This document shows, piece after piece, positions 1 through 64,000 of a stretch of 64,000 nucleotides of DNA. The DNA comes from a virus. The stretch lies in the IMG/VR virus record IMGVR_UViG_3300030116_004952, positions 764 to 64,763 of that record. One strand, written 5' to 3'. Made by a program: the position numbers and the translations under genes. How positions within the stretch are numbered: position 1 is the first letter of the stretch; each line of letters begins with the position of its first letter. The notes under the pieces were generated by a model. That model worked only from the letters and a program-made list of their open reading frames with translations, had not been told where the DNA came from and did not search any database.

Positions 1-1
1 A

Positions 2-247
2 ATAAGATGGGATAAGAGTCCATTTAGACCAGAATTACCTGCCGTTAAAGAAGATTATGATGGGATAGAAATTAGAAATATTGATTTCAATTGGCACAAA
101 TTAGATTGGGTAGATGGTTGGGATTTAGATTCTGGATGTATTTGGAAAACAAATGGTATAAAAGTCATTAAAGTAAAAGAAGTAGAAAAACGTCATTCAG
201 ATGAGCAAGATAAATTTCGTAGAGAAACTAGGGAAATGTTTGAATAA
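2..247 (+). CDS. Unknown protein, C-terminal fragment
   Basis: An open frame enters from the left edge and stops at TAA 245-247, giving the last 81 residues of a protein. The visible part is rich in Trp and Asp and ends in a charged helix (RRETREMFE). No family is recognised. The next gene follows 14 bases later with a GAGGCGAG ribosome site, so it probably belongs to the same late virion operon. The missing head genes would be expected upstream of it. Confidence 0.6.
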   Translation: MRWDKSPFRPELPAVKEDYDGIEIRNIDFNWHKLDWVDGWDLDSGCIWKTNGIKVIKVKEVEKRHSDEQDKFRRETREMFE

Positions 248-261
248 AGAGGCGAGTAATT

Positions 262-924
262 ATGTATCAGAACAACATTATACAGCAAGTAGGAACAAAT
301 GGCGCACCTGTCGGAAATACTGTTAATCAGAATTTACCGAATAGATTCTTGCCTAAATTACAACAAGCAAGAGCAAGTGGGCCAATAGAAGAATATAAGT
401 TTGATAACTTCAAACCAAAAAAGAGACTAAAAGAATTAAGAAAGGTATTACTACCAGAAAAGAAGAAGTTTATTTTTGTAAAATTCGGATATAAATTTAA
501 TCTCAAAGAAAGATGTGTAGTTTGTGGTATGCATCATATTTGGGAAGCAGGGGATTATCTACGACCTCCTATTCCATTAGATAGAGTAGAACGTGGAAGG
601 CCATTAAGAGGAACTTATTGCCCTAAACACGCTGCTCATCATAAACAATTTGAAATGCTACAACAAGAGATTATTGCAGATGAGCATGGATTAGATTTCA
701 AAAGATTTATTCCTACTCCAAAAATGCCTAAAATGATGAAAACAGGGCCAATTTATAATCTGACTAATGAAGATATTGTTGCCCTCTCATCAGTCGGATA
801 TGTTATAAAGCCTCCAACCGTATCACAGGATGAGTCGAAGGAGAGCGAAGTATTGCGCTTAACATCGGAGTTAAAAACGATTAGCCAAAGACTTGATGTA
901 TTACTAAAAATTAAGGAGGAATAA
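262..924 (+). CDS. Zinc-site protein of the virion module
   Basis: A 220-residue protein. Near residues 78-120 it has a C-x2-C ... C-x2-H arrangement (CVVCGMHH, then YCPKHAAHH), which looks like a zinc site. The last 25 residues (LRLTSELKTISQRLDVLL) form a probable coiled coil. The N-terminus is rich in Asn and Gln. It lies two bases before the next gene, whose GGAGGAATAAAC ribosome site overlaps its end. The position before the head-tail adaptor suggests a head or connector role, but the family is not recognised. Confidence 0.7.
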   Translation: MYQNNIIQQVGTNGAPVGNTVNQNLPNRFLPKLQQARASGPIEEYKFDNFKPKKRLKELRKVLLPEKKKFIFVKFGYKFNLKERCVVCGMHHIWEAGDYLRPPIPLDRVERGRPLRGTYCPKHAAHHKQFEMLQQEIIADEHGLDFKRFIPTPKMPKMMKTGPIYNLTNEDIVALSSVGYVIKPPTVSQDESKESEVLRLTSELKTISQRLDVLLKIKEE

Positions 925-926
925 AC

Positions 927-1583
927 ATGGGAATGTTCGGAACAAGTAATGGAACTGTATTAAATGCAGTTCAGCAACAATCAGATGCGAATTTTAAAAC
1001 AGTCAATAACTTACTATCACTACAAGAAAATCACGTTGAAGAGTTCTTTCAGTATCACGGAGAACTTTTCTTAGCATCACTTGAAAAGTTAATGGAAGAT
1101 GTTATTGAAAGAGTAATGAGTCAAATGCTAGGAAAGTTAGCATTTGTTCAAGACTCTACAACAAATAGAATGAAAATTGATTCAGATGCTATGCGAGAGT
1201 TTGAACGCATCACACAAGAAAATATTGATTTAGATTTAAAGAACCTTTTAGATACTGCAATTAACACAGAAATTATCAATCAGCGAAAACTTGCAAAACA
1301 GCAATACCTAGAATCTCAAGGGTTCTCGGCTGGTGCAGGACAAATTTCAGCAGGGGCAGCATTAGCGAATGTAACAGGAAATACGCAGCAATTTAATCAA
1401 ATGAATCATGCTATGAACAATGGTTCAGGTTATCCTGTTCCTCCAAATGGAACAGATGGTTATGGTCGCCCATATTGGATTGACCCACAAACAGGACAAA
1501 TGAGTTATGAACCACCTTCAAGTGGTTTGGGATTAGGTGGAGCAATTCAAAAAACTGCGGCATGGGCTAAGTGGTTAATGTGA
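927..1583 (+). CDS. Virion-module protein, unknown
   Basis: A 218-residue protein. Residues 30-130 are predicted mostly helical, with a hydrophobic/acidic pattern (SLEKLMEDVIERVMSQML). The C-terminal third is low-complexity, rich in Gly, Asn, Gln and Pro. A strong GGAGG lies 8 bases before the ATG. The stop overlaps the GTG of the next gene (ATGTGA). No family is recognised; a minor structural protein is the best guess from context. Confidence 0.7.
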   Translation: MGMFGTSNGTVLNAVQQQSDANFKTVNNLLSLQENHVEEFFQYHGELFLASLEKLMEDVIERVMSQMLGKLAFVQDSTTNRMKIDSDAMREFERITQENIDLDLKNLLDTAINTEIINQRKLAKQQYLESQGFSAGAGQISAGAALANVTGNTQQFNQMNHAMNNGSGYPVPPNGTDGYGRPYWIDPQTGQMSYEPPSSGLGLGGAIQKTAAWAKWLM

Positions 1584-3412
1584 GCGATAAAGACCAATCC
1601 TACTCTATTATCTTAGATGATGGAAGTAGGCAAAAAATTGATAGAAAGTTTCTATTAGATAACTTTTTTAATTTTTTGTTTTATCGTGAACAGAAGGCAG
1701 AAGCAACAAAAAATAAAATTGAAGAGGGTTCTAAAGATAAATATTTTAGAAACCGAGAACTTAAAGAATTTTTAACAAGGGCTAAAAATACTGGTCGTTT
1801 TACTAGAGAAGAAAAGAAAAAATATCGCAATTTCTTAAAAGATACTCTTGAAGAATTACTTAAAGATAAAACATTAAGTAAAAGAAGAATCAAGAATAGC
1901 GGTATTCCTGCGGATATTAAAGAATTTATTCAAGATGAACCTTTAGAGAAATTATTAGATGATAATTTTATTTTTAAGATTACTCCTATTCAAAGAAAAT
2001 TAACTTCAGAAGGAGAAGTTCCTAGAGGCTCAATGCCTAAAGCGGAACGAGAAAGATTACAGTTATTGGCTGATGGTCTTGGAGATGATTTAGAAAAGTA
2101 TGTTTTGGAAGGATTAAAGTTTGCTCCTAACAAAATTACTTTTGATGGTTCTCTTATTTCTGGTAATTTAAATAAAAAAGAAAGACTGGATAAAGTAGTT
2201 GGGGTTTTTAATCAAGATGACCCTAAAAAGGATAAAAGAACTGGTAAGTTCTTTAACTTTTTTACAGGAAACATAGCGTCGGGTCAAGTAGAAAGTAAAA
2301 CAATACAATCTGATGTTTCTGATGAAGATGAAATTGATGAAAACGAAGCCTTAACGGAAATTAATGTAATTCTTAAAAAACAAATGCAGGGTCTTAAATT
2401 ATTATCACCATCGCAGATAGATTTAGAAAACCCAGTAAGTAGAGAAAATAATATATATTCAAAATATTTAGATGCTTTAGAAGAAGATAATTTTACTATT
2501 ATGATTGAAGATGAATTTCTAATGCCACTACATACTAGATTAATAGTAAGGAAGAAAGAGGAATTTAAAGAGGAATTAAAAACTTTACAAAGAATGTCGG
2601 ATGATGATATTACTTCGGAACAAAGAGATAGAATGAGAACATTAGAAAATTTAGTTGATAAATCTCAAAAATATGAAGAATGGAAAGATGAATATTCTGT
2701 GGAAATTGAAGTATTTATAAAAAATGTTAGGGAATATTTTGGAAGTATGATTAACAGACTATTTAACATGAGCAAACTTGAACAAGAAATGGATGAAGCA
2801 TCTGGGCCATTACAAGCAACAAATCCTGATGGAACTCCAATTCCCTATGAAGAAATTCCCGAAGAAGATAAAGAAAAATATCATTTGGCTAAACATAAGT
2901 TTCTTGGAATAAGACAATTTCTTAGTAAAATAAAACTGCCTAGCAGGTCAAGTGCTATAATTAAAGAAAAAATTGCAGAATTTATTGAAACCTTTGATGA
3001 CATTCAAGAAAGAATAACAACATTATATAAAGATGGGCATACTGGTATTGATGGAAACGATACTACTTTAGGTAGAATATTTGAAAGGGTTAAAGGCAGA
3101 ACAAATGTTTCCGATGATGATAAGGAATATATTGCTAAGGAAATTATCAATTGGAACAAACAAAAATTAGGCGATATTCTTAATGACTTAGATAAAGTTG
3201 TTCAAATAACTTTTGACCTTAACAAGAAAAAAGTTAGTGCCGCAGTTGTTAAAAGATACAATGTTACAATGGGTCAAAGATTAGCAACAAGTTCAAGAAC
3301 TAATTTTGCTACAAGTGAAACAACAATTCCATTACCATTATTGACAAAATTCAATTCTATGATTAATTTATTCCGAGCAAACTTAAGAAGAGCAAAAAGA
3401 ACATTGAGGTGA
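1580..3412 (+). CDS. Large charged structural protein, unknown
   Basis: About 610 residues, strongly charged and mainly helical, with acidic linkers (for example DVSDEDEIDENEAL) and several possible coiled coils. The start is uncertain: GTG at 1580 overlaps the upstream stop, and GTG at 1571 is also in frame. No ATG fits, and the ribosome site is weak, so expression may depend on translational coupling. Position and size would fit a portal-proximal or inner-head protein, but no portal or scaffold motif is visible and no function is assigned. Confidence 0.7.
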   Translation: MSDKDQSYSIILDDGSRQKIDRKFLLDNFFNFLFYREQKAEATKNKIEEGSKDKYFRNRELKEFLTRAKNTGRFTREEKKKYRNFLKDTLEELLKDKTLSKRRIKNSGIPADIKEFIQDEPLEKLLDDNFIFKITPIQRKLTSEGEVPRGSMPKAERERLQLLADGLGDDLEKYVLEGLKFAPNKITFDGSLISGNLNKKERLDKVVGVFNQDDPKKDKRTGKFFNFFTGNIASGQVESKTIQSDVSDEDEIDENEALTEINVILKKQMQGLKLLSPSQIDLENPVSRENNIYSKYLDALEEDNFTIMIEDEFLMPLHTRLIVRKKEEFKEELKTLQRMSDDDITSEQRDRMRTLENLVDKSQKYEEWKDEYSVEIEVFIKNVREYFGSMINRLFNMSKLEQEMDEASGPLQATNPDGTPIPYEEIPEEDKEKYHLAKHKFLGIRQFLSKIKLPSRSSAIIKEKIAEFIETFDDIQERITTLYKDGHTGIDGNDTTLGRIFERVKGRTNVSDDDKEYIAKEIINWNKQKLGDILNDLDKVVQITFDLNKKKVSAAVVKRYNVTMGQRLATSSRTNFATSETTIPLPLLTKFNSMINLFRANLRRAKRTLR

Positions 3413-3416
3413 TATT

Positions 3417-4721
3417 ATGGGAACAGTTCGCTCGCCAAGCGATTATACATCAATTAACGTAGACTATTCAACAGGTAATGGTTTTTACACAGATAAAGGA
3501 GCAGTTGCCGATTTACTTCAAGTTTCAGCATTTTCTTCCACCACAAACCCCTCCCAATCACAGGTGGGTTCAATCATAAAGTATGTGGAGGGCATGATTG
3601 ATGACAAGGCTAAGAGGTCGTATCGCCCGATTATTACTCAACATGAGTATCATAACTTTGAATTCATCAGACATCCTGCTAGAGCATATTATGGGGGATA
3701 TGTCGGATATATTCAACTTTCGATGATGAAGGTTAGAAAGATTGTTTCACTTCAAGTGTGGCAAGGAAGCAGTTATATTGAATTAGCATCTGCTCAAGCG
3801 AAGATTGAATTACTTGATAATTATAGAGATATTTATTCAGTTACCTTACAATTACCAAATAGCGGAACAGAATTTGAAATGCTTTCAGAAGATACTGGTT
3901 CATTACAAAACTCAGAATTCAACGTATCTTTTGGAGAAAAGACAACTGCTAATGAATTAGTTGCTTTAATCAATGAACAGTTTCCATCACCAACTGCACA
4001 ATTTACAGGAGCAACAGAAGCAAAAGAATTGCAAGTTAGTAGTAGAAATATTTCTGATTTCTTTTATGCACAGAAGAATACAGAAAATTCAAAGGAAGTA
4101 TTTATTTCTTCACTATTGGCTGGAGAAGATGGTTCTGATTGCACAATTAAAGTTAAAACTCAACAAACTTGCTCAACATCAGGAGCAACAACGAATTTAA
4201 CTGTTGCAGATTCTAGCAAATTAGTTGTAGGAATGGCAGTTGCAGGAACAAATATTAATTCTTCATCTACTATTAGTTCTATTACTAATTCAACAACCGT
4301 TGTTCTAAGTCATGCTACAACTGGTTCTGTAAGTGGAACTGTTACATTTACTGCAACAAATACTGCAATACCAACCGTTTGTAATATTACAAGATTTACA
4401 GATAAACAAGACTTAAAAAGACTAGGTTCTTTTTGGAATATTGGAGAAGAAGGTAAAATTTTCTTCTTACAAGATTATCCTTATCATACTCAAAACTCAA
4501 TTATTGTTTCTTATATTGCAGGAGATAATCGAGTTCCATCTGCAATTCACGAAGCAGCCACAAAACTTGTTGCGGCAGAAATTTTAAGACATGATGACCA
4601 AACTATTCTTATTGCTGAAACAGGAGGAAATATATCACTTAAAGAAAAGTATGATATATTAAAGAAAGAGGCGATGGATATTTTATCTGGTAAATCAGAC
4701 ATTGTATATTTCTTAGGTTGA
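3417..4721 (+). CDS. Head-tail adaptor-like protein with an inserted beta domain
   Basis: 434 residues. The two ends look like a gp6-type head-tail adaptor: an N-terminal helical part (residues 25-70) and a C-terminal pair of helices (VPSAIHEAATKLVAAEI ... LKEKYDILKKEAMDIL). Between them are beta-rich stretches. Residues about 247-305 are Ser/Thr-rich and read like the small beta domain common on tail proteins (GMAVAGTNI ... SSTISSI ... GTVTFT), here inserted into the adaptor. GAGGTGATATT gives a good ribosome site. The gene opens the connector/tail cassette. Confidence 0.6.
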   Translation: MGTVRSPSDYTSINVDYSTGNGFYTDKGAVADLLQVSAFSSTTNPSQSQVGSIIKYVEGMIDDKAKRSYRPIITQHEYHNFEFIRHPARAYYGGYVGYIQLSMMKVRKIVSLQVWQGSSYIELASAQAKIELLDNYRDIYSVTLQLPNSGTEFEMLSEDTGSLQNSEFNVSFGEKTTANELVALINEQFPSPTAQFTGATEAKELQVSSRNISDFFYAQKNTENSKEVFISSLLAGEDGSDCTIKVKTQQTCSTSGATTNLTVADSSKLVVGMAVAGTNINSSSTISSITNSTTVVLSHATTGSVSGTVTFTATNTAIPTVCNITRFTDKQDLKRLGSFWNIGEEGKIFFLQDYPYHTQNSIIVSYIAGDNRVPSAIHEAATKLVAAEILRHDDQTILIAETGGNISLKEKYDILKKEAMDILSGKSDIVYFLG

Positions 4722-4725
4722 TATT

Positions 4726-4932
4726 ATGTTTGAAGATATTGAAATAACCACAAGGAAATTTCAAGAGTTTTTAAAAATAGAACAAGAAAGACAATTGGCT
4801 ATGCAAGAGTTATCTCAAATTCTAGGCTATGATGTTACATTCAGTAAAGAAGAAATGATTAGAAACGCAAAAGAATCATTTGCAAAATATGTATCAAAGG
4901 AGGTATCGTTATTGATGAAGTCAGCCTTCTAA
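4726..4932 (+). CDS. Small helical protein of the tail cassette
   Basis: 68 residues, almost entirely helical and charged. Its 3' end overlaps the next gene by 22 bases, and the AAGGAGGT ribosome site of that gene lies inside it. No family is recognised. Confidence 0.6.
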   Translation: MFEDIEITTRKFQEFLKIEQERQLAMQELSQILGYDVTFSKEEMIRNAKESFAKYVSKEVSLLMKSAF

Positions 4933-5420
4933 TTGATTTAGTTTCTAGCAATTGGGTAAGTTCTGCTACAACATTACAAAGTGCGGGAACTATTTCAGCA
5001 GACCATGTAGCAACACCTAATTTTGTTGATGTTAGAACTTTAGATAAAGGAAAAGGTATGAGATACGATTTATCGTCTAAAGATGTTATTATCTTCTTTG
5101 AGGATAGTCAAAACATAGAATACCCTACTGTTCATTATGACGTTAGAAATGAAACATATGGATTTACTATGCATATTAGAACAATTCACGATGAAAGGGC
5201 TGGAACGGACTCAAATTTTGGCCGAGATAGGCTAAGGGCTTTATACTTGATTGCCCGTCATGCACTTGAGCGAGGTCGAAGAGGCTATACTGCAAGTGAT
5301 GGTTCTAAATTCAATCAAATATTTGTAGGTTCAAGAAGCGAATCAAATGACCGAGCAAAGAGATTATTTGGATATAAATTAAGTATAGAAGCAAAAAGAT
5401 TCGCATTAAGTATTCCCTAG
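4911..5420 (+). CDS. Tail completion/terminator-like protein with an apparent ATT start
   Basis: Reading from ATT 4911 gives 169 residues beginning IDEVSLLIDLVSSNW. The first in-frame ATG is only at 5058, which would remove a conserved-looking N-terminal helix and the (R/L)DKGKG segment preceding the RYD motif. That layout is typical of small tail terminator proteins of tailed viruses of archaea and methanogens. AAGGAGGT lies six bases before the ATT. The gene sits between the adaptor and the tube protein, the expected place for a tail completion protein. Product assignment is moderate; the start codon is inferred. Confidence 0.6.
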   Translation: MDEVSLLIDLVSSNWVSSATTLQSAGTISADHVATPNFVDVRTLDKGKGMRYDLSSKDVIIFFEDSQNIEYPTVHYDVRNETYGFTMHIRTIHDERAGTDSNFGRDRLRALYLIARHALERGRRGYTASDGSKFNQIFVGSRSESNDRAKRLFGYKLSIEAKRFALSIP

Positions 5421-5450
5421 TAAGTTTGTAGGAAAAGGGGGAGAAATAGC

Positions 5451-7094
5451 ATGACAGCAGAAGATATATTTTTAGGAAGCCAAGCGAGTTTAACATTAGT
5501 TCCAGAAGTGGACTTATATATTCCAATAAATCATAGTAATAGCACAAGCACTTCTTTAGAAGCACATGACGATTGGGAAGCACATTTCTTAATGGTCAAT
5601 AATCTTTATGTTGGTTGCATTGTTGAATTTTATGATGCAGATGCAACGGAAGGAACAACAACTGTTCAATCTACTCACGTTGTTACAAGTAATACTCATA
5701 ATACTATTGTTATTTCCCCTGCCATTCCTTCTTCTATTACCTTAGCAGATGGCGATTTCATTCACATTAGAGGATATGGTGCGCCTTGTGTTGGTGAAAA
5801 GGCTACCAACACAAAAAGACTTAATGCTGATAATTGGTTAGGTATTCTTGAAAGTGCTACTTTCCCTAATTTAGAAGTCGAAATGAAACAAATGAATTTA
5901 TCATTAGGTGGTTCAAGAAACTTTACTCACCAATACAAAGGTATTGAAACTGCATCGGGCGGTAATCTAGGATTAGTCGTTAATCATGGTGCATTCTTAT
6001 ATTATGCTTTAGGAAAATGCACAGAAATTACTGCAACTTTCCACGCTTATTCACCTACTGATAAGTTAAATGCTCATAGTGCTAATTCTTCACATGATGA
6101 CAGAAGGCACGTATTTCTTGATACTACGAATGGTGGCGCACAAAGCGACCATTTAGTAACTTCTTCTGAATTTTTAGAACAAGGGCCAATTTTCTATAAA
6201 ACTGCAAGAGCATCAGACACTTTAGTTCCTCCTTTGCTTCATGGTTTTGATTTGAATACTAATGTTGAATTGTTAGATAGGACAACTTCAACCGCTACGG
6301 GAGTAGCAAATTCAATTACTTACAAGTTTGAAGAAGCAAATGGAGAAAAATTACCTTCATTTGCATTAGAACAAACAATGGCTAAATCTAGCACATTAAC
6401 AACAAATACCGATGGCACTAAATCTGAAGATACTACATTTGTTAGAATTGCAAGAGGCAATCGAGTTAATACATTAACGATGACAGCCAACGAAAATGAA
6501 GAAGTTAAGATGACTCTTGATTTAAATTCAAGAGCCGTTCACAGTTTAGACCGAGATGAAAACTATGAAGCGAGAGGTGGAATTTCAGATAATCGCCAAT
6601 TGTTTAACTTTGAACAAGCAAATGACACTAGCACAACAGATAAAGATACTGAACTTTTAGAACCTTTCTTTTTCTCAAGTGGTTTGTTTAGCGTATTTGG
6701 ACAGCAGTTCCTAAAGGTTACAAACTTAACTCTTACAATCAACAATAATCTACAAGATAAAAGATTCATTGGTGTTGGTAACAAATCAATTAAAGAAGCA
6801 ATTCCTGCTCAAAGAACATATGAAGTATCTTTTACTGCTATGGTAACAGATGATAAGTTATTTGAAGAATTACTAGACCAAACAGAAGTAGATAATACTG
6901 CTTCCACTTTGCTTACTTTACAATTTGATAAAGCAAATGGTGAACAGATTCTTATGAAGTTCCAAGATTATTTCTTAAGTTCTGCTAATTTTACAATTCC
7001 AGATGATAAAGGGCCAATTACAGTAGAAGGAACTGTAATGCCAAGAACATTAAACTCATGCACAGTTAAAACACATTGGGTTCTTCAAGGGTGA
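5451..7094 (+). CDS. Major tail (tube) protein candidate
   Basis: 547 residues, beta-rich, beginning MTAEDIFLGSQASLTLVPE. The order adaptor, completion protein, this gene, chaperone pair, tape measure matches the usual place of the tail tube gene. It is longer than most tube proteins (150-300 residues), so it probably carries extra surface domains, such as residues 45-100 and the Ser/Thr-rich middle. The start has AAAGGGGGAG upstream. Function comes mostly from position. Confidence 0.55.
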   Translation: MTAEDIFLGSQASLTLVPEVDLYIPINHSNSTSTSLEAHDDWEAHFLMVNNLYVGCIVEFYDADATEGTTTVQSTHVVTSNTHNTIVISPAIPSSITLADGDFIHIRGYGAPCVGEKATNTKRLNADNWLGILESATFPNLEVEMKQMNLSLGGSRNFTHQYKGIETASGGNLGLVVNHGAFLYYALGKCTEITATFHAYSPTDKLNAHSANSSHDDRRHVFLDTTNGGAQSDHLVTSSEFLEQGPIFYKTARASDTLVPPLLHGFDLNTNVELLDRTTSTATGVANSITYKFEEANGEKLPSFALEQTMAKSSTLTTNTDGTKSEDTTFVRIARGNRVNTLTMTANENEEVKMTLDLNSRAVHSLDRDENYEARGGISDNRQLFNFEQANDTSTTDKDTELLEPFFFSSGLFSVFGQQFLKVTNLTLTINNNLQDKRFIGVGNKSIKEAIPAQRTYEVSFTAMVTDDKLFEELLDQTEVDNTASTLLTLQFDKANGEQILMKFQDYFLSSANFTIPDDKGPITVEGTVMPRTLNSCTVKTHWVLQG

Positions 7095-7098
7095 TTAA

Positions 7099-7212
7099 AT
7101 GGTTTCAAAATCAGAAAAGGGTCGCTTGATAAGAGAGCAACAATCTAAGAAAAAGAAGGCTAATAAAGAAGAGGTTAAAAAAGAACCAGTTAAATCTAAG
7201 TTAGCAGAATAA
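7099..7212 (+). CDS. Small Lys-rich protein (37 aa)
   Basis: ATG at 7099 follows the GGGTGATTAA that also ends the tube gene. The product has 37 residues, about a third of them Lys, with a basic helix (REQQSKKKKANKEEVKK). It may bind nucleic acid or act as a small tail accessory protein. No family is recognised. Confidence 0.5.
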   Translation: MVSKSEKGRLIREQQSKKKKANKEEVKKEPVKSKLAE

Positions 7213-7215
7213 TAT

Positions 7216-7257
7216 TCCACCAACACCGTTTGTTTGTTTGTTGGTATAGAAGGTGGA
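7216..7257 (+). promoter_or_regulatory. Hairpin covering the ribosome site of the tail chaperone gene
   Basis: TCCACC (7216-7221) can pair with GGTGGA (7252-7257), and CAACA (7221-7225) with TGTTG (7239-7243), with a T-rich loop. GGTGGA is the Shine-Dalgarno for the ATG at 7262. Folding would hide it, so the hairpin may lower translation of the chaperone relative to the tube protein. This is seen in the sequence; its regulatory effect is inferred. Confidence 0.45.
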
Positions 7258-7261
7258 TGAA

Positions 7262-7630
7262 ATGTTAAACGATAAGAAAGTTATTACAGATAAGAGTGTA
7301 TTATTTGCACTAAATGAGCCTACGCTACATTATATTAAAGTAGCACCCGAAAGTGAAGAATATCTTAAGGTGTGGATTAAAGAACCCACATGGCTTGAAG
7401 CCGAAAAAGCCTTGAATAGTGTGATGAAGATTGATTCTCGCACACAGTCGTTTGACCTCGACCTAAATGCGATGTATCGCTATATGGTTGAAAATTTCAT
7501 CTCCAAAACAGAACCAAGCCTATCTACCGTTGATATGCTTAGATTAAGTCCTTTTGTCGGAAATCAAATTAAAGAGATTTTACCAAATCCAATGTTGATG
7601 ATGCAGGAGGATGAACAAAAAAACGAATGA
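7262..7630 (+). CDS. Tail assembly chaperone, short form (gpG-like)
   Basis: 122 residues from ATG 7262 with a GGTGGATGA site. It lies directly before the tape measure gene and is followed by an overlapping short frame, the classic layout of lambda G and G-T. The final codons are CAA AAA AAC GAA TGA, containing the heptamer A AAA AAC (7618-7624) in the right phase for a -1 shift. The downstream frame is exactly the -1 frame. The short form would act with the long form to coat the tape measure during tail assembly. Confidence 0.7.
   Translation: MLNDKKVITDKSVLFALNEPTLHYIKVAPESEEYLKVWIKEPTWLEAEKALNSVMKIDSRTQSFDLDLNAMYRYMVENFISKTEPSLSTVDMLRLSPFVGNQIKEILPNPMLMMQEDEQKNE
7618..7624 (+). promoter_or_regulatory. 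Programmed -1 frameshift site A AAA AAC
   Basis: The heptamer lies in phase as CA A.AAA.AAC, matching X XXY YYZ. Slippage moves ribosomes from the frame stopping at 7630 into the one that continues to 7854, making one fused chaperone. The position, six bases before the stop, and the tail-chaperone context support it. Confidence 0.75.
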
Positions 7631-7854
7631 TTAGGGATGCTTTAAAAGGTAAAAAAGCAGACCCTAAAACACTTTCGTTAATTATGGTTTATTCTCTTTC
7701 TAGCGCACTATCAATTAGTCCGTTAGAAGTTTATAAGATGCCTGTAAGTTTAGTTAAAGACTTACTTAGTGTTCATGCCAACATAGAGAAAATTAAAGCC
7801 GATGAAATGGAAAAAGCACAAAATAAAGCCAAAGGTGTAAGTCATGGCAGATGA
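7627..7854 (+). CDS. Tail assembly chaperone, T-like extension read by frameshift
   Basis: 75 residues from ATG 7627, but best read as the extension of the preceding gene: after slippage the ribosome reads CGA (7624) and then this frame, making a fusion of about 198 residues. The segment is helical (residues 18-60). Its end overlaps the tape measure start by 11 bases. Independent start at 7627 is also possible because ATG overlaps the upstream TGA. Confidence 0.65.
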   Translation: MIRDALKGKKADPKTLSLIMVYSLSSALSISPLEVYKMPVSLVKDLLSVHANIEKIKADEMEKAQNKAKGVSHGR

Positions 7855-9499
7855 TATTGATAAGTTAGCAGGTTCGCTAAGTGATTTAAATTCAACATTA
7901 TCCTTGACCGATACTAAAACTTTGGGCTTTATACGAAAAGTCGGAGAATTAAGCGTTGCTACGTCTAAATCTGGAAGGGCATGGACTACATTCAGTCGTT
8001 TAGTTTCTGGAAGTCCTATATGGTCTGTTCAGAATAAATTAAGAGCATATATTGATATTTTTGCTGGTTTAGAAAGTAGGGCAAGAGAAAACGCCAAAGC
8101 ACAACAAGAATCGAATCAAAGAATTATTGACCAAGTTCAATCATATAAAAAACTTGAACCGCAATTGAAAAATTTGCAAAAGTTAAAAGACGATTTAGAA
8201 GGCGGAACTCCTTTTGTTGATGCAGAAGCAAGGGAAAACATCGAAGAAGCGGTCAAAGGAACTCTTGCATTTAATAGAGCCCTTTTAGAAGGAAAAACTG
8301 CCGAAGAACAATTTGCCGCAGGTTTGGATGAACTCATAGATAAAGGTAAAAAACAGACTGAAATATTTACTAAAGCACAGGAAGCAGTTCAAGCAAAACT
8401 TAAATTTGAAACATATGAAGGAAGAGATGAAATTAAAGGTGAAATACAATCTAGGAGAACTGCTTTGAAAGAAGCACCTTCTGTTAAAGTAGAAAAAATA
8501 TTTCAAACCATGACAGATAGATTAACTTCGATTAGAAAGTTTGTAACTGGAAATTATACTGTTTCTGAAAGAATCCAAAAAGACAATAAAAGGCGACAAA
8601 AAGTAGAAGATAGAAGAGTTAAGAGAGAAATATTACAACTTAAAATAAGTCAAGGAATGTTTAAAATCTCACAAATGGTTAAACCAATGCTAAATATAGT
8701 TTTTAAATTCTTAATATTTTCTATATTTGCATTCATGGCAATACTTCTTTTCTTGAAATTTGCTAGTGATGCTTTTGCAATAATGAAGGAACTAGGAATT
8801 TTAGACGATTTAAGAAATATATTTTATACCTCTATTGAAATGTTAGGGGCATTCTTTGGATTAGTAGGGGCTTTCTTTGCAGGGGATTATCAAGCAGTTT
8901 TGGATTATTTAATGACATTACTTGATGGCACTTTATCTATATTATGGTCGCTTGCTAAAGTAGGATTTAAACTATTTGTAGGACTTTTAGTTGGTTTCTT
9001 TTATACAATTCTTGATAATATTTCCATTGTAACAAAGAAAGAATTTTGGATAAAGGCTTTACCTGTTCTTAAAAAGTTTGGAAAAATTCTATTGTTGGCT
9101 TACTTTGTTAGATACATAGCAACGCAAGTAGCATTATTGATTGGAATTTATGCACTACCAGCGATGATGGCAATTGTCATATTAGCGGCTTTATGGGCAG
9201 TTGCTAAATGGATTACTGGTAAAATTAATCCGTTTAAAAGAGCGATGGGTGGAACTGTTGGAGCAAATGAAGGAATGACATTAGTAGGAGAAAATGGCCC
9301 AGAATTAGTTTCTCTTCCTTCGGGTTCAAAAGTCCATACAAATTCAGAAAGCAAAAGAATGGGTGGCGGAAATACAATCAACATTACAATTAACGCAAGA
9401 GATACTTCTGATGCAGAATTAAGACGTATTGCAGATAAGATTGGAAATATGGTAAATAATAAAATTAACAGGCGAACTTCGTCAAGAACATTAGGGTGA
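7844..9499 (+). CDS. Tape measure protein
   Basis: 551 residues: a long helical, charged N-terminal half (residues 1-270), a hydrophobic region with several membrane-like segments (about 275-465, for example FKFLIFSIFAFMAILLF), then a C-terminal signature GMTLVGENGPELVSLPSGS. That signature is the familiar VGE(x)GPE(L) motif of tailed-virus tape measures. It sets tail length and is thought to help DNA cross the membrane. At 551 residues the tail would be short, under 100 nm by the usual 0.15 nm per residue rule. Confidence 0.85.
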   Translation: MADDIDKLAGSLSDLNSTLSLTDTKTLGFIRKVGELSVATSKSGRAWTTFSRLVSGSPIWSVQNKLRAYIDIFAGLESRARENAKAQQESNQRIIDQVQSYKKLEPQLKNLQKLKDDLEGGTPFVDAEARENIEEAVKGTLAFNRALLEGKTAEEQFAAGLDELIDKGKKQTEIFTKAQEAVQAKLKFETYEGRDEIKGEIQSRRTALKEAPSVKVEKIFQTMTDRLTSIRKFVTGNYTVSERIQKDNKRRQKVEDRRVKREILQLKISQGMFKISQMVKPMLNIVFKFLIFSIFAFMAILLFLKFASDAFAIMKELGILDDLRNIFYTSIEMLGAFFGLVGAFFAGDYQAVLDYLMTLLDGTLSILWSLAKVGFKLFVGLLVGFFYTILDNISIVTKKEFWIKALPVLKKFGKILLLAYFVRYIATQVALLIGIYALPAMMAIVILAALWAVAKWITGKINPFKRAMGGTVGANEGMTLVGENGPELVSLPSGSKVHTNSESKRMGGGNTINITINARDTSDAELRRIADKIGNMVNNKINRRTSSRTLG

Positions 9500-9504
9500 T
9501 TAAA

Positions 9505-10161
9505 ATGACAAGAGATTATTACGTTTATTTGAAAACACAAATGTTTGAAGATGGCGAGACAGACATTACAAAGAATACAATACCATTAAGAGTAACAAAT
9601 GCTTCATTTAGCGTATCTAAAACAATACCTGCATTCCCAGTTCCTTTATCTGGTATTGCAACAGGTGAATCAATTACTGCTGCTTTAGATTTAGGAATGG
9701 CTGATAAATCAATTTCTCTTCAAGGTTTTCTTCTTGATACTACAATTACTAAGGATAGGACAGGTAATAATGATTTTGTTACTTTAACCTATACTGCTCA
9801 CGAAGTCGCACAAATGATTGCATCAGGTGTTGATTCAACAGGATTAGCAAAAAATCAAGCGTTTTCGGAATTAGTTATTCTCTATCCTTCCTTTGTAGGT
9901 AATGACCAGACACAACAAAGGGTAGGAGTAGATGTAAATAACATTGATACCGCAGTAGATATTCCATTTAACTTTGCTTCAAGAGGCGATAACAACACTA
10001 GCGATAATATTGGCGTTCCTGCTAAACTTTCTGATTTTCCAGATTCAGCAACAGCAAAAGGAGTAACAGGTTTTATTCGTTCATTTAGTTTTGATTTTGC
10101 TGCTGAAACAGTTGAAATTAGTTTTAATTTAGATTTCCAAGTTGCATCTATTACTCCTTGA
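9505..10161 (+). CDS. Tail protein after the tape measure
   Basis: 219 residues from ATG 9505, preceded by GGGTGATTAAA that also ends the tape measure gene (a GTG at 9496 is in frame but lies in the ribosome site). It is beta-rich and rich in Ser and Thr. The place immediately after the tape measure is that of distal tail or tail-tip proteins. No motif allows a firmer call. Confidence 0.6.
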   Translation: MTRDYYVYLKTQMFEDGETDITKNTIPLRVTNASFSVSKTIPAFPVPLSGIATGESITAALDLGMADKSISLQGFLLDTTITKDRTGNNDFVTLTYTAHEVAQMIASGVDSTGLAKNQAFSELVILYPSFVGNDQTQQRVGVDVNNIDTAVDIPFNFASRGDNNTSDNIGVPAKLSDFPDSATAKGVTGFIRSFSFDFAAETVEISFNLDFQVASITP

Positions 10162-10171
10162 GGTGAATTAA

Positions 10172-11329
10172 ATGTATCAAGTATTAGCAGGTAAGAAAAG
10201 AAGTTTAGTTTTCCCTGTTATGTGTAATGGTTTTGTTAAACTAGATTATTCAGATAACGTGGTTGATACAAATAGTGATGGTGATACATCTAATGATATT
10301 GCTTATGGATTATTTGGACATGAAGGTTCATTTACATTTGAAGCGATTATTACTCCGTATGATATTAATGGTTATGGTCGTCAAAGTGTAAGTGGGAGCA
10401 TTCCAAGTTTTACTGCAAGTAAAAAGATAATGCCATCAAATAGTCATCAATCAACACCTGCGAATTATCAAAGTGAAAAGTATTTACCAGTAGACCATGC
10501 TAATACTAACTATGAGAGATTAACACACGAAATGAGAATATTTGATAATGATAACTTTACAATATCTTTATTAAACTCAACAACATTTAATGAAAATCAA
10601 CCTGCTGAATATAAGATAAAGGTTTCAATGGATATTGGAGGAACAACGGAAACTTTTACTACAACAAGTGCAGTTATTACTGCCAATAAAAGTGCTATGT
10701 TTAAATGGGGTTCTGTTTCAGATGCAGAAGGCTTTGATTCTAATGGGCGAAAAGTGTTTGATTTGCTTTCCACAGTCCATGACCATACGGGTGCGGTGAT
10801 TGAACTGAATGGCACAGATGAAAATTTGTGCCATGAGGGTCAAGAACTCTTCATTAGGGATGGTTTTACATTCACATCCATTGGCACTATCGCCAGCATC
10901 AACGGAACGACAGACGTTACTCTTAACGCTTCATATTCTCCAACCTTGAGTAATGGAACAAAACTGTTTATTCATTCAAGAAAGGATGCTTCTTACATTA
11001 ACAACACTTATCATATTGCTTGCACATATACTCAATCAAGCAATAGAATCAATATTTTCCTAAATGGAATTAATGTTTTAAGCACTAAGCATACTCAATC
11101 AGGAACATTTGCTTTTTATAGAGGGGATTGTTTTATCGGTGCAACTGGCATTGGTGCAAATGGTATGACTGGTGCTTATTCGGCTGAAGCAAATAAACAA
11201 TTTATGGGAGAAATGCACGAAATGTCTATTCTAAATATTGCTAAAACTTCTTTTACGAATAAGGAAACTCTTTTACCAAACCTTAACAACACACTACTTT
11301 ATCTTAGATTTGAGGAGATTGATTTATAA
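10172..11329 (+). CDS. LamG/concanavalin A-like tail protein
   Basis: 385 residues. Residues 265-385 read as the second half of a LamG/concanavalin A-like jelly roll: NTYHIACTYTQSSNRINIFLNG, then FIGATG, FMGEMHEMSI and a final strand LYLRFEE. Such domains bind sugars, so the protein may touch the host surface. Residues about 225-270 form a small beta insertion containing SIGTIASI. The DNA of that insertion (about 10730-10940) uses more GC-rich codons than its surroundings. The gene overlaps the next start by one base. Confidence 0.65.
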   Translation: MYQVLAGKKRSLVFPVMCNGFVKLDYSDNVVDTNSDGDTSNDIAYGLFGHEGSFTFEAIITPYDINGYGRQSVSGSIPSFTASKKIMPSNSHQSTPANYQSEKYLPVDHANTNYERLTHEMRIFDNDNFTISLLNSTTFNENQPAEYKIKVSMDIGGTTETFTTTSAVITANKSAMFKWGSVSDAEGFDSNGRKVFDLLSTVHDHTGAVIELNGTDENLCHEGQELFIRDGFTFTSIGTIASINGTTDVTLNASYSPTLSNGTKLFIHSRKDASYINNTYHIACTYTQSSNRINIFLNGINVLSTKHTQSGTFAFYRGDCFIGATGIGANGMTGAYSAEANKQFMGEMHEMSILNIAKTSFTNKETLLPNLNNTLLYLRFEEIDL

Positions 11330-14300
11330 TGGCAATTAAAGTTTTTCAAAAAGGTGAAACTGATTTTGCTCAAGCAAACGGTTACAATACTCCGACTAAT
11401 CCTTTGATTAATTGTAATACTAATTTTACCATTTCTTCAATAGAAGATGATAGATTATTTACTCTAATCTATCCAGATGATTCTACATCAAGTGAAACCT
11501 TTGTTGAAGTGGGAGCATCTAGCGAAAATACACAAAGAAACAATTTACAGACTACAAAAGGTTTTAGAATTAAATGCTATGATTCTGTTACAACAGAAGG
11601 TGTTCAATTAACAGGTGCTAATTATGTTAGTGATTACTATTACTTTGTTTTAATTCATTCCGACGACCATTTAAAACATCATTTTGCAAGAGTAACAGAC
11701 ATCATTACAGAAGATGTCGCTGGAGATGCTTTTGAATTTACTCCAGCATTGGGTAAAGAAATACCTAAAGATACAAAGTTTATGTTATTTAAAGGCCCAA
11801 TTAAAACTACTACTGCTATTGCTTTTTCAGCAGGTATTAAAAATGAACTACAAAATTCTCTTGTTGTTTCATCACCTTTATTTTATTTGCTAGATAGTTC
11901 TCTAAATAAAAAAGGAGAACTCGACCATAATACTAAATATTACGCTAGGTTGAATCAAACAGATGGTGTAACAACGACTCTTGATTCCGCTTCACAAAAT
12001 TATGTTTTCTTAACTGAGCAGGAATACTCAAATAAAATTTTAGATTACAGTAAATATTCAATGCAACTTACTTTAGTAGATAAACTAAGAGAACGTGATG
12101 ACCCAAGCATACACATTTCCAACGAAGGTATTACAATTAATGGGCCAGATGCAGATGATTATGACGAAATTTTTCCTAATGCTAGAAGAGATAGTGATGA
12201 TTTAATTAGTCCAGTAATTCAGTATGTTACAAAAGGCCCAATTAGATATTTACATTATGACTATTCTCCGACAAAAGTAAATGTATTAGAAAATGTAATT
12301 GACAATAAATTAGAACAATCTATTGGAAATCGTGGAGGTTTTTGTGAAACTAAGATTTTAAATCCTAGCAGAATACTTACAAGTAAAATTAAAGAATTTG
12401 ACAAGTATAGAGTCAGACATAGAGTATTTACTGGAGATTTAAATGAATTTGTAGATATGAAGATTACATTAGGTTCTCATATTTCTAGTAGGCAATATAA
12501 TATTATTACCGATTATAGTGATGCTAGAAACTTTATTAATGTTGGAGATGAAGTTAGAATAGGAACTAGGATTCTATTATGTAGTGCCATTACAACTTCA
12601 ACAATTACATTTGAAGAATATAGTAGATTAGAGACAGAATCTTCTTTTACTAATTCCACAAGTTTAACTTCTTTAACAGGAACGCTACAAAGAAGAGCAT
12701 ATAATTATCAAGACAATACAATTTTAACTTCATTCAATTTGCTTGCAGGTAGGACTTCCGAATTGTATGTTAAAACAATGTCAAAGGATATGGAATTTAT
12801 TGAATCATCTGTAAGTTCTGCTGATGCTACTCATGGACTAATTACACTAAGTTCTAATTCTCAAAGTTATTCTTCTGATTCTTCACTTAGATATTCTTTA
12901 GGTTCTTATCACATAGAAGTAGAAAGGTTTTCTGGAACAATTGAAAAGATTGATTCTTATAAAGAAGATTCGCAGAACTATGTAGAACTTTCTGGAAGAA
13001 GTGATATTAGTAAATTATTTGGACCAATTATTAATAAAGATACAACATTTTCAGAAGATATTATTTATTCTACTCTAAGCCCGTATAATACTCTAGCAAA
13101 TGTAAAAGCGGGAACTACTCATTCTGTTGCTTTAGGTGCTACTCAAATAGATACCGATATTAAAATCTCAGGCTTACAGACGTTTGATAATGACCCTTCA
13201 GTTATAGGAACAAGAATATTTAGCGAAAACGGCTATATTGGTGAAGTTATTGGTATTTCTACACATGGTGCTTCAAGAAGAAGATTAACGATTACACCGT
13301 CTTTAACGGAATTAAATAGCGAAGCAATTTATATGGAGACAGATAAAAACTATATATTTAGTAAAGCATTAGGTTCATCTCATCTTACATCAGCAAATCC
13401 TACTTCATTAAGTGGTTCTGCTGGAAAAGGAGTTTTCTTTACAAGTGGTAAAGAAATCACAATGTCTGATGGTTCAGAAGGAAATGATTTAGTCGGGAGT
13501 AGTATCAATACAAATCCAAAAGCAATTGGCTATCATATTAATAGTCCTGTGTCTATCAATAATGATAATGAATTTCAAACAAAATTTGTAGATGAAATAG
13601 GAACTGAGGAAAATTCATCCTTTGATACTGTAAATACCTTAATTGACTTTGAAGTAGTTTCGACTACAAAAAAGAACAATGTTACTGAAATTGAACTAGC
13701 ACCTTATGTTCCTATTACTTTAGGGAGAAAAACTCACTTCTATGAAGATGTTAGTGAAATGTCTTTTACTAGTGTAGGAACAATAGCGCAAAGCATTGGT
13801 AACGTAGATAATTTATACTTTAAAATGTCTACTTCTAATGTTCACACTTTAAATAAAGGCGACCCTTTATTTTTTGTTCCAAATGAAACACCTAACGCTG
13901 ATAAAGTATTTATTGGTCATGTTTTTCAAATTGTTCATACTGCAACAACTACAAATTCAAATGAAACTTATATCCAATTAGATAGAACTCCAGAAGATTT
14001 AGATACTGGGGATTTTATATTTTTAGGAACAAAACCAACTAATGAATTGGCTTTAGTAAATGGGGCGCATCTTTGGGGAGGAAAAGTATTAATTAAACCA
14101 CATCCTAAATTTATTTCGCTAAATTCAATTAATAACTTAGTTCCACTAAATGTAGAAAGCACAACTGTTTCTGGTGATTACTTCAGTAGGTTTGGGCAAC
14201 CTTACTATAAAATTACAGGAATATCTAATGGAACATTTGGATTAAACTTACCTCTAGTAACAAACGCTTCCAAAATCATAAGAACGCCTTATGAATTTAA

Positions 14301-17300
14301 AGGTAAATTTAGTTATTTAGCAAATACTTACAATTTTAAACCTAAAACATCTTCCAATAATATAACAAATGCCCATACTACATCTAGTTCACATAGAGTA
14401 TTGCCTTTAGAAGAAAGGGGATTGACTAGTGCATTTGGCTCTAATTTCTCCGATACTCGTATTCATCCCACCGCTAATCGTTCAATATTACAATTAGGTT
14501 TTACTGAACAAAGAACAAAGGCAGCATTATCTTTTGATAGTGAATCTTCTGCAAGGTTATTTATTTATGTTAATGGAGATATTTTACCATATAGTAGTTT
14601 AAGAAAAGACAGTTTGATGTGTGATTCGAATAAGGACATAAATAATTATAATTTACTTTTAATGGAAAATAAAAAACAAAAAGATTCTTTATTTGGAGGC
14701 GGAGATAGATTACTTCTTAAAGATAATAATTTTCAAACAGTAACATTCAACACTTCCCAAGATATATCCCAACTTAATAGGTTTGGCATAATGCGACTTA
14801 CTGAGGTGTGTTTTGATTTCTTTTATAATATAATTAATCCAGAAAAACCGATTCCAAAGACTAGAAATAATGACAATTATGGAATTTCAACACTATTAGG
14901 AACAAGCACATCCGTAGGAACAATTAGCAGTATTGTTGATGATGTGATTGAATTTACTGGTTCAGTAAGCGTTTCTACTGATGATTATCTTTATGATGAT
15001 AAAGGTAGATTAATAGGACAATTACAAAGTGGAACTCCTATTAGTGGTAATCAATACAGGTTAAAGGCAGATGGTTATTTAACAAATAATGGAAGTGCTG
15101 CAACAAATTGTATAAAAATTGTAAATACAACTATCATTAAAAAAGGAAGAAATAAAAAAGATACTTTTGCTAGAGTAGATTCTGTTTCTTTACATCCCCT
15201 AAAGTGCTGTGTTATTCCAAAAGATAGTCTATATGGAGACGATTCGGGTGATGATGCTTATTCTGCTAATGGAGGTGCTTCTGTTACTTTTCAAACAAGC
15301 GGTGCAGGTAATAGAGATTCAGAAATTGTCGGCCCAGTTGCTTTTGATTCTAACGTCTTATCTAATTCAAACTATAACATAGGACAATTTTTAGTATTAC
15401 AACAAATGTCAAATAATGAAAGCGTAGGGTTTTATGCAACAGTAAGAGGACATAATAGTATTATCGGTGTTTCTTTAGATAGATTTGGAATAGAAGATGG
15501 TGGCAAATATAAACTAGTGGAAGGTAATACTACTCAATTATTATTGGGAGATACCGCAGGTGCAGCAGTTATCAATAGTGCTGATTATCATGCCACTATT
15601 GGTTCTCTATATGCATTTAAATCATTAGATAATATATCTGCCTCTAGTCGCACATTTGGTGGCTCAAAACCCTATGAAGCAGATGGAACAATAATGTGTT
15701 TTAAGCCAAGACTTTGGATTGATGCGGATAGTTCTACTGGAAATTATTCAGTAAGTGATATTACTTCCTCAGCGGGAACTCTTAAAAAAGTAGTAATCAA
15801 AACAACAAAAGTAACTATTTCTGGACAAAGAACATTTGTAAATACTTTTTTAAAATTTATTGATTTGACAGGTTGCTATCTTGTTCCAGAAAAAGGAGTT
15901 AATGCTCAAGGAGATTCCATTACAAGCGGTTCGTATGAAACAAGGGCAGGAATGAATAATTCAATTCCTCAAAATGGAACAAACAATAATGAATTAATTC
16001 ATGTTATTTCTCATGAAGTTTCTAATAGTGATAGTGAAGAACACCACTTAATTTGCACAGCAGAATTGGAAGATGAAACTGGTTATAGAATACTTCAACC
16101 TAACGAAACCTGTTTTTATGAATTTATGCCAAAGACAATAAAATTTAATTTTCTTTCCTCCGAATATACTAAAAAGGCTTATAAAGATGAAGTTTATGAT
16201 GAAATAAAAGAGTCTTATTTTCATAAAGACGGTAAATTAGTCAATAATAATATTTATTCAGATGAGGCTATTTTATCTATGTTTGTTATTGTTGATACTG
16301 ATAAACAATCCACCGAAGAGGGCTTAGTTTTGACCTCTACCGATAATTTCTTTTCTACTAAATTACCAGATGGTGATTATATTATGAATTTTAGCGATGG
16401 AGAAGAGTCTGAAAAAATATCATTTACATCGAAATCTAATAATAAATACGAATCCATAGAATTAGGTAAAGGAATAAATAGACAGGGTATTGTTTCTGTT
16501 TCTGAAACTTTTACTGTAACTTCAAATGATGCATTACAAATTAATCCTAGTAGGGCTTGTATAGGAACAACTGTTACTATTGCAAATGAAACAGAAGAAC
16601 TTATCAATGAATTAATGGAAGAGAATGACATAGCATTCGATTTAGAAACTCAAGATTATCCATTATATTTAGCACCTAATTATCAAGGTGTTGATTTATT
16701 TTCAGCAATCAACTTCTTACTAGAACAAAAAGACTTAACTCTCTTTGAAGAAAATGATACGTTTAAAATTAAAAACCGATTATCAAATGATTTCTTCAAA
16801 GGCATCATTCTTAATGAAACGGGAGAATATCAGATATTTGATTTTGAAGAGTCAAAGAATATGTTTAACTTTTATAACCAAATTACCGTCTATGGAAGAA
16901 ACCATAAGAAGGTCAGAAAGGATATTAGAAGCATCAATGATGTTGGTTTGAAAGCCTTTGAAGTTTTCAATACTGAACTTACAACTCAAGAAGATGTAAA
17001 TAAAGAAGCATCGGCATTACTTAAATTACATTCCTCGTCAAATAAAAAACTAAAGATTACTGTTGGGCATTCTAAGATTTCACAAATTAAAGTAGGAGAT
17101 ATAATTAATGTTGAGATACCTAGAGAAAATATTCCGCTTTCTCAATTCATGGTATTGCAAATAGAATATTTACTTGCTGGATTAATGGTATTAGAACTAG
17201 GAAAGTATAGCAAAGGGTTGGAAGATAGATTTGCTGATTTAATTATACAAAACAAAAAGATTAATTCTCAATTAAGAAATGAATCTTTCAAGGAATCAGA

Positions 17301-17484
17301 AAGTTTAGACTTCTTAGAAGAACTTAAGATTAATCAAATAAGACTATTTGCTCGAAAAAGAACATCAGGAGGCACTTTTAAGTTGGGATTCGGAACAGCA
17401 TTAAATACGGGAACAACTACGCTTGGTTATGGGGTCGGCACAGGCATTACATTCACTACTTTGATAGATGAGGAATTAATATGA
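11329..17484 (+). CDS. Giant tail/baseplate protein (2051 aa)
   Basis: The largest gene in the window. Most of it is beta-rich, Ser/Thr/Asn-rich sequence with repeated short elements such as TSVGTI(S/A). Residues about 1760-1990 look like the last part of a baseplate hub: a domain with (L)FSAINFLLEQKDLTLFEENDTF, followed by QITVYGRN, a helix with EALL-type pattern and the strands KVGDIINVEIP and QFMVLQIEY, as in gpD/gp27-like hubs. A Gly-rich C-terminus ends the protein. It probably forms the tail tip and carries host-binding domains. The assignment to tail is firm from context; domain details are inferred. Confidence 0.65.
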   Translation: MAIKVFQKGETDFAQANGYNTPTNPLINCNTNFTISSIEDDRLFTLIYPDDSTSSETFVEVGASSENTQRNNLQTTKGFRIKCYDSVTTEGVQLTGANYVSDYYYFVLIHSDDHLKHHFARVTDIITEDVAGDAFEFTPALGKEIPKDTKFMLFKGPIKTTTAIAFSAGIKNELQNSLVVSSPLFYLLDSSLNKKGELDHNTKYYARLNQTDGVTTTLDSASQNYVFLTEQEYSNKILDYSKYSMQLTLVDKLRERDDPSIHISNEGITINGPDADDYDEIFPNARRDSDDLISPVIQYVTKGPIRYLHYDYSPTKVNVLENVIDNKLEQSIGNRGGFCETKILNPSRILTSKIKEFDKYRVRHRVFTGDLNEFVDMKITLGSHISSRQYNIITDYSDARNFINVGDEVRIGTRILLCSAITTSTITFEEYSRLETESSFTNSTSLTSLTGTLQRRAYNYQDNTILTSFNLLAGRTSELYVKTMSKDMEFIESSVSSADATHGLITLSSNSQSYSSDSSLRYSLGSYHIEVERFSGTIEKIDSYKEDSQNYVELSGRSDISKLFGPIINKDTTFSEDIIYSTLSPYNTLANVKAGTTHSVALGATQIDTDIKISGLQTFDNDPSVIGTRIFSENGYIGEVIGISTHGASRRRLTITPSLTELNSEAIYMETDKNYIFSKALGSSHLTSANPTSLSGSAGKGVFFTSGKEITMSDGSEGNDLVGSSINTNPKAIGYHINSPVSINNDNEFQTKFVDEIGTEENSSFDTVNTLIDFEVVSTTKKNNVTEIELAPYVPITLGRKTHFYEDVSEMSFTSVGTIAQSIGNVDNLYFKMSTSNVHTLNKGDPLFFVPNETPNADKVFIGHVFQIVHTATTTNSNETYIQLDRTPEDLDTGDFIFLGTKPTNELALVNGAHLWGGKVLIKPHPKFISLNSINNLVPLNVESTTVSGDYFSRFGQPYYKITGISNGTFGLNLPLVTNASKIIRTPYEFKGKFSYLANTYNFKPKTSSNNITNAHTTSSSHRVLPLEERGLTSAFGSNFSDTRIHPTANRSILQLGFTEQRTKAALSFDSESSARLFIYVNGDILPYSSLRKDSLMCDSNKDINNYNLLLMENKKQKDSLFGGGDRLLLKDNNFQTVTFNTSQDISQLNRFGIMRLTEVCFDFFYNIINPEKPIPKTRNNDNYGISTLLGTSTSVGTISSIVDDVIEFTGSVSVSTDDYLYDDKGRLIGQLQSGTPISGNQYRLKADGYLTNNGSAATNCIKIVNTTIIKKGRNKKDTFARVDSVSLHPLKCCVIPKDSLYGDDSGDDAYSANGGASVTFQTSGAGNRDSEIVGPVAFDSNVLSNSNYNIGQFLVLQQMSNNESVGFYATVRGHNSIIGVSLDRFGIEDGGKYKLVEGNTTQLLLGDTAGAAVINSADYHATIGSLYAFKSLDNISASSRTFGGSKPYEADGTIMCFKPRLWIDADSSTGNYSVSDITSSAGTLKKVVIKTTKVTISGQRTFVNTFLKFIDLTGCYLVPEKGVNAQGDSITSGSYETRAGMNNSIPQNGTNNNELIHVISHEVSNSDSEEHHLICTAELEDETGYRILQPNETCFYEFMPKTIKFNFLSSEYTKKAYKDEVYDEIKESYFHKDGKLVNNNIYSDEAILSMFVIVDTDKQSTEEGLVLTSTDNFFSTKLPDGDYIMNFSDGEESEKISFTSKSNNKYESIELGKGINRQGIVSVSETFTVTSNDALQINPSRACIGTTVTIANETEELINELMEENDIAFDLETQDYPLYLAPNYQGVDLFSAINFLLEQKDLTLFEENDTFKIKNRLSNDFFKGIILNETGEYQIFDFEESKNMFNFYNQITVYGRNHKKVRKDIRSINDVGLKAFEVFNTELTTQEDVNKEASALLKLHSSSNKKLKITVGHSKISQIKVGDIINVEIPRENIPLSQFMVLQIEYLLAGLMVLELGKYSKGLEDRFADLIIQNKKINSQLRNESFKESESLDFLEELKINQIRLFARKRTSGGTFKLGFGTALNTGTTTLGYGVGTGITFTTLIDEELI

Positions 17485-17828
17485 TTACAGACAAATTAAA
17501 AGAATTAGTAACAACAAACATACGAACTACCATAAACAATGGTAAAATAGGACAAGGTGGTAATTCAACAAGTCCAGCCGCTACGACCTTAGATGTTCCT
17601 TTATCTACTGCAACGTCTACATTTGCCGCAGTTAAATCAGATACAAATGTAATTGAAATTCAAGCAATTTTTCAAGGGGCTACTTCTTCTATGACAGGTA
17701 AAGTAATTAGAGAGTTTGGTATTTTTGATTCTAGTTCTAATCTTCTAGCGAGGGTTAATTTTGATGGAGTCGGCCCATTTGCATCAAATGAAGATTTAGA
17801 ACTATTTTTAACAATAGAGGTGGAATGA
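17481..17828 (+). CDS. Tail-fibre base/baseplate small protein
   Basis: 115 residues, starting within the last codons of the giant gene (ATGA overlap). It begins MITDKLKELVTTNIRTTINN and ends with the strand LELFLTIEVE. This form is common in proteins that attach fibres to tail tips, with REFGIFDSSSNLLARV resembling the REIGIFD...LLAR element of phage tail proteins. It directly precedes the fibre gene. Confidence 0.55.
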   Translation: MITDKLKELVTTNIRTTINNGKIGQGGNSTSPAATTLDVPLSTATSTFAAVKSDTNVIEIQAIFQGATSSMTGKVIREFGIFDSSSNLLARVNFDGVGPFASNEDLELFLTIEVE

Positions 17829-17829
17829 T

Positions 17830-19218
17830 ATGGCTGATAATAACCCGCACCAATTTAGCACACAAACAACAAATGTAACTTTTGCACAAATAACCGATGA
17901 TACAGATTTTCCGCATACAGGTTTAATTAAAGCATTAAGTCTTATGGGAAAAGGAAACATGGCTTTAAAAGGTTCAGTAACGGATTTTGATATAACTCAA
18001 GCAACTACTGGGAATGTTGTTGTTGTAAAATCGGGTAAAATTTACCGTGATGGGGCTTTACACACTATTCCTTCTGGTGGGGCAGATACAAATTTTACTT
18101 CAAGTGCATTTGATACTTCAACAGGAGGTAATAGTTATTACCATTTATTAGTTGCGGATTCTTCTAATACATTACAAATTAGAAAACATGGAAGTTCAAC
18201 TGCAAATCGAGTTCCAGAATATGACGAAGGAGATACTATTATTGCAGTAATTATGTTTAACTCCACATCTGCTCCTTTAGGAAGTATGCAGATTCAATTT
18301 TTAACAACAAGTAAAGTTTCTAATAATCTAAATATTGGCTATTCTACTGGAACTGCACCAAATGATATTTACAATGAGGCCATGTCAATAGAAGGAAGCG
18401 CAACAAGAACTTTATTTAAGAATAAAGTTGCTGATGCTGACATTAGATTTGTATTAGCAGATAATACGGCTGATGAGAGATTTGAGATTTATAGTGATGA
18501 TGATTCAGATGGAGATGAAGGAGATACTGCTTTATTTACAGTAAATGGATTAGGTGCGACTTCAATCGCAGGAACAGTTAATTTAGGAAGTGTAGCCAAT
18601 GCTGGAACAGATACAGATAAATTCTTAGTTTTAGATAGTGGCGGAAATGTAGATTTTAGAACTGGAACAGAAGTAAGAAGCGATATTGGAGCAGGAACAT
18701 TAAGTGCAGAATCAGATACTTTAGATTTAGTTACAGGAAGAGGTAATACTACGGGTAATAGCATTACTTGTGCTAACGTTACAGCAACTGCGGGATTAGT
18801 GGGAGATACTGCTACTGCTACTACTGCTTTAACAACTAATGGTTTAATGTTTAAAAGAGGTGAAGCGTTTAGTGCAACTTTAGGCGGTGGTGTTCCTGTT
18901 GCTCCTACATTTACAACTAGTATTATTTATATTCACGATGCTACGGGTAATGCCTTTACTTTACCACCACCTTCTTCAGTTGCTAATTCAGTTTTTACAA
19001 TAAGAAATTTAGGAACTGCTACTACTGCTATTACTGTTCTTGGTGGAGGTAAAATTGATTTTGTTCCGTCTATTGCGGGAACTTCTTTAACAGGTCATCG
19101 TTTGGTGAATGTTGCTGACCAAATAGATTTACCTGTTGGAGATACTGTTGTTGTTCATGCAGTTTCTGACGGTAATCCAGCACCACTACAAGATTCTTAT
19201 TATATTATTAGTCCTTAA
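17830..19218 (+). CDS. Tail fibre
   Basis: 462 residues, low-complexity and rich in Thr, Gly, Ala and Ser, with an N-terminal attachment region (TGLIKALSLMGKGNMALKG, then KSGKIYRDG) of the type seen in virus tail fibres, followed by a shaft of beta repeats. Residues 200-250 (DNTADERFEIYSDDDSD, then LGATSIAGTVNLG) are typical of marine phage fibre sequences. It is the last large gene of the plus-strand virion module, where host-range proteins are usual. Confidence 0.65.
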   Translation: MADNNPHQFSTQTTNVTFAQITDDTDFPHTGLIKALSLMGKGNMALKGSVTDFDITQATTGNVVVVKSGKIYRDGALHTIPSGGADTNFTSSAFDTSTGGNSYYHLLVADSSNTLQIRKHGSSTANRVPEYDEGDTIIAVIMFNSTSAPLGSMQIQFLTTSKVSNNLNIGYSTGTAPNDIYNEAMSIEGSATRTLFKNKVADADIRFVLADNTADERFEIYSDDDSDGDEGDTALFTVNGLGATSIAGTVNLGSVANAGTDTDKFLVLDSGGNVDFRTGTEVRSDIGAGTLSAESDTLDLVTGRGNTTGNSITCANVTATAGLVGDTATATTALTTNGLMFKRGEAFSATLGGGVPVAPTFTTSIIYIHDATGNAFTLPPPSSVANSVFTIRNLGTATTAITVLGGGKIDFVPSIAGTSLTGHRLVNVADQIDLPVGDTVVVHAVSDGNPAPLQDSYYIISP

Positions 19219-19219
19219 T

Positions 19220-19300
19220 ATGCAATTAATAATATTAGCGATTATAGCCTTTATCTGTGGCTTTGTTTTAACATGGCTAGGAACGATAGATGACTTTTGA
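19220..19300 (+). CDS. Tiny membrane peptide (26 aa)
   Basis: ATG 19220 lies two bases after the fibre stop. The product is a single hydrophobic segment (LIILAIIAFICGFVLTWLG) with a short acidic tail. It could be a holin-like or other late membrane peptide. It is too short for any family call. The last gene before the terminator. Confidence 0.4.
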   Translation: MQLIILAIIAFICGFVLTWLGTIDDF

Positions 19301-19315
19301 AAAGCCAAAAAAAAG

Positions 19316-19347
19316 AGGGCGAGGCAACCCTAAAGTTACCTCGCCCT
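19316..19347. terminator. Bidirectional terminator between late and early modules
   Basis: AGGGCGAGG and CCTCGCCCT form a perfect stem around a 14-base loop, with A-runs on the left and T-rich sequence on the right. It can end transcription from both sides and separates the converging plus-strand virion genes and minus-strand replication genes. Its right arm touches the stop codon of the minus-strand gene ending at 19348. Confidence 0.8.
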
Positions 19348-19491
19348 TTAATGCGTTTTTACTGACCAAATCTTATAACAAGACCTACATTCCCAAAGTT
19401 TAACTTGTTCAGTCGAACCTACATAGAATCCGACTAAACGCTTCGCTAATGTGTTTTCACCACAATAACGACAAGTTTGTTTTAAACTCAT
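19348..19491 (-). CDS. Zinc-ribbon protein (47 aa)
   Basis: The product has two CxxC knuckles (CRYCG near residue 7 and CRSCY near 36), a compact zinc ribbon. The start overlaps the stop of the upstream gene (ATGA). It is the promoter-distal gene of the minus-strand region. It may bind DNA, RNA or a polymerase subunit; nothing more specific is visible. Confidence 0.6.
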   Translation of the reverse strand: MSLKQTCRYCGENTLAKRLVGFYVGSTEQVKLWECRSCYKIWSVKTH

Positions 19492-19637
19492 TGTTCGCCT
19501 TCCTTGTTTCTCATCAATCTTCTCATATAATCTTCAACGCTATCATCGGTGATATTTGTTCCACCAAATGCAGCGAAAAAGAGCAATAAGAGAACTGTTA
19601 AGAAAACAAGAAGAAAGAACCAATCCCAGCCTTCCAT
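19488..19637 (-). CDS. Small membrane protein (49 aa)
   Basis: One transmembrane segment (FFLLVFLTVLLLLFFAAF, residues 7-24) followed by an acidic/basic cytoplasmic tail. The start overlaps the stop of the exonuclease gene (TAATG) and its own stop overlaps the zinc-ribbon start. No family is recognised. Confidence 0.55.
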   Translation of the reverse strand: MEGWDWFFLLVFLTVLLLLFFAAFGGTNITDDSVEDYMRRLMRNKEGEQ

Positions 19638-20239
19638 TACCAATCAACTCCCAATTCAACAAATTGTTCTTGTTCAACAGAAAATGCTTTAACTAAACCA
19701 TTATCCTGCCCATACTTCCATAAGTCATACACTAGTTGAGTATCTTTCATACAATACTCTACTACTTCATCATACTTACCCATCTTCCATAATTTAGGTG
19801 CATCGGCACTATCCATGAGTTTAGAATCATCCATAGTGCATTTAACTAAATTACTCAGTTGAAATCGTTCACCATGTTCTTTATTCAAGATTCTACTTGT
19901 ATCAATATACTTCTTTTCATCAAGGTATTTATTGATGCAGAATATATCTAATGAATCTCTAAGAATTGGTAAATCAAATGAAGCAATATTATGTCCTAGT
20001 AATAATCCACCCTTTTGCAAATGTTCATCTAAGTCATATTTTAATTCTCTAATAGATTTAATTACATGACCCGATTTAGCAAAAGAATCAACAGGTTCAT
20101 CAACATAAACAGTTCCATTATTTCCATCCCATGTAGCAACTGTTGATACTTGAAACATATGAGTATTTCCAAATCCACCAATGTCATAAGACATATTTTT
20201 GGTTTCTAAGTCAATAGCCATTACAGACATAGTTATCAT
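19637..20239 (-). CDS. DnaQ-like 3'-5' exonuclease (DEDD family)
   Basis: 200 residues. Exo I is AIDLETK (Asp10, Glu12), Exo II lies in GHNIASFDLPIL, and Exo III is YCMKDTQLVYDLW, whose YxxxD marks the DEDDy type. A single-domain exonuclease of this kind would proofread or trim DNA beside PolB, which also has its own exonuclease residues. The ATG overlaps the upstream stop (ATGA); an earlier ATG at 20251 is in frame but less likely. Confidence 0.85.
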   Translation of the reverse strand: MITMSVMAIDLETKNMSYDIGGFGNTHMFQVSTVATWDGNNGTVYVDEPVDSFAKSGHVIKSIRELKYDLDEHLQKGGLLLGHNIASFDLPILRDSLDIFCINKYLDEKKYIDTSRILNKEHGERFQLSNLVKCTMDDSKLMDSADAPKLWKMGKYDEVVEYCMKDTQLVYDLWKYGQDNGLVKAFSVEQEQFVELGVDW

Positions 20240-20457
20240 TCCTGTTGCCAAAGTTTAGAAATCTTCTTTTGTTCATCATCACCTTTATCTTCTTCAACGT
20301 CTGTTCTTCTCTTTAAGAAGCAAACAATATTGTTTCCTGCTACTGTTAGCATAGAACAACATTCCCAACCATCAGCACCATATGTATCTAAAGATTCAAT
20401 AATTACTTTTGGCCCTTTTGCTACCTCAAAAACAAGGTATGTGTTTTCCCACTTCAT
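20236..20457 (-). CDS. Small conserved-looking protein (73 aa)
   Basis: The first 50 residues form a compact alpha/beta unit (YLVFEVAKGP ... YGADGWECCSML ... NIVCFLKRR) like the small DUF4177-type domains, then an acidic tail. It overlaps genes on both sides in the replication operon. The function is unknown. Confidence 0.6.
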   Translation of the reverse strand: MKWENTYLVFEVAKGPKVIIESLDTYGADGWECCSMLTVAGNNIVCFLKRRTDVEEDKGDDEQKKISKLWQQE

Positions 20458-21908
20458 TCTTTTTCATCTCCTTTATATTTTACGAATACTGAACGGCCAA
20501 CTTTATCTTCTTCAAACTTATGTGAAATAGTTTTGTAATAGTTGTAAATACTAGGTTGGCTCTTTTTTGTTTCTTTTTGAACTCTATCAAGGTATAATTT
20601 CTTACTTACAAAGCCTTCTTCGTCTTTCTCCATTTCTAAGAATACCTTAATAAAAGATGGAATCATGCTCTTTTCCTCAAGAGTCTTGCGTCGAACTCGG
20701 AGGCTATCAGTTAGCCAATCCACCAATGACTTATAGCATTGTCGGATAATTGCTGATGCTTGACGGACATTATTACCTGTTACAATGAATCGCTTGCTTT
20801 TATCCTTAATTGAAGGACTTTGTGCAATAGAACATAATACGCTTAACTTCATCAATGTTTCCATTAATCTAGTAGTAAAGTTCCCTGCAATCTCTTTTAC
20901 TTCTTTACGCTTGCTTTGAATAAACTCATGCATATTTTCATATTCGAGAAGTAAAGAATCATTAAAACCATCGGCATATGTCATTGTGTCTAAAGGATTG
21001 CGCCCTACTTCTTCATATCTTTCTTTTAGGGTCAAATAGATATTAAATATAGCATTGGCGAATCTTTCAATTGGTTGATTAACTTCAACATATTTACCTG
21101 CCAATGCTATTTGCTCTCTTCTCATCGTGTCTTGAACCTTATCTTCTACCGCCCAAACAAACACTAGCATTCTTTGAAGCACACCTTTTTCAGCCATTAC
21201 ATCCTCTAAGTTCTTTGGAGGATATGTCATCGCCATTACCGAGCGTTCACAGAAACATTCCATTACATCACCTTCTTTAAGTTTCTTTGTAATAATCCAC
21301 GATTCACCTGCTAAGGTATTCATTAGAGTATTCAAATATACAATTGAACTTTCTTTGTGTTGCGTTGCCTTAAATACTCCAGAATATTCAAACTCATCCC
21401 AATGAGCCAAACCACTTCCTTCTAAAGCCCCTGCAATTCTTTCCCAATCATCGTTACCATCTTCATCAAATACTTTCTTATAATAACCAATAAGAGATGC
21501 ATCTGTATAATCAACCAATGAAAAGGTATCAAAGATTTTTGGTATTGCAATATCGTTCCTTACTGCTCTAGGGTGTGCTTGAGTTTCATTTATTTTCTTA
21601 AAGACTGATTTAGCAATTGGCCCTACAAAGTTATAAAGAGTTGATTTACCAGTTCCAGATGTTTGAATCCAACAAAAGTGGATTCTACTATCTGATACAT
21701 TTCTACCCTTTGGTATTTGCACAAAGTCTTTTGAAACTTGACCTAAGATAGTAAAGAAAGAAATAGCCGCAGGAACTTCATTATAGTGTGATACTTCTGT
21801 TGCTGATTTCTGAAACTCCTTTACAATTGCAGGTAATGATTCTGACATCGTTCTTCTATCTTCAAATACTTCTTCAAGCATTTCTTCGTTAATTTCTTCT
21901 TCATTCAT
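20454..21908 (-). CDS. AAA+ ATPase, probable replicative helicase (DUF3987/MCM-like)
   Basis: 484 residues. The Walker A is TSGTGKST at 83-90, Walker B is likely LAHWDEFE near 170, and there is an Arg-rich middle helical region. The last 80 residues (FIKVFLEMEKDEEGFVSKKLYLDRVQ ...) look like a winged helix, as in MCM C-termini. It lies between the exonuclease and the ERCC4 nuclease, and no other replicative DNA helicase is visible in the window, so it is the best candidate. It lacks the MCM N-terminal zinc/OB domain. DUF3987-like virus ATPases are the nearest family by eye. Confidence 0.6.
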   Translation of the reverse strand: MNEEEINEEMLEEVFEDRRTMSESLPAIVKEFQKSATEVSHYNEVPAAISFFTILGQVSKDFVQIPKGRNVSDSRIHFCWIQTSGTGKSTLYNFVGPIAKSVFKKINETQAHPRAVRNDIAIPKIFDTFSLVDYTDASLIGYYKKVFDEDGNDDWERIAGALEGSGLAHWDEFEYSGVFKATQHKESSIVYLNTLMNTLAGESWIITKKLKEGDVMECFCERSVMAMTYPPKNLEDVMAEKGVLQRMLVFVWAVEDKVQDTMRREQIALAGKYVEVNQPIERFANAIFNIYLTLKERYEEVGRNPLDTMTYADGFNDSLLLEYENMHEFIQSKRKEVKEIAGNFTTRLMETLMKLSVLCSIAQSPSIKDKSKRFIVTGNNVRQASAIIRQCYKSLVDWLTDSLRVRRKTLEEKSMIPSFIKVFLEMEKDEEGFVSKKLYLDRVQKETKKSQPSIYNYYKTISHKFEEDKVGRSVFVKYKGDEKE

Positions 21909-22600
21909 ATTTTCACCTTATCTTCTGAATTTAATACATTAAGTATTCTGTCTGCTAATGTTTTTCCAAACCCCTCTAGTTTCTGTATTTCAAAACTAGT
22001 TTGTTCTCCTATTTCCATAACAGACCCAAAACTATCTATTAACAGTTTTGCTTTTTTATAGGATACGCCTTTTATACTTGTTAAAATATCCAACCTTAAA
22101 TCGTCGGTGCTTATTCTTTTAAATATTTGTGGTCTTATATTTTCTCTTTTAATTGGTTGCATTTTACATACTGCGGTAATAATGTCTGATGCTTCTTCTT
22201 CGCTATGAACCCAAAATGGCTTTGCATCCATATCTAATGTTATTCTTCCTAATGCTCCTAAAAATTTATTTCTTAGCATGATTAATCTTGATTTTACAGG
22301 TAATGTGCTTTTTGAGTGTTCAATAATTTTCCAGATTCCTTCTTCTAAATCTCCATATATAATAACAACATTTGTTTGATAGTGTCTATCCATATTATCT
22401 AATTGTGTCCATAATCTTTTTGACATTACAGACCCAATAAAATCTTCAACGGACTTCGCTTCAAAACAAACATTATCATATACATAATCTCCTATTTCTA
22501 ACCATTTCTTTTCTGTCTTTATGTTTAATTTTCGTGCTTTATCTTCGACTAACTTTACTAATCTTGAACCTTCCTTTTCTCTACTATCAATTATTAACAT
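21905..22600 (-). CDS. ERCC4 (XPF/Hef-like) structure-specific nuclease
   Basis: 231 residues: an ERCC4 nuclease domain (residues 1-150) with LIIDSREKEG, then IGDYVYDNVCFEAKSVEDF. The usual GDxxxxERKxxxDF reads E-A-K-S here, so one basic residue of the motif is replaced. A C-terminal tandem helix-hairpin-helix follows (LTSIKGVSYKKAKLL, IQKLEGFGKTLADRIL). The family cuts forks and flaps. It overlaps the primase gene by 14 bases and has a GGAGG site. No helicase domain is fused, unlike Hef. Confidence 0.85.
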   Translation of the reverse strand: MLIIDSREKEGSRLVKLVEDKARKLNIKTEKKWLEIGDYVYDNVCFEAKSVEDFIGSVMSKRLWTQLDNMDRHYQTNVVIIYGDLEEGIWKIIEHSKSTLPVKSRLIMLRNKFLGALGRITLDMDAKPFWVHSEEEASDIITAVCKMQPIKRENIRPQIFKRISTDDLRLDILTSIKGVSYKKAKLLIDSFGSVMEIGEQTSFEIQKLEGFGKTLADRILNVLNSEDKVKI

Positions 22601-23627
22601 CTGGAAACCTCCAACATTTACCTACACAATATCCTTCCGATATTAACTTATTACAAAACGGTGTTTTATAATTACCATATACTGTAAATTTTGCGTGTTT
22701 GCGAGTTTCGCTTTCATCCCAATCCAACCATACATCATCTCTTTCTCCAAAAGAAGTTTTAATTTCAGATACAATCATATTAAGGACTTTGTTCTTTTCT
22801 TCTAACGAATTGAGATTCGTTCTAAGAGTTAATAAATCTCTATACCATGAAACAAGGTATGCTCTCGCCATATGCGAAGGATTCTCCGTCATTATAGCAT
22901 TATGCAAACATGGCAATAATGGGAGTTTTCCATCATACTTCGGAACGGAAACTTCGCCCTCTACTTCATCTATGGGGGGTTGTTCGGGAAACTTGACCTT
23001 GACATTACCCACCTTTCTGAAAGGAATACTTCTTGGTTTGGATGCTAATACAATCAATTCATCAAGACTTAAAGAAAGGTCATCATAGAACAAAGGAATG
23101 CAGAAAAGAGCATTTCCATTCTTATCAGAAGATGACATATTAACAGTATTTGGAACTCGCCTTAAACGAGTCTGTTGTCCTACTCTATCATCTAAAGTAT
23201 TTTCAATCCCAACCTTTTCAATAAGCATATTCTTTATCTCTTTAAAATATGCTTGAATGTTTCTAATACTATCAGTTCTTTCACCATCTAAAAACAAATG
23301 AAATCCTCTCCCAGAAAAAAACAAAGTATGGCTAATATTTTGTTCTATTACCCAATCCATTATTACCTTAATATCTCTATATGCATTTTTAAGGTCGCCA
23401 TCATGCCCATCAAAATCTAAAAATATTCTGTCAAGTATTACAGAAGAATCAATCTTTGCAGTTTCGCTAAAATGCTCAAAATCATAAACAGTTGTATATA
23501 CATTTGTTCTGTTATTTTGAACCTTTACAAAATTGATATAATCATTCTTCGTCAGAACTATCTTTCTTTTCATTTGTGGTGCGTTCTTTATGTGGCTTCC
23601 CGCCCATACTTCTCTCGGAAACTTCAT
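22587..23627 (-). CDS. priS: Archaeo-eukaryotic primase, catalytic subunit-like
   Basis: 346 residues. The prim-pol motifs are FLDFDGHD (Asp71, Asp73) and SGRGFHLF (105-112), followed by a basic/aspartate third motif region. The end has clustered cysteines (CNKLISEGYCVGKC). It would make primers for viral replication. GGAGG before ATG 23627 supports this start even though it overlaps the upstream gene by about 86 bases. No large primase subunit is recognised nearby. Confidence 0.8.
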   Translation of the reverse strand: MKFPREVWAGSHIKNAPQMKRKIVLTKNDYINFVKVQNNRTNVYTTVYDFEHFSETAKIDSSVILDRIFLDFDGHDGDLKNAYRDIKVIMDWVIEQNISHTLFFSGRGFHLFLDGERTDSIRNIQAYFKEIKNMLIEKVGIENTLDDRVGQQTRLRRVPNTVNMSSSDKNGNALFCIPLFYDDLSLSLDELIVLASKPRSIPFRKVGNVKVKFPEQPPIDEVEGEVSVPKYDGKLPLLPCLHNAIMTENPSHMARAYLVSWYRDLLTLRTNLNSLEEKNKVLNMIVSEIKTSFGERDDVWLDWDESETRKHAKFTVYGNYKTPFCNKLISEGYCVGKCWRFPDVNN

Positions 23628-23913
23628 TATTTATTCCTCCAAAATTTACTGTTGCTTTATCTAGCATATTTCTAATTGTTCCTGCTACTTCTGCTTTAAT
23701 GTGTGTAAGGCACATCTCTCTCAATACATCAGCATAGTAGTAGCCAACCATACTATCATTGATTTTTGTTTCCTTGACCATATCAAATCTTTGTATCAGA
23801 TTCATTTCAGAATAAATTTCATTTGATAGACTTTCAATTGTTACCATAAGATTTGATATTTCATTAAATGTCCAAGACCTTATTCTTACTTTTGCTTCAA
23901 TTATTTCTTTCAT
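23542..23913 (-). CDS. Unknown helical protein (123 aa)
   Basis: A helical protein with a charged Gly/Ser/Lys-rich tail (residues 95-123) ending SSDEE. The start at 23913 follows GGGTGTAATT. The 3' end overlaps the primase start by 86 bases in another frame, an unusually long overlap for this genome. It may be a primase partner, inferred only from position. Confidence 0.55.
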   Translation of the reverse strand: MKEIIEAKVRIRSWTFNEISNLMVTIESLSNEIYSEMNLIQRFDMVKETKINDSMVGYYYADVLREMCLTHIKAEVAGTIRNMLDKATVNFGGINNEVSERSMGGKPHKERTTNEKKDSSDEE

Positions 23914-23915
23914 AA

Positions 23916-24821
23916 TTACACCCATGAATCATCTTGTGCGGCATCACAAATGCCAAAGTAAGAACAATGAGCGCAGGTCTTGTAAAAGAACTTAGCAGGG
24001 AATTGTTGTCTTTCATAGTGATGAATTAACTTAGCAATATTATTCATTACAGAAGTCATAGACCTCTTCTTTCTTTCTTCTGCATAAATGTAGTTCGATG
24101 CTGGATAATACCAACCCCAATGTGTTACTTTATCATTAGGGTCAAGACCATTTTTAATCATAACTTCATCTGTTGCATTCTCGATAAGTAATTCATAAAA
24201 TGCCATTTCTTTTCTCATTGAAGTTCTCTTGTAATCTTTCCATGCACCTGTCTTATATTCAAAAGGAACAAGGCCACCGTTTTCTTTAAAGATACGGTCA
24301 ATGATTCCTTGAATATGGATTACATAATCCCTTTGTAAAGGAAACTTAGGATTGATGTTTGCAGGGATTGTAATTTCTGCATCAAACTTTCCTTCATTAC
24401 AAACAGGCAAATATTCATGGATTTTATTTTCTGCCTTTGCTTCAATAAATCGCTGTGCTTCAAGAGAAGCAACAGTCAATGAAATATCATAGTATTCATC
24501 AACAGGCATTAATCCTGTGCAATACTCTAGGATTTCACTATTGTTCATTTTCTCAGCCTTCTTAACATCAAAGTCATCAAAGAACTTCTCTCTATGATTG
24601 TGAAGAACCGTTCCTTTAAGCATCGCTTCGGTTTGGTCTTGAGGCAACCGTTGAACATAAGAAAAGTCGTATTTCTTTGGACACCAATCAAAAGTTCCCA
24701 AAGAAGATTTAGTTATTTTCAAGATAGGCATAGAGGGGTCATCATAATTTTCGTGATTCCATTGATAAGTGTATTCTTTCATCGAAGAAATCACCGCATT
24801 ATATCTTTCGTCGTCGTTCAT
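23916..24821 (-). CDS. Cas4/AddB-like PD-(D/E)XK nuclease with an iron-sulfur cluster
   Basis: 301 residues. TVLHNHREKFF gives the motif-I His, IIDRIF and VPFEYKTGAWKD the D...ExK core, and four cysteines (one in FDWCPKKYDF near residue 41, three in CAHCSYFGIC near 283-292) the likely 4Fe-4S site. Enzymes of this type process DNA ends during recombination and repair. No CRISPR genes accompany it, so a role in viral DNA processing is more likely than spacer acquisition. Confidence 0.8.
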   Translation of the reverse strand: MNDDERYNAVISSMKEYTYQWNHENYDDPSMPILKITKSSLGTFDWCPKKYDFSYVQRLPQDQTEAMLKGTVLHNHREKFFDDFDVKKAEKMNNSEILEYCTGLMPVDEYYDISLTVASLEAQRFIEAKAENKIHEYLPVCNEGKFDAEITIPANINPKFPLQRDYVIHIQGIIDRIFKENGGLVPFEYKTGAWKDYKRTSMRKEMAFYELLIENATDEVMIKNGLDPNDKVTHWGWYYPASNYIYAEERKKRSMTSVMNNIAKLIHHYERQQFPAKFFYKTCAHCSYFGICDAAQDDSWV

Positions 24822-24822
24822 T

Positions 24823-25710
24823 TTACCACCATTCGTCTAATTTCATTTGTATTTTTCCTGTTCTTATTGAAGATACATCCCAATTCATCGCTCGATAAAT
24901 TGGTTCAGCCTTTTTGACTATTTGTTCTGCATAATGTTTGTAGTCTGGAGTATAGTTGTCAAAATCATCATACGTTGTTGCAGATACATATTCTACTTCT
25001 CTCTTTTCTTTCGTCAAAGGATGAGTATATGTGTCATGCACGTTCTTAACCTTGAGATATAAATAGGAGTCATCAAAGGTCATATTTAATCTTTCCCAAG
25101 CATAGAGAATACCTGCAATACCCGAACCAATTGCGGGTCTTTTGTAAGTAAAGGTTAGAAACTGTTCTGTTTCTGTTCCGCATCTATCACACCATTTAAT
25201 TTTAATACATTCTTTTAAGTGGTGTTTCTTCTTACATTCTGGACACTTAAGAATAACTCTATCTTCTCTTAGACGGCTACGTTTTACAATATCAGAAGTA
25301 TTTACTTTACCTTCCATAACTTCATTATATTTGTCAGAAAGATACTTGTTTATTTCTCCCATTGTCTTTTGTCCGACCCACATCTTCAATACTGTTGTTT
25401 GAACATCCTTAGCGAGTTTTGTTTCACTAACACGCTTTGCAGTAAAACCTGTCATTGTAAATTTAGGCTCATCAAGCCAAACTCCATCTTCCCAAGATAC
25501 TAAACCTGCATTCCGATTCTTTGTTGTTCCAACACCTAATGCAGAATAATACTTTTCAAACTCAAGAACAACTGGATGTTGTTCAAGATTTAATACATTA
25601 GGAAAGTGTTCACGAACTGAATCTTCAATCTCCTTGATTGCCGATTCAGCCTTTTCAATAGATTCAATCTGAACATAGATTGAATCCGTATGTCCATAAA
25701 CTACTTTCAT
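24823..25710 (-). CDS. polB: Family B DNA polymerase, C-terminal subunit (split gene)
   Basis: 296 residues beginning MKVVYGHTDS, so the protein opens directly at motif C (YxDTDS, here His in place of the first Asp position). The palm end follows (AGLVSWEDGVW, then GFTAKRVSETKLAKDVQ) and the thumb. A zinc ribbon with two CxxC pairs (CPEC and CDRC, residues about 154-178) is inserted in the thumb. The start has GGTGATACT upstream; a longer frame to 25746 is not needed. It must assemble with the N-terminal part encoded at 26412-28067 to make a working enzyme. Confidence 0.85.
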   Translation of the reverse strand: MKVVYGHTDSIYVQIESIEKAESAIKEIEDSVREHFPNVLNLEQHPVVLEFEKYYSALGVGTTKNRNAGLVSWEDGVWLDEPKFTMTGFTAKRVSETKLAKDVQTTVLKMWVGQKTMGEINKYLSDKYNEVMEGKVNTSDIVKRSRLREDRVILKCPECKKKHHLKECIKIKWCDRCGTETEQFLTFTYKRPAIGSGIAGILYAWERLNMTFDDSYLYLKVKNVHDTYTHPLTKEKREVEYVSATTYDDFDNYTPDYKHYAEQIVKKAEPIYRAMNWDVSSIRTGKIQMKLDEWW

Positions 25711-25714
25711 AGTA

Positions 25715-25909
25715 TCACCATGCGTTCTCAAAGTAAATCTTACCATCAGTATATTGCATCAATTCCTGCTTGATAGTTTTAATATCCTTAACTAAGTCTG
25801 CGAATGTTACATTCTCTTCGTAAAGTTGGCCTATTTCATTTTCAAGCCTCTTTACTGTTTGCTTCAAATTTGCTATTTCTGCTTTTAATTCTTTAATTTC
25901 TTTGCTCAT
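25715..25909 (-). CDS. Small coiled-coil protein (64 aa) between the PolB halves
   Basis: A heptad pattern through residues 4-50 (IKELKAEIANLKQTVKRLENEIGQL) marks a coiled coil. GGTGATATT precedes the ATG. It ends four bases before the PolB C-terminal gene. It could help join polymerase parts or be a bystander; this is inferred from position. Confidence 0.6.
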   Translation of the reverse strand: MSKEIKELKAEIANLKQTVKRLENEIGQLYEENVTFADLVKDIKTIKQELMQYTDGKIYFENAW

Positions 25910-26031
25910 AATATCACCGTTACGATTGTTATAATGGTTATTATATTTACGATATTTACCATCATCAATATCTTATTGCTTTTTGCTATCATAGATAACA
26001 GTTCTTCGAGAAGTTCATTGGTTTTGTCCAT
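25906..26031 (-). CDS. Small membrane peptide (41 aa) between the PolB halves
   Basis: A charged N-terminus and one hydrophobic segment (MMVNIVNIITIITIVTVIL). It overlaps the next start by ATGA. Starts at 26034, 26037 and 26043 are also in frame. No family is recognised. Confidence 0.4.
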   Translation of the reverse strand: MDKTNELLEELLSMIAKSNKILMMVNIVNIITIITIVTVIL

Positions 26032-26179
26032 CATCATTCTCATCACTTACCTTTACTATAATAGCGTTTCTTTTAATGTTATTCATCATTTGGAATAATT
26101 CCTTTACTTCTTGTAAAGTAATATTCCATGTTTCTTCTGTATCATAAGATACTTCAACTGTTACAATTTTCTTCTTCAT
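26015..26179 (-). CDS. Small protein (54 aa) between the PolB halves
   Basis: A beta-beta-helix style sequence (KIVTVEVSYDTEETWNITL, then VKELFQMMNNI) with an acidic end. GGAGG lies seven to eight bases before the ATG. It overlaps the genes on both sides. The function is unknown. Confidence 0.5.
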   Translation of the reverse strand: MKKKIVTVEVSYDTEETWNITLQEVKELFQMMNNIKRNAIIVKVSDENDDGQNQ

Positions 26180-26411
26180 ATAAATGCCTCCATTTTTCTT
26201 TAATTACCCAATGTCTGTTTCTTCTTGTTCCTACTGCAAAAGCATACGGTTTCAATAATGACGCTATTCGGTTGCTCTTATAAACTGTCCGATGTTCACG
26301 TTCATAAAAAGAAACTATTTCTTCTAAATCAAAATTATCTGGGTTTTTAATTTGTTTTAATGAATCAATCAACTTTTGTTTTATCCTGTAATTTCCTGAA
26401 CTTCTTCCCAT
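26154..26411 (-). CDS. Probable winged-helix protein (85 aa) between the PolB halves
   Basis: Basic protein with a pattern of three helices and a wing (IKQKLIDSLKQI ... LEEIVSFYEREHRTVYKSNRIASLLKP ... HWVIKEKW), consistent with a small winged helix. It starts right after the stop of the PolB N-terminal gene. A DNA-binding role is inferred. Confidence 0.5.
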   Translation of the reverse strand: MGRSSGNYRIKQKLIDSLKQIKNPDNFDLEEIVSFYEREHRTVYKSNRIASLLKPYAFAVGTRRNRHWVIKEKWRHLYEEENCNS

Positions 26412-28067
26412 TTATTCCATCTCCTTTGCTTTAAAAGCAGCCAAACGAATTGCTTCTCTAGCACTAGCAGTAATACTAGCGGCTAAATCTACATCAGCCC
26501 AACCAAATCCTTGAAAGGCTACAATGCCATAGAATGATGCCATTAATCTTTTTACTGCCATTTGATTGTTATACCACTTGACATATTCATTTTTATCATC
26601 ATTCTCTCTTGCTTCTTTCATAAGACGCTTGTATTCGTTTCTCAATTCTTTTAATTCAAGAACTGCTCTCGGTAAAAGACCGAGATTATCTGTCTTATAA
26701 TAGAGCATTTGTTCTCTATCAGTAATACTGAAATCTCTTGGTGTTAAAATATTTACACCAAATTCTGTTGGTTCTTCTGATTTAGTTTCCCATGAAATGT
26801 TTCTTGCAATCATCATTGAAGGATATAGTCCTGCAAAATCAAAAGCAGCAACATTAAGATGTAGTCCATTTGTTTCTTCACTTAATGGGTCATAAATCAT
26901 AGCACCATCATATTCTTGACGCTTCTCTACCTTTTCGCCTGTTGGTGCAATCCATGTAGCATTACGCATAAAATAGATTGAACCCATATGACTTGCATAA
27001 AAACAAGCACTAAATGGCGCAATTAGAAGTCTTTGTAATGCTATAATTGCTTCACTACAATAATTCAATTCATCAATTTCAACCATCAATTCAACATCTA
27101 TCTGAGCATACTTAAGATATGTCTCAGTATCATTTAACCAACCTTCTCGATAGAATACATTCGGGTCTGGGAACTTTTCACTAACAAGTTTCTTTCTTCC
27201 CAATACTGCTTCAGAAATGTAATCTAAAGACATTGACGGTAATGTTCCCCTTTGAGAGTCATTCCATTGTCTTTCAAAAGCAAGGTCTAAATTGAGGGTT
27301 ATGCGACCCCCAATAGGCTGTTCAATTGGCCCGAACCCATTCTTGCCATAATTGAAAACAAAGCCATTCTTAGTATTCTTAACGCCCTTAATTGTCCTAA
27401 TTGGAGATATGGTAGTAGGGTTCAATCCCAAAGCACACGCTCGCTCAAGGAGTTTTGGCAAATCGAATTTTAAACCAAACCAAGCAATTAACATATCAGG
27501 GTCTTTATCAACCATTGTTACCATAAAGTTTTCAATCATATCCTTTTCACTATTAAATGTAAATGTAGATGTAGTGTCATAAACTAAATCACGTTGCAAT
27601 TCTTTAGGAAACCAAACCCATTGAAAGTATTTCTCATCATAATTATCATAAACTACAATAGTAGTAATACAATCGTGATATTCTCCACCTTGTTGCCATT
27701 CCATATCCCAATACCATTTACGCATTTCATATTCTGGTAATGAACCTAAAGAATCAACTGCATATCTAAATGCATATGGAACATCTGCTTCAAAGGTTTT
27801 TACAAAAGAACGTCGAGCAATATGAATGTCATCAGACTTATCTACATAAACTCTAGTTAATTTTTCACCTTGAAGATTGTGCCAATTACCTTCTTCGTAA
27901 GTAAATTCTCTTTTTACAAATTTAGAAGGATTGTAATACTTAGGTTGATTATCAGAAGATAGGATATAAAAATAAGGAGTAAATTCGACAACTGTTTGTC
28001 TTTTCTCTCTACCCTCTCTCCATGATGTATAAACGTGCTTTCCTGTTACTGTTTTACTTATTATCAT
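26412..28067 (-). CDS. polB: Family B DNA polymerase, N-terminal subunit (split gene)
   Basis: 551 residues holding the exonuclease (Exo I WYWDMEW near 120, Exo II near AWFGLKFDLP at 196, Exo III YAQIDVELM near 318) and the first part of the polymerase: motif A DFAGLYPSMM near 409 and motif B KRLMASFYG near 507. It ends a short distance after motif B (ASAREAIRLAAFKAKEME), just before where motif C would be. The remaining part is encoded separately at 24823-25710 after four small genes. Proofreading residues look intact. Confidence 0.9.
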   Translation of the reverse strand: MIISKTVTGKHVYTSWREGREKRQTVVEFTPYFYILSSDNQPKYYNPSKFVKREFTYEEGNWHNLQGEKLTRVYVDKSDDIHIARRSFVKTFEADVPYAFRYAVDSLGSLPEYEMRKWYWDMEWQQGGEYHDCITTIVVYDNYDEKYFQWVWFPKELQRDLVYDTTSTFTFNSEKDMIENFMVTMVDKDPDMLIAWFGLKFDLPKLLERACALGLNPTTISPIRTIKGVKNTKNGFVFNYGKNGFGPIEQPIGGRITLNLDLAFERQWNDSQRGTLPSMSLDYISEAVLGRKKLVSEKFPDPNVFYREGWLNDTETYLKYAQIDVELMVEIDELNYCSEAIIALQRLLIAPFSACFYASHMGSIYFMRNATWIAPTGEKVEKRQEYDGAMIYDPLSEETNGLHLNVAAFDFAGLYPSMMIARNISWETKSEEPTEFGVNILTPRDFSITDREQMLYYKTDNLGLLPRAVLELKELRNEYKRLMKEARENDDKNEYVKWYNNQMAVKRLMASFYGIVAFQGFGWADVDLAASITASAREAIRLAAFKAKEME

Positions 28068-28068
28068 T

Positions 28069-28836
28069 TTAATTACCTGCCGAAAACGGTGCTTTAATTA
28101 TCATCCTATCTTCTGCAACTAATAGTAGTGGAAACTCATCCTTTACATAAAAATTAATATTAGTGTTCTTCTTAAAGAACTTATGTAATGGGCCACTATA
28201 TTCTAATGTTGCAGATTCACCAAAACAAATTGTTGGTGTAATTCTTTCTTCGTATTGATTCTGAATAGTAGCACCGCTTGAAAATGTAACGGTATTACCA
28301 TTGTAATCTAATTTGAATGCGCCATGATTTGCTAATTCACAAGATGAAATACAATCAGCATAAACATCTTGACTTAAGACAAAAGCACCTTCATATTTTG
28401 ATTTACCAAAATCTGGTAAAGTTGTAATTTCTTCTTCATAAGTAATATTAGATAACATACCTTGAAGTCGTGTAATTGCGGTCATATTAGGATGTTGAAT
28501 TACTTTTGCAACACTAGCCTTCTTTGTTCCAGAACTAACTTGAATTGTATCATCTACAACAAAAGCAGTTAGTTCTCCGTATTTTTTAAGATACGGAACA
28601 AGAGTCTTAACATTACCAATAAACTCGCCATCTTCTGCACCTATCACTTCTAAATTAATATTCATAGCAAAGGTAGTATCTCCATTCCAAATGGATAGAG
28701 TATTACCCCTTAACTGCATTAAGAAATGTAATCCCATCGAATTATTTGTAAAACCCGATGAAGTTAAGTATTTACCTTTACCTTGAATACTTTCTAATGC
28801 TTCTGTGATTTGTTTTGTATTTACTGCAAATTTCAA
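28069..28836 (-). CDS. pcn: PCNA-type sliding clamp
   Basis: 255 residues, close to the usual 245-260. The C-terminal part is typical: SGPLHKFFKKNTNINFYVKD, then EFPLLLVAEDRMIIKAPF. It would tether PolB, ligase and nucleases. The start is TTG, overlapping the upstream stop as TTGA with GGAGGG five bases before it; no ATG is suitable. The RFC small subunit that loads it is encoded 3 kb upstream. Confidence 0.85.
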   Translation of the reverse strand: MKFAVNTKQITEALESIQGKGKYLTSSGFTNNSMGLHFLMQLRGNTLSIWNGDTTFAMNINLEVIGAEDGEFIGNVKTLVPYLKKYGELTAFVVDDTIQVSSGTKKASVAKVIQHPNMTAITRLQGMLSNITYEEEITTLPDFGKSKYEGAFVLSQDVYADCISSCELANHGAFKLDYNGNTVTFSSGATIQNQYEERITPTICFGESATLEYSGPLHKFFKKNTNINFYVKDEFPLLLVAEDRMIIKAPFSAGN

Positions 28837-29642
28837 ATCTTACCCTCCCGCAAATCAGGAATACCGTTCCAAACGATATTAGGTGGAATACCTTCTCGAA
28901 TAGTCCAACGTGTTCCGACCTTATTACCATTAGTTCTTGAACCAATCAATTCAGCAACAAAGTGTATTTCACCTTTTACTTTTCTCTTAGAACAATGAAT
29001 CTCTTGTTCTAGTTTTCCACCCCAATCCTTCCATGCGGGTTGAATACCAGTAGCAACATTATCTACATACTTTTCAGTTTCGTGAGTAATATAAATTACA
29101 TCACACTTTAGATTGAAAATCGCTTCAAGTAAATAATAGAAAGTTTTGTTTCTTGGGCCATATTGATATGGCATCATTTTTGTTACAACAGTAGGATTTG
29201 GATTAACCTTGTAAATACATTTTTCAAACCATGTATCTACTCCATCCATCACAAAGATAGGCTTTTCGCCTTCTTCAATCTTCTGTCGAACATAACGAAT
29301 AAAATCATGAGAGTTTTTCTCAGATGCATTAATATCAATTTTGTTCTCATTATCCTGAACAATTGGGTCGAATACTTCAATACGTTCTGTTGCATCATGG
29401 CATTCAATCCATGTAGATTCAACACCACTATCCCAATCTAAAACGTAAATCTTACGTTCTGGAAAATCGAGAGCAATACCTGTTTTACCTGTTTTTGGCT
29501 CTCCCCAAATTCCTAAGACCATTCGACTTTTACGTTCTTGTCTTTTCTTTTCCATTAATTGTCTAAAGCGAGAATTAAAATCTTCTTGCTGTTTTCCAAA
29601 GTTGGTCGTCTTTTGTTCTCCTTTCTTATCTGTTATTCCCAT
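28833..29642 (-). CDS. RecA-superfamily ATPase (Sak4/RadA-like)
   Basis: 269 residues with Walker A GEPKTGKTG (near 47-55), the strand IYVLDWDSG and a likely Walker B in PIFVMDGVDTW. The size fits virus Sak4-type single-domain recombinases rather than full-length RadA (about 320 residues with an HhH domain). It probably anneals or recombines single strands with the neighbouring SSB-like protein. ATG 29642 has GGTGATAGTT; the earlier in-frame start at 29651 lies in that site. Confidence 0.75.
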   Translation of the reverse strand: MGITDKKGEQKTTNFGKQQEDFNSRFRQLMEKKRQERKSRMVLGIWGEPKTGKTGIALDFPERKIYVLDWDSGVESTWIECHDATERIEVFDPIVQDNENKIDINASEKNSHDFIRYVRQKIEEGEKPIFVMDGVDTWFEKCIYKVNPNPTVVTKMMPYQYGPRNKTFYYLLEAIFNLKCDVIYITHETEKYVDNVATGIQPAWKDWGGKLEQEIHCSKRKVKGEIHFVAELIGSRTNGNKVGTRWTIREGIPPNIVWNGIPDLREGKI

Positions 29643-29895
29643 AACTATCACCTAATTCATTTATATCTATATCTAATTCTTTACCATGCATTTTAGTCCA
29701 TGCCATTAAGATAGTTGCTAATTCTAATTTATCGCAAATATATCTTGCTTCTTTGGTTGAAAAGTGCATCTTCAACCAATAAGTTCCATTCTCTTTTTCG
29801 TTCTTTCTCCATGTTAAGAAATCTACATTGGCTAAATCGACAATGTAGGCATCTCCTTTCAAAAGAAACCTTTCTTCTTTTAAATCCGTCGTCAT
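29626..29895 (-). CDS. Unknown protein (89 aa)
   Basis: An alpha/beta protein (ERFLLKGDAYIVDLANVDFL ... YWLKMHFSTKEARYICDKL) with an acidic end that overlaps the recombinase gene. It follows a 170-base untranslated stretch. No family is recognised. Confidence 0.6.
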   Translation of the reverse strand: MTTDLKEERFLLKGDAYIVDLANVDFLTWRKNEKENGTYWLKMHFSTKEARYICDKLELATILMAWTKMHGKELDIDINELGDSYGNNR

Positions 29896-30067
29896 AATTA
29901 AATCTCCGTATAGGGCTTTGCACCCATTTGAACGTCAATTACTTCCCTAAGTTCACGCTTACACTTAGAATTACTCTATTTCCACAATGAATTCTGTAAT
30001 GTCGCCAACACATCATACCCCTCAATCACCTATGCGACATTTCTAGGGAGAAATAGTCGGAATTCAA
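29896..30067 (-). ncRNA. Intergenic segment with a folded RNA candidate
   Basis: This is an intergenic interval inside an otherwise overlapping operon. On the minus strand, two GAATTC ends (near 30059 and 29981) enclose a hairpin ATTTCT-CCCT-AGAAAT and a longer one with AATGTCGC/GCGACATT, which can form a three-way junction. The distal half, next to the 29895 gene, has no clear fold and may hold a promoter. It could be a leader element, processing site or small RNA. No known riboswitch or ribozyme core is recognised. Confidence 0.4.
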
Positions 30068-31288
30068 TCAAAACCAGTCAAAGTTTTCTTCAACGATTTC
30101 CTCCACTTCAACAGGTGAACCTGTTCTTTGGACAACATATAGTCCAGAAACATTGATTGTTACTGGGTCGGCTTCTCCATCCACCATTCTTTGTGAAGTT
30201 CTTCCGATAACAATTACAGAAGAACCTACTCCAAAGTCAATTGTTAAATGACTTGGAATCCAACAAGTAGTCATGTTGGAATCATTATCATAATCAAACT
30301 CAACAGTCATATCAGTTAGATTGATAATTCGATTACCATTTGCAGTTGGAGTCATATTCATATTACAAACTGTTCCATCTGTAATTACAAATCTTTCCTT
30401 TGCAGGTAATGTTTGTCGCTGAATGTGCGCTCTATCAATTTCAACCAAAGGAACAAGATGGCTTGAAAAGTTATCAACCAAACATTGTTCAAAGTCAAAA
30501 GATGAAACATCTTGATAGTTCTCGCTTTCAGGATTTACGTCTGAATGATTAACTAAACTACTTAATGTAGTTTTAGTCATACCATAAATGGCTGAACCAT
30601 CATCACTTGGAATACAAGCGAAATGAATCCATTCAAAGCAGTTTGGTGCAAAATCAACGGCAGGTTGATTCTTATACGAGAAAGTATAAGTTTTCATTTC
30701 TCCACCATCAACAGAACCAAAGAATACGCCTGTTCGTCTAAATTGCTCTAATGGAAGGGGTTTTCCATAGTTGCGATTTTCTGCACCAGACATATATGTT
30801 GGTTGATTATCAAGCGGAATAACTGTTGTTCCGTTTTCTAATTCTTCTGCACCTTCTGGAAGATTTGAAACAATCTTCTCTTGATACTCATTCTTGTGAT
30901 AACGTGAAATAACCCACTTACCTAAAGCATTTTGAGTTGCTACTGCAACATGACCATCTTCAAGTGCTTTATCAGCATCACGAAGATATTCTTCTTTTGC
31001 TCGGTTTCTATTCCAACTCATCATATCTCTAGGTGCTTCTAAAGCAACAAAGAAACCAAATGCAGCCTTTACAAGACTTCCACCTGTATTTCCACCATTA
31101 GAGGTATTTACTTTCTGTTGTCGTCGAAATTGTGCAACAAAGTTTCGCCAAAGTGCTTTAGCCAAATCTGCTGTTGTTTCCACGTTATTCTCAACACAAA
31201 TAGAATTGAATTTTTCTGTTGCTTCTTCAACAGTCATTCCAACAATTTGTGCGCCTTTTTCAATTTCTTTTTTCGTTTCGTCGTTCAT
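30068..31288 (-). CDS. Single-stranded DNA-binding protein candidate (RPA/SSB-like)
   Basis: 406 residues. The C-terminal 200 residues are beta-rich with an OB-like run (VTINVSGLYVVQR, SSVIVIGRTSQR), and the end is acidic with aromatic tips (EEIVEENFDWF), the hallmark tail used by SSB proteins to recruit partners. Helices 1-75 may mediate assembly. It sits between RFC and the Sak4-like ATPase. No zinc finger is seen, unlike many archaeal RPAs. ATG 31288 has GGAAGTGA; a GTG at 31297 is in frame. Confidence 0.6.
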   Translation of the reverse strand: MNDETKKEIEKGAQIVGMTVEEATEKFNSICVENNVETTADLAKALWRNFVAQFRRQQKVNTSNGGNTGGSLVKAAFGFFVALEAPRDMMSWNRNRAKEEYLRDADKALEDGHVAVATQNALGKWVISRYHKNEYQEKIVSNLPEGAEELENGTTVIPLDNQPTYMSGAENRNYGKPLPLEQFRRTGVFFGSVDGGEMKTYTFSYKNQPAVDFAPNCFEWIHFACIPSDDGSAIYGMTKTTLSSLVNHSDVNPESENYQDVSSFDFEQCLVDNFSSHLVPLVEIDRAHIQRQTLPAKERFVITDGTVCNMNMTPTANGNRIINLTDMTVEFDYDNDSNMTTCWIPSHLTIDFGVGSSVIVIGRTSQRMVDGEADPVTINVSGLYVVQRTGSPVEVEEIVEENFDWF

Positions 31289-31313
31289 ATTTTTCACTTC
31301 CTTATTTTTTGTT

Positions 31314-32225
31314 TCAGATTAACTGACCTACAAGCCATGAAATCAATACTCTTGGTGTCATGGTTGTGGAACGGTATTCGCTTTCTCCTATTGTTCTTAA
31401 AAACTTAAATTTAACATTTGAGTCTATTCCTTCTGATTGAATAATACTATCATGCATACCCATGCAAATTTCACGAACAGACCTACCCATGTAAATCATA
31501 TCGTGAAGGGTTGCTAAGACATTTGTATCTTTATTCATTATCAAATTAATTATTTTAACATATTCTTCTAAATTCATCTCACTTTGTTTTTTGAGTGTGA
31601 TATTTGACGATTTTGCCGCTTGAATCTCGGTAATCGCTCTACGAATATCACCATTCATTGAATATATAAAGGGTAACAAGTCCTCATCCGAAAAACGATT
31701 AATGTTTTCGTTGGCTAAGATTCCCTTGATTACTTCTAAGATGACCTCATTAGAAAGAGGTTTGAAATGATAGTTTGCACATCGGCTTTGAAGAGGAAAG
31801 ATAATTCTGTTCCTATCATTACAAGTAATGATAAACCGAATATTAGAAGCATATCGCTCCATGATTCTCTTCAATGCATTTTGAGCATCGTTTGTCATTC
31901 CATCCATCTCATCTAATAAACAAATTCTAAATGGCACATCGCCAATAGTTCCGCTTTGTGCAATTTGTTTGATTAGAGTTCTGACTGTTTCTAGTTTCCT
32001 ATCATCTGATGCATTAACTTCAAAAAAGTTATCAGATGTATTATTACCTAATATTGTCTTTGCTAATGCTAAAGCCGCACCAGTCTTACCTGTTCCTGCT
32101 CTACCATAGAATAACAAATTAGGTATATTCTTTTCCTCAATCCACGTTTCTGCATCCATAACAAAATGCTCTTGTCCTACAATATCACTTAGTTTAGATG
32201 GTCTGTATTTTTCTGTCCATAACAT
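31314..32225 (-). CDS. rfcS: Replication factor C small subunit (clamp loader)
   Basis: 303 residues with the RFC layout: LWTEKYRPSKLSDIVGQ at the start, Walker A GRAGTGKTG (41-49), Walker B CLLDEMDGMT, sensor region FIITCNDRNRI, and the SRC motif (LQSRCANYHF). It loads the PCNA clamp. It is slightly shorter than cellular RfcS (about 320). No typical RfcL is seen; the ATPase at 32862-33719 might serve as a partner. Confidence 0.9.
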   Translation of the reverse strand: MLWTEKYRPSKLSDIVGQEHFVMDAETWIEEKNIPNLLFYGRAGTGKTGAALALAKTILGNNTSDNFFEVNASDDRKLETVRTLIKQIAQSGTIGDVPFRICLLDEMDGMTNDAQNALKRIMERYASNIRFIITCNDRNRIIFPLQSRCANYHFKPLSNEVILEVIKGILANENINRFSDEDLLPFIYSMNGDIRRAITEIQAAKSSNITLKKQSEMNLEEYVKIINLIMNKDTNVLATLHDMIYMGRSVREICMGMHDSIIQSEGIDSNVKFKFLRTIGESEYRSTTMTPRVLISWLVGQLI

Positions 32226-32227
32226 AT

Positions 32228-32860
32228 TTATTTCTCCTTATTTTTAAGATATTTTTCTTTTCGTTTTTTAAGAATTTCATCTTTGTTTTTGTGATAATAT
32301 TCTTTGCCTTTCCTAATTATCTCATCTTTATTTTTAAGATAATATTTTTTACCGTTCTCAAGAAGAATATCTCTATTTTTGTGGTAATATTCTTTGTTTT
32401 TCTCAAGAATCCTTTTTTTGTTTTTAAGATAATATTCTCTTTGTCTTTTATTGACCTTATCTCTATTTTTATGCTTATTTTTGTAATAACTCTTTCTTTG
32501 AATTTCCCTAATCTTATCCTTATTCTTTTCACGGTATCTTCTGCTTCGTATTCTATCTCGTTCTTTATATTCTTCAGAACTACGTCTTTTTCTATTTTTT
32601 TCTTTAGCGATAGTCATATTATAATAACAAGCAACAATGATAAAGGACTCAATTAAATCTGCATCGAGTAAAGTTACTAAGGTATCAAATTGTTCTTCGG
32701 TCATATCTTCCCAAATACTCATTAGCATAAAGTTGTTCGGAATACTAAATTCCTTTTTCATTCTTCTATTATGCCATTCTCTTACCTTTCCTATCGGCTG
32801 ACCAAATCCAAATATTAGCATATTATTAAATTTTATTTTCGTAAATCCTGCTCTTCCCAT
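32228..32860 (-). CDS. Basic protein with 15-residue tandem repeats
   Basis: 210 residues from ATG 32860 (GGTGAATAA upstream). The N-terminal 90 residues are a globular unit (FGFGQPIGKVREWHNRRM ... EDMTEEQFDTLVTLL). The C-terminal half is very basic and carries about 4.5 copies of a 15-residue unit of form (E/K)YY(L/H)KNK(D)xI(L)xKxK. Such Lys/Tyr-rich repeats occur in virus proteins near homing endonucleases and HNH proteins, but no nuclease motif is visible. A DNA- or RNA-binding role is likely. Confidence 0.6.
   Translation of the reverse strand: MGRAGFTKIKFNNMLIFGFGQPIGKVREWHNRRMKKEFSIPNNFMLMSIWEDMTEEQFDTLVTLLDADLIESFIIVACYYNMTIAKEKNRKRRSSEEYKERDRIRSRRYREKNKDKIREIQRKSYYKNKHKNRDKVNKRQREYYLKNKKRILEKNKEYYHKNRDILLENGKKYYLKNKDEIIRKGKEYYHKNKDEILKKRKEKYLKNKEK
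32232..32450 (-). repeat. 45-bp tandem repeats inside a gene
   Basis: The coding repeat gives 45-base units, for example (on the plus strand) tttttaagataatattct and tttttgtggtaatattct alternating. Units 15 residues long alternate Leu and His at one position (YYLKNK, YYHKNK), which suggests a higher-order two-unit duplication. Confidence 0.6.
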
Positions 32861-32861
32861 T

Positions 32862-33719
32862 TTATTCACCATTAAAATAATCATTTAAATTCTTTATCTC
32901 CAATTTAATTGGAGCGTTTCTTTTCTTTCTAGGCTTTTCTAAACCTAGCATTCTACAATCGGTATTATTCAACCGTTTCATAGTATGCTTCTTAAACTCA
33001 TCATCTTTCAATAACTGTTTAAGTATTCGTGTATCGGAATTTTTAATTCCTAGTTTTCTAGCCAAATAAGGAATCTTAGAATAAGTTCCTCTTTTTGGCA
33101 TATTAATTCTGCCAAAGGTTTTACCTTGATGGGCATAGGCCAACATCTCATAAAAATATCTTTGACTCCATCTTCTTTTAACTACACCATCAACAAAAAT
33201 TAATTTATTAGGATGCATATTTTCTGCGAGCCATGTTAATATTTGTGTATCTGATGGTTTGTTATAGATAAGCAATTTACAAACTAAATCTCTATCAGTC
33301 TGTTTAAGATATTCCATTACCAAAGAGTATGTATCTCTCTCAAAAGTAAATGGTTCTTCACTTCTAGGAGCAAGTTCTTTAATTGACTCAGATAAGTATT
33401 TCTTAGAACCTGCTCTTTTAATTTGACAAAGAGACTTGATTTCTTTAGGAACACTTTTTTCATTAATAGAAGTCAATACTACTTGACCTTTGTAATTTCT
33501 AATTACATACAGAATGTCGTCTTTTCTAGGCTTGTAGTGAACATCTTCAATAATGATACCACTATCAATATCAATTGCAAAAATATCTTTGACTTCTATT
33601 TCATTCGCATAGAATATCAAAGGTTCTTTTACAAAAGTTAAAGCCTTTGTTGATTTTCCTGTTCCTGTTTTTCCTGTTATTAGTATTGGTCTATTCTTAT
33701 TCATATTAGTTAATCCCAT
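32862..33719 (-). CDS. P-loop ATPase next to RFC
   Basis: 285 residues with Walker A GKTGTGKST (about 16-24) and a likely Walker B region near FAIDIDSGIIIEDV. The C-terminal 110 residues are helical and basic, with a lid/collar-like pattern. It may be an RFC large-subunit substitute or a helicase loader; both are guesses from its neighbours. The start overlaps the upstream stop as TAATG. Confidence 0.6.
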   Translation of the reverse strand: MGLTNMNKNRPILITGKTGTGKSTKALTFVKEPLIFYANEIEVKDIFAIDIDSGIIIEDVHYKPRKDDILYVIRNYKGQVVLTSINEKSVPKEIKSLCQIKRAGSKKYLSESIKELAPRSEEPFTFERDTYSLVMEYLKQTDRDLVCKLLIYNKPSDTQILTWLAENMHPNKLIFVDGVVKRRWSQRYFYEMLAYAHQGKTFGRINMPKRGTYSKIPYLARKLGIKNSDTRILKQLLKDDEFKKHTMKRLNNTDCRMLGLEKPRKKRNAPIKLEIKNLNDYFNGE

Positions 33720-34117
33720 TAAATTACCCCTTTCAATTCAAACAATTGTTCCATTCCCTCTAATGTGAGGTGTTGTTTATTTGCAACAATATCAATTGCT
33801 TTTCTTACTTCAGACCATTCGCCTCTTAAATCTGGTAAAGCATCTGGAATAATTTCAGATAACTTATACAGATTTAAAATGCCACCAATCTTAAGAATTG
33901 GTCTTGGTCTTGTTTTATGTTCTTCTTCTTTGAATGTGCTTTCTATTTCATATTGTAATAGTGTTCTTTCTATTGCTAGAAGAAAATCCTTATTACCTCG
34001 AATATTTAATCTTAGTCGAACTCTATATCCAATCTTAGACTTATCGCATCTGCTTAAATGTAAATCAAACTTTGAACAACTTAGAATAATTCCTATTAAC
34101 ATATCTTTAGAAAACAT
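33719..34117 (-). CDS. Degenerate LAGLIDADG-fold protein
   Basis: 132 residues with the sequence pattern of a single-motif LAGLIDADG homing endonuclease: MLIGIILSCSKFDL where LxGLIDADGsF is expected, then VRLRLNIRGNKDFLLAIERTLLQYEI, PILKIGGILNLYKLSEII, and KQHLTLEGMEQLFELKG. The catalytic acidic residue of the first motif is missing (Ser-Cys-Ser in its place), so it is probably not a nuclease and may have been kept as a DNA-binding or structural protein. It overlaps its neighbours as an ordinary operon member. Confidence 0.65.
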   Translation of the reverse strand: MFSKDMLIGIILSCSKFDLHLSRCDKSKIGYRVRLRLNIRGNKDFLLAIERTLLQYEIESTFKEEEHKTRPRPILKIGGILNLYKLSEIIPDALPDLRGEWSEVRKAIDIVANKQHLTLEGMEQLFELKGVI

Positions 34118-34121
34118 TTAA

Positions 34122-34490
34122 TCACCTACTTTTTTGAATAGTTTTGATGTCTATGAAATCATAGTTAATGCTCATTTCATACAAACCCATCTCTAAGACT
34201 TGTCTTAGTAATTCCATTTGCTCAATAGCAATCACGCCTATAACAAAATGTAACATAAATTTATATTGCATATCTTCTTCATGTAAGTCATATGGTAAAT
34301 CTTCATCTACTTCATATGTAAATCCCATAGCCTGTTCATCTAACAATATTACATCATTTACAGTCAAGGCTAATTGCATGGCAATTCTAAAAGCAGTTCC
34401 TACCTCTTGACTGATTAAGGTATCAGTATTAAAAATAAATTCAGTAGCCTCTTGATTTTCTTCAAGAAAGACTTCTAAATCATTCATCAT
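34122..34490 (-). CDS. Acidic helical protein (122 aa)
   Basis: An acidic protein with predicted helices across residues 1-45 and 75-110. GAGGG precedes the ATG, which overlaps the end of the histone-like gene. Strong negative charge beside a histone-fold candidate would fit a histone or DNA-mimic partner, but this is only an inference from charge and neighbourhood. Confidence 0.55.
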   Translation of the reverse strand: MMNDLEVFLEENQEATEFIFNTDTLISQEVGTAFRIAMQLALTVNDVILLDEQAMGFTYEVDEDLPYDLHEEDMQYKFMLHFVIGVIAIEQMELLRQVLEMGLYEMSINYDFIDIKTIQKSR

Positions 34491-34941
34491 TTAATTCCCT
34501 CATGTGTTGAATTTGAGAAGGCCAATAACCGTTTGTTGATTGAGAAGGATGCATTTCCCACCAATACAGATGCCCCGCAGTAAGGGATGAATGGTTCTTC
34601 TCTTTAGCATTTTCTTCTGCACCGATTACTAAATCCTCTATTGCTCCTTCAATCCAAAGTTTGAGAAAACCTATAAAATCTCTTGATACAGACATATCAG
34701 TATATTCTTTAACCATCGCCCTTAATGATATTTTACCAGATACATTGAACTTAGGTAATGATTTAACTTCGGGAACGATAAATTCTCCTTCTTCATTAAA
34801 GTAAGGAACTCTTTCGACGCTCATTTTTCTTGGTCGCCCTTTTGGATTAACCATATCCTTTAGATGAGCAATTCCATCTTCAATCTTCATAACCATATAG
34901 GTATTACCATCAATCAAAGTTAGTTTTCCCTTTTCAATCAT
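34480..34941 (-). CDS. Histone-fold protein candidate with N-terminal extension
   Basis: 153 residues. Residues about 70-130 match the archaeal histone pattern by eye: a short helix (SLRAMVKEY), loop with SVSRD (histone RVSDD), a long central helix (FLKLWIEGAIEDLVIGAEENAK), loop SSLTAGH (histone KTIKAED) and a third helix. The N-terminal 65 residues are a beta-rich extension. It may package or mark viral DNA or dimerise with host histones. The start at 34941 overlaps the upstream stop; the in-frame GTG at 34950 is less likely. Confidence 0.6.
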   Translation of the reverse strand: MIEKGKLTLIDGNTYMVMKIEDGIAHLKDMVNPKGRPRKMSVERVPYFNEEGEFIVPEVKSLPKFNVSGKISLRAMVKEYTDMSVSRDFIGFLKLWIEGAIEDLVIGAEENAKEKNHSSLTAGHLYWWEMHPSQSTNGYWPSQIQHMRELNDE

Positions 34942-35305
34942 TTTGAACACCCTGCTTCAATACGGACTTAATTACCTCTAAATCTGCCTCTTGGTCTAAC
35001 ACCTTTAGAGCGAGATTAAATACTTCCATAAGTCTTTGATTTTCTCTTTGTAGAGTTTGGTCAGACTTTACTCTTACCTTTAGATACTTCATCATCTTTT
35101 TACCTAAATCGGGCTTAACCGCATCAGGAGTATGTTCTAATCTAAGAATCAAAAGACGGTCATGGAGGCTATTCAATCTTTCTTTGATGTGCTTCAATTT
35201 ATGATATTCTTCTTTAATAAACGAACCGACTTGTTTTTCATTCATCGCTGAAATTTTAAAACATCTGCCGTTGCTATCACTAATATATTTGTTACTGTAT
35301 GTCAT
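34934..35305 (-). CDS. Coiled-coil protein (123 aa)
   Basis: Helical throughout, with a likely coiled coil around residues 30-60 (EEYHKLKHIKERLNSLHDRLLIL). The stop region gives the ribosome site of the histone-fold gene. No family is recognised. Confidence 0.6.
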   Translation of the reverse strand: MTYSNKYISDSNGRCFKISAMNEKQVGSFIKEEYHKLKHIKERLNSLHDRLLILRLEHTPDAVKPDLGKKMMKYLKVRVKSDQTLQRENQRLMEVFNLALKVLDQEADLEVIKSVLKQGVQND

Positions 35306-36822
35306 GCTAATTCCTCCATTCTTTTCATTGTGTCTATGTCGCTTACAAACTTATCCTCTCTAATTCTTTGGCATCGAGGGAATCTGAGAGATAGATTACC
35401 CTTTGCATCTTTGCTGACTAAATCAGCCCTAATTTCCAAAACTACTCTAGGTAGGAATTTATAAGTTCCATCCTTAAATGATTCAACATTCTTTCTTAGA
35501 GTATTTGTTAATGTAATTAATTGAATATCTGTGAAACCACTTCCACACCATCCAACAGAAGTAAAACCATTATCTGATTTTACTGCAATTTCAAATGTAG
35601 CAAATACATTTGAGTTCTTTCCATCACCATACTTTGCTGAAATAATAACTACATCTAAATCAATTAGAGGTGGTTTATACTTAGCCCAGTATTTTGACCT
35701 TTTACCAGATTCATAAGGTGCATCTGCATCCTTTACAATAATACCTTCAAAGCCTTCGTTGATTGCTTTATTGTAAAAAGCCATAACATCAGTTGTTGAA
35801 CGCTCGGCTTGGTCTGGTAATTTATTCATTTCAATCAATCGTTGAGAATAAGGCAAATTCATTATTGTTACGCCATTATACATCAGACAATCGAAGATGA
35901 CCCATTTTACAGGACACTTCGAGATTGCATCTGCTTTGTCCTTAGAATGCACTCTTGTTCCTAATTTGGAGTGTGGTGCGGGTGAACCTCCCTCAAGTAT
36001 AGGATAGATTTCTCCATCCAAAATAAGTTCATCAACCTCATAGTTTCTAACTACTTCTGCTACATCGGTAAATTGTTCTGTAACAATATTACCTTTCCTA
36101 TTGAATATAATTACGCTATCTTTATCCTTATGGATTTGATAACGATTGCCGTCATACTTAAAATCTACAATTTTATTACTAGGCCATTGTTTCATAGGTA
36201 AAGGTTTAGCCAACATTGGTTTAATAAAACTACCATGAGTTAAATTCATTGGCGGTTCTTCATTCATCTCATAATATGAAATAACATCACTAAGAGTATT
36301 GAAGTTACAATGTTTCTTTACTTCTGATATTTTCTTTCCATAATGTTTTGCTAATACCTTTTGTAGAGTTGCAGTTTTAATACCATTACGGCTAGTTCTT
36401 AGCCAGTATCGGATAAACCACTTTACTTCAATATCAGACATATTGTATATGTGTTCTTGAATTAGGTCAAACGAATTAGATACAATATTAGAACAATCAA
36501 GTTCTAAAAGGGTCTTGAAGGTTTTGATTGTATAAGTATTTTCTTTGTTAGAAGAATCTACCCAATACATCGCTTCTCCTAAATCTCCATAGGTATCATA
36601 TTCTGTTTGAATTTCAGATTCAAATACGTCATATACCTTTGCCATCCATTTCTTAGCCTTAGCCAAACCAATATTGTTTGATGCTAAGTCTTGAGAAAGA
36701 ATACTAAACAATGTTTGCTTATCTTCAAAATTCTCCATTTCCCTTGAAAGAAATGTTACCGCTTGAGTTGGAGTCATAAACTCGCTCGCTTCCAGTAGTC
36801 TCGCTAATTGTTTCATTGTCAT
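35302..36822 (-). CDS. lig: ATP-dependent DNA ligase
   Basis: 506 residues, near the archaeal norm. The nucleotidyltransferase motif I is FKYDGNRYQIH (catalytic Lys near 218), motif III EIYPI..., motif IV EGIIVKDADAPYESG, motif V WAKYKP, and the OB part ends with VVLEIRADLVSKDAKG and LRFPRCQRIREDK. It seals nicks after PolB synthesis. The N-terminal 190 residues match the helical DNA-binding domain. It overlaps the upstream gene by about 98 bases. Confidence 0.9.
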   Translation of the reverse strand: MTMKQLARLLEASEFMTPTQAVTFLSREMENFEDKQTLFSILSQDLASNNIGLAKAKKWMAKVYDVFESEIQTEYDTYGDLGEAMYWVDSSNKENTYTIKTFKTLLELDCSNIVSNSFDLIQEHIYNMSDIEVKWFIRYWLRTSRNGIKTATLQKVLAKHYGKKISEVKKHCNFNTLSDVISYYEMNEEPPMNLTHGSFIKPMLAKPLPMKQWPSNKIVDFKYDGNRYQIHKDKDSVIIFNRKGNIVTEQFTDVAEVVRNYEVDELILDGEIYPILEGGSPAPHSKLGTRVHSKDKADAISKCPVKWVIFDCLMYNGVTIMNLPYSQRLIEMNKLPDQAERSTTDVMAFYNKAINEGFEGIIVKDADAPYESGKRSKYWAKYKPPLIDLDVVIISAKYGDGKNSNVFATFEIAVKSDNGFTSVGWCGSGFTDIQLITLTNTLRKNVESFKDGTYKFLPRVVLEIRADLVSKDAKGNLSLRFPRCQRIREDKFVSDIDTMKRMEELA

Positions 36823-36952
36823 CTATCATCACTTCCTTATTTTTATTTACTTCTATTACCAATTGTTTGAGTAATTGGCTAACTCTTCCTTCGTGTTTTT
36901 CTGAATATTCCCACATAGCATTTGCTAAGTAAATCCAATCATTCTTCTTCAT
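36725..36952 (-). CDS. Small protein overlapping the ligase gene (75 aa)
   Basis: Residues 1-45 form helices (WIYLANAMWEYSEKHEGRVSQ) and the last 30 are Ser/Asn/Gly-rich, read in a different frame from the ligase start. The long overlap makes the tail doubtful as a selected protein, but the first half lies in otherwise unused sequence between two genes. Confidence 0.5.
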   Translation of the reverse strand: MKKNDWIYLANAMWEYSEKHEGRVSQLLKQLVIEVNKNKEVMIDDNETISETTGSERVYDSNSSGNISFKGNGEF

Positions 36953-37286
36953 CTGAATCAATCTCCTGTAATAGTCTTAGGAAATTAGTCATCATCATAG
37001 AAACAACTTCTGCTTCATGTTGCTTATCCTTTTCAAGAAGTCTATGCATTACATGAATTAGAGTTGCTTGTGTTATTGCAGGTGCTAATTTTGCTAATGA
37101 ACCATTTAGTTGTATTTCCCAATAACAAATAAATGATGCTCTCGCAAAATAATTTGCATATCGTATCTCTTGAGCATTCATATTAAAACTGTCAAGAAAT
37201 ACTCCATCTAGTTTCTTTCGCTTTTCTTTACACCATGATGCAAACTTTTTATCGTTGTTTGCAATTAAGTATAGTTTGTTACTCAT
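36939..37286 (-). CDS. Unknown helical protein (115 aa)
   Basis: An alpha/beta start (LYLIANNDKKFASWCKEKRKK) followed by long helices, with an acidic end DSDEEE. The start overlaps the preceding stop (ATGA). No family is recognised. Confidence 0.6.
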   Translation of the reverse strand: MSNKLYLIANNDKKFASWCKEKRKKLDGVFLDSFNMNAQEIRYANYFARASFICYWEIQLNGSLAKLAPAITQATLIHVMHRLLEKDKQHEAEVVSMMMTNFLRLLQEIDSDEEE

Positions 37287-37573
37287 TCTTCTTCATCCCC
37301 ATAGACTTTCATTTCGATATTCAAAAGTAAATCATAAACTACCTTCTGTAATTTAGCATATGAATTTTCAATATGTTCTGGTGTTACCCTACAACCTCTT
37401 CCACTATTTGCAGGTTTATCCATTCTCCTTTCAACAATCATAGCAAATAAATCAATTAGATTTCCAGAATATCTTCTGAATCTACCATATGACCCATGAG
37501 CATATTGTCTATCGGGATTTGCTTTTCTTAGTGCATTTTTTGCTTGCACTTCACTTATTCTAGTTCTCTTCAT
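37283..37573 (-). CDS. Unknown basic protein (96 aa)
   Basis: A basic N-terminal half with many Arg (RYAHGSYGRFRRYSG-like pattern) and a helical C-terminal half ending GDEEE. It could bind nucleic acid. Overlaps both neighbours. Confidence 0.6.
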   Translation of the reverse strand: MKRTRISEVQAKNALRKANPDRQYAHGSYGRFRRYSGNLIDLFAMIVERRMDKPANSGRGCRVTPEHIENSYAKLQKVVYDLLLNIEMKVYGDEEE

Positions 37574-37778
37574 TAAACTCTCTCCTTAATATATCGTATA
37601 GTATTTTTGCTTCTTCGGCATTCAATCGAATGCCTTTCCTTGATGGCTTATCATTATTAAACCATCTAATATCCAGAACATCTACATTCCAGTATGTTCC
37701 TCTTTTAATCAAAACTTCATTATTAGAATCTCTAACAATTCTACCAATTAAATTAAACTCGTCTGTCAATTCATCCAC
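37560..37778 (-). CDS. Unknown protein (72 aa)
   Basis: A beta-rich sequence (NLIGRIVRDSNNEVLIKRG ... WNVDVLDIRWF) followed by a helix (AEEAKILYDILRREF), somewhat like the 89-residue protein at 29626. Overlaps neighbours at both ends. Confidence 0.55.
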   Translation of the reverse strand: MDELTDEFNLIGRIVRDSNNEVLIKRGTYWNVDVLDIRWFNNDKPSRKGIRLNAEEAKILYDILRREFNEEN

Positions 37779-38161
37779 CCCTGTTTAAACTTTTCAAGTT
37801 CCTTTGCAGAAGTAAAGTATCTTGGAGTATCTATATCATCTAAACGATTTACAACCCAACAAGCACCACCTAATGATGAAATCTGAACAATTTCATATTG
37901 ACCATCATTAATCTCTAATACTTCTTTAGTTCCTATTTCTGGAACAAGACCATACTTAAGAGTTAATTCATTTGCAACGGTGTGCATATTTTCAAAAACA
38001 TATTTGATGATATGCGCTCTTTGAATTGGTATCTTAGGTGCAACATCAATCTTTAATGAACCTGTCATATTACAGACAACGCATTTATTTCCTTTACAGA
38101 TTGGACATTTAACCTGTGCTTTATGTGGTGCAGGTAAAGTTACAGTAATTGCTCGTTTCAT
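37766..38161 (-). CDS. Zinc-finger protein (131 aa)
   Basis: Residues 19-34 hold CPICKGNKCVVCNMTG, three cysteines spaced like half of a DnaJ-type zinc finger. The rest is alpha/beta with no clear match. The start overlaps the upstream GTG-start gene. Confidence 0.6.
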   Translation of the reverse strand: MKRAITVTLPAPHKAQVKCPICKGNKCVVCNMTGSLKIDVAPKIPIQRAHIIKYVFENMHTVANELTLKYGLVPEIGTKEVLEINDGQYEIVQISSLGGACWVVNRLDDIDTPRYFTSAKELEKFKQGWMN

Positions 38162-38280
38162 GCTTTATACCCCATTATTTTATCAATTCTTTCTTGTAGT
38201 GTATTTGCTAAATCGGAATGGCCTAATAAGTTTAGAAGAGTAATAGCATCAACACAAACATTAATTAATCTATCTTCCAC
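38158..38280 (-). CDS. Small helical protein with GTG start (40 aa)
   Basis: GTG at 38280 overlaps the upstream stop as TAGTG, and GGAGG lies ten bases ahead. The product is one long amphipathic helix (DRLINVCVDAITLLNLLGH). The stop overlaps the next ATG. The tight packing supports it as real. Confidence 0.5.
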   Translation of the reverse strand: MEDRLINVCVDAITLLNLLGHSDLANTLQERIDKIMGYKA

Positions 38281-38555
38281 TATTCTTCCTCCTTAAAAAA
38301 ATGCACCTTTGAATTCCCAGTTCCTTTCACTGGTTTTCCAGTAAAGTTACTTAATCTTACTTTGCTATAATTATTGTCAAGAAATGAAATTAATTCACCC
38401 GTTGTGGGAATCCGTTTAAAACATACACCTTTATGTTCCCGTTTATTTAAATAAATATACAAATCATCTAGTATTGTATTTACTGTTTTAGGTTCGGAAG
38501 TTATTATTTCTTCCAACCAACGTTTGACAAAAACATTCATTTTTTTTCTTTTCAT
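38280..38555 (-). CDS. Probable winged-helix protein (91 aa)
   Basis: A basic N-terminus, then a helix-helix pattern (VNTILDDLYIYLNKRE ... TTGELISFLDNNY) and basic strands, consistent with a small helix-turn-helix or winged helix. It ends KEEE because of the ribosome site of the next gene. Confidence 0.55.
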   Translation of the reverse strand: MKRKKMNVFVKRWLEEIITSEPKTVNTILDDLYIYLNKREHKGVCFKRIPTTGELISFLDNNYSKVRLSNFTGKPVKGTGNSKVHFFKEEE

Positions 38556-38566
38556 TCTCCCTATAT

Positions 38567-40081
38567 TTATTCCCCCATCAATACTGCTACATCAGTAGTT
38601 AAGAAAAGATTTGCGATTGACATAGCCGCATCAAAACTTCCTATTGTTACAAGAACAGGGTCAAAAATTCCTGCTTCTCTTAAATCACAAGAAACACCTG
38701 TTACCATGTTAATACCCATATCTCTATTATCATCAAGAAGCGCATCATATCTATCAACATCAATTCCTGCATTTTCTACTAAAGTCTGTAAAGGAGCAGT
38801 TAAAGATTTATACACAATAAAATCTCCTTTCTGTTCAATGTCTAAAACCTTTCTCGCATTATACAATGACTTTCCACCACCAATAATAATTCCACCCTTT
38901 AATGCAGATTTAGTTGCATTTAGAGCATCATCGAGTCTTTCCTTTGTTTCACGCAGTTCAACAGTAGAACCAGCACCAACATGAATGATAGCAACTCCAC
39001 CCGCTAAACGTGCCAATCGTCGCTTCAATCTTGCTTTGTCAATGCCCTTTGCTTCTTCGATACTGCCTCTTAGTTGAGCGATTTTATCTTTTGGATTACC
39101 TTCTCCGCCAATCAGAATAGTTCTCTCCTTCGACACCACAACCTTTGAACAACTTCCTAGTTCTGTTAATGAAACTAATTGAGGGTCATCCTTTGCTTCG
39201 TTAGTAAATACTTTACCTCCCACTAAAGATTGAATGTCTCCTAATTCATCAATCTGAGCATCACCAAAATTAGGTGCAAGAATAGCGGCACATTGAATTG
39301 TATTTGCTACTACATTGGCAATAAGATTATTCAATGCTGAACCTTCCATGCCTCTACACATAATTAACAATGGTCGGCTTTGTGCAGAAGAAATTTCAAG
39401 AACTGGTAAAATATCTTTAAAGTTACGAATGTTTAAATTCGACATAAAGATAAGAGGGTTCTCAAATACTGCTTCACCATTTTCAGTATTCGCCATAAGA
39501 TGACTTAAATAACCTTCATCAAGTTCAATACCTTCTCTTACTTCAAGATAGGTTTTATTTGTTTTAGATTCTTCAACCGCAACAATGCCTTCTTTGCCAA
39601 CAGTCTTTACTGCTTCGCTGATGATATTCGCCATTTCTTCATCATTGTTTGATGCAATCATGGCAATATCGAATACATTCTCTTCATCAATTTCTGTTGA
39701 AGTTTTATAAAGATAATCTCGAACCTTTACTCCTGCTGTCATCAATTCAATTCTTAATTTGTGAAGATTATACATTTCTTCATTATCGAGAATATTTTGA
39801 CAAAGAGCCTGTGCTAAAACACAAGCCGTTGTAGTTCCATCACCAGAAGTATCTTGAGCCTTTGATGCAATATTCTGAACTAACTGAATACCCATATTAA
39901 CGAACTGGTCATCAGCATTTACATACTTTGCAATTGTTACACCATCATTAATTACAACAGGGGGATTACCCTGCAAAATAACTGTTTTTGCTTGTGGCCC
40001 TAATGTTGGTTTAACCGTATTAGCAACAAGATTAATTCCTTCCATTAATTTCTTTTTTACTTCATCTCCAAATAGAATCAT
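38567..40081 (-). CDS. groEL: GroEL-type (group I) chaperonin
   Basis: 504 residues (GroEL about 548). It shows group I features: MILFGDEVKKKLMEGI at the start, PTLGPQAKTV, GDGTTT with the ATP-hydrolysis Asp (80-85), an apical part FKDILPVLEISSAQSRPLLI, the hinge RLARLAGGVAIIHVGA, and LKGGIIIGGG. This is the bacterial type, not the archaeal thermosome. The Met-Gly-rich C-terminal tail is nearly absent. The ATG overlaps the upstream stop with an AAGGAG site; an ATG at 40108 is in frame. It presumably folds viral proteins with the GroES-like partner next door. Confidence 0.9.
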   Translation of the reverse strand: MILFGDEVKKKLMEGINLVANTVKPTLGPQAKTVILQGNPPVVINDGVTIAKYVNADDQFVNMGIQLVQNIASKAQDTSGDGTTTACVLAQALCQNILDNEEMYNLHKLRIELMTAGVKVRDYLYKTSTEIDEENVFDIAMIASNNDEEMANIISEAVKTVGKEGIVAVEESKTNKTYLEVREGIELDEGYLSHLMANTENGEAVFENPLIFMSNLNIRNFKDILPVLEISSAQSRPLLIMCRGMEGSALNNLIANVVANTIQCAAILAPNFGDAQIDELGDIQSLVGGKVFTNEAKDDPQLVSLTELGSCSKVVVSKERTILIGGEGNPKDKIAQLRGSIEEAKGIDKARLKRRLARLAGGVAIIHVGAGSTVELRETKERLDDALNATKSALKGGIIIGGGKSLYNARKVLDIEQKGDFIVYKSLTAPLQTLVENAGIDVDRYDALLDDNRDMGINMVTGVSCDLREAGIFDPVLVTIGSFDAAMSIANLFLTTDVAVLMGE

Positions 40082-40209
40082 TCTTCCATCTCCTTCGACC
40101 TTTTCCATGCATCAAAAAGTTGTTTTAGAATAGAAGGGTGAGTTTCATTAACCCACGTTAGAAATTCTGCAACTCCTTCTATTGCCATTTCTTCAGTAAA
40201 TACTCTCAT
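40078..40209 (-). CDS. Small acidic helical protein between GroES-like and GroEL (43 aa)
   Basis: ATG 40209 overlaps the GroES-like stop and its own TGA overlaps the GroEL ATG. The product is two amphipathic helices (EEMAIEGVAEFLTWVNE, ILKQLFDAWKRSKEM). It is translated between two chaperonin parts, so a chaperone accessory is possible. No family is recognised. Confidence 0.5.
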   Translation of the reverse strand: MRVFTEEMAIEGVAEFLTWVNETHPSILKQLFDAWKRSKEMEE

Positions 40210-40418
40210 TCTAGCACCGCCAAAATCCAATCGTCATGAATAAATTTAAATTCACCTAAATCTTCAATAGGTTTGAGTAAAGAAAAAACAACACGTTTTC
40301 CGACAATATCTTTATTCATACTATCTACAACAACACCGACATTGTTCTCCTTTACAATAATTTGACCTACTGTATCTTCATCCTGCATTACTACTGAATA
40401 CTTTCCGTATGCTTTCAT
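40206..40418 (-). CDS. groES: GroES-like co-chaperonin
   Basis: 70 residues, shorter than GroES (about 95). The second half reads like the GroES barrel (GVVVDSMNKDIVGKRVVF, then FIHDDWILAVLE compared with SESDILAIVE). A short loop with GQIIV may be a reduced mobile loop with the hydrophobic triplet that binds GroEL. It lies one small gene ahead of GroEL. GGAGG overlaps the end of the upstream gene. Identity rests on the C-terminal pattern and the neighbour. Confidence 0.65.
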   Translation of the reverse strand: MKAYGKYSVVMQDEDTVGQIIVKENNVGVVVDSMNKDIVGKRVVFSLLKPIEDLGEFKFIHDDWILAVLE

Positions 40419-40630
40419 TCTTCTTCGCCTCCGATATAAACCCACTTCTTCTTTAGAGTCATATCGGTATAAGTCCAAATATGATTTTGATGAAACTTTT
40501 CTAGTTTCTTATCACGTTCAGTTTTCTTAGACCATGTTACTCCTTTTTGTGGACTACGAATGTTTTTGTCATTCGGGTGTTTTTCAAAGTGCTTCTCTCT
40601 CCTTTGTGCTACTGGTGATTTGCTTCTCAT
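40415..40630 (-). CDS. Small basic protein (71 aa)
   Basis: Very basic over residues 1-45 (PVAQRREKHFEKHPNDKN), ending WVYIGGEEE. The final residues coincide with the ribosome site of the GroES-like gene (GGAGGCGAAGAAGAATG). A nucleic-acid-binding role is possible. Confidence 0.55.
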   Translation of the reverse strand: MRSKSPVAQRREKHFEKHPNDKNIRSPQKGVTWSKKTERDKKLEKFHQNHIWTYTDMTLKKKWVYIGGEEE

Positions 40631-41130
40631 TCTTCTTCCTCCCTGTATTGATTTTGATAATAACTTTCACCCATATTACTTTCTTGAATAAAGAGAGTAT
40701 GTGGGTCAGTATTCTGCCAAAAACCAAAATGTTCTCGACCACCGAGAACATATGCTTCTTTCATCTTTGTTTGCCAAATATTAACAGTATTCCAATCAGT
40801 TCCGCTAAAGTATGCTTTACCAAAAGGATGAGTATGAATCCAACACTTAATCGGTAATTTCATTCCTGTTGGCTGTTGCATAAAAGATACAAAACCTGTT
40901 GAACCAGATGATACGAAACAATTATCATTATCATCAATTACAACTTGAACTTCAAGATGAGGTAGAATCTTTGTAGACATATCCCAAATAACACCAAAGA
41001 AACTTGTTTCTGCAAATGGTTCAAAATCTGAATGTTCATTATACCAATCAGTTCTAGCATTCCATGTTTCTTTAATTGATTCCTCAACGTAATCTCTTCG
41101 ATTTTTTAATTCTTCTTCATACGGTATCAT
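40627..41130 (-). CDS. JAMM/MPN metalloprotease (JAB domain)
   Basis: 167 residues. The JAMM signature is complete: a Glu in EPFAETSFFG (near 41), HTHPFGKAYFSGTDW (His 99 and 101, Ser 109, Asp 112). These bind zinc and cut isopeptide or linear bonds after Gly-Gly of ubiquitin-like proteins. It lies in one operon with an E1-like enzyme and 6 kb from a ubiquitin-like gene ending GG-Gln-Tyr. The start at 41130 has GGTGAAAATA. It lacks NlpC or tail domains, so a role in tail assembly, as in lambda K, is less likely. Confidence 0.85.
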   Translation of the reverse strand: MIPYEEELKNRRDYVEESIKETWNARTDWYNEHSDFEPFAETSFFGVIWDMSTKILPHLEVQVVIDDNDNCFVSSGSTGFVSFMQQPTGMKLPIKCWIHTHPFGKAYFSGTDWNTVNIWQTKMKEAYVLGGREHFGFWQNTDPHTLFIQESNMGESYYQNQYREEEE

Positions 41131-41866
41131 TATTTTCACCTACTAGTTTATCCAACTTTGCTTGGAGTTTTTGTTGCTTCTTCAACTTTCGACGTTCTCG
41201 ACGAGAAAGAGGTTTTTTCTTTGCTTCGGCCAAAAGACCTTCCATTTCCTTTGTATAATTTTCAAAGGCCAATTTCCACGACTCTTCAGACAATGTTAAA
41301 GTAGTGGCCATTGTTCTGTTTTGCGACTTAAGTTTGCTAACTTCTTTTCTTAGGCTAACAATACTTTCTTTCTTTTGCTTAAGAAGCCTTTCAAGTTCTG
41401 AGTAAGAAAGTTTTGATTCCTTCTTTGTTTTCTTAGAACCAGTCTTTTCTGTCTTTGCAGAAAGAACCTTCTTAAGTTCCTTACGTTCCTTGAGATACTT
41501 ATTCCAACAATCTTTACATTGTTTGTTTCCTTTCTTCTTAAAAGAAGGATACCAGTTTTTATCAGTCAAAGCAACGCCACAAGTTCTACAATTATTCTTC
41601 GTTGTAGAAATCTTTTTCTTTGAAGTCTTTTTCTTAGGCTTAGGGCTAGGCTTAGGCTTTTTACCAACTGCTCTTGTATTTGCTACAAGTTTAGCCCCAA
41701 CCTTATTCTTTCGCATGGAAGAAGCCTTTACTTCAACTGACTTGAAAGTTCTTACTTCTCCAAATTTTTCTACAAACTTCTTATAAATTGTCTTTGCAGG
41801 TTTGTTTAAATGCAAATACATAAATGCCGTTTGTTCTGCTGTCCATCTGTTATTTTGTTTTACCAT
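41117..41866 (-). CDS. Basic DNA-binding protein: SANT-like helix domain plus zinc knuckles
   Basis: 249 residues. Residues 6-50 look Myb/SANT-like (RWTAEQTAFMYLHLNKPAKTI). A Lys/Pro-rich linker leads to a Cys4 unit (CRTCG ... CKDCWNKYLKER). A coiled coil (SELERLLKQKKESIV...) and a basic tail follow. It resembles DNA-binding proteins rather than an enzyme and lies between the E1-like and JAMM genes. ATG 41866 has GGAGATGA; the in-frame ATG at 41875 is part of that site. Confidence 0.65.
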   Translation of the reverse strand: MVKQNNRWTAEQTAFMYLHLNKPAKTIYKKFVEKFGEVRTFKSVEVKASSMRKNKVGAKLVANTRAVGKKPKPSPKPKKKTSKKKISTTKNNCRTCGVALTDKNWYPSFKKKGNKQCKDCWNKYLKERKELKKVLSAKTEKTGSKKTKKESKLSYSELERLLKQKKESIVSLRKEVSKLKSQNRTMATTLTLSEESWKLAFENYTKEMEGLLAEAKKKPLSRRERRKLKKQQKLQAKLDKLVGENNDTV

Positions 41867-41879
41867 ATTTTTCATCTCC

Positions 41880-42440
41880 TTATAGGTTAATCATAACGAA
41901 ATCTTTTACTTCTTCTTCGTTAAAGAATTTTTGTGTCCATTGTGCGCCCATTCCTGCAATTACAATTTGCATGAATTGAACGTTTTTGTTAGTTCCATCC
42001 CAAGAATCTCCTTGACAACTGAAACTTCTATCATCTCCTGCTAATAGGCTATCATAAAGCATTGGGTCGGAAAGCGATGAAATCAAAGCCGAGTTCCTAC
42101 CCTGCGCTCTAAGGTCAAGCCACTTAAGACTTGTGTTGTATAACGTGCGTCTTACTCCTAAGTTATCTACACAACACACAACTAGGTCATATCCTTGCAT
42201 TTGTTTTTCTGAAAGAATCTTAAATGTATTACCAAAACCAACACTAGAGTATGTATCTCTCATAACTAATGCCTTATTCTGCCCAATATGACCTTTCTTA
42301 AAGTTTTGATAAGTTAAGTTCTTTTCTTCAACAACATCGGGGTCTGCGACTGTAATATCATATAGCCCAACTTTATCTAAGAACTGAATCAAAAACGAAC
42401 CAATTCCACCTGCTCCAATTACTAATATTTTTCTTTTCAT
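41880..42440 (-). CDS. E1-like adenylyltransferase (ThiF/MoeB/UBA family)
   Basis: 186 residues: the nucleotide loop VIGAGGIGSF (9-15), the strand end VADPDVVEEKNLTYQNF (Asp33, Asp35, Asn41, Gln45), IGQNKA, and VVCCVDNLGVRR. These are the conserved residues that adenylate the C-terminal glycine of ubiquitin-like and ThiS/MoaD-like proteins. It is shorter than ThiF (about 250) and lacks the Zn CxxC pairs. Cysteines at the VCCVD motif and in FSCQGD are candidate thiol sites. It is co-transcribed with TFB upstream and JAMM downstream. Confidence 0.85.
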   Translation of the reverse strand: MKRKILVIGAGGIGSFLIQFLDKVGLYDITVADPDVVEEKNLTYQNFKKGHIGQNKALVMRDTYSSVGFGNTFKILSEKQMQGYDLVVCCVDNLGVRRTLYNTSLKWLDLRAQGRNSALISSLSDPMLYDSLLAGDDRSFSCQGDSWDGTNKNVQFMQIVIAGMGAQWTQKFFNEEEVKDFVMINL

Positions 42441-42442
42441 AT

Positions 42443-43303
42443 TTATTCCTCTTCTTTTATGTTTATTAAATCTGCAAAGGTTTTACCTTTGACTTCTTTT
42501 GCTTTTGTTAAACCAATTAGTTCAAGAACTAATTGAGTTTGTTTCCATATTGCTACGGTGCTGAATCCTAACTTATCGGAAATCATTCCTCTATTGATAG
42601 GATGCCAATTGAACATATTTACTGTAATCCAGCAAATGCTCGCATCATAACTTTTTCCTTTGTTGAAGTGGCTATCTCGAATAACTCCTTCAAAGAATTC
42701 ATAGACTTCTGTTGCCTTTAGATGAAAGGCTAAGTCGTCTGTCAATTTAGAAAGTTCACGCTTAAATTTAAATAACGAGTTATCTCTTGTATTTGGTTTT
42801 CTATATTTGCGAATCTTTCTAATCATCTTATTTACTAGTTTAATACTACAATCAAACTCTTCGATAATATCTTTTGTTTTTACTGGCGTTCCATTTTCTT
42901 CAAGAAGAATATAGACCATCGCACTACATCTGACTTCAAGATTAGAAGCACCAAAAACATTCTTTTCATACAAAGACATATACATCATTTCAGCATCACG
43001 CTTTATTGATGAAAAGCCTAATCTTGCTAAAATCATATTTGTCATCACAAGTGCTTTGTTGATATGTGTAGACATATTATTGTTTAGTCCACCACGATTA
43101 AACTTATACGAACCCTTTCCTGTAATAATAGAACCTAATCTATTATTATCAGGATTTCTTACAAGTTCACCTTGTTTTGCAAGAATAACCTGTTCTTCAA
43201 AGGCATCATAAATTAATACAAGCCCACATTCAGAACATTCCTTTTCTCCTAGTCTTTCATTAAAGTTAAATTCCCTACATCCACATTCTTCACAACTTAT
43301 CAT
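42443..43303 (-). CDS. tfb: Transcription initiation factor TFB (TFIIB-like)
   Basis: 286 residues: an N-terminal zinc ribbon (CEECGCREF ... CSECGLVL, residues 4-31), a B-reader/linker segment with RNPDNNRLG SII region, and two cyclin-like helical repeats (residues 85-280). It binds TBP-promoter complexes and recruits RNA polymerase. A viral TFB could redirect host polymerase to viral promoters such as those near 56-60 kb. No viral TBP is recognised. The start overlaps the upstream stop (TAATG). Confidence 0.85.
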   Translation of the reverse strand: MISCEECGCREFNFNERLGEKECSECGLVLIYDAFEEQVILAKQGELVRNPDNNRLGSIITGKGSYKFNRGGLNNNMSTHINKALVMTNMILARLGFSSIKRDAEMMYMSLYEKNVFGASNLEVRCSAMVYILLEENGTPVKTKDIIEEFDCSIKLVNKMIRKIRKYRKPNTRDNSLFKFKRELSKLTDDLAFHLKATEVYEFFEGVIRDSHFNKGKSYDASICWITVNMFNWHPINRGMISDKLGFSTVAIWKQTQLVLELIGLTKAKEVKGKTFADLINIKEEE

Positions 43304-44553
43304 TATTCTTCCTCCAACGGATTTATTGCCATTGTTACAAGAGGGTTTCTAATAGAATCTGGTTCATTAGTTAAATACCTCTTAATTGTAGAAACTCTCG
43401 AAACTGTCATAGTATCATTTAGAAACGCTAATGCTCTTGCAACGAATTGGTCGCCAATTGAAGAACCACTTTGCATATTATCAATACAAATTGGCCCTTT
43501 CCAATGTCCACCTTGAGTTACCTTCAAATGCTTTCCATCATCGTCAAGAATTTTATCTCCGCTTTTAGTATAGCAATAAACTTCTTCACTTCCCCAAACA
43601 TAAGAACGAACATCTTGTGTTCCACTTGCTTTATAGCGAGAAGGTTCAATTCTCCAATCATATCCCTTTCCACGAACAAAGACTTCTTTAGGATAGCGAT
43701 TTCCTTCTTCATCGGGCTTATCCCAAGATACATAGATATTATCATATTTTTCATTTACCTCTCTAAGAAGTTCTAGTGCCTTATCTTCAACAATACCATC
43801 CTTTCGATTTTGTTTCAAAAACTCTACCATAAGTTTATATTCTGATTCAGAACATGGGCGACCCATTAATCTTTCAAAGAGAACTGATGGAGTTAAATCC
43901 TTCCAATGACCACGCTTCTTATTATGAACATATGAATTAACCATAGTATTTAGATTAGCAGTATTAATTGTTCCCCAAACACCATCAGAAATTTCTAATG
44001 CAAATTCATCTGAACCAATCTGTTCTACATTGATTAGAACATCATGTCGGTTATATCTCTCATCAAAGAAATGATATGCTAAGCGATTCTCCAAAACGTG
44101 TCGAATGTTTTCGGGCATATTCAGATAGTGATGCATAACAGATAATAGAACCGTCATATCCTTCTCAAAACAAGACTTGTAAATAAGTCTTGATAGTGTT
44201 TCACAAATAATGATTTTAGATTTCTCAATACCATTCAAAGAAAAACGATTATTCTTTCTTTGAATAAAGACAGGTAATGTTCCAATTGTTAAAAACAAAT
44301 CGAAGTCATTTCTGGTATTAATGTTCAAATAACTACCATTATATCTTCTCCTAGAACCCAATAAATTACTATTAACAAAATCAGCGATTGCTGAATTAGT
44401 TGGGTCTTTCTTATGTGTAAAACTTCTAGGAAATATCCTAACAACTCCATTATGGCGATGAAGATTATCACTATATATTACTGCTTCATAATTTAATTGT
44501 GTATCATCTACTTTTCCTATTCTTAATATTAATTTATTCTTTTCTTCTTCCAT
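43303..44553 (-). CDS. Unknown protein upstream of TFB (416 aa)
   Basis: A large mixed alpha/beta protein with no motif I recognise. It has Trp- and Arg-rich segments (GKGYDWRIEPSRYKAS) and ends INPLEEE. It is translated just ahead of TFB with overlapping start and stop. A transcription or DNA role is possible from position only. Confidence 0.7.
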   Translation of the reverse strand: MEEEKNKLILRIGKVDDTQLNYEAVIYSDNLHRHNGVVRIFPRSFTHKKDPTNSAIADFVNSNLLGSRRRYNGSYLNINTRNDFDLFLTIGTLPVFIQRKNNRFSLNGIEKSKIIICETLSRLIYKSCFEKDMTVLLSVMHHYLNMPENIRHVLENRLAYHFFDERYNRHDVLINVEQIGSDEFALEISDGVWGTINTANLNTMVNSYVHNKKRGHWKDLTPSVLFERLMGRPCSESEYKLMVEFLKQNRKDGIVEDKALELLREVNEKYDNIYVSWDKPDEEGNRYPKEVFVRGKGYDWRIEPSRYKASGTQDVRSYVWGSEEVYCYTKSGDKILDDDGKHLKVTQGGHWKGPICIDNMQSGSSIGDQFVARALAFLNDTMTVSRVSTIKRYLTNEPDSIRNPLVTMAINPLEEE

Positions 44554-44557
44554 ATTA

Positions 44558-44725
44558 TCACATCATATACATATTGTCATCTAATTTTTGTTCACATACT
44601 TCGTGAACTTGTCTCTTTATTTCTTCGGGAATCAATAATTGACCCCCACAAATACGGCAACGAGTTGCTACTCTTTTACCGTATGCTCTATGACTTTTAA
44701 CAAAGTCTGGATTTTTTTCTTTCAT
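44558..44725 (-). CDS. Small zinc-site protein (55 aa)
   Basis: Contains CRICGGQ and HEVC (residues 23-44), a probable C-x2-C ... H/C zinc site. It overlaps the end of the 122-residue gene and is followed by GTGATAAT and the 416-residue gene. Confidence 0.55.
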   Translation of the reverse strand: MKEKNPDFVKSHRAYGKRVATRCRICGGQLLIPEEIKRQVHEVCEQKLDDNMYMM

Positions 44726-45059
44726 CTTTCATACCTCTATATTTATTATTTATTTCATCTATATAATTTATATCATTATTACGGTAATAAGAAAACATTT
44801 CTACAACGTCTTTGAGTTCATCTTCAAGGAAAAGAACAAAGCCAACCTCTTTGGCTTCGTCAATATCCCACAAACACTTGTGGTAAAGCACATTATATAA
44901 CCTTACCTTTCTATCATGTTCATTTTCTAACTGGTCGCAGACATTGAATGTTTTTTCTAATCTTTCTTGAGATTCTAAGGAGAATCTCTTTGCATTCAAT
45001 TGAACATACGCTTTGAAATCAGCGTAAGAAATGTTTCTTAAAGCCCGATTAGATTTCAC
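44697..45059 (-). CDS. Unknown helical protein (about 120 aa)
   Basis: A helical protein (YADFKAYVQLNAKRFSLESQ) read from GTG 45059, with AGGTGGAC upstream overlapping the end of the reductase gene. An in-frame GTG at 45074 is an alternative. No family is recognised. Confidence 0.5.
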   Translation of the reverse strand: MKSNRALRNISYADFKAYVQLNAKRFSLESQERLEKTFNVCDQLENEHDRKVRLYNVLYHKCLWDIDEAKEVGFVLFLEDELKDVVEMFSYYRNNDINYIDEINNKYRGMKDERKKSRLC

Positions 45060-46908
45060 ATTGTCCACCTGCACAGGCTAATTCACCCGATAGGTTTGTA
45101 TTATCTTGGCTTTCAATTACTTGAGTCAAGTCAATTTCAGATAAATTACCTACAAGTTCTTCATACTCTTTCTTTGTAATTGTTTCAAATGGGGCTTGTT
45201 TGTATGTTCCACCATCATAAGGTAATACAGACAATCCATTGTAATAGTGTCTATTCATCCACATCCATTCTCCAACATCATCCCATTCATTCTCTTTAAT
45301 TGAGATTGTTGCAGAAACATTATGTGTATTCAATCCATCCCTATGACCTTCACGAACCCAACGAATGCTAAAGTTCTTAACTCGGTCTAATAAATCAAAT
45401 ACATTTTCTGTTCTAATTGTTGCATCAGTTGGTGCTTTTTGAGGAATAGAAATAACTGCTTGTTCTGTTGGGTTAAAGTATTCATCTTCAACTAATTCTG
45501 GATGATGAACTGCCAAATAAGAATATATCGCTTCATTCTTCCCAACTCTTACTCTACGAATGTAATACTTATCATGCCATGCATGAATACCGCTTGAAGT
45601 TCCTAATACAAGAGAAGTTGTTCCTGCTGGTTTTACACAAGTAACACGACTTGCTTCATTAATACCAATAATAGTTGCGACTCTTTTATTTTCCATTTTA
45701 GCAGCAAACGCAGCCATTTCTAAATCTAATTTTTCAACAACTCCAGATGCAATACCTGTCATTGATACTCCAAGTAATGAATCTTTTTCACTATTCTTTT
45801 GCCAAATTTCTCTTAGATAATGAAAGTCAGTATATCCTGCCTGTAATGTTCCTAAAAACGAAGCAGCCTTAACTCTCGCTTCTAAATCAAATTGGTCAGT
45901 AACATTTGAAGCATTTACTTCTGTAAGATTACAGAATTGATATGGTCTTAATGCAATTTCACAGCAAGGATTAGTTCCCCAATCCTTATCATTACTGAAA
46001 TAAATAGCGGGTTCTCCCGAACCACTATGCTGAATACGTTCCCATAATTCCATGAAAAACTCCTTTGTTACTCGATGACGAAGAATAACTGCTGAATTGT
46101 TTGCTCTACCACGTTGAGCATTGTTTTCCCACCAATTACCAGATTTACAAGCAATCATATCTGTATCATCAGCACTAAATAGGCTAATCATAGCGGCTCT
46201 ACGAATTCCACCCGCTAATACTGCATCAGCCAAATGACACATAATATCGTGAACTTGAATTGATTTTAGTTTTTCACCAATAGGAATGTTTTGAAGAATA
46301 CCTTCAATTTTAACTAAACATTCTCTTAATGGCTGAAAACCTGGTGCTTTTCCACCACTAGTTCTTAATAGAGAACCTTTTGGTCTAATATCTGAATAAT
46401 CAAATACTGGAGAAGAAGAACGAACACCTGTATAGCATTCTAATAGAACTTTAACAGAATCAGCCCAACCTTCAATTGAATCAGCAATTAAGTATCTTCG
46501 AGTTCGATTAGGATTAGGTTGAACAATTTCTGGTAATTGTTCAATATGATGTCTTTGAACAGAATAACCTACACCTGTTCCTCCTAACAAAAGAAACATA
46601 CTTTCTGAAAAAGAAACAATTGAATCAATTGGTAAGTATGCACAATTGTAGACTCTATTCGGAGAAATTTCAATAGGCTTTCCACCGAATTGCATAGAAC
46701 GCATAGAGGGCAATACTTTCTTAGTAATTACAAAGTTATCATAAACATCTCTAATTTCTTTTTCTAAATCTGGATATTTCTTTATGTGCATATCCATATT
46801 TCTTTGAACAATTTCAGTCCATGTTTCTCTTCTTTGCAGTTCTTCTTGATACCGAGCATATTTCATATGCACCGTAATGTCTGATAAAATCTCTTTTTCT
46901 GTCGTCAT
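45049..46908 (-). CDS. nrdJ: Class II (B12-dependent) ribonucleotide reductase
   Basis: 619 residues, the size of monomeric class II enzymes. Seen are SMRSMQFGGKP and NCAYLP near the start, FLLLGGTGVGYSVQ, PCCEIALRPYQFCNL (active-site region), and a C-terminal redox pair CAGGQCEI. It turns ribonucleotides into deoxyribonucleotides with adenosylcobalamin and needs no oxygen or small subunit. It depends on cobalamin from the host. ATG 46908 has AGGTGTTAATT; the upstream frame to 46917 is not needed. Confidence 0.9.
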   Translation of the reverse strand: MTTEKEILSDITVHMKYARYQEELQRRETWTEIVQRNMDMHIKKYPDLEKEIRDVYDNFVITKKVLPSMRSMQFGGKPIEISPNRVYNCAYLPIDSIVSFSESMFLLLGGTGVGYSVQRHHIEQLPEIVQPNPNRTRRYLIADSIEGWADSVKVLLECYTGVRSSSPVFDYSDIRPKGSLLRTSGGKAPGFQPLRECLVKIEGILQNIPIGEKLKSIQVHDIMCHLADAVLAGGIRRAAMISLFSADDTDMIACKSGNWWENNAQRGRANNSAVILRHRVTKEFFMELWERIQHSGSGEPAIYFSNDKDWGTNPCCEIALRPYQFCNLTEVNASNVTDQFDLEARVKAASFLGTLQAGYTDFHYLREIWQKNSEKDSLLGVSMTGIASGVVEKLDLEMAAFAAKMENKRVATIIGINEASRVTCVKPAGTTSLVLGTSSGIHAWHDKYYIRRVRVGKNEAIYSYLAVHHPELVEDEYFNPTEQAVISIPQKAPTDATIRTENVFDLLDRVKNFSIRWVREGHRDGLNTHNVSATISIKENEWDDVGEWMWMNRHYYNGLSVLPYDGGTYKQAPFETITKKEYEELVGNLSEIDLTQVIESQDNTNLSGELACAGGQCEI

Positions 46909-46910
46909 AA

Positions 46911-47288
46911 TTAACACCTTAGTTTTGTGGTTTTTGGCAATTTATCTAAAGTAGTGAAAGAATACATCCATTCACCATTCTTAAAAACAACCCATTCCTT
47001 TTCTTCTATAAATTGCCATTCATCGAATGAGTTTATTACATTGTTTCCAAACTCTTTGATTAGTTCGGATATTGAATTGAATATTTTATTTTGATATTTA
47101 ACAACAGTAGTTCCTAAACTTCTAATTTGAGAACCTTTAGGAGATACTGCTATAATTGATTCGTCGTCGTAAAAATCTGCTTTAAACACAGCAACATTAT
47201 TTATTACAGTTGGATTCATTAACTTCCAACCATTAATTTGCATCATCATTGTTAGGGCTTCTTCGGATATGAAAGATTTTAAATCCAT
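46911..47288 (-). CDS. Unknown protein (125 aa), first gene after a terminator
   Basis: Read from ATG 47288 (MDLKSFISEEALTMMMQING). A longer frame to 47396 runs through the terminator hairpin and is rejected. It looks like a small alpha/beta protein with repeated Trp-containing strands near the end. Its position just after a terminator suggests a new transcript starts here, possibly leaderless, as no ribosome site is visible. Confidence 0.55.
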   Translation of the reverse strand: MDLKSFISEEALTMMMQINGWKLMNPTVINNVAVFKADFYDDESIIAVSPKGSQIRSLGTTVVKYQNKIFNSISELIKEFGNNVINSFDEWQFIEEKEWVVFKNGEWMYSFTTLDKLPKTTKLRC

Positions 47289-47302
47289 AATAATCAACAA
47301 CG

Positions 47303-47343
47303 AAAAAAAAGGGGGAGAAGAACCCCAACAGTTCTTCCCCCCC
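47303..47343 (-). terminator. Terminator splitting the minus-strand region
   Basis: On the minus strand, a stem of GGGGG(GG)AAGAAC and GTTCTTCTCCCCC around TGTTGGG is followed by eight T. It should stop transcripts coming from the ubiquitin-like gene side before the reductase operon. One small bulge interrupts the stem. Confidence 0.75.
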
Positions 47344-47376
47344 AAAAGTGCGTGGCTTTGGTATATTGAAATTAAC

Positions 47377-47583
47377 TCAATATTGACCTCCAACAATTGC
47401 AGGGGTTAAATCGACGCTTGTAACGTCATCCCATGCAATTTCCCGAATTTGCTCTCTCGCAACCATTTCACCATTGATAAAGACCCAATGGGTTGGATGG
47501 GTGTCAATTTGTTCAATTACCTCGCTTTCCGATAAGGTTAGCGTTGTGTGTCCTGTTTCATTCAAAATTGTCAGCGTTATCAT
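47377..47583 (-). CDS. Ubiquitin-like (ThiS/MoaD/beta-grasp) protein ending GG-Gln-Tyr
   Basis: 68 residues. It begins ITLTILNETGHTTLTL, a beta hairpin as in ubiquitin-fold proteins. The segment WVFINGEMVAREQ then resembles ThiS/MoaD (V-NGE-V-R), and the end is VDLTPAIVGGQY: a Gly65-Gly66 pair with two extra residues, as in ubiquitin precursors that need trimming. GGAAGTGATAAT precedes the ATG. E1-like and JAMM enzymes are encoded 5 and 6.5 kb downstream on the same strand. It could be a sulfur carrier or a protein modifier. Confidence 0.7.
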   Translation of the reverse strand: MITLTILNETGHTTLTLSESEVIEQIDTHPTHWVFINGEMVAREQIREIAWDDVTSVDLTPAIVGGQY

Positions 47584-47677
47584 ATTATCACTTCCTGTGT
47601 TGTTCCATATACCTGTGCCACTTAAGCGTTACTAATCGTTGGGGTTGTGCGCTTGTCTCATTATTGTCGAAATGCAA

Positions 47678-47935
47678 TCAAATCATCTCCTTGTCCATTT
47701 TCTCATATTGTCGTTGTTCACGCAAATAGCCATCAAGGATATAGTCTACCTTTTCTGGTAATGCGTCAAATATACCTGCAATAAGTTTCCTATTGAGGCT
47801 TATCCAAATACGGTGATAAGTATTAATTATCACCTTTGGTTCATCTTTTTCGTTCATAGTTACGACAATGGGAGGTAATTCCTCATCATCAACTATTCTA
47901 AATTCTACTGGTTTCTTTTCTTGTATTACTGTCAT
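47678..47935 (-). CDS. Unknown protein (85 aa)
   Basis: Read from ATG 47935 with GGAGATGATAAT upstream. Beta strands (VEFRIVDDEELPPIVVTM, PKVIINTYHRIWI) and an ending helix. About 95 bases without a gene lie between it and the ubiquitin-like gene, with nothing distinctive in them. Confidence 0.55.
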   Translation of the reverse strand: MTVIQEKKPVEFRIVDDEELPPIVVTMNEKDEPKVIINTYHRIWISLNRKLIAGIFDALPEKVDYILDGYLREQRQYEKMDKEMI

Positions 47936-47946
47936 ATTATCATCTC

Positions 47947-48111
47947 CTAAATAATTTCTAATTGTTCCATAAACCAAACTAGGACAATAAGGGGTAGCAT
48001 AAATAACATATATGCATAATGTCCTACCGTCTTAATTAGGTAAATTAACTCTCTCTTTGCTGTTTTATATGCTCTTTTGAGCAAACTTTCTTCTATATTA
48101 TTCCAAAACAT
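47947..48111 (-). CDS. Small membrane protein (54 aa)
   Basis: A basic amphipathic helix followed by one membrane segment (YAYMLFMLPLIVLVWFM). ATG 48111 has GGAGAAATAAAT upstream. Starts 24 bases after tRNA-Arg. Confidence 0.5.
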   Translation of the reverse strand: MFWNNIEESLLKRAYKTAKRELIYLIKTVGHYAYMLFMLPLIVLVWFMEQLEII

Positions 48112-48134
48112 ATTTATTTCTCCTTGTGAATAAG

Positions 48135-48206
48135 CGGGCATAACAGGAATCGAACCCGTATCTTCGGCTTAGAAGGCCAAAATGCTATCCATTACACCAT
48201 ATGCCC
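48135..48206 (-). tRNA. tRNA-Arg (anticodon UCU)
   Basis: 72 bases: a perfect seven-pair acceptor stem (GGGCATA with TATGCCC), a D-arm, anticodon stem TTGGC/GCCGA with loop CTTCTAA, and T-arm ACGGG-TTCGATT-CCTGT. No CCA is encoded and no intron is seen. It reads AGA, one of the most used codons in this AT-rich genome, and probably supplements the host pool. Confidence 0.9.
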
Positions 48207-48213
48207 ATTTTGT

Positions 48214-48492
48214 TTAACCAACATACGCCAACAATGCAGGTATGTTTTTTGTTTGAGTAAGCATTTGAATGCGGTCTGTATTATCTGTATTAGAACGGAT
48301 AATAGCAGTTGCAACTGTTTCAGCAAGTTTCTGAATACTGCAATTAACTAAAACATCTCGAACTTCTTGTTCTAAGAAATCAAGAAACGCTTCTTCTGCT
48401 TTACAAGACATACATTCAACTTTCATCATCACATCGTGATTATAGTCTGCTTCAAGGATAAATCCACGACCACCACAATCTTTACAGACCAT
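48214..48492 (-). CDS. Zinc-knuckle protein (92 aa)
   Basis: The start MVCKDCGGRGF with CMSCKAEEAF forms a Cys4 ribbon (residues 3-33), and the rest is a helical region. GGAGGACTTTTG precedes ATG 48492, which overlaps the upstream stop. The function is unknown. Confidence 0.6.
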   Translation of the reverse strand: MVCKDCGGRGFILEADYNHDVMMKVECMSCKAEEAFLDFLEQEVRDVLVNCSIQKLAETVATAIIRSNTDNTDRIQMLTQTKNIPALLAYVG

Positions 48493-48764
48493 CAAAAGTC
48501 CTCCGTAATAATGAATTCTTTTGTATCTTTTTGACTCCAATACTGATATGTTAGCATTGTTGCAATCATATAGTTATAGTTTGTTGAACTAGGATTCTCT
48601 ATAAACATCTCAAATGCTGCTTGTAAATAATTATTTGCATTTGCAATTCCTAGTTCTTTCTCCATTGAATCAACAGCATCATGGATTGAACCATACTTCT
48701 GCTTCAATATCTGAAGAGTCTTTTGTTCTACGTTATTAAAAAACAATTTATTTTCATCTTTCAT
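48492..48764 (-). CDS. Unknown helical protein (90 aa)
   Basis: Mainly helical (IHDAVDSMEKELGIANANNYLQAAFEMF). No motif recognised. Overlaps the next gene by one base. Confidence 0.6.
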   Translation of the reverse strand: MKDENKLFFNNVEQKTLQILKQKYGSIHDAVDSMEKELGIANANNYLQAAFEMFIENPSSTNYNYMIATMLTYQYWSQKDTKEFIITEDF

Positions 48765-48766
48765 TT

Positions 48767-49399
48767 TTACACTTCCTTTAATTGTATATTTGCGTCGAAT
48801 GCTTTATTGAATGCCAACGCCCATTCATTGTATTTAACTTCATATTGGTTTGCAGGAAACCAATCTGGCCTTCTATTCATTCGCCATTCAGCGAACTTCC
48901 ATTTGCCTTCAAGATAGTAATGGCGATATGATTGTATTACATATTCCCATTCATCATCAAAGGTATTTTCTATGCGATATTTGTCAAGCATAGCAATTTT
49001 TACTGGAGATGCTTTACTTGAAAAAGCATCTCTAAGGTTAATAGCCATGTCAAGAATTCTTTTTTCACTTCCATGTGTTTTTCCATACCTAAACGTATAT
49101 TCTTCACAAAGAGCCAAACCATGTTCATATAACCACTTTGTATTGTGTAATGATTCTCTCGCCCAAATAGTTGAAGGGTGATTCAACATAGCGGGTTTCA
49201 TTAGAGTAGAATTACTTTGTGCATGGAATCGCTTAAGTTCTCCGAGAGATGGTTCAAAACCATAAACACCTTTGAACATTGTAAATAGTAAATTAGTATG
49301 CAACATTTGACAAGTTTCTGTTGGCATCTTTACAACGTGCTTATCAAGCATTTGTTGTGCTGATTCAACAGGACATTTACTTAGTGCAAATATATTCAT
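48767..49399 (-). CDS. Conserved virus protein with HVVKM motif (210 aa)
   Basis: The sequence MNIFALSKCPVESAQQMLDKHVVKM, then QMLHTNL, HPSTIWARESLHNTKWL and EEYTFRYGK, matches a family I remember as widespread in marine phages and viruses, usually labelled hypothetical. Conserved His, Lys and Glu residues suggest an enzyme, but I cannot name the activity. ATG 49399 has GAGGTGAAG; the in-frame GTG at 49408 lies in that site. Confidence 0.65.
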   Translation of the reverse strand: MNIFALSKCPVESAQQMLDKHVVKMPTETCQMLHTNLLFTMFKGVYGFEPSLGELKRFHAQSNSTLMKPAMLNHPSTIWARESLHNTKWLYEHGLALCEEYTFRYGKTHGSEKRILDMAINLRDAFSSKASPVKIAMLDKYRIENTFDDEWEYVIQSYRHYYLEGKWKFAEWRMNRRPDWFPANQYEVKYNEWALAFNKAFDANIQLKEV

Positions 49400-49544
49400 C
49401 TTCTTCACCTCTTAGTTTAGCAAAATGTATATCTGCTAAAGGGTCGCCACACACGGTCATAATTTCTTCCCATGCATCTTCACCATAAACTTCCTTAATG
49501 TGTTTGTTAATATAATTAAACCATCTTAGCCAAATTTCATTCAT
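49377..49544 (-). CDS. Small acidic protein (55 aa)
   Basis: Helical (WLRWFNYINKHIKEVYGEDAWEEIM) and acidic. The start overlaps the upstream stop with GAGGTGAAGAAGA before it; the end overlaps the next gene by 23 bases. Confidence 0.55.
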   Translation of the reverse strand: MNEIWLRWFNYINKHIKEVYGEDAWEEIMTVCGDPLADIHFAKLRGEEDEYICTK

Positions 49545-49723
49545 TCTTCTTCACCTCTAATTTCGTATAATTTGTCCATAAGATTCCAATACTCTTTTTC
49601 ATCTTTTTCAGAAAGAGCAGCAATTACTTTTGTCCAATCCGTATATCTTAAGTATTTCTTTTGAGCCTTAATTTCAAGTTCTAGAATCCTTTTCTTTAGT
49701 TCAAGTTGTTCAACAGGGGTCAT
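49541..49723 (-). CDS. Small coiled-coil protein (60 aa)
   Basis: A continuous helix (VEQLELKKRILELEIKAQKK), ending RGEEE. The last codons are the ribosome site of the next gene (ggt gaa gaa gaa tga). Confidence 0.55.
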   Translation of the reverse strand: MTPVEQLELKKRILELEIKAQKKYLRYTDWTKVIAALSEKDEKEYWNLMDKLYEIRGEEE

Positions 49724-49890
49724 TCTTCATCACCTTTCCAATACCATGTTTGTTCGCCTAATTCGTCTAAAGTCATATCAAATGTTTTGGCAATAACATT
49801 CATTGGGATGCACATATACCATCCAATTTCACGGCTTTCGCCATTAAATTCCTTATAGTTTTTTCGCATAAATTCAATGATTGGATTCAT
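49720..49890 (-). CDS. Small protein (56 aa)
   Basis: Contains MCIPMNVIAKTFDMTLDELGE, which may be a short helix-turn-helix. Both ends overlap neighbours by ATGA. No family is recognised. Confidence 0.5.
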   Translation of the reverse strand: MNPIIEFMRKNYKEFNGESREIGWYMCIPMNVIAKTFDMTLDELGEQTWYWKGDEE

Positions 49891-50072
49891 TCTTCTTCAC
49901 CATCCTTATTCATAGCATCTGTTTCTTCAACTAATTTCATATAATCTCGACATTTGTAATAAATGAGATTAAATACAACCTTGTGGTGTTCATCTCCTTC
50001 ATCTCTAGTTTGTAGAAATCTACAAATTAGATTCAATAGTTTGTGCATTTCATTAGTTACTTCTTTATTCAT
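49887..50072 (-). CDS. Small helical protein (61 aa)
   Basis: Two helices (EVTNEMHKLLNLICRFLQTRDE, VVFNLIYYKCRDYMKLVEE) and a GEEE end. Overlaps its neighbours. Confidence 0.5.
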   Translation of the reverse strand: MNKEVTNEMHKLLNLICRFLQTRDEGDEHHKVVFNLIYYKCRDYMKLVEETDAMNKDGEEE

Positions 50073-50245
50073 ATTTTCACCTTCTTTGATTTTAGGTATG
50101 CTTGATATGGGCGCATTCCTAGACCCAGTAATTCTTGGTATTTTTCAACCCGTTTTGCTTCGTATTTTATTGTCCTATTGAGAAACTCAGGTTTATACAA
50201 CCTATGATTCATTTTAGGAATTATATCTTTCATATATTTCTTCAT
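50069..50245 (-). CDS. Small basic protein (58 aa)
   Basis: Basic and partly helical (RTIKYEAKRVEKYQELLGL). The start at 50245 is chosen within the upstream gene's end; the ribosome site is weak. Confidence 0.4.
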   Translation of the reverse strand: MKKYMKDIIPKMNHRLYKPEFLNRTIKYEAKRVEKYQELLGLGMRPYQAYLKSKKVKI

Positions 50246-50414
50246 TACAACCACTACATATTGTTATTATTATTTCTGATTCTTCAACAGAATCGAACTC
50301 ACTACTGATTATTCTCAGATTATGAGTTGCAGGAAGGAAACACACATGACATCTTATCTTGGGTTTCCTTGTGAATATTTCTTTGCTTAATATATTATTT
50401 AACCATTTTAACAT
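50214..50414 (-). CDS. Zinc-knuckle protein (66 aa)
   Basis: Residues 24-57 hold CHVC and CSGC pairs, a treble-clef or zinc-ribbon layout. ATG 50414 has GGTGATAATT; a longer frame to 50423 is not needed. Follows a 210-base untranslated segment. Confidence 0.55.
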   Translation of the reverse strand: MLKWLNNILSKEIFTRKPKIRCHVCFLPATHNLRIISSEFDSVEESEIIITICSGCNEEIYERYNS

Positions 50415-50624
50415 AATTATCACCCATAGGGCGGGGAAACGACTTCACAAGTTTTGACAATTGCTATCTCCGTGATTCGCAAGATTTTGTCGTTATTACT
50501 GGATAAACCCCTAAAGGTGGAGGAAAATGCTGGTAATGAAAACACAATACCCGATGAGCCAGCATTTTTACCTTTAAACCTCCGTTTCCAAAAAGGTCTG
50601 AAGAGACCCCAAACAATAAGTCTA
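50415..50624 (-). ncRNA. Structured RNA candidate with pseudoknot-like pairing
   Basis: A 210-base gap in a dense operon. On the minus strand: a hairpin GGTCT-CTTC-AGACC, then GGAGG, AAAGGT, a long hairpin AAAATGCTGG/CCAGCATTTT, CCTCC, ACCTTT. GGAGG can pair with CCTCC and AAAGGT with ACCTTT, but the two cross, so they form a pseudoknot or two alternative folds. That is typical of regulatory RNAs. Known riboswitch cores are not recognised. Confidence 0.5.
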
Positions 50625-50774
50625 TCACCTTAATTGGAATTTGAAAAACTGTTCGTATGCTTCTATTAACTTACGAACAGGTTTGTCCTTGTTCTCTAAC
50701 AATACAGCATGGAAAGTTCTAATTATTCCCAATAAATATTCTGCATTGTCATTGTGTTGTGAATCATCCATCAT
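50625..50774 (-). CDS. Small protein (49 aa)
   Basis: Helical (NAEYLLGIIRTFHAVLLENKD, VRKLIEAYEQFFKFQ) with GAGGTGAAACT before the ATG. The stop falls in an AAGGTGATAG sequence that opens the structured segment. Confidence 0.55.
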   Translation of the reverse strand: MMDDSQHNDNAEYLLGIIRTFHAVLLENKDKPVRKLIEAYEQFFKFQLR

Positions 50775-50783
50775 AGTTTCACC

Positions 50784-51107
50784 TCAGAAAGATTTACCAT
50801 GCATAAATTCACGACTGGTGTTATATTCCACCTTTGCAAGTATAGCACCTGCAATATCTAAATCTTTGCCAAACGCATAATCCATAATACGGATAACTGC
50901 ATCGGCAAGTTCTTCTTCAAGATTACTAAACTCAATAATCTTATTTGAGGAAGGATTACCTTCACGTAAAGCCTCTAAAGCCTCACTAATCTCAGCATGA
51001 ATTAAAGCCATTCTTTCGCCATCATTTACTTCATCTTTCCAGAATCCATGATTAACTGCGTTTTTGTAGACTTCTTTTGCTAATTTATTCCATTCCTTCT
51101 CAAACAT
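50784..51107 (-). CDS. mazG: MazG-like nucleotide pyrophosphohydrolase
   Basis: 107 residues from ATG 51107, overlapping the upstream stop. It has the EISEALEALREG helix and EEELADAVIRIMDYA, matching the ExxE ... ExxD metal-binding pattern of MazG/MazG-like proteins. These hydrolyse (d)NTPs or alarmones; viral versions are thought to adjust host nucleotide signals. Pairs logically with the class II reductase in nucleotide supply. Confidence 0.8.
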   Translation of the reverse strand: MFEKEWNKLAKEVYKNAVNHGFWKDEVNDGERMALIHAEISEALEALREGNPSSNKIIEFSNLEEELADAVIRIMDYAFGKDLDIAGAILAKVEYNTSREFMHGKSF

Positions 51108-51282
51108 TTTTCTTCGCCTCATTTTCTTGTTTAAACATCTTTGCAGTTTCAACGCATCTTTCGTATGTATTTTCGTTGATGTTTTCTCCACGTTGAACCT
51201 TTAGACTGAAAATCCAATCTGCAATTTCTTTTGTAGATGCCCCATCTTCTAGCATAGCACTTAATTGACTCATTTTACCCAT
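51100..51282 (-). CDS. Small protein upstream of MazG (60 aa)
   Basis: Helical (SQLSAMLEDGASTKEIADWIF) with GGTGATTAA before the ATG. Its stop is inside the MazG start. Confidence 0.55.
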   Translation of the reverse strand: MGKMSQLSAMLEDGASTKEIADWIFSLKVQRGENINENTYERCVETAKMFKQENEAKKNV

Positions 51283-51286
51283 TTAA

Positions 51287-51403
51287 TCACCTGCATAGAA
51301 TTGTTTTCTTGAATTGTTTTCCACAATCAAGACATTCACAATACATGATTCCTTCATCAAAATCTTCTTCAATGTAAATAAATTCCTTGTGTTCACACTT
51401 CAT
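51287..51403 (-). CDS. Zinc-ribbon peptide (38 aa)
   Basis: Cysteines and a histidine at C3, H5, C22, C24, C27 and C37 (MYCECLDCGK) suggest a small zinc ribbon. Overlaps the upstream gene by 11 bases. Confidence 0.5.
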   Translation of the reverse strand: MKCEHKEFIYIEEDFDEGIMYCECLDCGKQFKKTILCR

Positions 51404-51539
51404 TCTTTTCACACTCACAAAGTTCTTCTTTCGCTCTCCATGCATCAACAAAACTTACGCTACAATTATTATCATATTTTACGCTAATTCCACATTCGCA
51501 CTTCATTTCCATTATATTTACGTATCTATTTTTCAACAT
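51393..51539 (-). CDS. Small cysteine-rich protein (48 aa)
   Basis: Read from ATG 51539 with AAAGGAGATGA upstream. Cysteines in MKCECG and LCECEK form a likely zinc site. A longer frame to 51581 is less likely. Confidence 0.5.
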   Translation of the reverse strand: MLKNRYVNIMEMKCECGISVKYDNNCSVSFVDAWRAKEELCECEKNEV

Positions 51540-51552
51540 TTTTTCATCTCCT

Positions 51553-51747
51553 TTAAGCCGCTTGTGGATAATAGTCATCATTCATACTACTATCCCAAAT
51601 TTCCTGCTCTATTCTATTTATGTTCTGCATTAAATCAAATTGCTGTTTCTGTGGACTGTGCCAACACCAGTTAATTGCCCATTGTAATTGTTCATACCAA
51701 AATGTTTCCCAATAATTAGGGAGTATTTTACTCCAAAAATTACTCAT
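51553..51747 (-). CDS. Trp-rich small protein (64 aa)
   Basis: Seven Trp in 64 residues (FWSKILPNYWETFWYEQLQW). GGAGGAATGAAT precedes the ATG. No family is recognised. Confidence 0.5.
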   Translation of the reverse strand: MSNFWSKILPNYWETFWYEQLQWAINWCWHSPQKQQFDLMQNINRIEQEIWDSSMNDDYYPQAA

Positions 51748-51749
51748 AT

Positions 51750-51911
51750 TCATTCCTCCAATGATTGAAGATAATCTCCGAGAAGAGAGATAACGTAATT
51801 ATTACCTCTATCTTCAGCAACAATGCTCAACAAATCTTCCATCATTTCTTCAAGGTCATCTCGCATTGATTCATCCTTTAATCGCTTAAACGCTTCTAAA
51901 TAACTATTCAT
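51750..51911 (-). CDS. Small acidic helical protein (53 aa)
   Basis: Helical (YLEAFKRLKDESMRDDLEEM ...) with both ends overlapping neighbours. The last codons provide GGAGGAATGA for the next gene. Confidence 0.5.
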   Translation of the reverse strand: MNSYLEAFKRLKDESMRDDLEEMMEDLLSIVAEDRGNNYVISLLGDYLQSLEE

Positions 51912-52156
51912 TCTTCTTCACCTCGATTAGCCATCCATGTCCATTCTTCATGTAGATTGGTAACATCTTCGTCAATATCAGAAGCAGATGTTGGGTCGAA
52001 ACTAAACACATATGTTTCTCCTTCATGTTCAGCAAACATAAAGACATTCCATGTATCTAATTTCATTCCCAATCGTTGTGCTTCTTCCATATCAATTACT
52101 TTCAAGGTATTGACTACCTTAACTTCATTAATTAATTCATATATTCTTTTGTTCAT
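51908..52156 (-). CDS. Unknown acidic protein (82 aa)
   Basis: Alpha/beta (WNVFMFAEHEGETYVFSFDP), ending NRGEEE, with a GGTGAAGAAGAATG start site just after the helicase stop. Confidence 0.55.
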   Translation of the reverse strand: MNKRIYELINEVKVVNTLKVIDMEEAQRLGMKLDTWNVFMFAEHEGETYVFSFDPTSASDIDEDVTNLHEEWTWMANRGEEE

Positions 52157-52167
52157 TCTTCTTCACC

Positions 52168-53601
52168 TCATTGTGCTGGTTTTGGCCCACAATAATACAA
52201 ATTCTTCTTTGCTCTTGTAATAGCCACATAACAAATGTTCATTTCTTCTCGCATATCAGTAGCCTTTGGATGTGGCATACGTTCTGTTGCAAGAATATAA
52301 ACATTATCTGCTTCAAGACCCTTAGCCTTGTGGACTGTTGAAAGCATGATTTCACCTTTTTCATTTCCGTCGAAAACACGCTTGATTTCTGCAATAATAC
52401 CACCAACAGTTGATGCCTTTGTTGTAAAGATGCGAATACATTCAAACTTATCTTCTAATGATTGTGCTTGATTTACCTTGTTTAGTTTGACCAAACGCTG
52501 ATAATTGTATTGGAAATCTTGTTCTAAGAGAACTGAGAATTCTTCAGAACCCATGTTCTTATTCTTAGTAATCTTATTTACAGCATTAATTAGTCCTTTT
52601 GTCATATCTCGACCTAGAACATACGCAGATTTACCCTGCATAATCAAATCGTAAAAAGCACCAACCAAAGGAGCGTTATATCTACATAGAACCATATCTC
52701 CCTCTTGAGGATTAAACGGTGCATTTTCCATAACTCGGCCTTCAATCGCATCTTCTTTGCATTCAAATTCTTTGACAAATCGGTTTGCTTCAGAAACAAC
52801 CGATTTTGGACAACGCCATGTTAAGGACAAAGAAAATTCCTTGACTTCTCGACCACGACTCTCCAATTCCTTCTTAAAAATAGAAATTGAATTACTATCA
52901 GCACCACGAAATCCGTAAATTGCTTGGTTTCTATCGCCAACAATGACTACTCGGTTATTACCGACACATCGAAGAATCATCTGTCTTTGCATTTCATTGA
53001 AGTCTTGTGCTTCATCAACAAATAGAACATCAAATTGTGGTAATGGGAAATTCTCAACCAAAGGAATCCAAATCATGTCATCAAAATCAATCATAGCAAG
53101 ATTACGTCGGCATTCCTTAAGAATGGCGGGAATCGCTTCAATAGCCATTTGTTCTTCTCGGTCTGATTCAAAGTTAATGTTGTAACGGTCAATCAATCCA
53201 AAGATTGATTTACGGTCATTTCCTTCAACCATAGAACCCTTAATTAGACTAATTAACTTACAAAGTGGTGCGGCATGGAAATCCTTACCGAGAACATCAT
53301 TAATAATATTCTTAACCTTAAAGTTATTTACTCTTGTTTTAATACCTGCTGAACGAATAGCAGCAAATCCAAGTGCATGGAATGTTTTTGCTTCTACATT
53401 GTCTGGTAGTCTTTCTGCGAGTTCTGTTTGAATGGATTTGTTAAAACAAAGAAAAGCCATATTATTTCCCTTTGTTCTGTTTCCACCTTCAACAATTGTA
53501 AATGTTTTACCAGTTCCAGCACCAGCATTTACAATTACATCTCCTGTCCCATTAGCAAGTTCATGCCAAATCGCTTCTTGTTGTTTTGTTCCTGTTATCA
53601 T
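52168..53601 (-). CDS. UvrD/Rep-like superfamily 1 DNA helicase
   Basis: 477 residues with SF1A motifs: NAGAGTGKTFTI (23-34), the strand with CFNKSIQTEL, Walker B FVDEAQDFNEMQ, motif III GDRNQAIYGFRGAD, motif V/VI region LSTVHKAKGLEADNVYIL and CYVAITRAKKNLYY. It is shorter than UvrD (about 720), so the 1B/2B domains are reduced, as in other virus helicases. It probably acts in repair, recombination or fork restart. GGTGATTAAAA precedes the ATG. Confidence 0.85.
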   Translation of the reverse strand: MITGTKQQEAIWHELANGTGDVIVNAGAGTGKTFTIVEGGNRTKGNNMAFLCFNKSIQTELAERLPDNVEAKTFHALGFAAIRSAGIKTRVNNFKVKNIINDVLGKDFHAAPLCKLISLIKGSMVEGNDRKSIFGLIDRYNINFESDREEQMAIEAIPAILKECRRNLAMIDFDDMIWIPLVENFPLPQFDVLFVDEAQDFNEMQRQMILRCVGNNRVVIVGDRNQAIYGFRGADSNSISIFKKELESRGREVKEFSLSLTWRCPKSVVSEANRFVKEFECKEDAIEGRVMENAPFNPQEGDMVLCRYNAPLVGAFYDLIMQGKSAYVLGRDMTKGLINAVNKITKNKNMGSEEFSVLLEQDFQYNYQRLVKLNKVNQAQSLEDKFECIRIFTTKASTVGGIIAEIKRVFDGNEKGEIMLSTVHKAKGLEADNVYILATERMPHPKATDMREEMNICYVAITRAKKNLYYCGPKPAQ

Positions 53602-53728
53602 TTTTAATCACCTTATTTTTATTAAGATTGGAATAGGCGGAGAAGGAGCAATACAGATAATTAAAGTGCGGAGGTAATTATCTGTTTATCGTCTAAACGG
53701 CCACCTTTGCTACAACTTCTCCATGAAG
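53602..53728 (-). other. Leader between tRNA-Leu and the helicase gene, with a strong hairpin
   Basis: CAGATAATTA (53655) and TAATTATCTG (near 53677) are a perfect 10-base stem around AAGTGCGGAGG. A wider stem GGAGAAG/CTTCTCC can enclose it. On the minus strand this lies in the 5' leader of the helicase transcript, just after the tRNA, and could guide processing or translation. Confidence 0.4.
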
Positions 53729-53812
53729 TGTGGGAAGTGGGATTTGAACCCACGAAGCAATTCGCACAGGATTTTAAGCCCTGCTCCTTTGACCAAACTC
53801 GGATATTCCCAC
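53729..53812 (-). tRNA. tRNA-Leu (anticodon UAA)
   Basis: 84 bases with the long variable arm of class II tRNAs: acceptor GTGGGAA/TTCCCAC, anticodon loop CTTAAAA, T-arm GTGGG-TTCAAAT-CCCAC, discriminator A. It reads UUA, the Leu codon favoured in this genome. No CCA or intron. Confidence 0.9.
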
Positions 53813-54065
53813 AGATTAATAAGTTATTGTCAAAGATACTTACAAATACAATTTAATGTCGTTATCTGAAGTAAATCACTATTAACAATTACAGGGAGGC
53901 CGACCCCTATTTAAAGCCCGCCAACTGGCCGACACCCTATGTTTAAAAAGAATTAATTGTGCCACAATAGGCAAAAAAGAGAGGAAACCAAGAAATGTGC
54001 GGGAGGGTTATGACGACCAATAAGAGGTAAATGATTTATTACTGCACAAAACTCTCTTGAAAAGG
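53813..54065 (-). promoter_or_regulatory. Promoter region for tRNA-Leu and the minus-strand helicase operon
   Basis: On the minus strand GGGCTTTAAATAGGG (TATA at about 53908-53916) lies some 100 bases before tRNA-Leu and looks like an archaeal BRE/TATA element. GGCCGAC occurs twice around it. The rest of the interval has no gene of note. Confidence 0.45.
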
Positions 54066-54095
54066 AATGGGGGGAAGCCTGAACTTCCCCCCATT
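54066..54095 (-). terminator. Terminator of the first paralog gene
   Basis: AATGGGGGGAAG and CTTCCCCCCATT form a perfect 12-base stem. Read leftward it is followed by CCTTTTC. A second small palindrome, CATTAGAT-AAC-ATCTAATG, lies between it and the gene end. Confidence 0.7.
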
Positions 54096-54152
54096 CGGCT
54101 ATCATTAGATAACATCTAATGAGTTGCGACTTAAAACTTTAAAAGATTAATT

Positions 54153-54632
54153 TCAAAGTTCTTCGCTAGTTTCAGCAGAAAGGAGGCTATCTACTGAACC
54201 ATCCCAAGTTCCAGCCTTATATTGACTGTTAAGGGAGTTTCGTGTTTTCTTAACCCAAGAAGCAGCAAATTCTTCTGCGGAGTCATATTGACCGCCACCA
54301 GACTTTGCGTGTTTAACGGAGATTGCTCCGATAATTGGGTCATGGTTGTAATAAGCCGTAATTGCTTCTTCAACAACACCACAAATTCTGTCAGTAGCAA
54401 CACGGACTGCGGCAGGAATACTGCTCTTTTGTCCTCGACGGAACGGAGTTCCATCTCTTCCCTTCAATAGAGCCTTAAGTGCGTTATGTGCCGCATCTCG
54501 CTCATTAGGGTTTTCTGTTCCTACTTGAAGGTGCAACTGCACGATTTGTCGCAATCCACCGTCAAGGGCGGAATCTGCTTCCAAATACTCTTCAACTTCA
54601 ATCTTCAAACTGTTCCAATTCATATCATCCAT
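54153..54632 (-). CDS. Paralog family protein A
   Basis: 159 residues from ATG 54632, chosen because a TATA (TTATATATGG near 54680) sits about 50 bases ahead and because its length then matches its relatives. It shares with the proteins at 55452 and 57590 the core RxGxxSS(L/I)PA, a long helix, (H)GK(S/T)GG and a C-terminal (Y)K-x-G-x-WDG(S/T). An in-frame ATG at 54677 falls inside the promoter. Function unknown; see the family finding. Confidence 0.7.
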   Translation of the reverse strand: MDDMNWNSLKIEVEEYLEADSALDGGLRQIVQLHLQVGTENPNERDAAHNALKALLKGRDGTPFRRGQKSSIPAAVRVATDRICGVVEEAITAYYNHDPIIGAISVKHAKSGGGQYDSAEEFAASWVKKTRNSLNSQYKAGTWDGSVDSLLSAETSEEL

Positions 54633-54677
54633 ATGTATCAACTTCTGCCCGTAGGCGAAGTTCCATAGATTGACCAT

Positions 54678-55451
54678 ATATAAGGGATAATAAAATCAAA
54701 CCCTCGATTCATTCTTGAACATCATTCTAATCTTTCTAAACTTTCTAAAGTTTTTTCTTAGCCAATTCTATTCCATCAATCAATTCATGCGAAAAAACAG
54801 CCAATGTGTTTTTCAAACCAATAAAAATTAATTGATATTTTTACAAACAACATTTTAGATTGATAAATTCTGATGTTTCTAATCGAGGCGAGGTTATTCT
54901 AAAACGATTAAATAATAGGTTATGCAACACAGCCTAGAAGAAAATTAGCGAAACCGTCATTTTGGCAACATTTTTCTTTTTTCTAATTTTCTAATGACCC
55001 CCATAGAGATTCTATATCTCCCATAGGGTGATTCTGTAATAAGTAATAAGCCACACACATAATAGTAGTAGTAGTAAGTATTAGAATATTAGAATATTAG
55101 AAATATTTATTTTCTCTTTCCTTCTGTTACACAACCCTCCAGTTTCTCAAGGTTTGTTTTATTCTAACGACCTCGACGACCTTAGAATAATGTTTTACTT
55201 TAATTATAGTATAATTATATCTTATACGATATTGTATATGTATATCCTATACATATAAGACCAATTGAAATATACCCTTTGAAAAGACGTTCTAAGTTGG
55301 TATTAACATTTGATACCTATGTAGTGTTAAGTTGATAGTATGTAATTAGGTGAAACGCTTTGTGTTGAACCTTAAGTAGGGTATATTCATACTATGAACA
55401 GTCGTCGAGCATTGGTCAAAAACCAAACAAAACGACAGGAGATGAAAAATT
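54678..55451. other. Strand-switch region, AT-rich, candidate origin and early promoters
   Basis: A 770-base gap with no gene between diverging units. It holds TAGTAGTAGTAG, three tandem TTAGAATAT units near 55080-55107, a very AT-rich palindromic stretch (55197-55262), and TATA-like elements at both ends (TTATATATGG near 54680 leftward, ACCTTAAGTAGGG near 55370 rightward). The mix of repeats, DNA-unwinding sequence and divergence is what a replication origin would look like; no Orc box is recognised. Confidence 0.4.
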
Positions 55452-55994
55452 ATGACGGAACTATCAGTAGCGAAGTTTGAAGAACGATGTGAGCCAATTG
55501 TTGCACATATGGCTCAACATGATATTGGAGCATTTGCGCCAATTATCGAAGGAACAATGAAACAAGGTATGAACAAAGACCTTACCGATGAACAACGTGG
55601 AAACCTTTGGGATTCTATCCGTTCTATGGTAAAAAACGTCGAAGGCTTGAAACTTCGACATGGGCGACGTTCAAGCCTTCCAGCAGAAATCATGGTAAAT
55701 GTCCAATCTGTTGCGAATCAGGTAAGGACTGCCTGTGTTGCACTTATTGAGAACTGCCCTGTATTGCTTGAGGTTATTTTGCCTCATGGTAAAACTGGTG
55801 GAAATTACACTCAAGAGTCTTTTGCGGACTATTTCGCAGATAAGGCAGAAACCAACCTAATCTCGGCTTATCGGGATAAGGATGGTCGTCGTTGGGATGG
55901 AACTCTCAATGATGACGGCATGACTGGTATGGTTGCTCCAGTTAAGGCCGATTCAAACAATGATGATTCTTCGGAGGTTTCTGAAGAAGAATGA
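55452..55994 (+). CDS. Paralog family protein B
   Basis: 180 residues: a helical N-terminal part (VAHMAQHDIGAFAPIIEGTM), the core GRRSSLPAEIMVNVQSVANQV, LPHGKTGGNYTQESFADYFADKAETNL, and YRDKDGRRWDGTL, then an acidic tail ending EEE. It closely parallels the protein at 57590. AGGAGATGA precedes the ATG. CGTCGAGCATTG in its leader is repeated inverted after the stop. The function is unknown; a small abundant early protein is likely because it has its own promoter and terminator. Confidence 0.75.
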   Translation: MTELSVAKFEERCEPIVAHMAQHDIGAFAPIIEGTMKQGMNKDLTDEQRGNLWDSIRSMVKNVEGLKLRHGRRSSLPAEIMVNVQSVANQVRTACVALIENCPVLLEVILPHGKTGGNYTQESFADYFADKAETNLISAYRDKDGRRWDGTLNDDGMTGMVAPVKADSNNDDSSEVSEEE

Positions 55995-56052
55995 TTGTTG
56001 TTTTTGAATGAATTATTGGTCAATGCTCGACGGCCACCTCATTCTTTTCGCT

Positions 56053-56157
56053 AAGGGGGGATAATCACATTAGAAGCCACTTCAAGAACGCCAGATGTTT
56101 CTTTGAAGGATAACTGATGAAATGATGTGAGAATCCCCCCTTATGCAGTTTTTTTGT
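56053..56157 (+). terminator. Long stem-loop terminator after paralog B
   Basis: AAGGGGGGAT ... ATCCCCCCTT encloses a further TCACAT/ATGTGA stem and a CTTCAAG/CTTTGAAG hairpin, then TTTTTTTG. Unusually long and branched for a terminator, so the 3' end may also be a stable or regulatory RNA. Confidence 0.65.
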
Positions 56158-56180
56158 TGCTTAAGATTGCACAAAGCGCA

Positions 56181-56220
56181 ACCATATGGTAGGATTCTTT
56201 GAATTATACCTTATATACCT
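56181..56220 (+). promoter_or_regulatory. ACCATATGGT operator with TATA, upstream of gene 56253
   Basis: The palindrome ACCATATGGT (56181-56190) lies 17 bases before ACCTTATATACC. The same pair recurs ahead of other units. The gene start is about 40 bases downstream, as expected for an archaeal promoter. Confidence 0.7.
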
Positions 56221-56252
56221 ATTATAGATACATAGGACAAGGAGGTAATCCA

Positions 56253-56630
56253 ATGTCTGAAACATACATAGTAATAGATACACAAGACAATGAGCGAAGC
56301 ATTGGTTCTTATTCACGTAAGAATCATGCCGAAGAAGATAGAATGCACCTAATGAAAACGCATTTTGAGCGAACTATGGGGGAAATGGAAAAATTAGCCA
56401 AATCACCCATCAAGCGAGCGATGAAGGTCGTTAAGGTGGATTTAGACCACCCTGATGTTACGGAACATGACCGTGATTTTGCAATCATGCGAAATCAAAC
56501 TTTTGTCAAGGTTAAGTTGGTGAATGAACTTCACTTCGAGTATAAGAAGTTGAAAGCATCAATTTCACCAGAAAATCCACGATACATCATCAAGACCGTT
56601 GAACATCGTGATTCTCGATTTTATTCGTGA
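56253..56630 (+). CDS. Unknown protein in the operator-controlled region (125 aa)
   Basis: Read from ATG 56253 with GGAGGTAATCCA; a longer frame to 56199 would run through the promoter. The start SETYIVIDTQDNERSIGSYSRKNHAEEDRM suggests a small alpha/beta protein, followed by basic helices and HRDSRFYS. No family is recognised. Monocistronic with its own terminator. Confidence 0.65.
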   Translation: MSETYIVIDTQDNERSIGSYSRKNHAEEDRMHLMKTHFERTMGEMEKLAKSPIKRAMKVVKVDLDHPDVTEHDRDFAIMRNQTFVKVKLVNELHFEYKKLKASISPENPRYIIKTVEHRDSRFYS

Positions 56631-56653
56631 ATTGGTCTGATTGACTCGTTTTG

Positions 56654-56735
56654 ACAGGTTCGACCTGTGTTGATGCAAAAGCATCTTGCCTCCCCTCGCA
56701 TGGTTCAGGCCATGCGGGGGGACTTTTTTCATTTT
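56654..56735 (+). terminator. Triple-hairpin terminator
   Basis: Three hairpins in a row: ACAGGT-TCG-ACCTGT, ATGC-AAAA-GCAT, and CCCCTCGCATGG/CCATGCGGGG, the last followed by ACTTTTTTC. It closes the 56253 unit. Confidence 0.65.
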
Positions 56736-56789
56736 TAGCCCCTCCCATCCCTAGCGAATAATATAACAAAAATCATTTATAACGCTACA

Positions 56790-56830
56790 ACCATATGGTA
56801 TGGGACTTTGGAGTTATACCTTAAATACCT
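56790..56830 (+). promoter_or_regulatory. ACCATATGGT operator with TATA, upstream of gene 56869
   Basis: Palindrome at 56790-56799, 18 bases before ACCTTAAATACC. Spacing and TATA match the copy at 56181. Confidence 0.7.
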
Positions 56831-56868
56831 ACTAAATTGAGTATGAATACCCTGAATGGAGGGATTAC

Positions 56869-57387
56869 ATGGAAGAAGAAGTAAGAACAACCGAAGAAGA
56901 AATGAACCGAAAAGCCACAATGGAAGATGTTGAGGCATTTGCGAAGGAGTTTGGTGTGAGTAAAACAGGATGCACCTATAACAAGTTCACAATTGCCCTA
57001 GTAACCATGATTAACGTGCTATACAACCATACTTTGGCTAGTAGTAGCATAAATCTTGAATGCCTCAAAATCCTAGTTGGTGAACCTATGTATGTTATGG
57101 ATGAACTACTTAAGGTTAAGAAGCAATATGAAAAGGACAAGAAGATTTGGGATAACCGTGTTGAAGGAGAACGTAAATCCCGAATCCAAGCGGAAAAATC
57201 CTTAAGTGAGAAACAAAGACAAATTGACGGCTTTCTTACCAATGACGTAATTAATAACGTCATTGTTTCTGGTATCAGAAAGGATTTAGATAGGTGTGTT
57301 CGTGATGCAGACGAAAGTTTTGAATTTATGACGAGTTTGAAACACGCTTCATATGAAAGCCAGCAAACATTTCAAAAATTCTTTTGA
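56869..57387 (+). CDS. Coiled-coil protein in the operator-controlled region (172 aa)
   Basis: The N-terminus is acidic and helical. Residues 75-125 form a coiled coil (YVMDELLKVKKQYEKDKK, RKSRIQAEKSLSEKQRQI). GGAGGG precedes the ATG. Promoter and terminator are its own. No family is recognised; it may tether or multimerise. Confidence 0.65.
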   Translation: MEEEVRTTEEEMNRKATMEDVEAFAKEFGVSKTGCTYNKFTIALVTMINVLYNHTLASSSINLECLKILVGEPMYVMDELLKVKKQYEKDKKIWDNRVEGERKSRIQAEKSLSEKQRQIDGFLTNDVINNVIVSGIRKDLDRCVRDADESFEFMTSLKHASYESQQTFQKFF

Positions 57388-57424
57388 TTGAGAAGGTTTG
57401 AATAGATAGTCTGGGCAGTTATAT

Positions 57425-57465
57425 GGGGGATAGAGGGCTAAACGCCCTTTATCCCCCTCTTTTTG
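57425..57465 (+). terminator. Terminator after gene 56869
   Basis: GGGGGATA(G)AGGGC and GCCCT(T)TATCCCCC form a strong stem around TAAAC, followed by CTCTTTTT. Confidence 0.75.
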
Positions 57466-57491
57466 AGTTGTAACTTAAAAACACCGTTACA

Positions 57492-57528
57492 ACCATATGG
57501 TTGGCTTTGCCAACCTCATTAAATACCT
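57492..57528 (+). promoter_or_regulatory. ACCATATGGT operator with TATA, upstream of gene 57590
   Basis: Palindrome 57492-57501, then CAACCTCATTAAATACC. The gap to the TATA-like core is shorter than in the neighbouring copies. Confidence 0.65.
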
Positions 57529-57589
57529 ATTGCACCTTCTATGAACGGTTTATGGTGCATAGTGAATCAAACACTATGGAGGAATCAAA

Positions 57590-58096
57590 ATGAACGAAGA
57601 AAAATGGACAACAAAAAGAGAACTAATTGTTTCTTATGTGAACAACAACGACGTTGGAGCATTCAACGTAATTGTTATGGGAACTGTTGAAGCAATTGAC
57701 AAAACACAGCCCGATGACCGAACACCTTTGATTGAATCACTACGTTCAATCTTTAAGACAATTGACCCAAATAAGGTAAGTGGTGCTTTTCGCACAGGAA
57801 AAGCCTCTTCACTTCCCGCTAGTGTCATTTCAGTTCTAGGTGGCATTATGTCGGATGTTCGAGCAAATCTTCAAGATTTGTTCAATGCTCCGCATATGTC
57901 TCAACTTTTGACACCGCACGGTAAATCAAAGGATATGGGTCATTTGTTCGTCAATGATGAACAATATGCAGATTATGAAGCAAAGCGAATTGAAAACCGA
58001 TTGACTCGATGGTATCGAGAAAAGATTTGGGATGGCACGCTAGAAGGACTACAAACTCTTTCTTTCCCTTCAATGGAGGTTGAAGAGGAAGAATGA
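57590..58096 (+). CDS. Paralog family protein C
   Basis: 168 residues, the closest relative of the protein at 55452: ENNDVGAFNVIVMGT-type start (NNNDVGAFNVIVMGT), GKASSLPASVISVLGGIMSDV, LTPHGKSKDMG, DYEAKRIENRLTRWY and KIWDGTL, acidic end EEEE. GGAGG precedes the ATG. TATGGTGCATA in the leader is inverted after the stop (58110-58120). Unknown function. Confidence 0.75.
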   Translation: MNEEKWTTKRELIVSYVNNNDVGAFNVIVMGTVEAIDKTQPDDRTPLIESLRSIFKTIDPNKVSGAFRTGKASSLPASVISVLGGIMSDVRANLQDLFNAPHMSQLLTPHGKSKDMGHLFVNDEQYADYEAKRIENRLTRWYREKIWDGTLEGLQTLSFPSMEVEEEE

Positions 58097-58141
58097 TTAA
58101 TTGATTGATTATGCACCATAGGCCACCTTTTATTCTTTAAT

Positions 58142-58212
58142 GGGCAATAGGGCAATGAAAAGTAAAATGAAAATTAATTCCGACTTTTCGCCCTATTGCC
58201 CTTGTTTTTTTG
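58142..58212 (+). terminator. Terminator after paralog C
   Basis: GGGCAATAGGGC and GCCCTATTGCCC form a perfect 12-base stem, with an inner GAAAAGT/ACTTTTC stem, then TTGTTTTTTT. Confidence 0.8.
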
Positions 58213-58240
58213 TCGAGGTTGAAATGGCAAAGCCATTACA

Positions 58241-58250
58241 ACCATATGGT
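58241..58250 (+). promoter_or_regulatory. ACCATATGGT palindrome without a clear plus-strand gene
   Basis: The operator is followed by a TATA-like TATTATAAAACC, but the next 80 bases are two terminator-like hairpins. It may be a vestige of a deleted gene, drive a tiny RNA, or act as a binding site only. Confidence 0.5.
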
Positions 58251-58283
58251 TGATAATCTTTGTATTATAAAACCTTGAAAAGG

Positions 58284-58331
58284 AAAACCGAATTTAATCG
58301 GTTTTTTAGTTGAATTGGGGTTCAATTCAAC
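58284..58331 (-). terminator. Terminator of the minus-strand gene 58327-58806
   Basis: Two stems, AAAACCGA/TCGGTTTT and GTTGAATT/AATTCAAC, overlap the gene's stop. Read leftward, T-rich sequence follows. Confidence 0.6.
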
Positions 58332-58806
58332 GGTCTGGGTGGTATACCATACTTGATTCAAGTTGTTCAATTTTGCCCTGCGTATCGAGGCTTTCTTGAA
58401 CTAAGCGAGGTCGAGTATGTAGTCTAATGCCTAATATTCGGCACAATCCCTCAATGTCTCGATATTGCTTACGGACTTCCGACATGAACCATTTTCCTGT
58501 AAAGTAGCGGTAATGACCGTTGCTCATGTTGGGGTTCTTGTTTAGTTCTTCCTGCCATAAATCATCACATTCAAAGTCATGTTCTGTAAATCTGACTTGA
58601 TGCGTCTCTTTTTCGGTTTCTAGCCATGTTTGAAACTTTGTCATTACGGTCTGCAATACAATGTAAAGTTGCGTTGTTGTTCTTGATTGGCTGTTTTTCA
58701 AAGAAAGGAGGAAATGAATGAACGTCAAAGCGTTCTTAATTCTATCTTCCATTCTGTATAGGCTTCTTGTGTCTTTAGGTTCTAATATCATCATAGTTTT
58801 ACCCAT
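58327..58806 (-). CDS. Unknown protein in the operator-controlled region (159 aa)
   Basis: Helical and basic, with a Trp-containing centre (FECDDLWQEELNKNPNMSNGHYRYFTGKWF). Its promoter on the minus strand has the palindrome at 58852 and ACCTTAATATA, the same arrangement as the plus-strand units. No Shine-Dalgarno is obvious, so a short leader or leaderless start is likely. Not an obvious member of the paralog family. Confidence 0.6.
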   Translation of the reverse strand: MGKTMMILEPKDTRSLYRMEDRIKNALTFIHFLLSLKNSQSRTTTQLYIVLQTVMTKFQTWLETEKETHQVRFTEHDFECDDLWQEELNKNPNMSNGHYRYFTGKWFMSEVRKQYRDIEGLCRILGIRLHTRPRLVQESLDTQGKIEQLESSMVYHPDR

Positions 58807-58829
58807 TCTTAGGTTAATTATTGATTATA

Positions 58830-58861
58830 TTAAGGTTGCATCAAATGTGCAACCATATGGT
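58830..58861 (-). promoter_or_regulatory. ACCATATGGT operator with TATA for the minus-strand gene
   Basis: Palindrome 58852-58861; leftward, 15 bases on, lies ACCTTAATATA. A weaker TATA-like run (ACCTAAAAAA) lies on the other side with no gene following. Confidence 0.65.
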
Positions 58862-58869
58862 ATGGCTTT

Positions 58870-59059
58870 GTCATACCTTGACCTAAAAAAATTGAGGGCA
58901 TCCACCCAACAGAACCTACTAAGGCATACGTTTTTACTTAATTAGGCATTAACTAGTATTGCCGTATTTTCTTAACGTGTTGCGTGTTCGTGAACTGCGG
59001 GTTTCAGCCCCTAATGGTTTGTTATGGCCAATTAATCGCCATTGGAGTTCAAAAAAAGC
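58870..59059. other. Gene-free segment
   Basis: About 190 bases between the operator at 58852 and the next terminator. Frames here are short, lack ribosome sites and are not credible. No strong fold or repeat is seen apart from TTTCAGCCCC, echoed near 56740 and 60355. Confidence 0.5.
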
Positions 59060-59092
59060 GATGGGGGAGGATTGCCTCTTTCCTCCCCCATC
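59060..59092 (-). terminator. Terminator of the minus-strand pair 59154-59548
   Basis: GATGGGGGAGGA and TCCTCCCCCATC form a perfect 12-base stem. Read leftward, CGCTTTTTTTG follows, a standard T-run. Confidence 0.8.
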
Positions 59093-59153
59093 ATTATTCC
59101 CTGCAATTAACCAATTTTCTATGGTTATTGCTCAAATTGCCGAGAGGCACAAT

Positions 59154-59288
59154 TCAAACGGGCGGAAGGGGATTACAGTCTAAACATGACTTTAATGTGT
59201 ATTTATGTTTAGAGTCTCTACAAATCTTAGTTACTGCTTGTCTGAAAGCAGGTATTTCATTGATTAAGGTTGGTTCGTTTTCTTTCAT
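59154..59288 (-). CDS. Small Cys-containing protein (44 aa)
   Basis: ATG 59288 overlaps the upstream stop (ATGA) with GGAAGTGA ahead. Contains CRDSKHKYTLKSCLDC, a possible zinc site. Second gene of a two-gene unit that ends in a terminator. Confidence 0.5.
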   Translation of the reverse strand: MKENEPTLINEIPAFRQAVTKICRDSKHKYTLKSCLDCNPLPPV

Positions 59289-59548
59289 TCTTCTTCACTT
59301 CCTGTATAATCAAAAGCCAATTCTGGGTGTAGGATGATGTGTTCAAAATAATTACAGAAAAACGATACCTGCACTTCACGCTTTCCTATGTTTGTTTGAA
59401 TATTGTATGTTGAACGGTTTGGCATAGAATCTAAATAAGTATAAACATCTTCTAATTGTTGATGTGATTCAAACTTAAAGTATTGATTTACGCTCACACT
59501 ATAATCATCATAAATTGTGTTTCCTAATTCCACTCTATCGGGCTTCAT
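59285..59548 (-). CDS. Unknown protein in the operator-controlled region (87 aa)
   Basis: An alpha/beta protein (YSVSVNQYFKFESHQQLEDVY ... REVQVSFFCNYFEHI) ending GSEEE, which is the ribosome site of the next gene. Its promoter shares the palindrome at 59594 with the diverging gene at 59664. Confidence 0.6.
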   Translation of the reverse strand: MKPDRVELGNTIYDDYSVSVNQYFKFESHQQLEDVYTYLDSMPNRSTYNIQTNIGKREVQVSFFCNYFEHIILHPELAFDYTGSEEE

Positions 59549-59564
59549 GTCCTAAGAATCACAA

Positions 59565-59632
59565 ATGGGTATATAGTAGGGTTGTCAAAGACAACCATAT
59601 GGTAATGCACTTTGGGACAGAACCTTAAATAT
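59565..59632. promoter_or_regulatory. Shared divergent ACCATATGGT operator with two TATA boxes
   Basis: The palindrome (59594-59603) has a TATA-like CTACTATATACC on the left for the minus unit and ACCTTAAATATACC, 18 bases to the right, for the plus unit. One factor bound here could control both. Confidence 0.7.
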
Positions 59633-59663
59633 ACCCTATGAAACCTATAATCGGTGAAAACCA

Positions 59664-59954
59664 ATGAAACGAATACCCGAAGAAATATATGAACAATTGG
59701 AGAAAATAAAGAAACACGTTGAAGAAGCATTCATGGCTTTAGAACTAGATAGGGGCATTATGCTTAATGTCTTAGTTCATGGTCGTAGTCGTCATATGAT
59801 AAACAATCAACGTGAATATGCAGAAAACCGAGCGAGATATGTTGTTCACAATCTCAAAAAGGCTTTTTGGGAGAATCGTTGGAATGGTGAATGGGAAGAA
59901 GGCGGAAAAGGTATTATTATCGCTCCCGAAGGTTATACGCTGGAGGAAGAATGA
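59664..59954 (+). CDS. Short paralog family member D (C-terminal half only)
   Basis: 96 residues: residues 25-80 match the second half of proteins A-C (LNVLVHGRSRHMINNQREYA, ENRARYVVHNLKKAFWENRWNGEW), while the SSLPA-containing half is missing. GGTGAAAACCA precedes the ATG. It ends LEEE, overlapping the next gene. It might be a truncated partner or competitor of the longer paralogs. Confidence 0.65.
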   Translation: MKRIPEEIYEQLEKIKKHVEEAFMALELDRGIMLNVLVHGRSRHMINNQREYAENRARYVVHNLKKAFWENRWNGEWEEGGKGIIIAPEGYTLEEE

Positions 59955-60289
59955 TGGTATCAAGAAAACATTTTGAAGCATTTGCTCAATGGGTTGCAGA
60001 TGAAGAATTAATGGGAACTGAAGAATCAATGGTTGAAAGATTTTGTAACGTCTTGAAATCAATGAATCCTCGATTTGACAAAGGGCGATTTATTGCCCGT
60101 TGTGATGAATTGCAGGGTTTTGAGCGTGGAAAGTTTGCTTTTCCTATCTCTTCTCAAAATATGCCCGATTTAGTCCTTCATAACCTTCTTGTGTATCTTT
60201 CACAGGCTAAAACACAAAAAGAGCGAATAGGCATTCAAGAATGCATTGACGCTACTTTGAAGGTTTTTCCTCATTTGAAGGAAAATTGA
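59951..60289 (+). CDS. Unknown protein downstream of paralog D (112 aa)
   Basis: ATG 59951 overlaps the upstream stop with GGAGGAAGA ahead. Helical (EESMVERFCNVLKSMNPRF) with a Cys pair region (ARCDELQGF). Together with the preceding gene it may supply the first half of the paralog fold, split in two, but sequence support is thin. Confidence 0.55.
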   Translation: MMVSRKHFEAFAQWVADEELMGTEESMVERFCNVLKSMNPRFDKGRFIARCDELQGFERGKFAFPISSQNMPDLVLHNLLVYLSQAKTQKERIGIQECIDATLKVFPHLKEN

Positions 60290-60425
60290 GCCTTTAACCC
60301 TCAAACGTGCGTGTCCTAAGCATGACCATAAAAACTGCTTGGCTTCGGCCACTTTTTTAGCCCCTACCCTCCCTGTGAATTAACAACCTATTATCGAAAG
60401 AACATATTGTTTAGTTAATTCAACA

Positions 60426-60435
60426 ACCATATGGT
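60426..60435. promoter_or_regulatory. ACCATATGGT palindrome in a gene-free region
   Basis: Exact copy of the operator with no gene within 400 bases. It may control the promoter at 60828 from a distance or serve as part of a binding cluster. Confidence 0.55.
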
Positions 60436-60648
60436 ATTGTTAATTTATGCGTTATGCATTGGGGTATTATGCTATTATATGTAATCTATATAGATATTCT
60501 TAGAAATATATAGATATGACTCTTATTAAGTCGATTATAGCCAAAATAATAGCCCGTTAATCAATACACCATAAATAAATTAAAACGTCGTTATGCACCA
60601 TGCATTGGCATATTAACGCCCTATTATTCTAAATAAAAATAATACACA

Positions 60649-60658
60649 ACCATATGGC
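60649..60658. promoter_or_regulatory. Imperfect operator ACCATATGGC
   Basis: One mismatch from the consensus palindrome, 220 bases from the exact copy. Confidence 0.45.
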
Positions 60659-60870
60659 TTTGTTCCAATTTTTATTTTTATATATGAACAATGCATCATT
60701 AAGCAATTAAGCTTCAATAATGCAATATTAATCACTTTAGCAGATATAATCAAGCCTAAACGACCTATTTAGCATCAATGCTTTGAATTAGTTTGCAAGA
60801 TATGGTTAAAATGTTAAACCTAACAATGCTTATAATATAGACTGAACTACCTTACCTTGAGGCAAGATAT

Positions 60871-61098
60871 ATGCCAACAAAGGATGATGTAATTAGCAAT
60901 ATACAGACTATTACAAAACAAATGAACGAAATACTCCTTATAATAAAAGAAAACAAAAGAAAGGGTATTAATGAAGGAAATAAGGTTAATTTATTAGCAT
61001 TAAAAGAAATACAATCAAATTTAAATAGACTTAAAAAACAAGTTACTGATATTATAAATCCAAATACTAGACAAACCAGTTTTGATGAATATAGATAA
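60871..61098 (+). CDS. Small coiled-coil protein (75 aa)
   Basis: A continuous heptad helix (VISNIQTITKQMNEILLIIKE ...) ending NTRQTSFDEYR. TATA near 60828 and GAGGCAAGAT before the ATG. First gene of the rightward transcript. Confidence 0.6.
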   Translation: MPTKDDVISNIQTITKQMNEILLIIKENKRKGINEGNKVNLLALKEIQSNLNRLKKQVTDIINPNTRQTSFDEYR

Positions 61099-61222
61099 AT
61101 AATTAAAAATAAATAATTAATTGTTAAGGTTTTATTCTGGAAATACAATTATTAACAAAAAATTATAAACGCAAGTGCCGAAAAAATTCCAGCCCAAATT
61201 TTGAGAAATTTAAGGTGATATT

Positions 61223-61396
61223 ATGTGGAAAGACGAAATTAAGAAAAGAATTAAAGAAGGTGCTTTTGAAAATTTAACAAAAAGACACCTTAATGTTATT
61301 AATGCTATTATTAAATTATACAAGCAAGAAGGGCCAATTGATAAAGAACAATTAAAGCAAATTCTAAAAGATGATGATATGGTTCATTTACTTTGA
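61223..61396 (+). CDS. MWKD-motif small protein (57 aa)
   Basis: Begins MWKDEIKKRIKEG, then helices. TAAGGTGATATT precedes the ATG. An A/T-rich AAATTATAAAC about 60 bases upstream may be the TATA of the operon. One of five proteins in this region with the same start motif. Confidence 0.6.
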   Translation: MWKDEIKKRIKEGAFENLTKRHLNVINAIIKLYKQEGPIDKEQLKQILKDDDMVHLL

Positions 61397-61405
61397 GGTG
61401 ATGTT

Positions 61406-61690
61406 ATGTGGAAAGATGAAATTAAAAAACAGTCAGATAAAAAAATATCAAACGCATTTAGACCATTACAAAAAGCAATCTTGCACTTAGAAGTATTAGG
61501 ATATGATGAAATGCAAAATGCTATTGATGAACATTTTCCAATGAAATCATTAAATGTTGATGCAAGAGAGGTAATGGAAATTCTCAAAACGTATGTGAGC
61601 GCATTAATAAACCTTCAATATGTTAGTTCTAAAGAGTCTAAAACACGAAGCCCCATTGAAAGTAGAGATACTATGTTTTCGGATGATTGA
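61406..61690 (+). CDS. MWKD-motif protein (94 aa)
   Basis: Begins MWKDEIKKQSDKK. The rest is helical (FRPLQKAILHLEVLGYDEMQNAIDEHF). GAGGTGATGTT precedes the ATG. No family beyond the shared N-terminus. Confidence 0.65.
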   Translation: MWKDEIKKQSDKKISNAFRPLQKAILHLEVLGYDEMQNAIDEHFPMKSLNVDAREVMEILKTYVSALINLQYVSSKESKTRSPIESRDTMFSDD

Positions 61691-61694
61691 TATT

Positions 61695-62096
61695 ATGTGG
61701 AAAGATATAATTAAAAGCAATAGCAAAGAAGAAATTTTAGAGGGTCTTTCTATTCTACAACAGAACATTAAACCAGATATGATTGAACCGAGAGGCGGCC
61801 ATACAATGATTCTTTCGGGAATTGTAAAGAGAGAACGTGTCTTAACCTTAGATAAGAACTTTGATAATTTCTATTTTGGTAATATGCGTTTTATTTTTCA
61901 AATACCTTCAGAAGATACTTATTTAAATCGTTCAGAAATACAAGATAGAGTAGTTTCTTTTATTAAAGGACTTGATGCTAGTGATTTGAGAATTGATAGA
62001 TATACAACTGAAAAATGGACTAGCACTAGTAAGGATAGAATAGTATTTAAAAAAGGCAGAAGTATGCTTACTATCGGAATGGAAAAAATTGAGTGA
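61695..62096 (+). CDS. MWKD-motif protein (133 aa)
   Basis: Begins MWKDIIKSNSKEE. A globular part with strands (TMILSGIVKRERVLTL, NMRFIFQIPSED) follows. ATG 61695 is four bases after the upstream stop; the longer frame to 61620 is rejected because it loses the motif and overlaps the previous gene. Confidence 0.65.
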   Translation: MWKDIIKSNSKEEILEGLSILQQNIKPDMIEPRGGHTMILSGIVKRERVLTLDKNFDNFYFGNMRFIFQIPSEDTYLNRSEIQDRVVSFIKGLDASDLRIDRYTTEKWTSTSKDRIVFKKGRSMLTIGMEKIE

Positions 62097-62101
62097 TTAT
62101 T

Positions 62102-62611
62102 ATGAATTGGTTTGATTTACTTAAAGTTGATTTCTCCCCTTCTGATGCTATGGGCTTTATGGAGCATTTACAAGATGAATTGGGTGGAGATATTGATATT
62201 GTAAAAAGGCCACCTATTACTACTGCTGGTGAAAAGAGATTGAAATCTCCAATTAGACAAGAAATACACCTTAACTATGATGCTGGAAATGTTAAGTTAA
62301 AGCAGAATAAAAAGGGCGAATTTTTCATTTTTACTCACAATGGTTCATTTAATGAAGAAAAGAAACTAGGAAGGCCAGTCTATAATTTAAAGAAAATTGT
62401 GGATGAATTACTTGAGTTTTTACAAGATAATGAAACCTTTGAAAAGTTTGATATTGATGGTCTTGATTTTTCAAAGGCTACTCCAGAAGAACAACTTTCA
62501 TGGTTTAATTCGTTAAAAGCGGGAGGTGCAGTAACTACTGCTACACCTTCAATTTATAACGTAAGATATTCAAAGAAAAAGGAGGATGAAGAGTTTGGTC
62601 AAAAAGACTAA
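62102..62611 (+). CDS. MxWxDLLK-motif protein (169 aa)
   Basis: Begins MNWFDLLKVDFSPSDA, a variant of the shared start. An alpha/beta unit follows (EIHLNYDAGNVKLKQNKKG). ATG 62102 lies five bases after the upstream stop, with GAGTGATTAT before it. Confidence 0.65.
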   Translation: MNWFDLLKVDFSPSDAMGFMEHLQDELGGDIDIVKRPPITTAGEKRLKSPIRQEIHLNYDAGNVKLKQNKKGEFFIFTHNGSFNEEKKLGRPVYNLKKIVDELLEFLQDNETFEKFDIDGLDFSKATPEEQLSWFNSLKAGGAVTTATPSIYNVRYSKKKEDEEFGQKD

Positions 62612-63653
62612 GAAGAATGTTGTTTCTATGAATGGAACTACTGTCGAGTTTTCTCCTTATGAGTTCATTAAGAAATATAATGACTGGAAAACAGATATGG
62701 CTGGTGTTTCTGCTGGTTCAATTTATTCCACTAAGGATTTACTTGAAACTGTTAGAGGCCATGTAAATACTGCTACAAGAAGAGGAAGGTCAAAAAATTC
62801 TGGAAGCGAAGGAGCATTTAAAGTTCTTGATGAATTAGATGATTTAATTAGCGAAAAACAACAATTGTTTTTTGCAGATGCTTTAACTTATTTAAGAAAG
62901 TTTGAGGAATTACTTGAGTCTTTTCTTAAAAGTCCTACATTAAATCCCCAGAATGTTAAATTTACTAAGCCTAAAGGTTGGAAAACAAACAAAAAGGGAA
63001 CTAGAATTATTATTACTGATGAAACTCCAGTAGACTATTATGGACATTTTGTTGATAGTGGGGATGAAAAAACATCTTATTTCCGAGCAAGAAATAAAAT
63101 CAATGAAAAGAGTAAAAATAAATCAAGCATTAGTTTAAGTGAATGGGATGATAGTTGGTCAAGCGATAAAAAGAATACAGCAAAACCTCCACTTTACATG
63201 GCACTTTATGAAGGATATAGTAAGTCTGATGGCTTATTGGAAATTATCAAAGAAGCAATAGAAGAACTCGAAGGTAAAGACTACATTGTTAGGATTACAA
63301 GATTACGTCAAGCAAATAAAATAGCACAGATTCCTGAAATTAGAAGAGTTATTTCTGGTCTTTTGAAAAGAAGAGCATTGTTTGATGGTGGGAATTTTAA
63401 GACAAATAATGCAAGAACTGAACTTAAGAGTAAGGTTATTGAGTTAAGTGAAGATTCTGCTAAGAAACTTAGCGTTATTCTTTATGGGGAAGTTCTTGCA
63501 GGTGATTTGAGCAAAGTTCAATTAGACTTGACAAAACCTGCTATGAAGAGATTAATTGAATTAGCGGTGGTTACAAGAACTTCTGAATTAAAAGATAGGA
63601 AATCACCGAGCGGAGAACCTATTGTTCTTAAATCATGGAAGATGATATTATGA
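62595..63653 (+). CDS. Unknown protein (about 352 aa), head-proximal operon
   Basis: The ATG at 62586 directly abuts GGAGG, too close for use, so TTG 62595 nine bases away is preferred; both read the same frame. The protein is helical at the start (TKDLLETVRGHVNTATRRGR), beta-rich in the middle with WKTNKKGTRIIITDETPVDYYGHFVDSG, and basic at the end. Its length and place would fit a structural or assembly protein before the head genes, but nothing is recognised. Confidence 0.6.
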   Translation: MVKKTKKNVVSMNGTTVEFSPYEFIKKYNDWKTDMAGVSAGSIYSTKDLLETVRGHVNTATRRGRSKNSGSEGAFKVLDELDDLISEKQQLFFADALTYLRKFEELLESFLKSPTLNPQNVKFTKPKGWKTNKKGTRIIITDETPVDYYGHFVDSGDEKTSYFRARNKINEKSKNKSSISLSEWDDSWSSDKKNTAKPPLYMALYEGYSKSDGLLEIIKEAIEELEGKDYIVRITRLRQANKIAQIPEIRRVISGLLKRRALFDGGNFKTNNARTELKSKVIELSEDSAKKLSVILYGEVLAGDLSKVQLDLTKPAMKRLIELAVVTRTSELKDRKSPSGEPIVLKSWKMIL

Positions 63654-64000
63654 GTTGGAAAGATATTTTAAAGGGCGAAGAGATGCATCCTAGTGTTAGG
63701 AGATATTCTGAAAAAGGTAAAAAGGATATTGAAGAATTAACAACCAGAATAAAGGGATTAGAACAGACTCTTACTAGAAACGGTAAGTATCGTATAGATG
63801 GAGATTATAAATTTGCAAAGTTAATTGCTAGAGGGAAGTATGGTTTTTGGGATGGTAAAGAAGTTAAACAGACAGAAGAAGATAAAAAACTTATGCTAGA
63901 AAGAGATAAATTACAACGAAGATTGAAAAATTTAAAGGACAAAGGAGAAAGTTATTCTGGAGAAGTGCCATACAAATACGGAGTAGGAACTACAAGAAGA
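63650..64000 (+). CDS. MSWKDILK-motif protein, N-terminal fragment
   Basis: ATG 63650 overlaps the upstream TGA. It begins MSWKDILKGEEMHPS and continues helical and basic to the right edge (coil around EDKKLMLERDKLQRRLKNLKD). The fifth protein with the shared start motif. Truncated by the window. Confidence 0.65.
   Translation, partial: MSWKDILKGEEMHPSVRRYSEKGKKDIEELTTRIKGLEQTLTRNGKYRIDGDYKFAKLIARGKYGFWDGKEVKQTEEDKKLMLERDKLQRRLKNLKDKGESYSGEVPYKYGVGTTRR

Follow-up and report, generated by a model that had tools for sequence, protein, structure and literature searches.

Viruses usually hijack or block the ubiquitin-like systems of their hosts. In archaea, SAMPylation (SAMP1-3, UbaA and HvJAMM1 of Haloferax; PMC4443979, PMC4895103) combines a beta-grasp tag ending in GG with a single ThiF-type E1 and a JAMM deconjugase, with no recognised E2 or E3, and archaeal JAB genes are rarely linked to genes for ubiquitin-like proteins (Ubl) (PMC2948915). 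Bacterial Ubl-E1-JAB operons (types 6a-6e, Iyer et al. 2006, including Bil/PRTRC-like ones) contain adjacent E1 and JAB genes together with their own Ubl and lack rhodanese genes and sulfur-metabolism neighbours, and CBASS Cap2/Cap3 also comprises an E1 and a JAB protein. The replication module of crAss-like phages has gp76 (ThiF) and gp77 (JAB) next to each other, with a B12-type RNR as neighbour. A ThiF gene of predicted archaeal viruses was noted in 2021 as prevalent and linked to ubiquitination (RaFAH; PMC8276007).

Here a window of 64,000 nucleotides from the virus record IMGVR_UViG_3300030116_004952 was analysed. It covers part of the genome of a magrovirus-like tailed virus (order Magrovirales), with Poseidoniales as putative host. 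It agrees with the Magrovirales of PMC10768690 in its split PolB, TFB, GroEL, RFC and ligase and in having relatives of ~95 kb, as well as in the location of structural and replication modules on opposite strands, a comparison made with the published description. The initial annotation had read three minus-strand ORFs as a Ubl, an E1-like enzyme and a JAMM protease. All three ORFs are present at the positions given below, and profiles, invariant residues and structural models confirm this reading. The trio belongs to the replication module, where its neighbours are TFB, RNR and GroEL; the structural genes are on the other strand. We consider it likely that the genes encode a virus-borne, reversible, E2-less protein-tagging system resembling SAMPylation.

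The Ubl gene (47377..47583, minus strand) encodes 68 amino acids with the end ...AIVGG-QY. A ubiquitin/ThiS beta-grasp fold is predicted: the AlphaFold2 model (pLDDT 86.2, pTM 0.68) shows the order strand-strand-helix-strand-strand-helix-strand with the GG tail disordered, and the PDB structures that match it best are ubiquitin, ISG15, NEDD8 and SUMO (Foldseek; E about 5e-3, prob 0.98, TM 0.46). In contrast to the SAMPs, no similarity in sequence to known Ubl families was detected, neither for the window protein in Pfam nor, regarding ThiS/MoaD, for any of the 46 family members. Val64, Gly65 and Gly66 are invariant in the alignment of these 46 sequences (A1), so the VGG end is no accident, and AIVGG is essentially fixed in about 150 viral loci. 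The 0-2 residues beyond it are hypervariable, with 27 variants including none; such a variable tail behind the GG, found in most relatives, also distinguishes the viral tag from SAMPylation. On the E1 tree the two tail positions (Gln67-Tyr68 in the window; 47380..47385, minus strand) underwent 34 and 23 parsimony changes, compared to 0 for Val64-Gly65-Gly66 (Gly codons at 47386..47391, minus strand). Between the window and its near-identical relatives L002 and L003 the Ubl body differs by 9 and 11 synonymous codons, respectively, and by 0 nonsynonymous ones, while the tail changes from Q to L and from Q to S, so that only the tail differs at the protein level. The Ubl body is under purifying selection and the tail is free. 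A fixed GG followed by a hypervariable tail is the signature of a processed modifier.

The E1-like protein (41880..42440, minus strand; 186 aa) is an adenylyltransferase of the ThiF/MoeB superfamily (Pfam ThiF, 1.2e-18) reduced to the adenylation core. In alignment A3 the nucleotide-binding loop IGAGGIG (residues 8-14; 42399..42419, minus strand) is invariant or nearly so, and K56, D92 and C142 are invariant. Cys142 (SCQ; 42015..42017, minus strand) is a candidate thioester or persulfide cysteine and, besides C90, the only invariant cysteine; a rhodanese domain and the zinc CxxC pairs of ThiF/MoeB are absent. An invariant Tyr44 replaces the usual Arg of the motif NLxRQ (giving NLxYQ), and judging from this exchange the activity of the enzyme could be different. 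By its core-only architecture, missing zinc Cys pairs and NLxYQ motif it differs from the E1 of archaeal SAMPylation. The family matches include ThiF, MoeB and UbaA; nevertheless the score of 37 bits with NF047750 (cut-off 450) does not indicate UbaA orthology, nor do 45 bits with TIGR03736 (cut-off 144.75) indicate a PRTRC-type ThiF. Although the E1 of Cap2 is among the nearest solved E1 structures, the viral protein has no E2 domain, hence no E1-E2 fusion as in CBASS, and it is accompanied by a dedicated Ubl; a CD-NTase was not noticed. No match to the E2 families PF00179 or PF14461 was obtained in searches whose controls were silent too, and unlike the bacterial operons the viral set has no recognised E2-like or helical partner and sits in the replication region of an archaeal virus of lytic type.

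The JAMM/MPN+ metalloprotease (40627..41130, minus strand; 167 aa; ORF open to a GTG at 41139) shows only a weak single-sequence Pfam match (Prok-JAB, 0.0057, below the cut-off); 45 of 46 relatives match Prok-JAB as well, the best with 2.8e-5. Its AlphaFold2 model (pLDDT 84.8, pTM 0.83) matches mostly JAMM/MPN proteins, namely CSN5, Sst2/AMSH, Rpn11 and PfJAMM1 (Foldseek), and profile comparison with the PDB leads to AMSH-like proteases. The JAMM motif HTHPFGKAYFSGTD (40795..40836, minus strand) contains H99, H101, S109 and D112, all four invariant in alignment A2, as is Glu60 (40951..40953, minus strand), by analogy with the JAMM family a candidate catalytic base. It had been proposed that the GG-QY end needs trimming by the JAMM enzyme. 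The invariant GG and the hypervariable tail support this, but trimming does not account fully for the protease: JAMM is retained in 31/31 loci with a tail-less Ubl (17 after removing duplicates, representing about 4 gain/loss events on the E1 tree). Since it is kept where the Ubl already ends in GG, it must do more than precursor trimming.

In every locus long enough to be judged all three genes are present. E1 and JAMM are found in 63/63 Ubl loci with at least 9 kb downstream, and the Ubl in 116/116 E1 loci with at least 8 kb upstream, the loci lying partly on shared contigs. Among 19 contigs chosen by PolB, 17 carry Ubl and E1, and the remaining 2, which have neither, end before the region. 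Searches of annotated phages revealed no Ubl at E<=0.1 (tblastn) and no JAMM. In prokaryote genomes the Ubl occurred on only three contigs, all from a single 'Altibacter' MAG; because L148, the sole one of them long enough to judge, carries the trio, these contigs are probably a binned virus. Viruses with the trio are common in the ocean and probably have archaea as hosts. The beta-grasp fold is predicted, no relative has lost the GG end and the three genes occur together, and nothing that had been named beforehand as speaking against the interpretation (another fold, loss of GG, separate occurrence) was observed.

The initial annotation further regarded such a set as undescribed in archaeal tailed viruses. 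This holds for part of it: the RaFAH ThiF/MoeB gene is probably the same E1 gene, and adjacent ThiF and JAB genes are present in crAss-like phages, yet Ubl, JAMM, their linkage and the processing signature are not mentioned in the RaFAH main text (PMC8276007). The literature consulted, which did not include two key magrovirus papers, gave no earlier mention of a Ubl tag or JAMM in such viruses. In the crAss-like comparison the JAMM motif HSHNNMATFFSGTD is similar to HTHPFGxAYFSGTD; the phage proteins differ in size (414 aa for JAB; 383 aa for E1, which has an additional part at its N-terminus), the E1 identity is 25-33%, and no small Ubl gene ending in GG was seen among the neighbours of gp76/gp77.

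The complete three-gene kit suggests that these viruses tag proteins reversibly during infection. The Ubl would be made as a precursor with a tail of 0-2 residues beyond GG, which JAMM would trim; E1 would adenylate Gly66 using ATP and pass the Ubl on, possibly with a thioester at Cys142 as intermediate, to lysine residues of proteins of the virus or the host. Later isopeptide cleavage by JAMM would free the tag for another round or undo what it had caused. We infer these chemical steps from the computed folds of Ubl and JAMM, the E1 family, the catalytic residues, the co-occurrence and the selection pattern. Plausible targets are transcription or replication factors of the host, since E1 and JAMM share a gene block with the viral TFB and, in Haloferax, the proteins tagged by SAMPs include the TATA-binding protein TBP2 (PMC4895103). 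Here a prokaryotic virus seems to supply all three components, tag, activating enzyme and protease, and their form is conserved throughout a marine group of wide distribution. More tentatively, at somewhat less than an even chance, an entire group of abundant marine archaeal viruses runs its own complete E2-less reversible Ubl pathway with a precursor-processed tag and remodels the host by it; transcription factors of the host, for example, could be tagged, with TFB being provided by the virus itself. If tagging is true, protein tagging by archaeal viruses becomes directly testable, and the trio offers a minimal three-protein model of Ubl conjugation without E2/E3, a step thought to be akin to the origin of the eukaryotic system.

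Sulfur supply, the other function initially considered, is disfavoured and appears rather unlikely. Here E1 would form a Ubl thiocarboxylate, from which host sulfurtransferases and NcsA/TtuA-like enzymes would thiolate tRNA or make cofactors, and JAMM would serve only for Ubl maturation or adduct removal, as in CysO/Mec+. Archaeal Ubls often serve both roles (PMC2948915, PMC11323500), and the E1 matches named above would suit a sulfur carrier. The virus encodes tRNA-Arg(TCT) and tRNA-Leu(TAA). In the window the gene for tRNA-Arg(TCT) lies ~0.5 kb upstream of that for the Ubl, and many relatives also have the two close to each other, but several loci retaining the Ubl lack a tRNA gene. In 14 magrovirus records no PP-loop thiolase or thiolation ATPase (PF01171), PAPS reductase (PF01507), desulfurase (PF00266) or rhodanese (PF00581) was found, with controls positive in 13-14 of 14 genomes; host enzymes could supply these partners. 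The E1 itself has neither rhodanese domain nor zinc CxxC pairs. Moreover, among the operons surveyed by Iyer et al. (PMC1779556), those for thiamine and Moco have no JAB, and the E1s of the signalling type never carry rhodanese.

Interference with the host SAMP pathway, in which JAMM strips host tags off viral proteins and Ubl and E1 act as decoys, is improbable: a decoy would require neither the conserved E1 catalytic residues nor a strictly invariant GG, and all three genes are co-inherited. It draws on the many predicted deSAMPylases of archaeal Borg elements, suggested to counter host tagging (PMC12660748), and on the tagging of phage proteins by bacterial Bil, which blocks assembly (cited in PMC12660748). 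The 68-aa protein was also compared to PinA, an inhibitor of the host Lon protease. PF10465 is matched by 22/46 relatives at E<=0.1 (best 1.4e-4; window Ubl 15.9 bits, gathering score 27), and hhalign with seven PinA proteins gave 69% probability over Ubl residues 9-59. This match leaves out AIVGG, the best conserved stretch of the Ubl and one without counterpart in PinA, the significance of the profile comparison vanishes after correction for the 24,736 families searched, and neither the strict GG with free tail nor co-inheritance with E1 and JAMM would be explained; we rejected a PinA-type inhibitor as extremely unlikely. Equally remote is a tail-assembly pair like lambda TAPI/TAPK. Ubl and JAB pairs are known from tailed phages (PMC1779556) and the tip attachment protein J is among the BFVD matches, but the trio is encoded with the replication genes, on the other strand than the structural ones, includes an E1 and lacks an NlpC domain; its location led us to reject this candidate.

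Regarding gene order, the viral tagging set forms one compact block, which distinguishes it from archaeal SAMPylation. A 252-aa gene separates E1 and JAMM in the window and is absent from loci where the two adjoin directly. Some loci have the trio but no RNR in the block, and thus the trio is not an RNR accessory. E1, JAMM and TFB had been read as one operon. The Ubl gene belongs to this block too, but it may have its own transcript apart from the RNR...TFB-E1-JAMM genes, because a strong terminator-like hairpin (14 pairs, then T8; 47311..47343, minus strand) lies just downstream of it. The region has 18 terminator-like sites compared to 3.9 in shuffles. The TFB-like gene (42443..43303, minus strand), assigned by a weak Zn-ribbon TFIIB match and by synteny, is a conserved neighbour directly upstream of E1, which does not imply membership in the pathway. 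JAMM and neighbouring proteins end in EEE, which we first considered as a functional tail and rejected; from the sequence it reads as the ribosome-binding site of the following gene overlapping the stop.

An AlphaFold2 run with 46 homologues was applied for modelling the 68-aa ubiquitin-like protein (Ubl; 47377-47583, minus strand) and yielded a pLDDT of 86. The predicted elements are strand 2-8, strand 11-17, helix 19-28, strand 32-36, strand 39-41, helix 43-46 and strand 56-61, after which the GG tail is disordered. In the PDB the model matched ubiquitin, ISG15, NEDD8 and SUMO as well as, lower in the list, MoaD and Mth1743, with modest E values (about 5e-3); ubiquitin and ThiS/MoaD profiles gave no sequence-level match to Ubl. 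The E1 (41880-42440, minus strand) belongs to the ThiF family (Pfam, 1.2e-18). Its glycine loop, N41, K56, D92, N93 and Cys142 are invariant across the alignment, in which zinc CxxC pairs are absent from E1. Tyr44 occupies the position of the Arg that is usual in the family motif NLxRQ, judged in part from an alignment. In the JAMM protease (40627-41130, minus strand) E60, H99xH101, S109 and D112 are invariant in the alignment, and the predicted fold matches CSN5, Sst2, Rpn11 and PfJAMM1.

Across about 150 loci Ubl ends in VGG and one of 27 tails, which are 0 to 2 residues long. Counted on an E1 tree of 76 distinct rows, Ala62, Val64, Gly65 and Gly66 did not change and Ile63 changed once, while the two positions after GG changed at least 34 and 23 times. 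Compared to the relatives' loci L002 and L003, the window's 66-residue Ubl body differs by 9 and 11 synonymous codons, respectively, and by no nonsynonymous one; directly after GG, however, Q is replaced by L and S. The tail codons overlap no other minus-strand gene of the called gene set. Removal of all residues behind GG would be expected to produce such a pattern of fixed GG and free tail, which also argues against GG being incidental.

The window covers most of a 76.5 kb virus record. The minus strand carries replication genes (split PolB, RFC, DNA ligase, ERCC4 nuclease, Cas4-like exonuclease, SF1 helicase) and genes for a TFB-like protein, a B12-type RNR and GroEL. Structural genes, one of them for a tail tube protein, lie on the plus strand, and the arrangement recurs in relatives of about 95 kb. 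These features agree with what has been published on magroviruses (Aoguangviridae and their relatives; PMC10768690) and with the group I chaperonin reported for MGII virus clades 2-4 (PMC5332604), and we infer Poseidoniales as host.

Loci were fetched by Ubl, E1 or RNR. In counts that are not independent, as several loci share one contig, E1 and JAMM were present in 63/63 Ubl loci having at least 9 kb downstream, and Ubl in all 116 E1 loci having at least 8 kb upstream. Where JAMM seemed to be missing, the locus was truncated or E1 and JAMM abutted. Among 19 long contigs picked by DNA polymerase, 17 encode Ubl and E1; the two with neither end short of that region. In the more distant relatives L312-L315 and L148, AIVGG is again followed by a tail (CY, QN); the JAMM motif and E1 SCQ are kept in all of L312-L318 and L148. 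The trio is constant, while neither RNR nor the gene separating E1 from JAMM is always present. Viral Ubl is also encoded on three contigs (L146, L147, L148) assigned to an 'Altibacter' MAG; since L148 has the whole trio, this MAG probably contains binned magrovirus contigs.

JAMM is kept in 31/31 loci with a tail-less Ubl (17 distinct), and tail presence changed about 4 times on the tree. Were trimming its sole task, such loci could be expected to do without JAMM, and its retention is most simply explained by deconjugation. Cleavage of a Ubl-metabolite adduct, as known for CysO/Mec+, is a possible alternative. Sulfur-transfer partners of four families were absent from 14 virus records, the same searches being positive in 13-14 of 14 control genomes. 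According to the operon survey by Iyer et al. 2006 (PMC1779556), thiamine and Moco operons are without JAB, and the E1s of operon types proposed for signalling adjoin JAB and are without rhodanese. Archaeal SAMPylation uses one E1, without conserved E2 or E3 (PMC4895103), HvJAMM1 cuts a SAMP1 fusion precisely on the C-terminal side of the last Gly (PMC4443979), and the corresponding three parts are present in the virus. We thus prefer tagging to sulfur transfer for the viral trio, which may nevertheless serve both purposes, as Urm1 and SAMPs do.

We class the viral genes as a SAMPylation-type Ubl-E1-JAMM set in a group of archaeal viruses. Prevalence of a ThiF/MoeB gene in predicted archaeal viruses, with mention of ubiquitination, was reported earlier by RaFAH (PMC8276007), a Ubl/JAB pair occurs in tail assembly of tailed phages (PMC1779556) and deSAMPylases in Borg elements (PMC12660748). 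In the magrovirus papers checked, no mention of Ubl, ThiF or JAB was found; coverage of this literature is incomplete, which limits any priority claim. In crAss-like phages ThiF adjoins JAB in a replication module with B12 RNR, and no small Ubl gene was seen in that region. The N-terminal region of the crAss001 E1 (gp76; L228 7506-8657) has QTAIVGGSTY, resembling the Ubl end PAIVGG-QY, possibly by chance.

The viral TFB precedes E1 throughout the family, wherever locus extent allows. Because the SAMP targets in Haloferax include TBP2, which proteasomes degrade (PMC4895103), host transcription factors would be attractive candidates for tagging. A 416-aa protein of no known family (43303-44553, minus strand; motifs EISDGVW and GPICIDN), kept upstream of TFB in relatives, is a candidate partner or target. 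Directly 3′ of the Ubl gene lies a strong terminator-like hairpin with T8 (47311-47343, minus strand), so that Ubl may have a transcript of its own, at another level than that of RNR...TFB-E1-JAMM.

Many consecutive genes in 38280-50072 (minus strand) have an EEE ending, because the GGAGGA ribosome-binding site of the next gene overlaps the stop; this is tight translational coupling. A 107-aa protein with a weak MazG match (50784-51107, minus strand) shows 92-94% identity in distant magroviruses, exceeding all other proteins compared, and in some relatives its gene separates TFB from E1. A tRNA-Arg(TCT) near the Ubl gene (48134-48206, minus strand) is present in many relatives; several others retain the trio, but no such tRNA was found in their loci. 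Next after JAMM in most relatives is a 71-aa protein with the motif HPND (40415-40630, minus strand).
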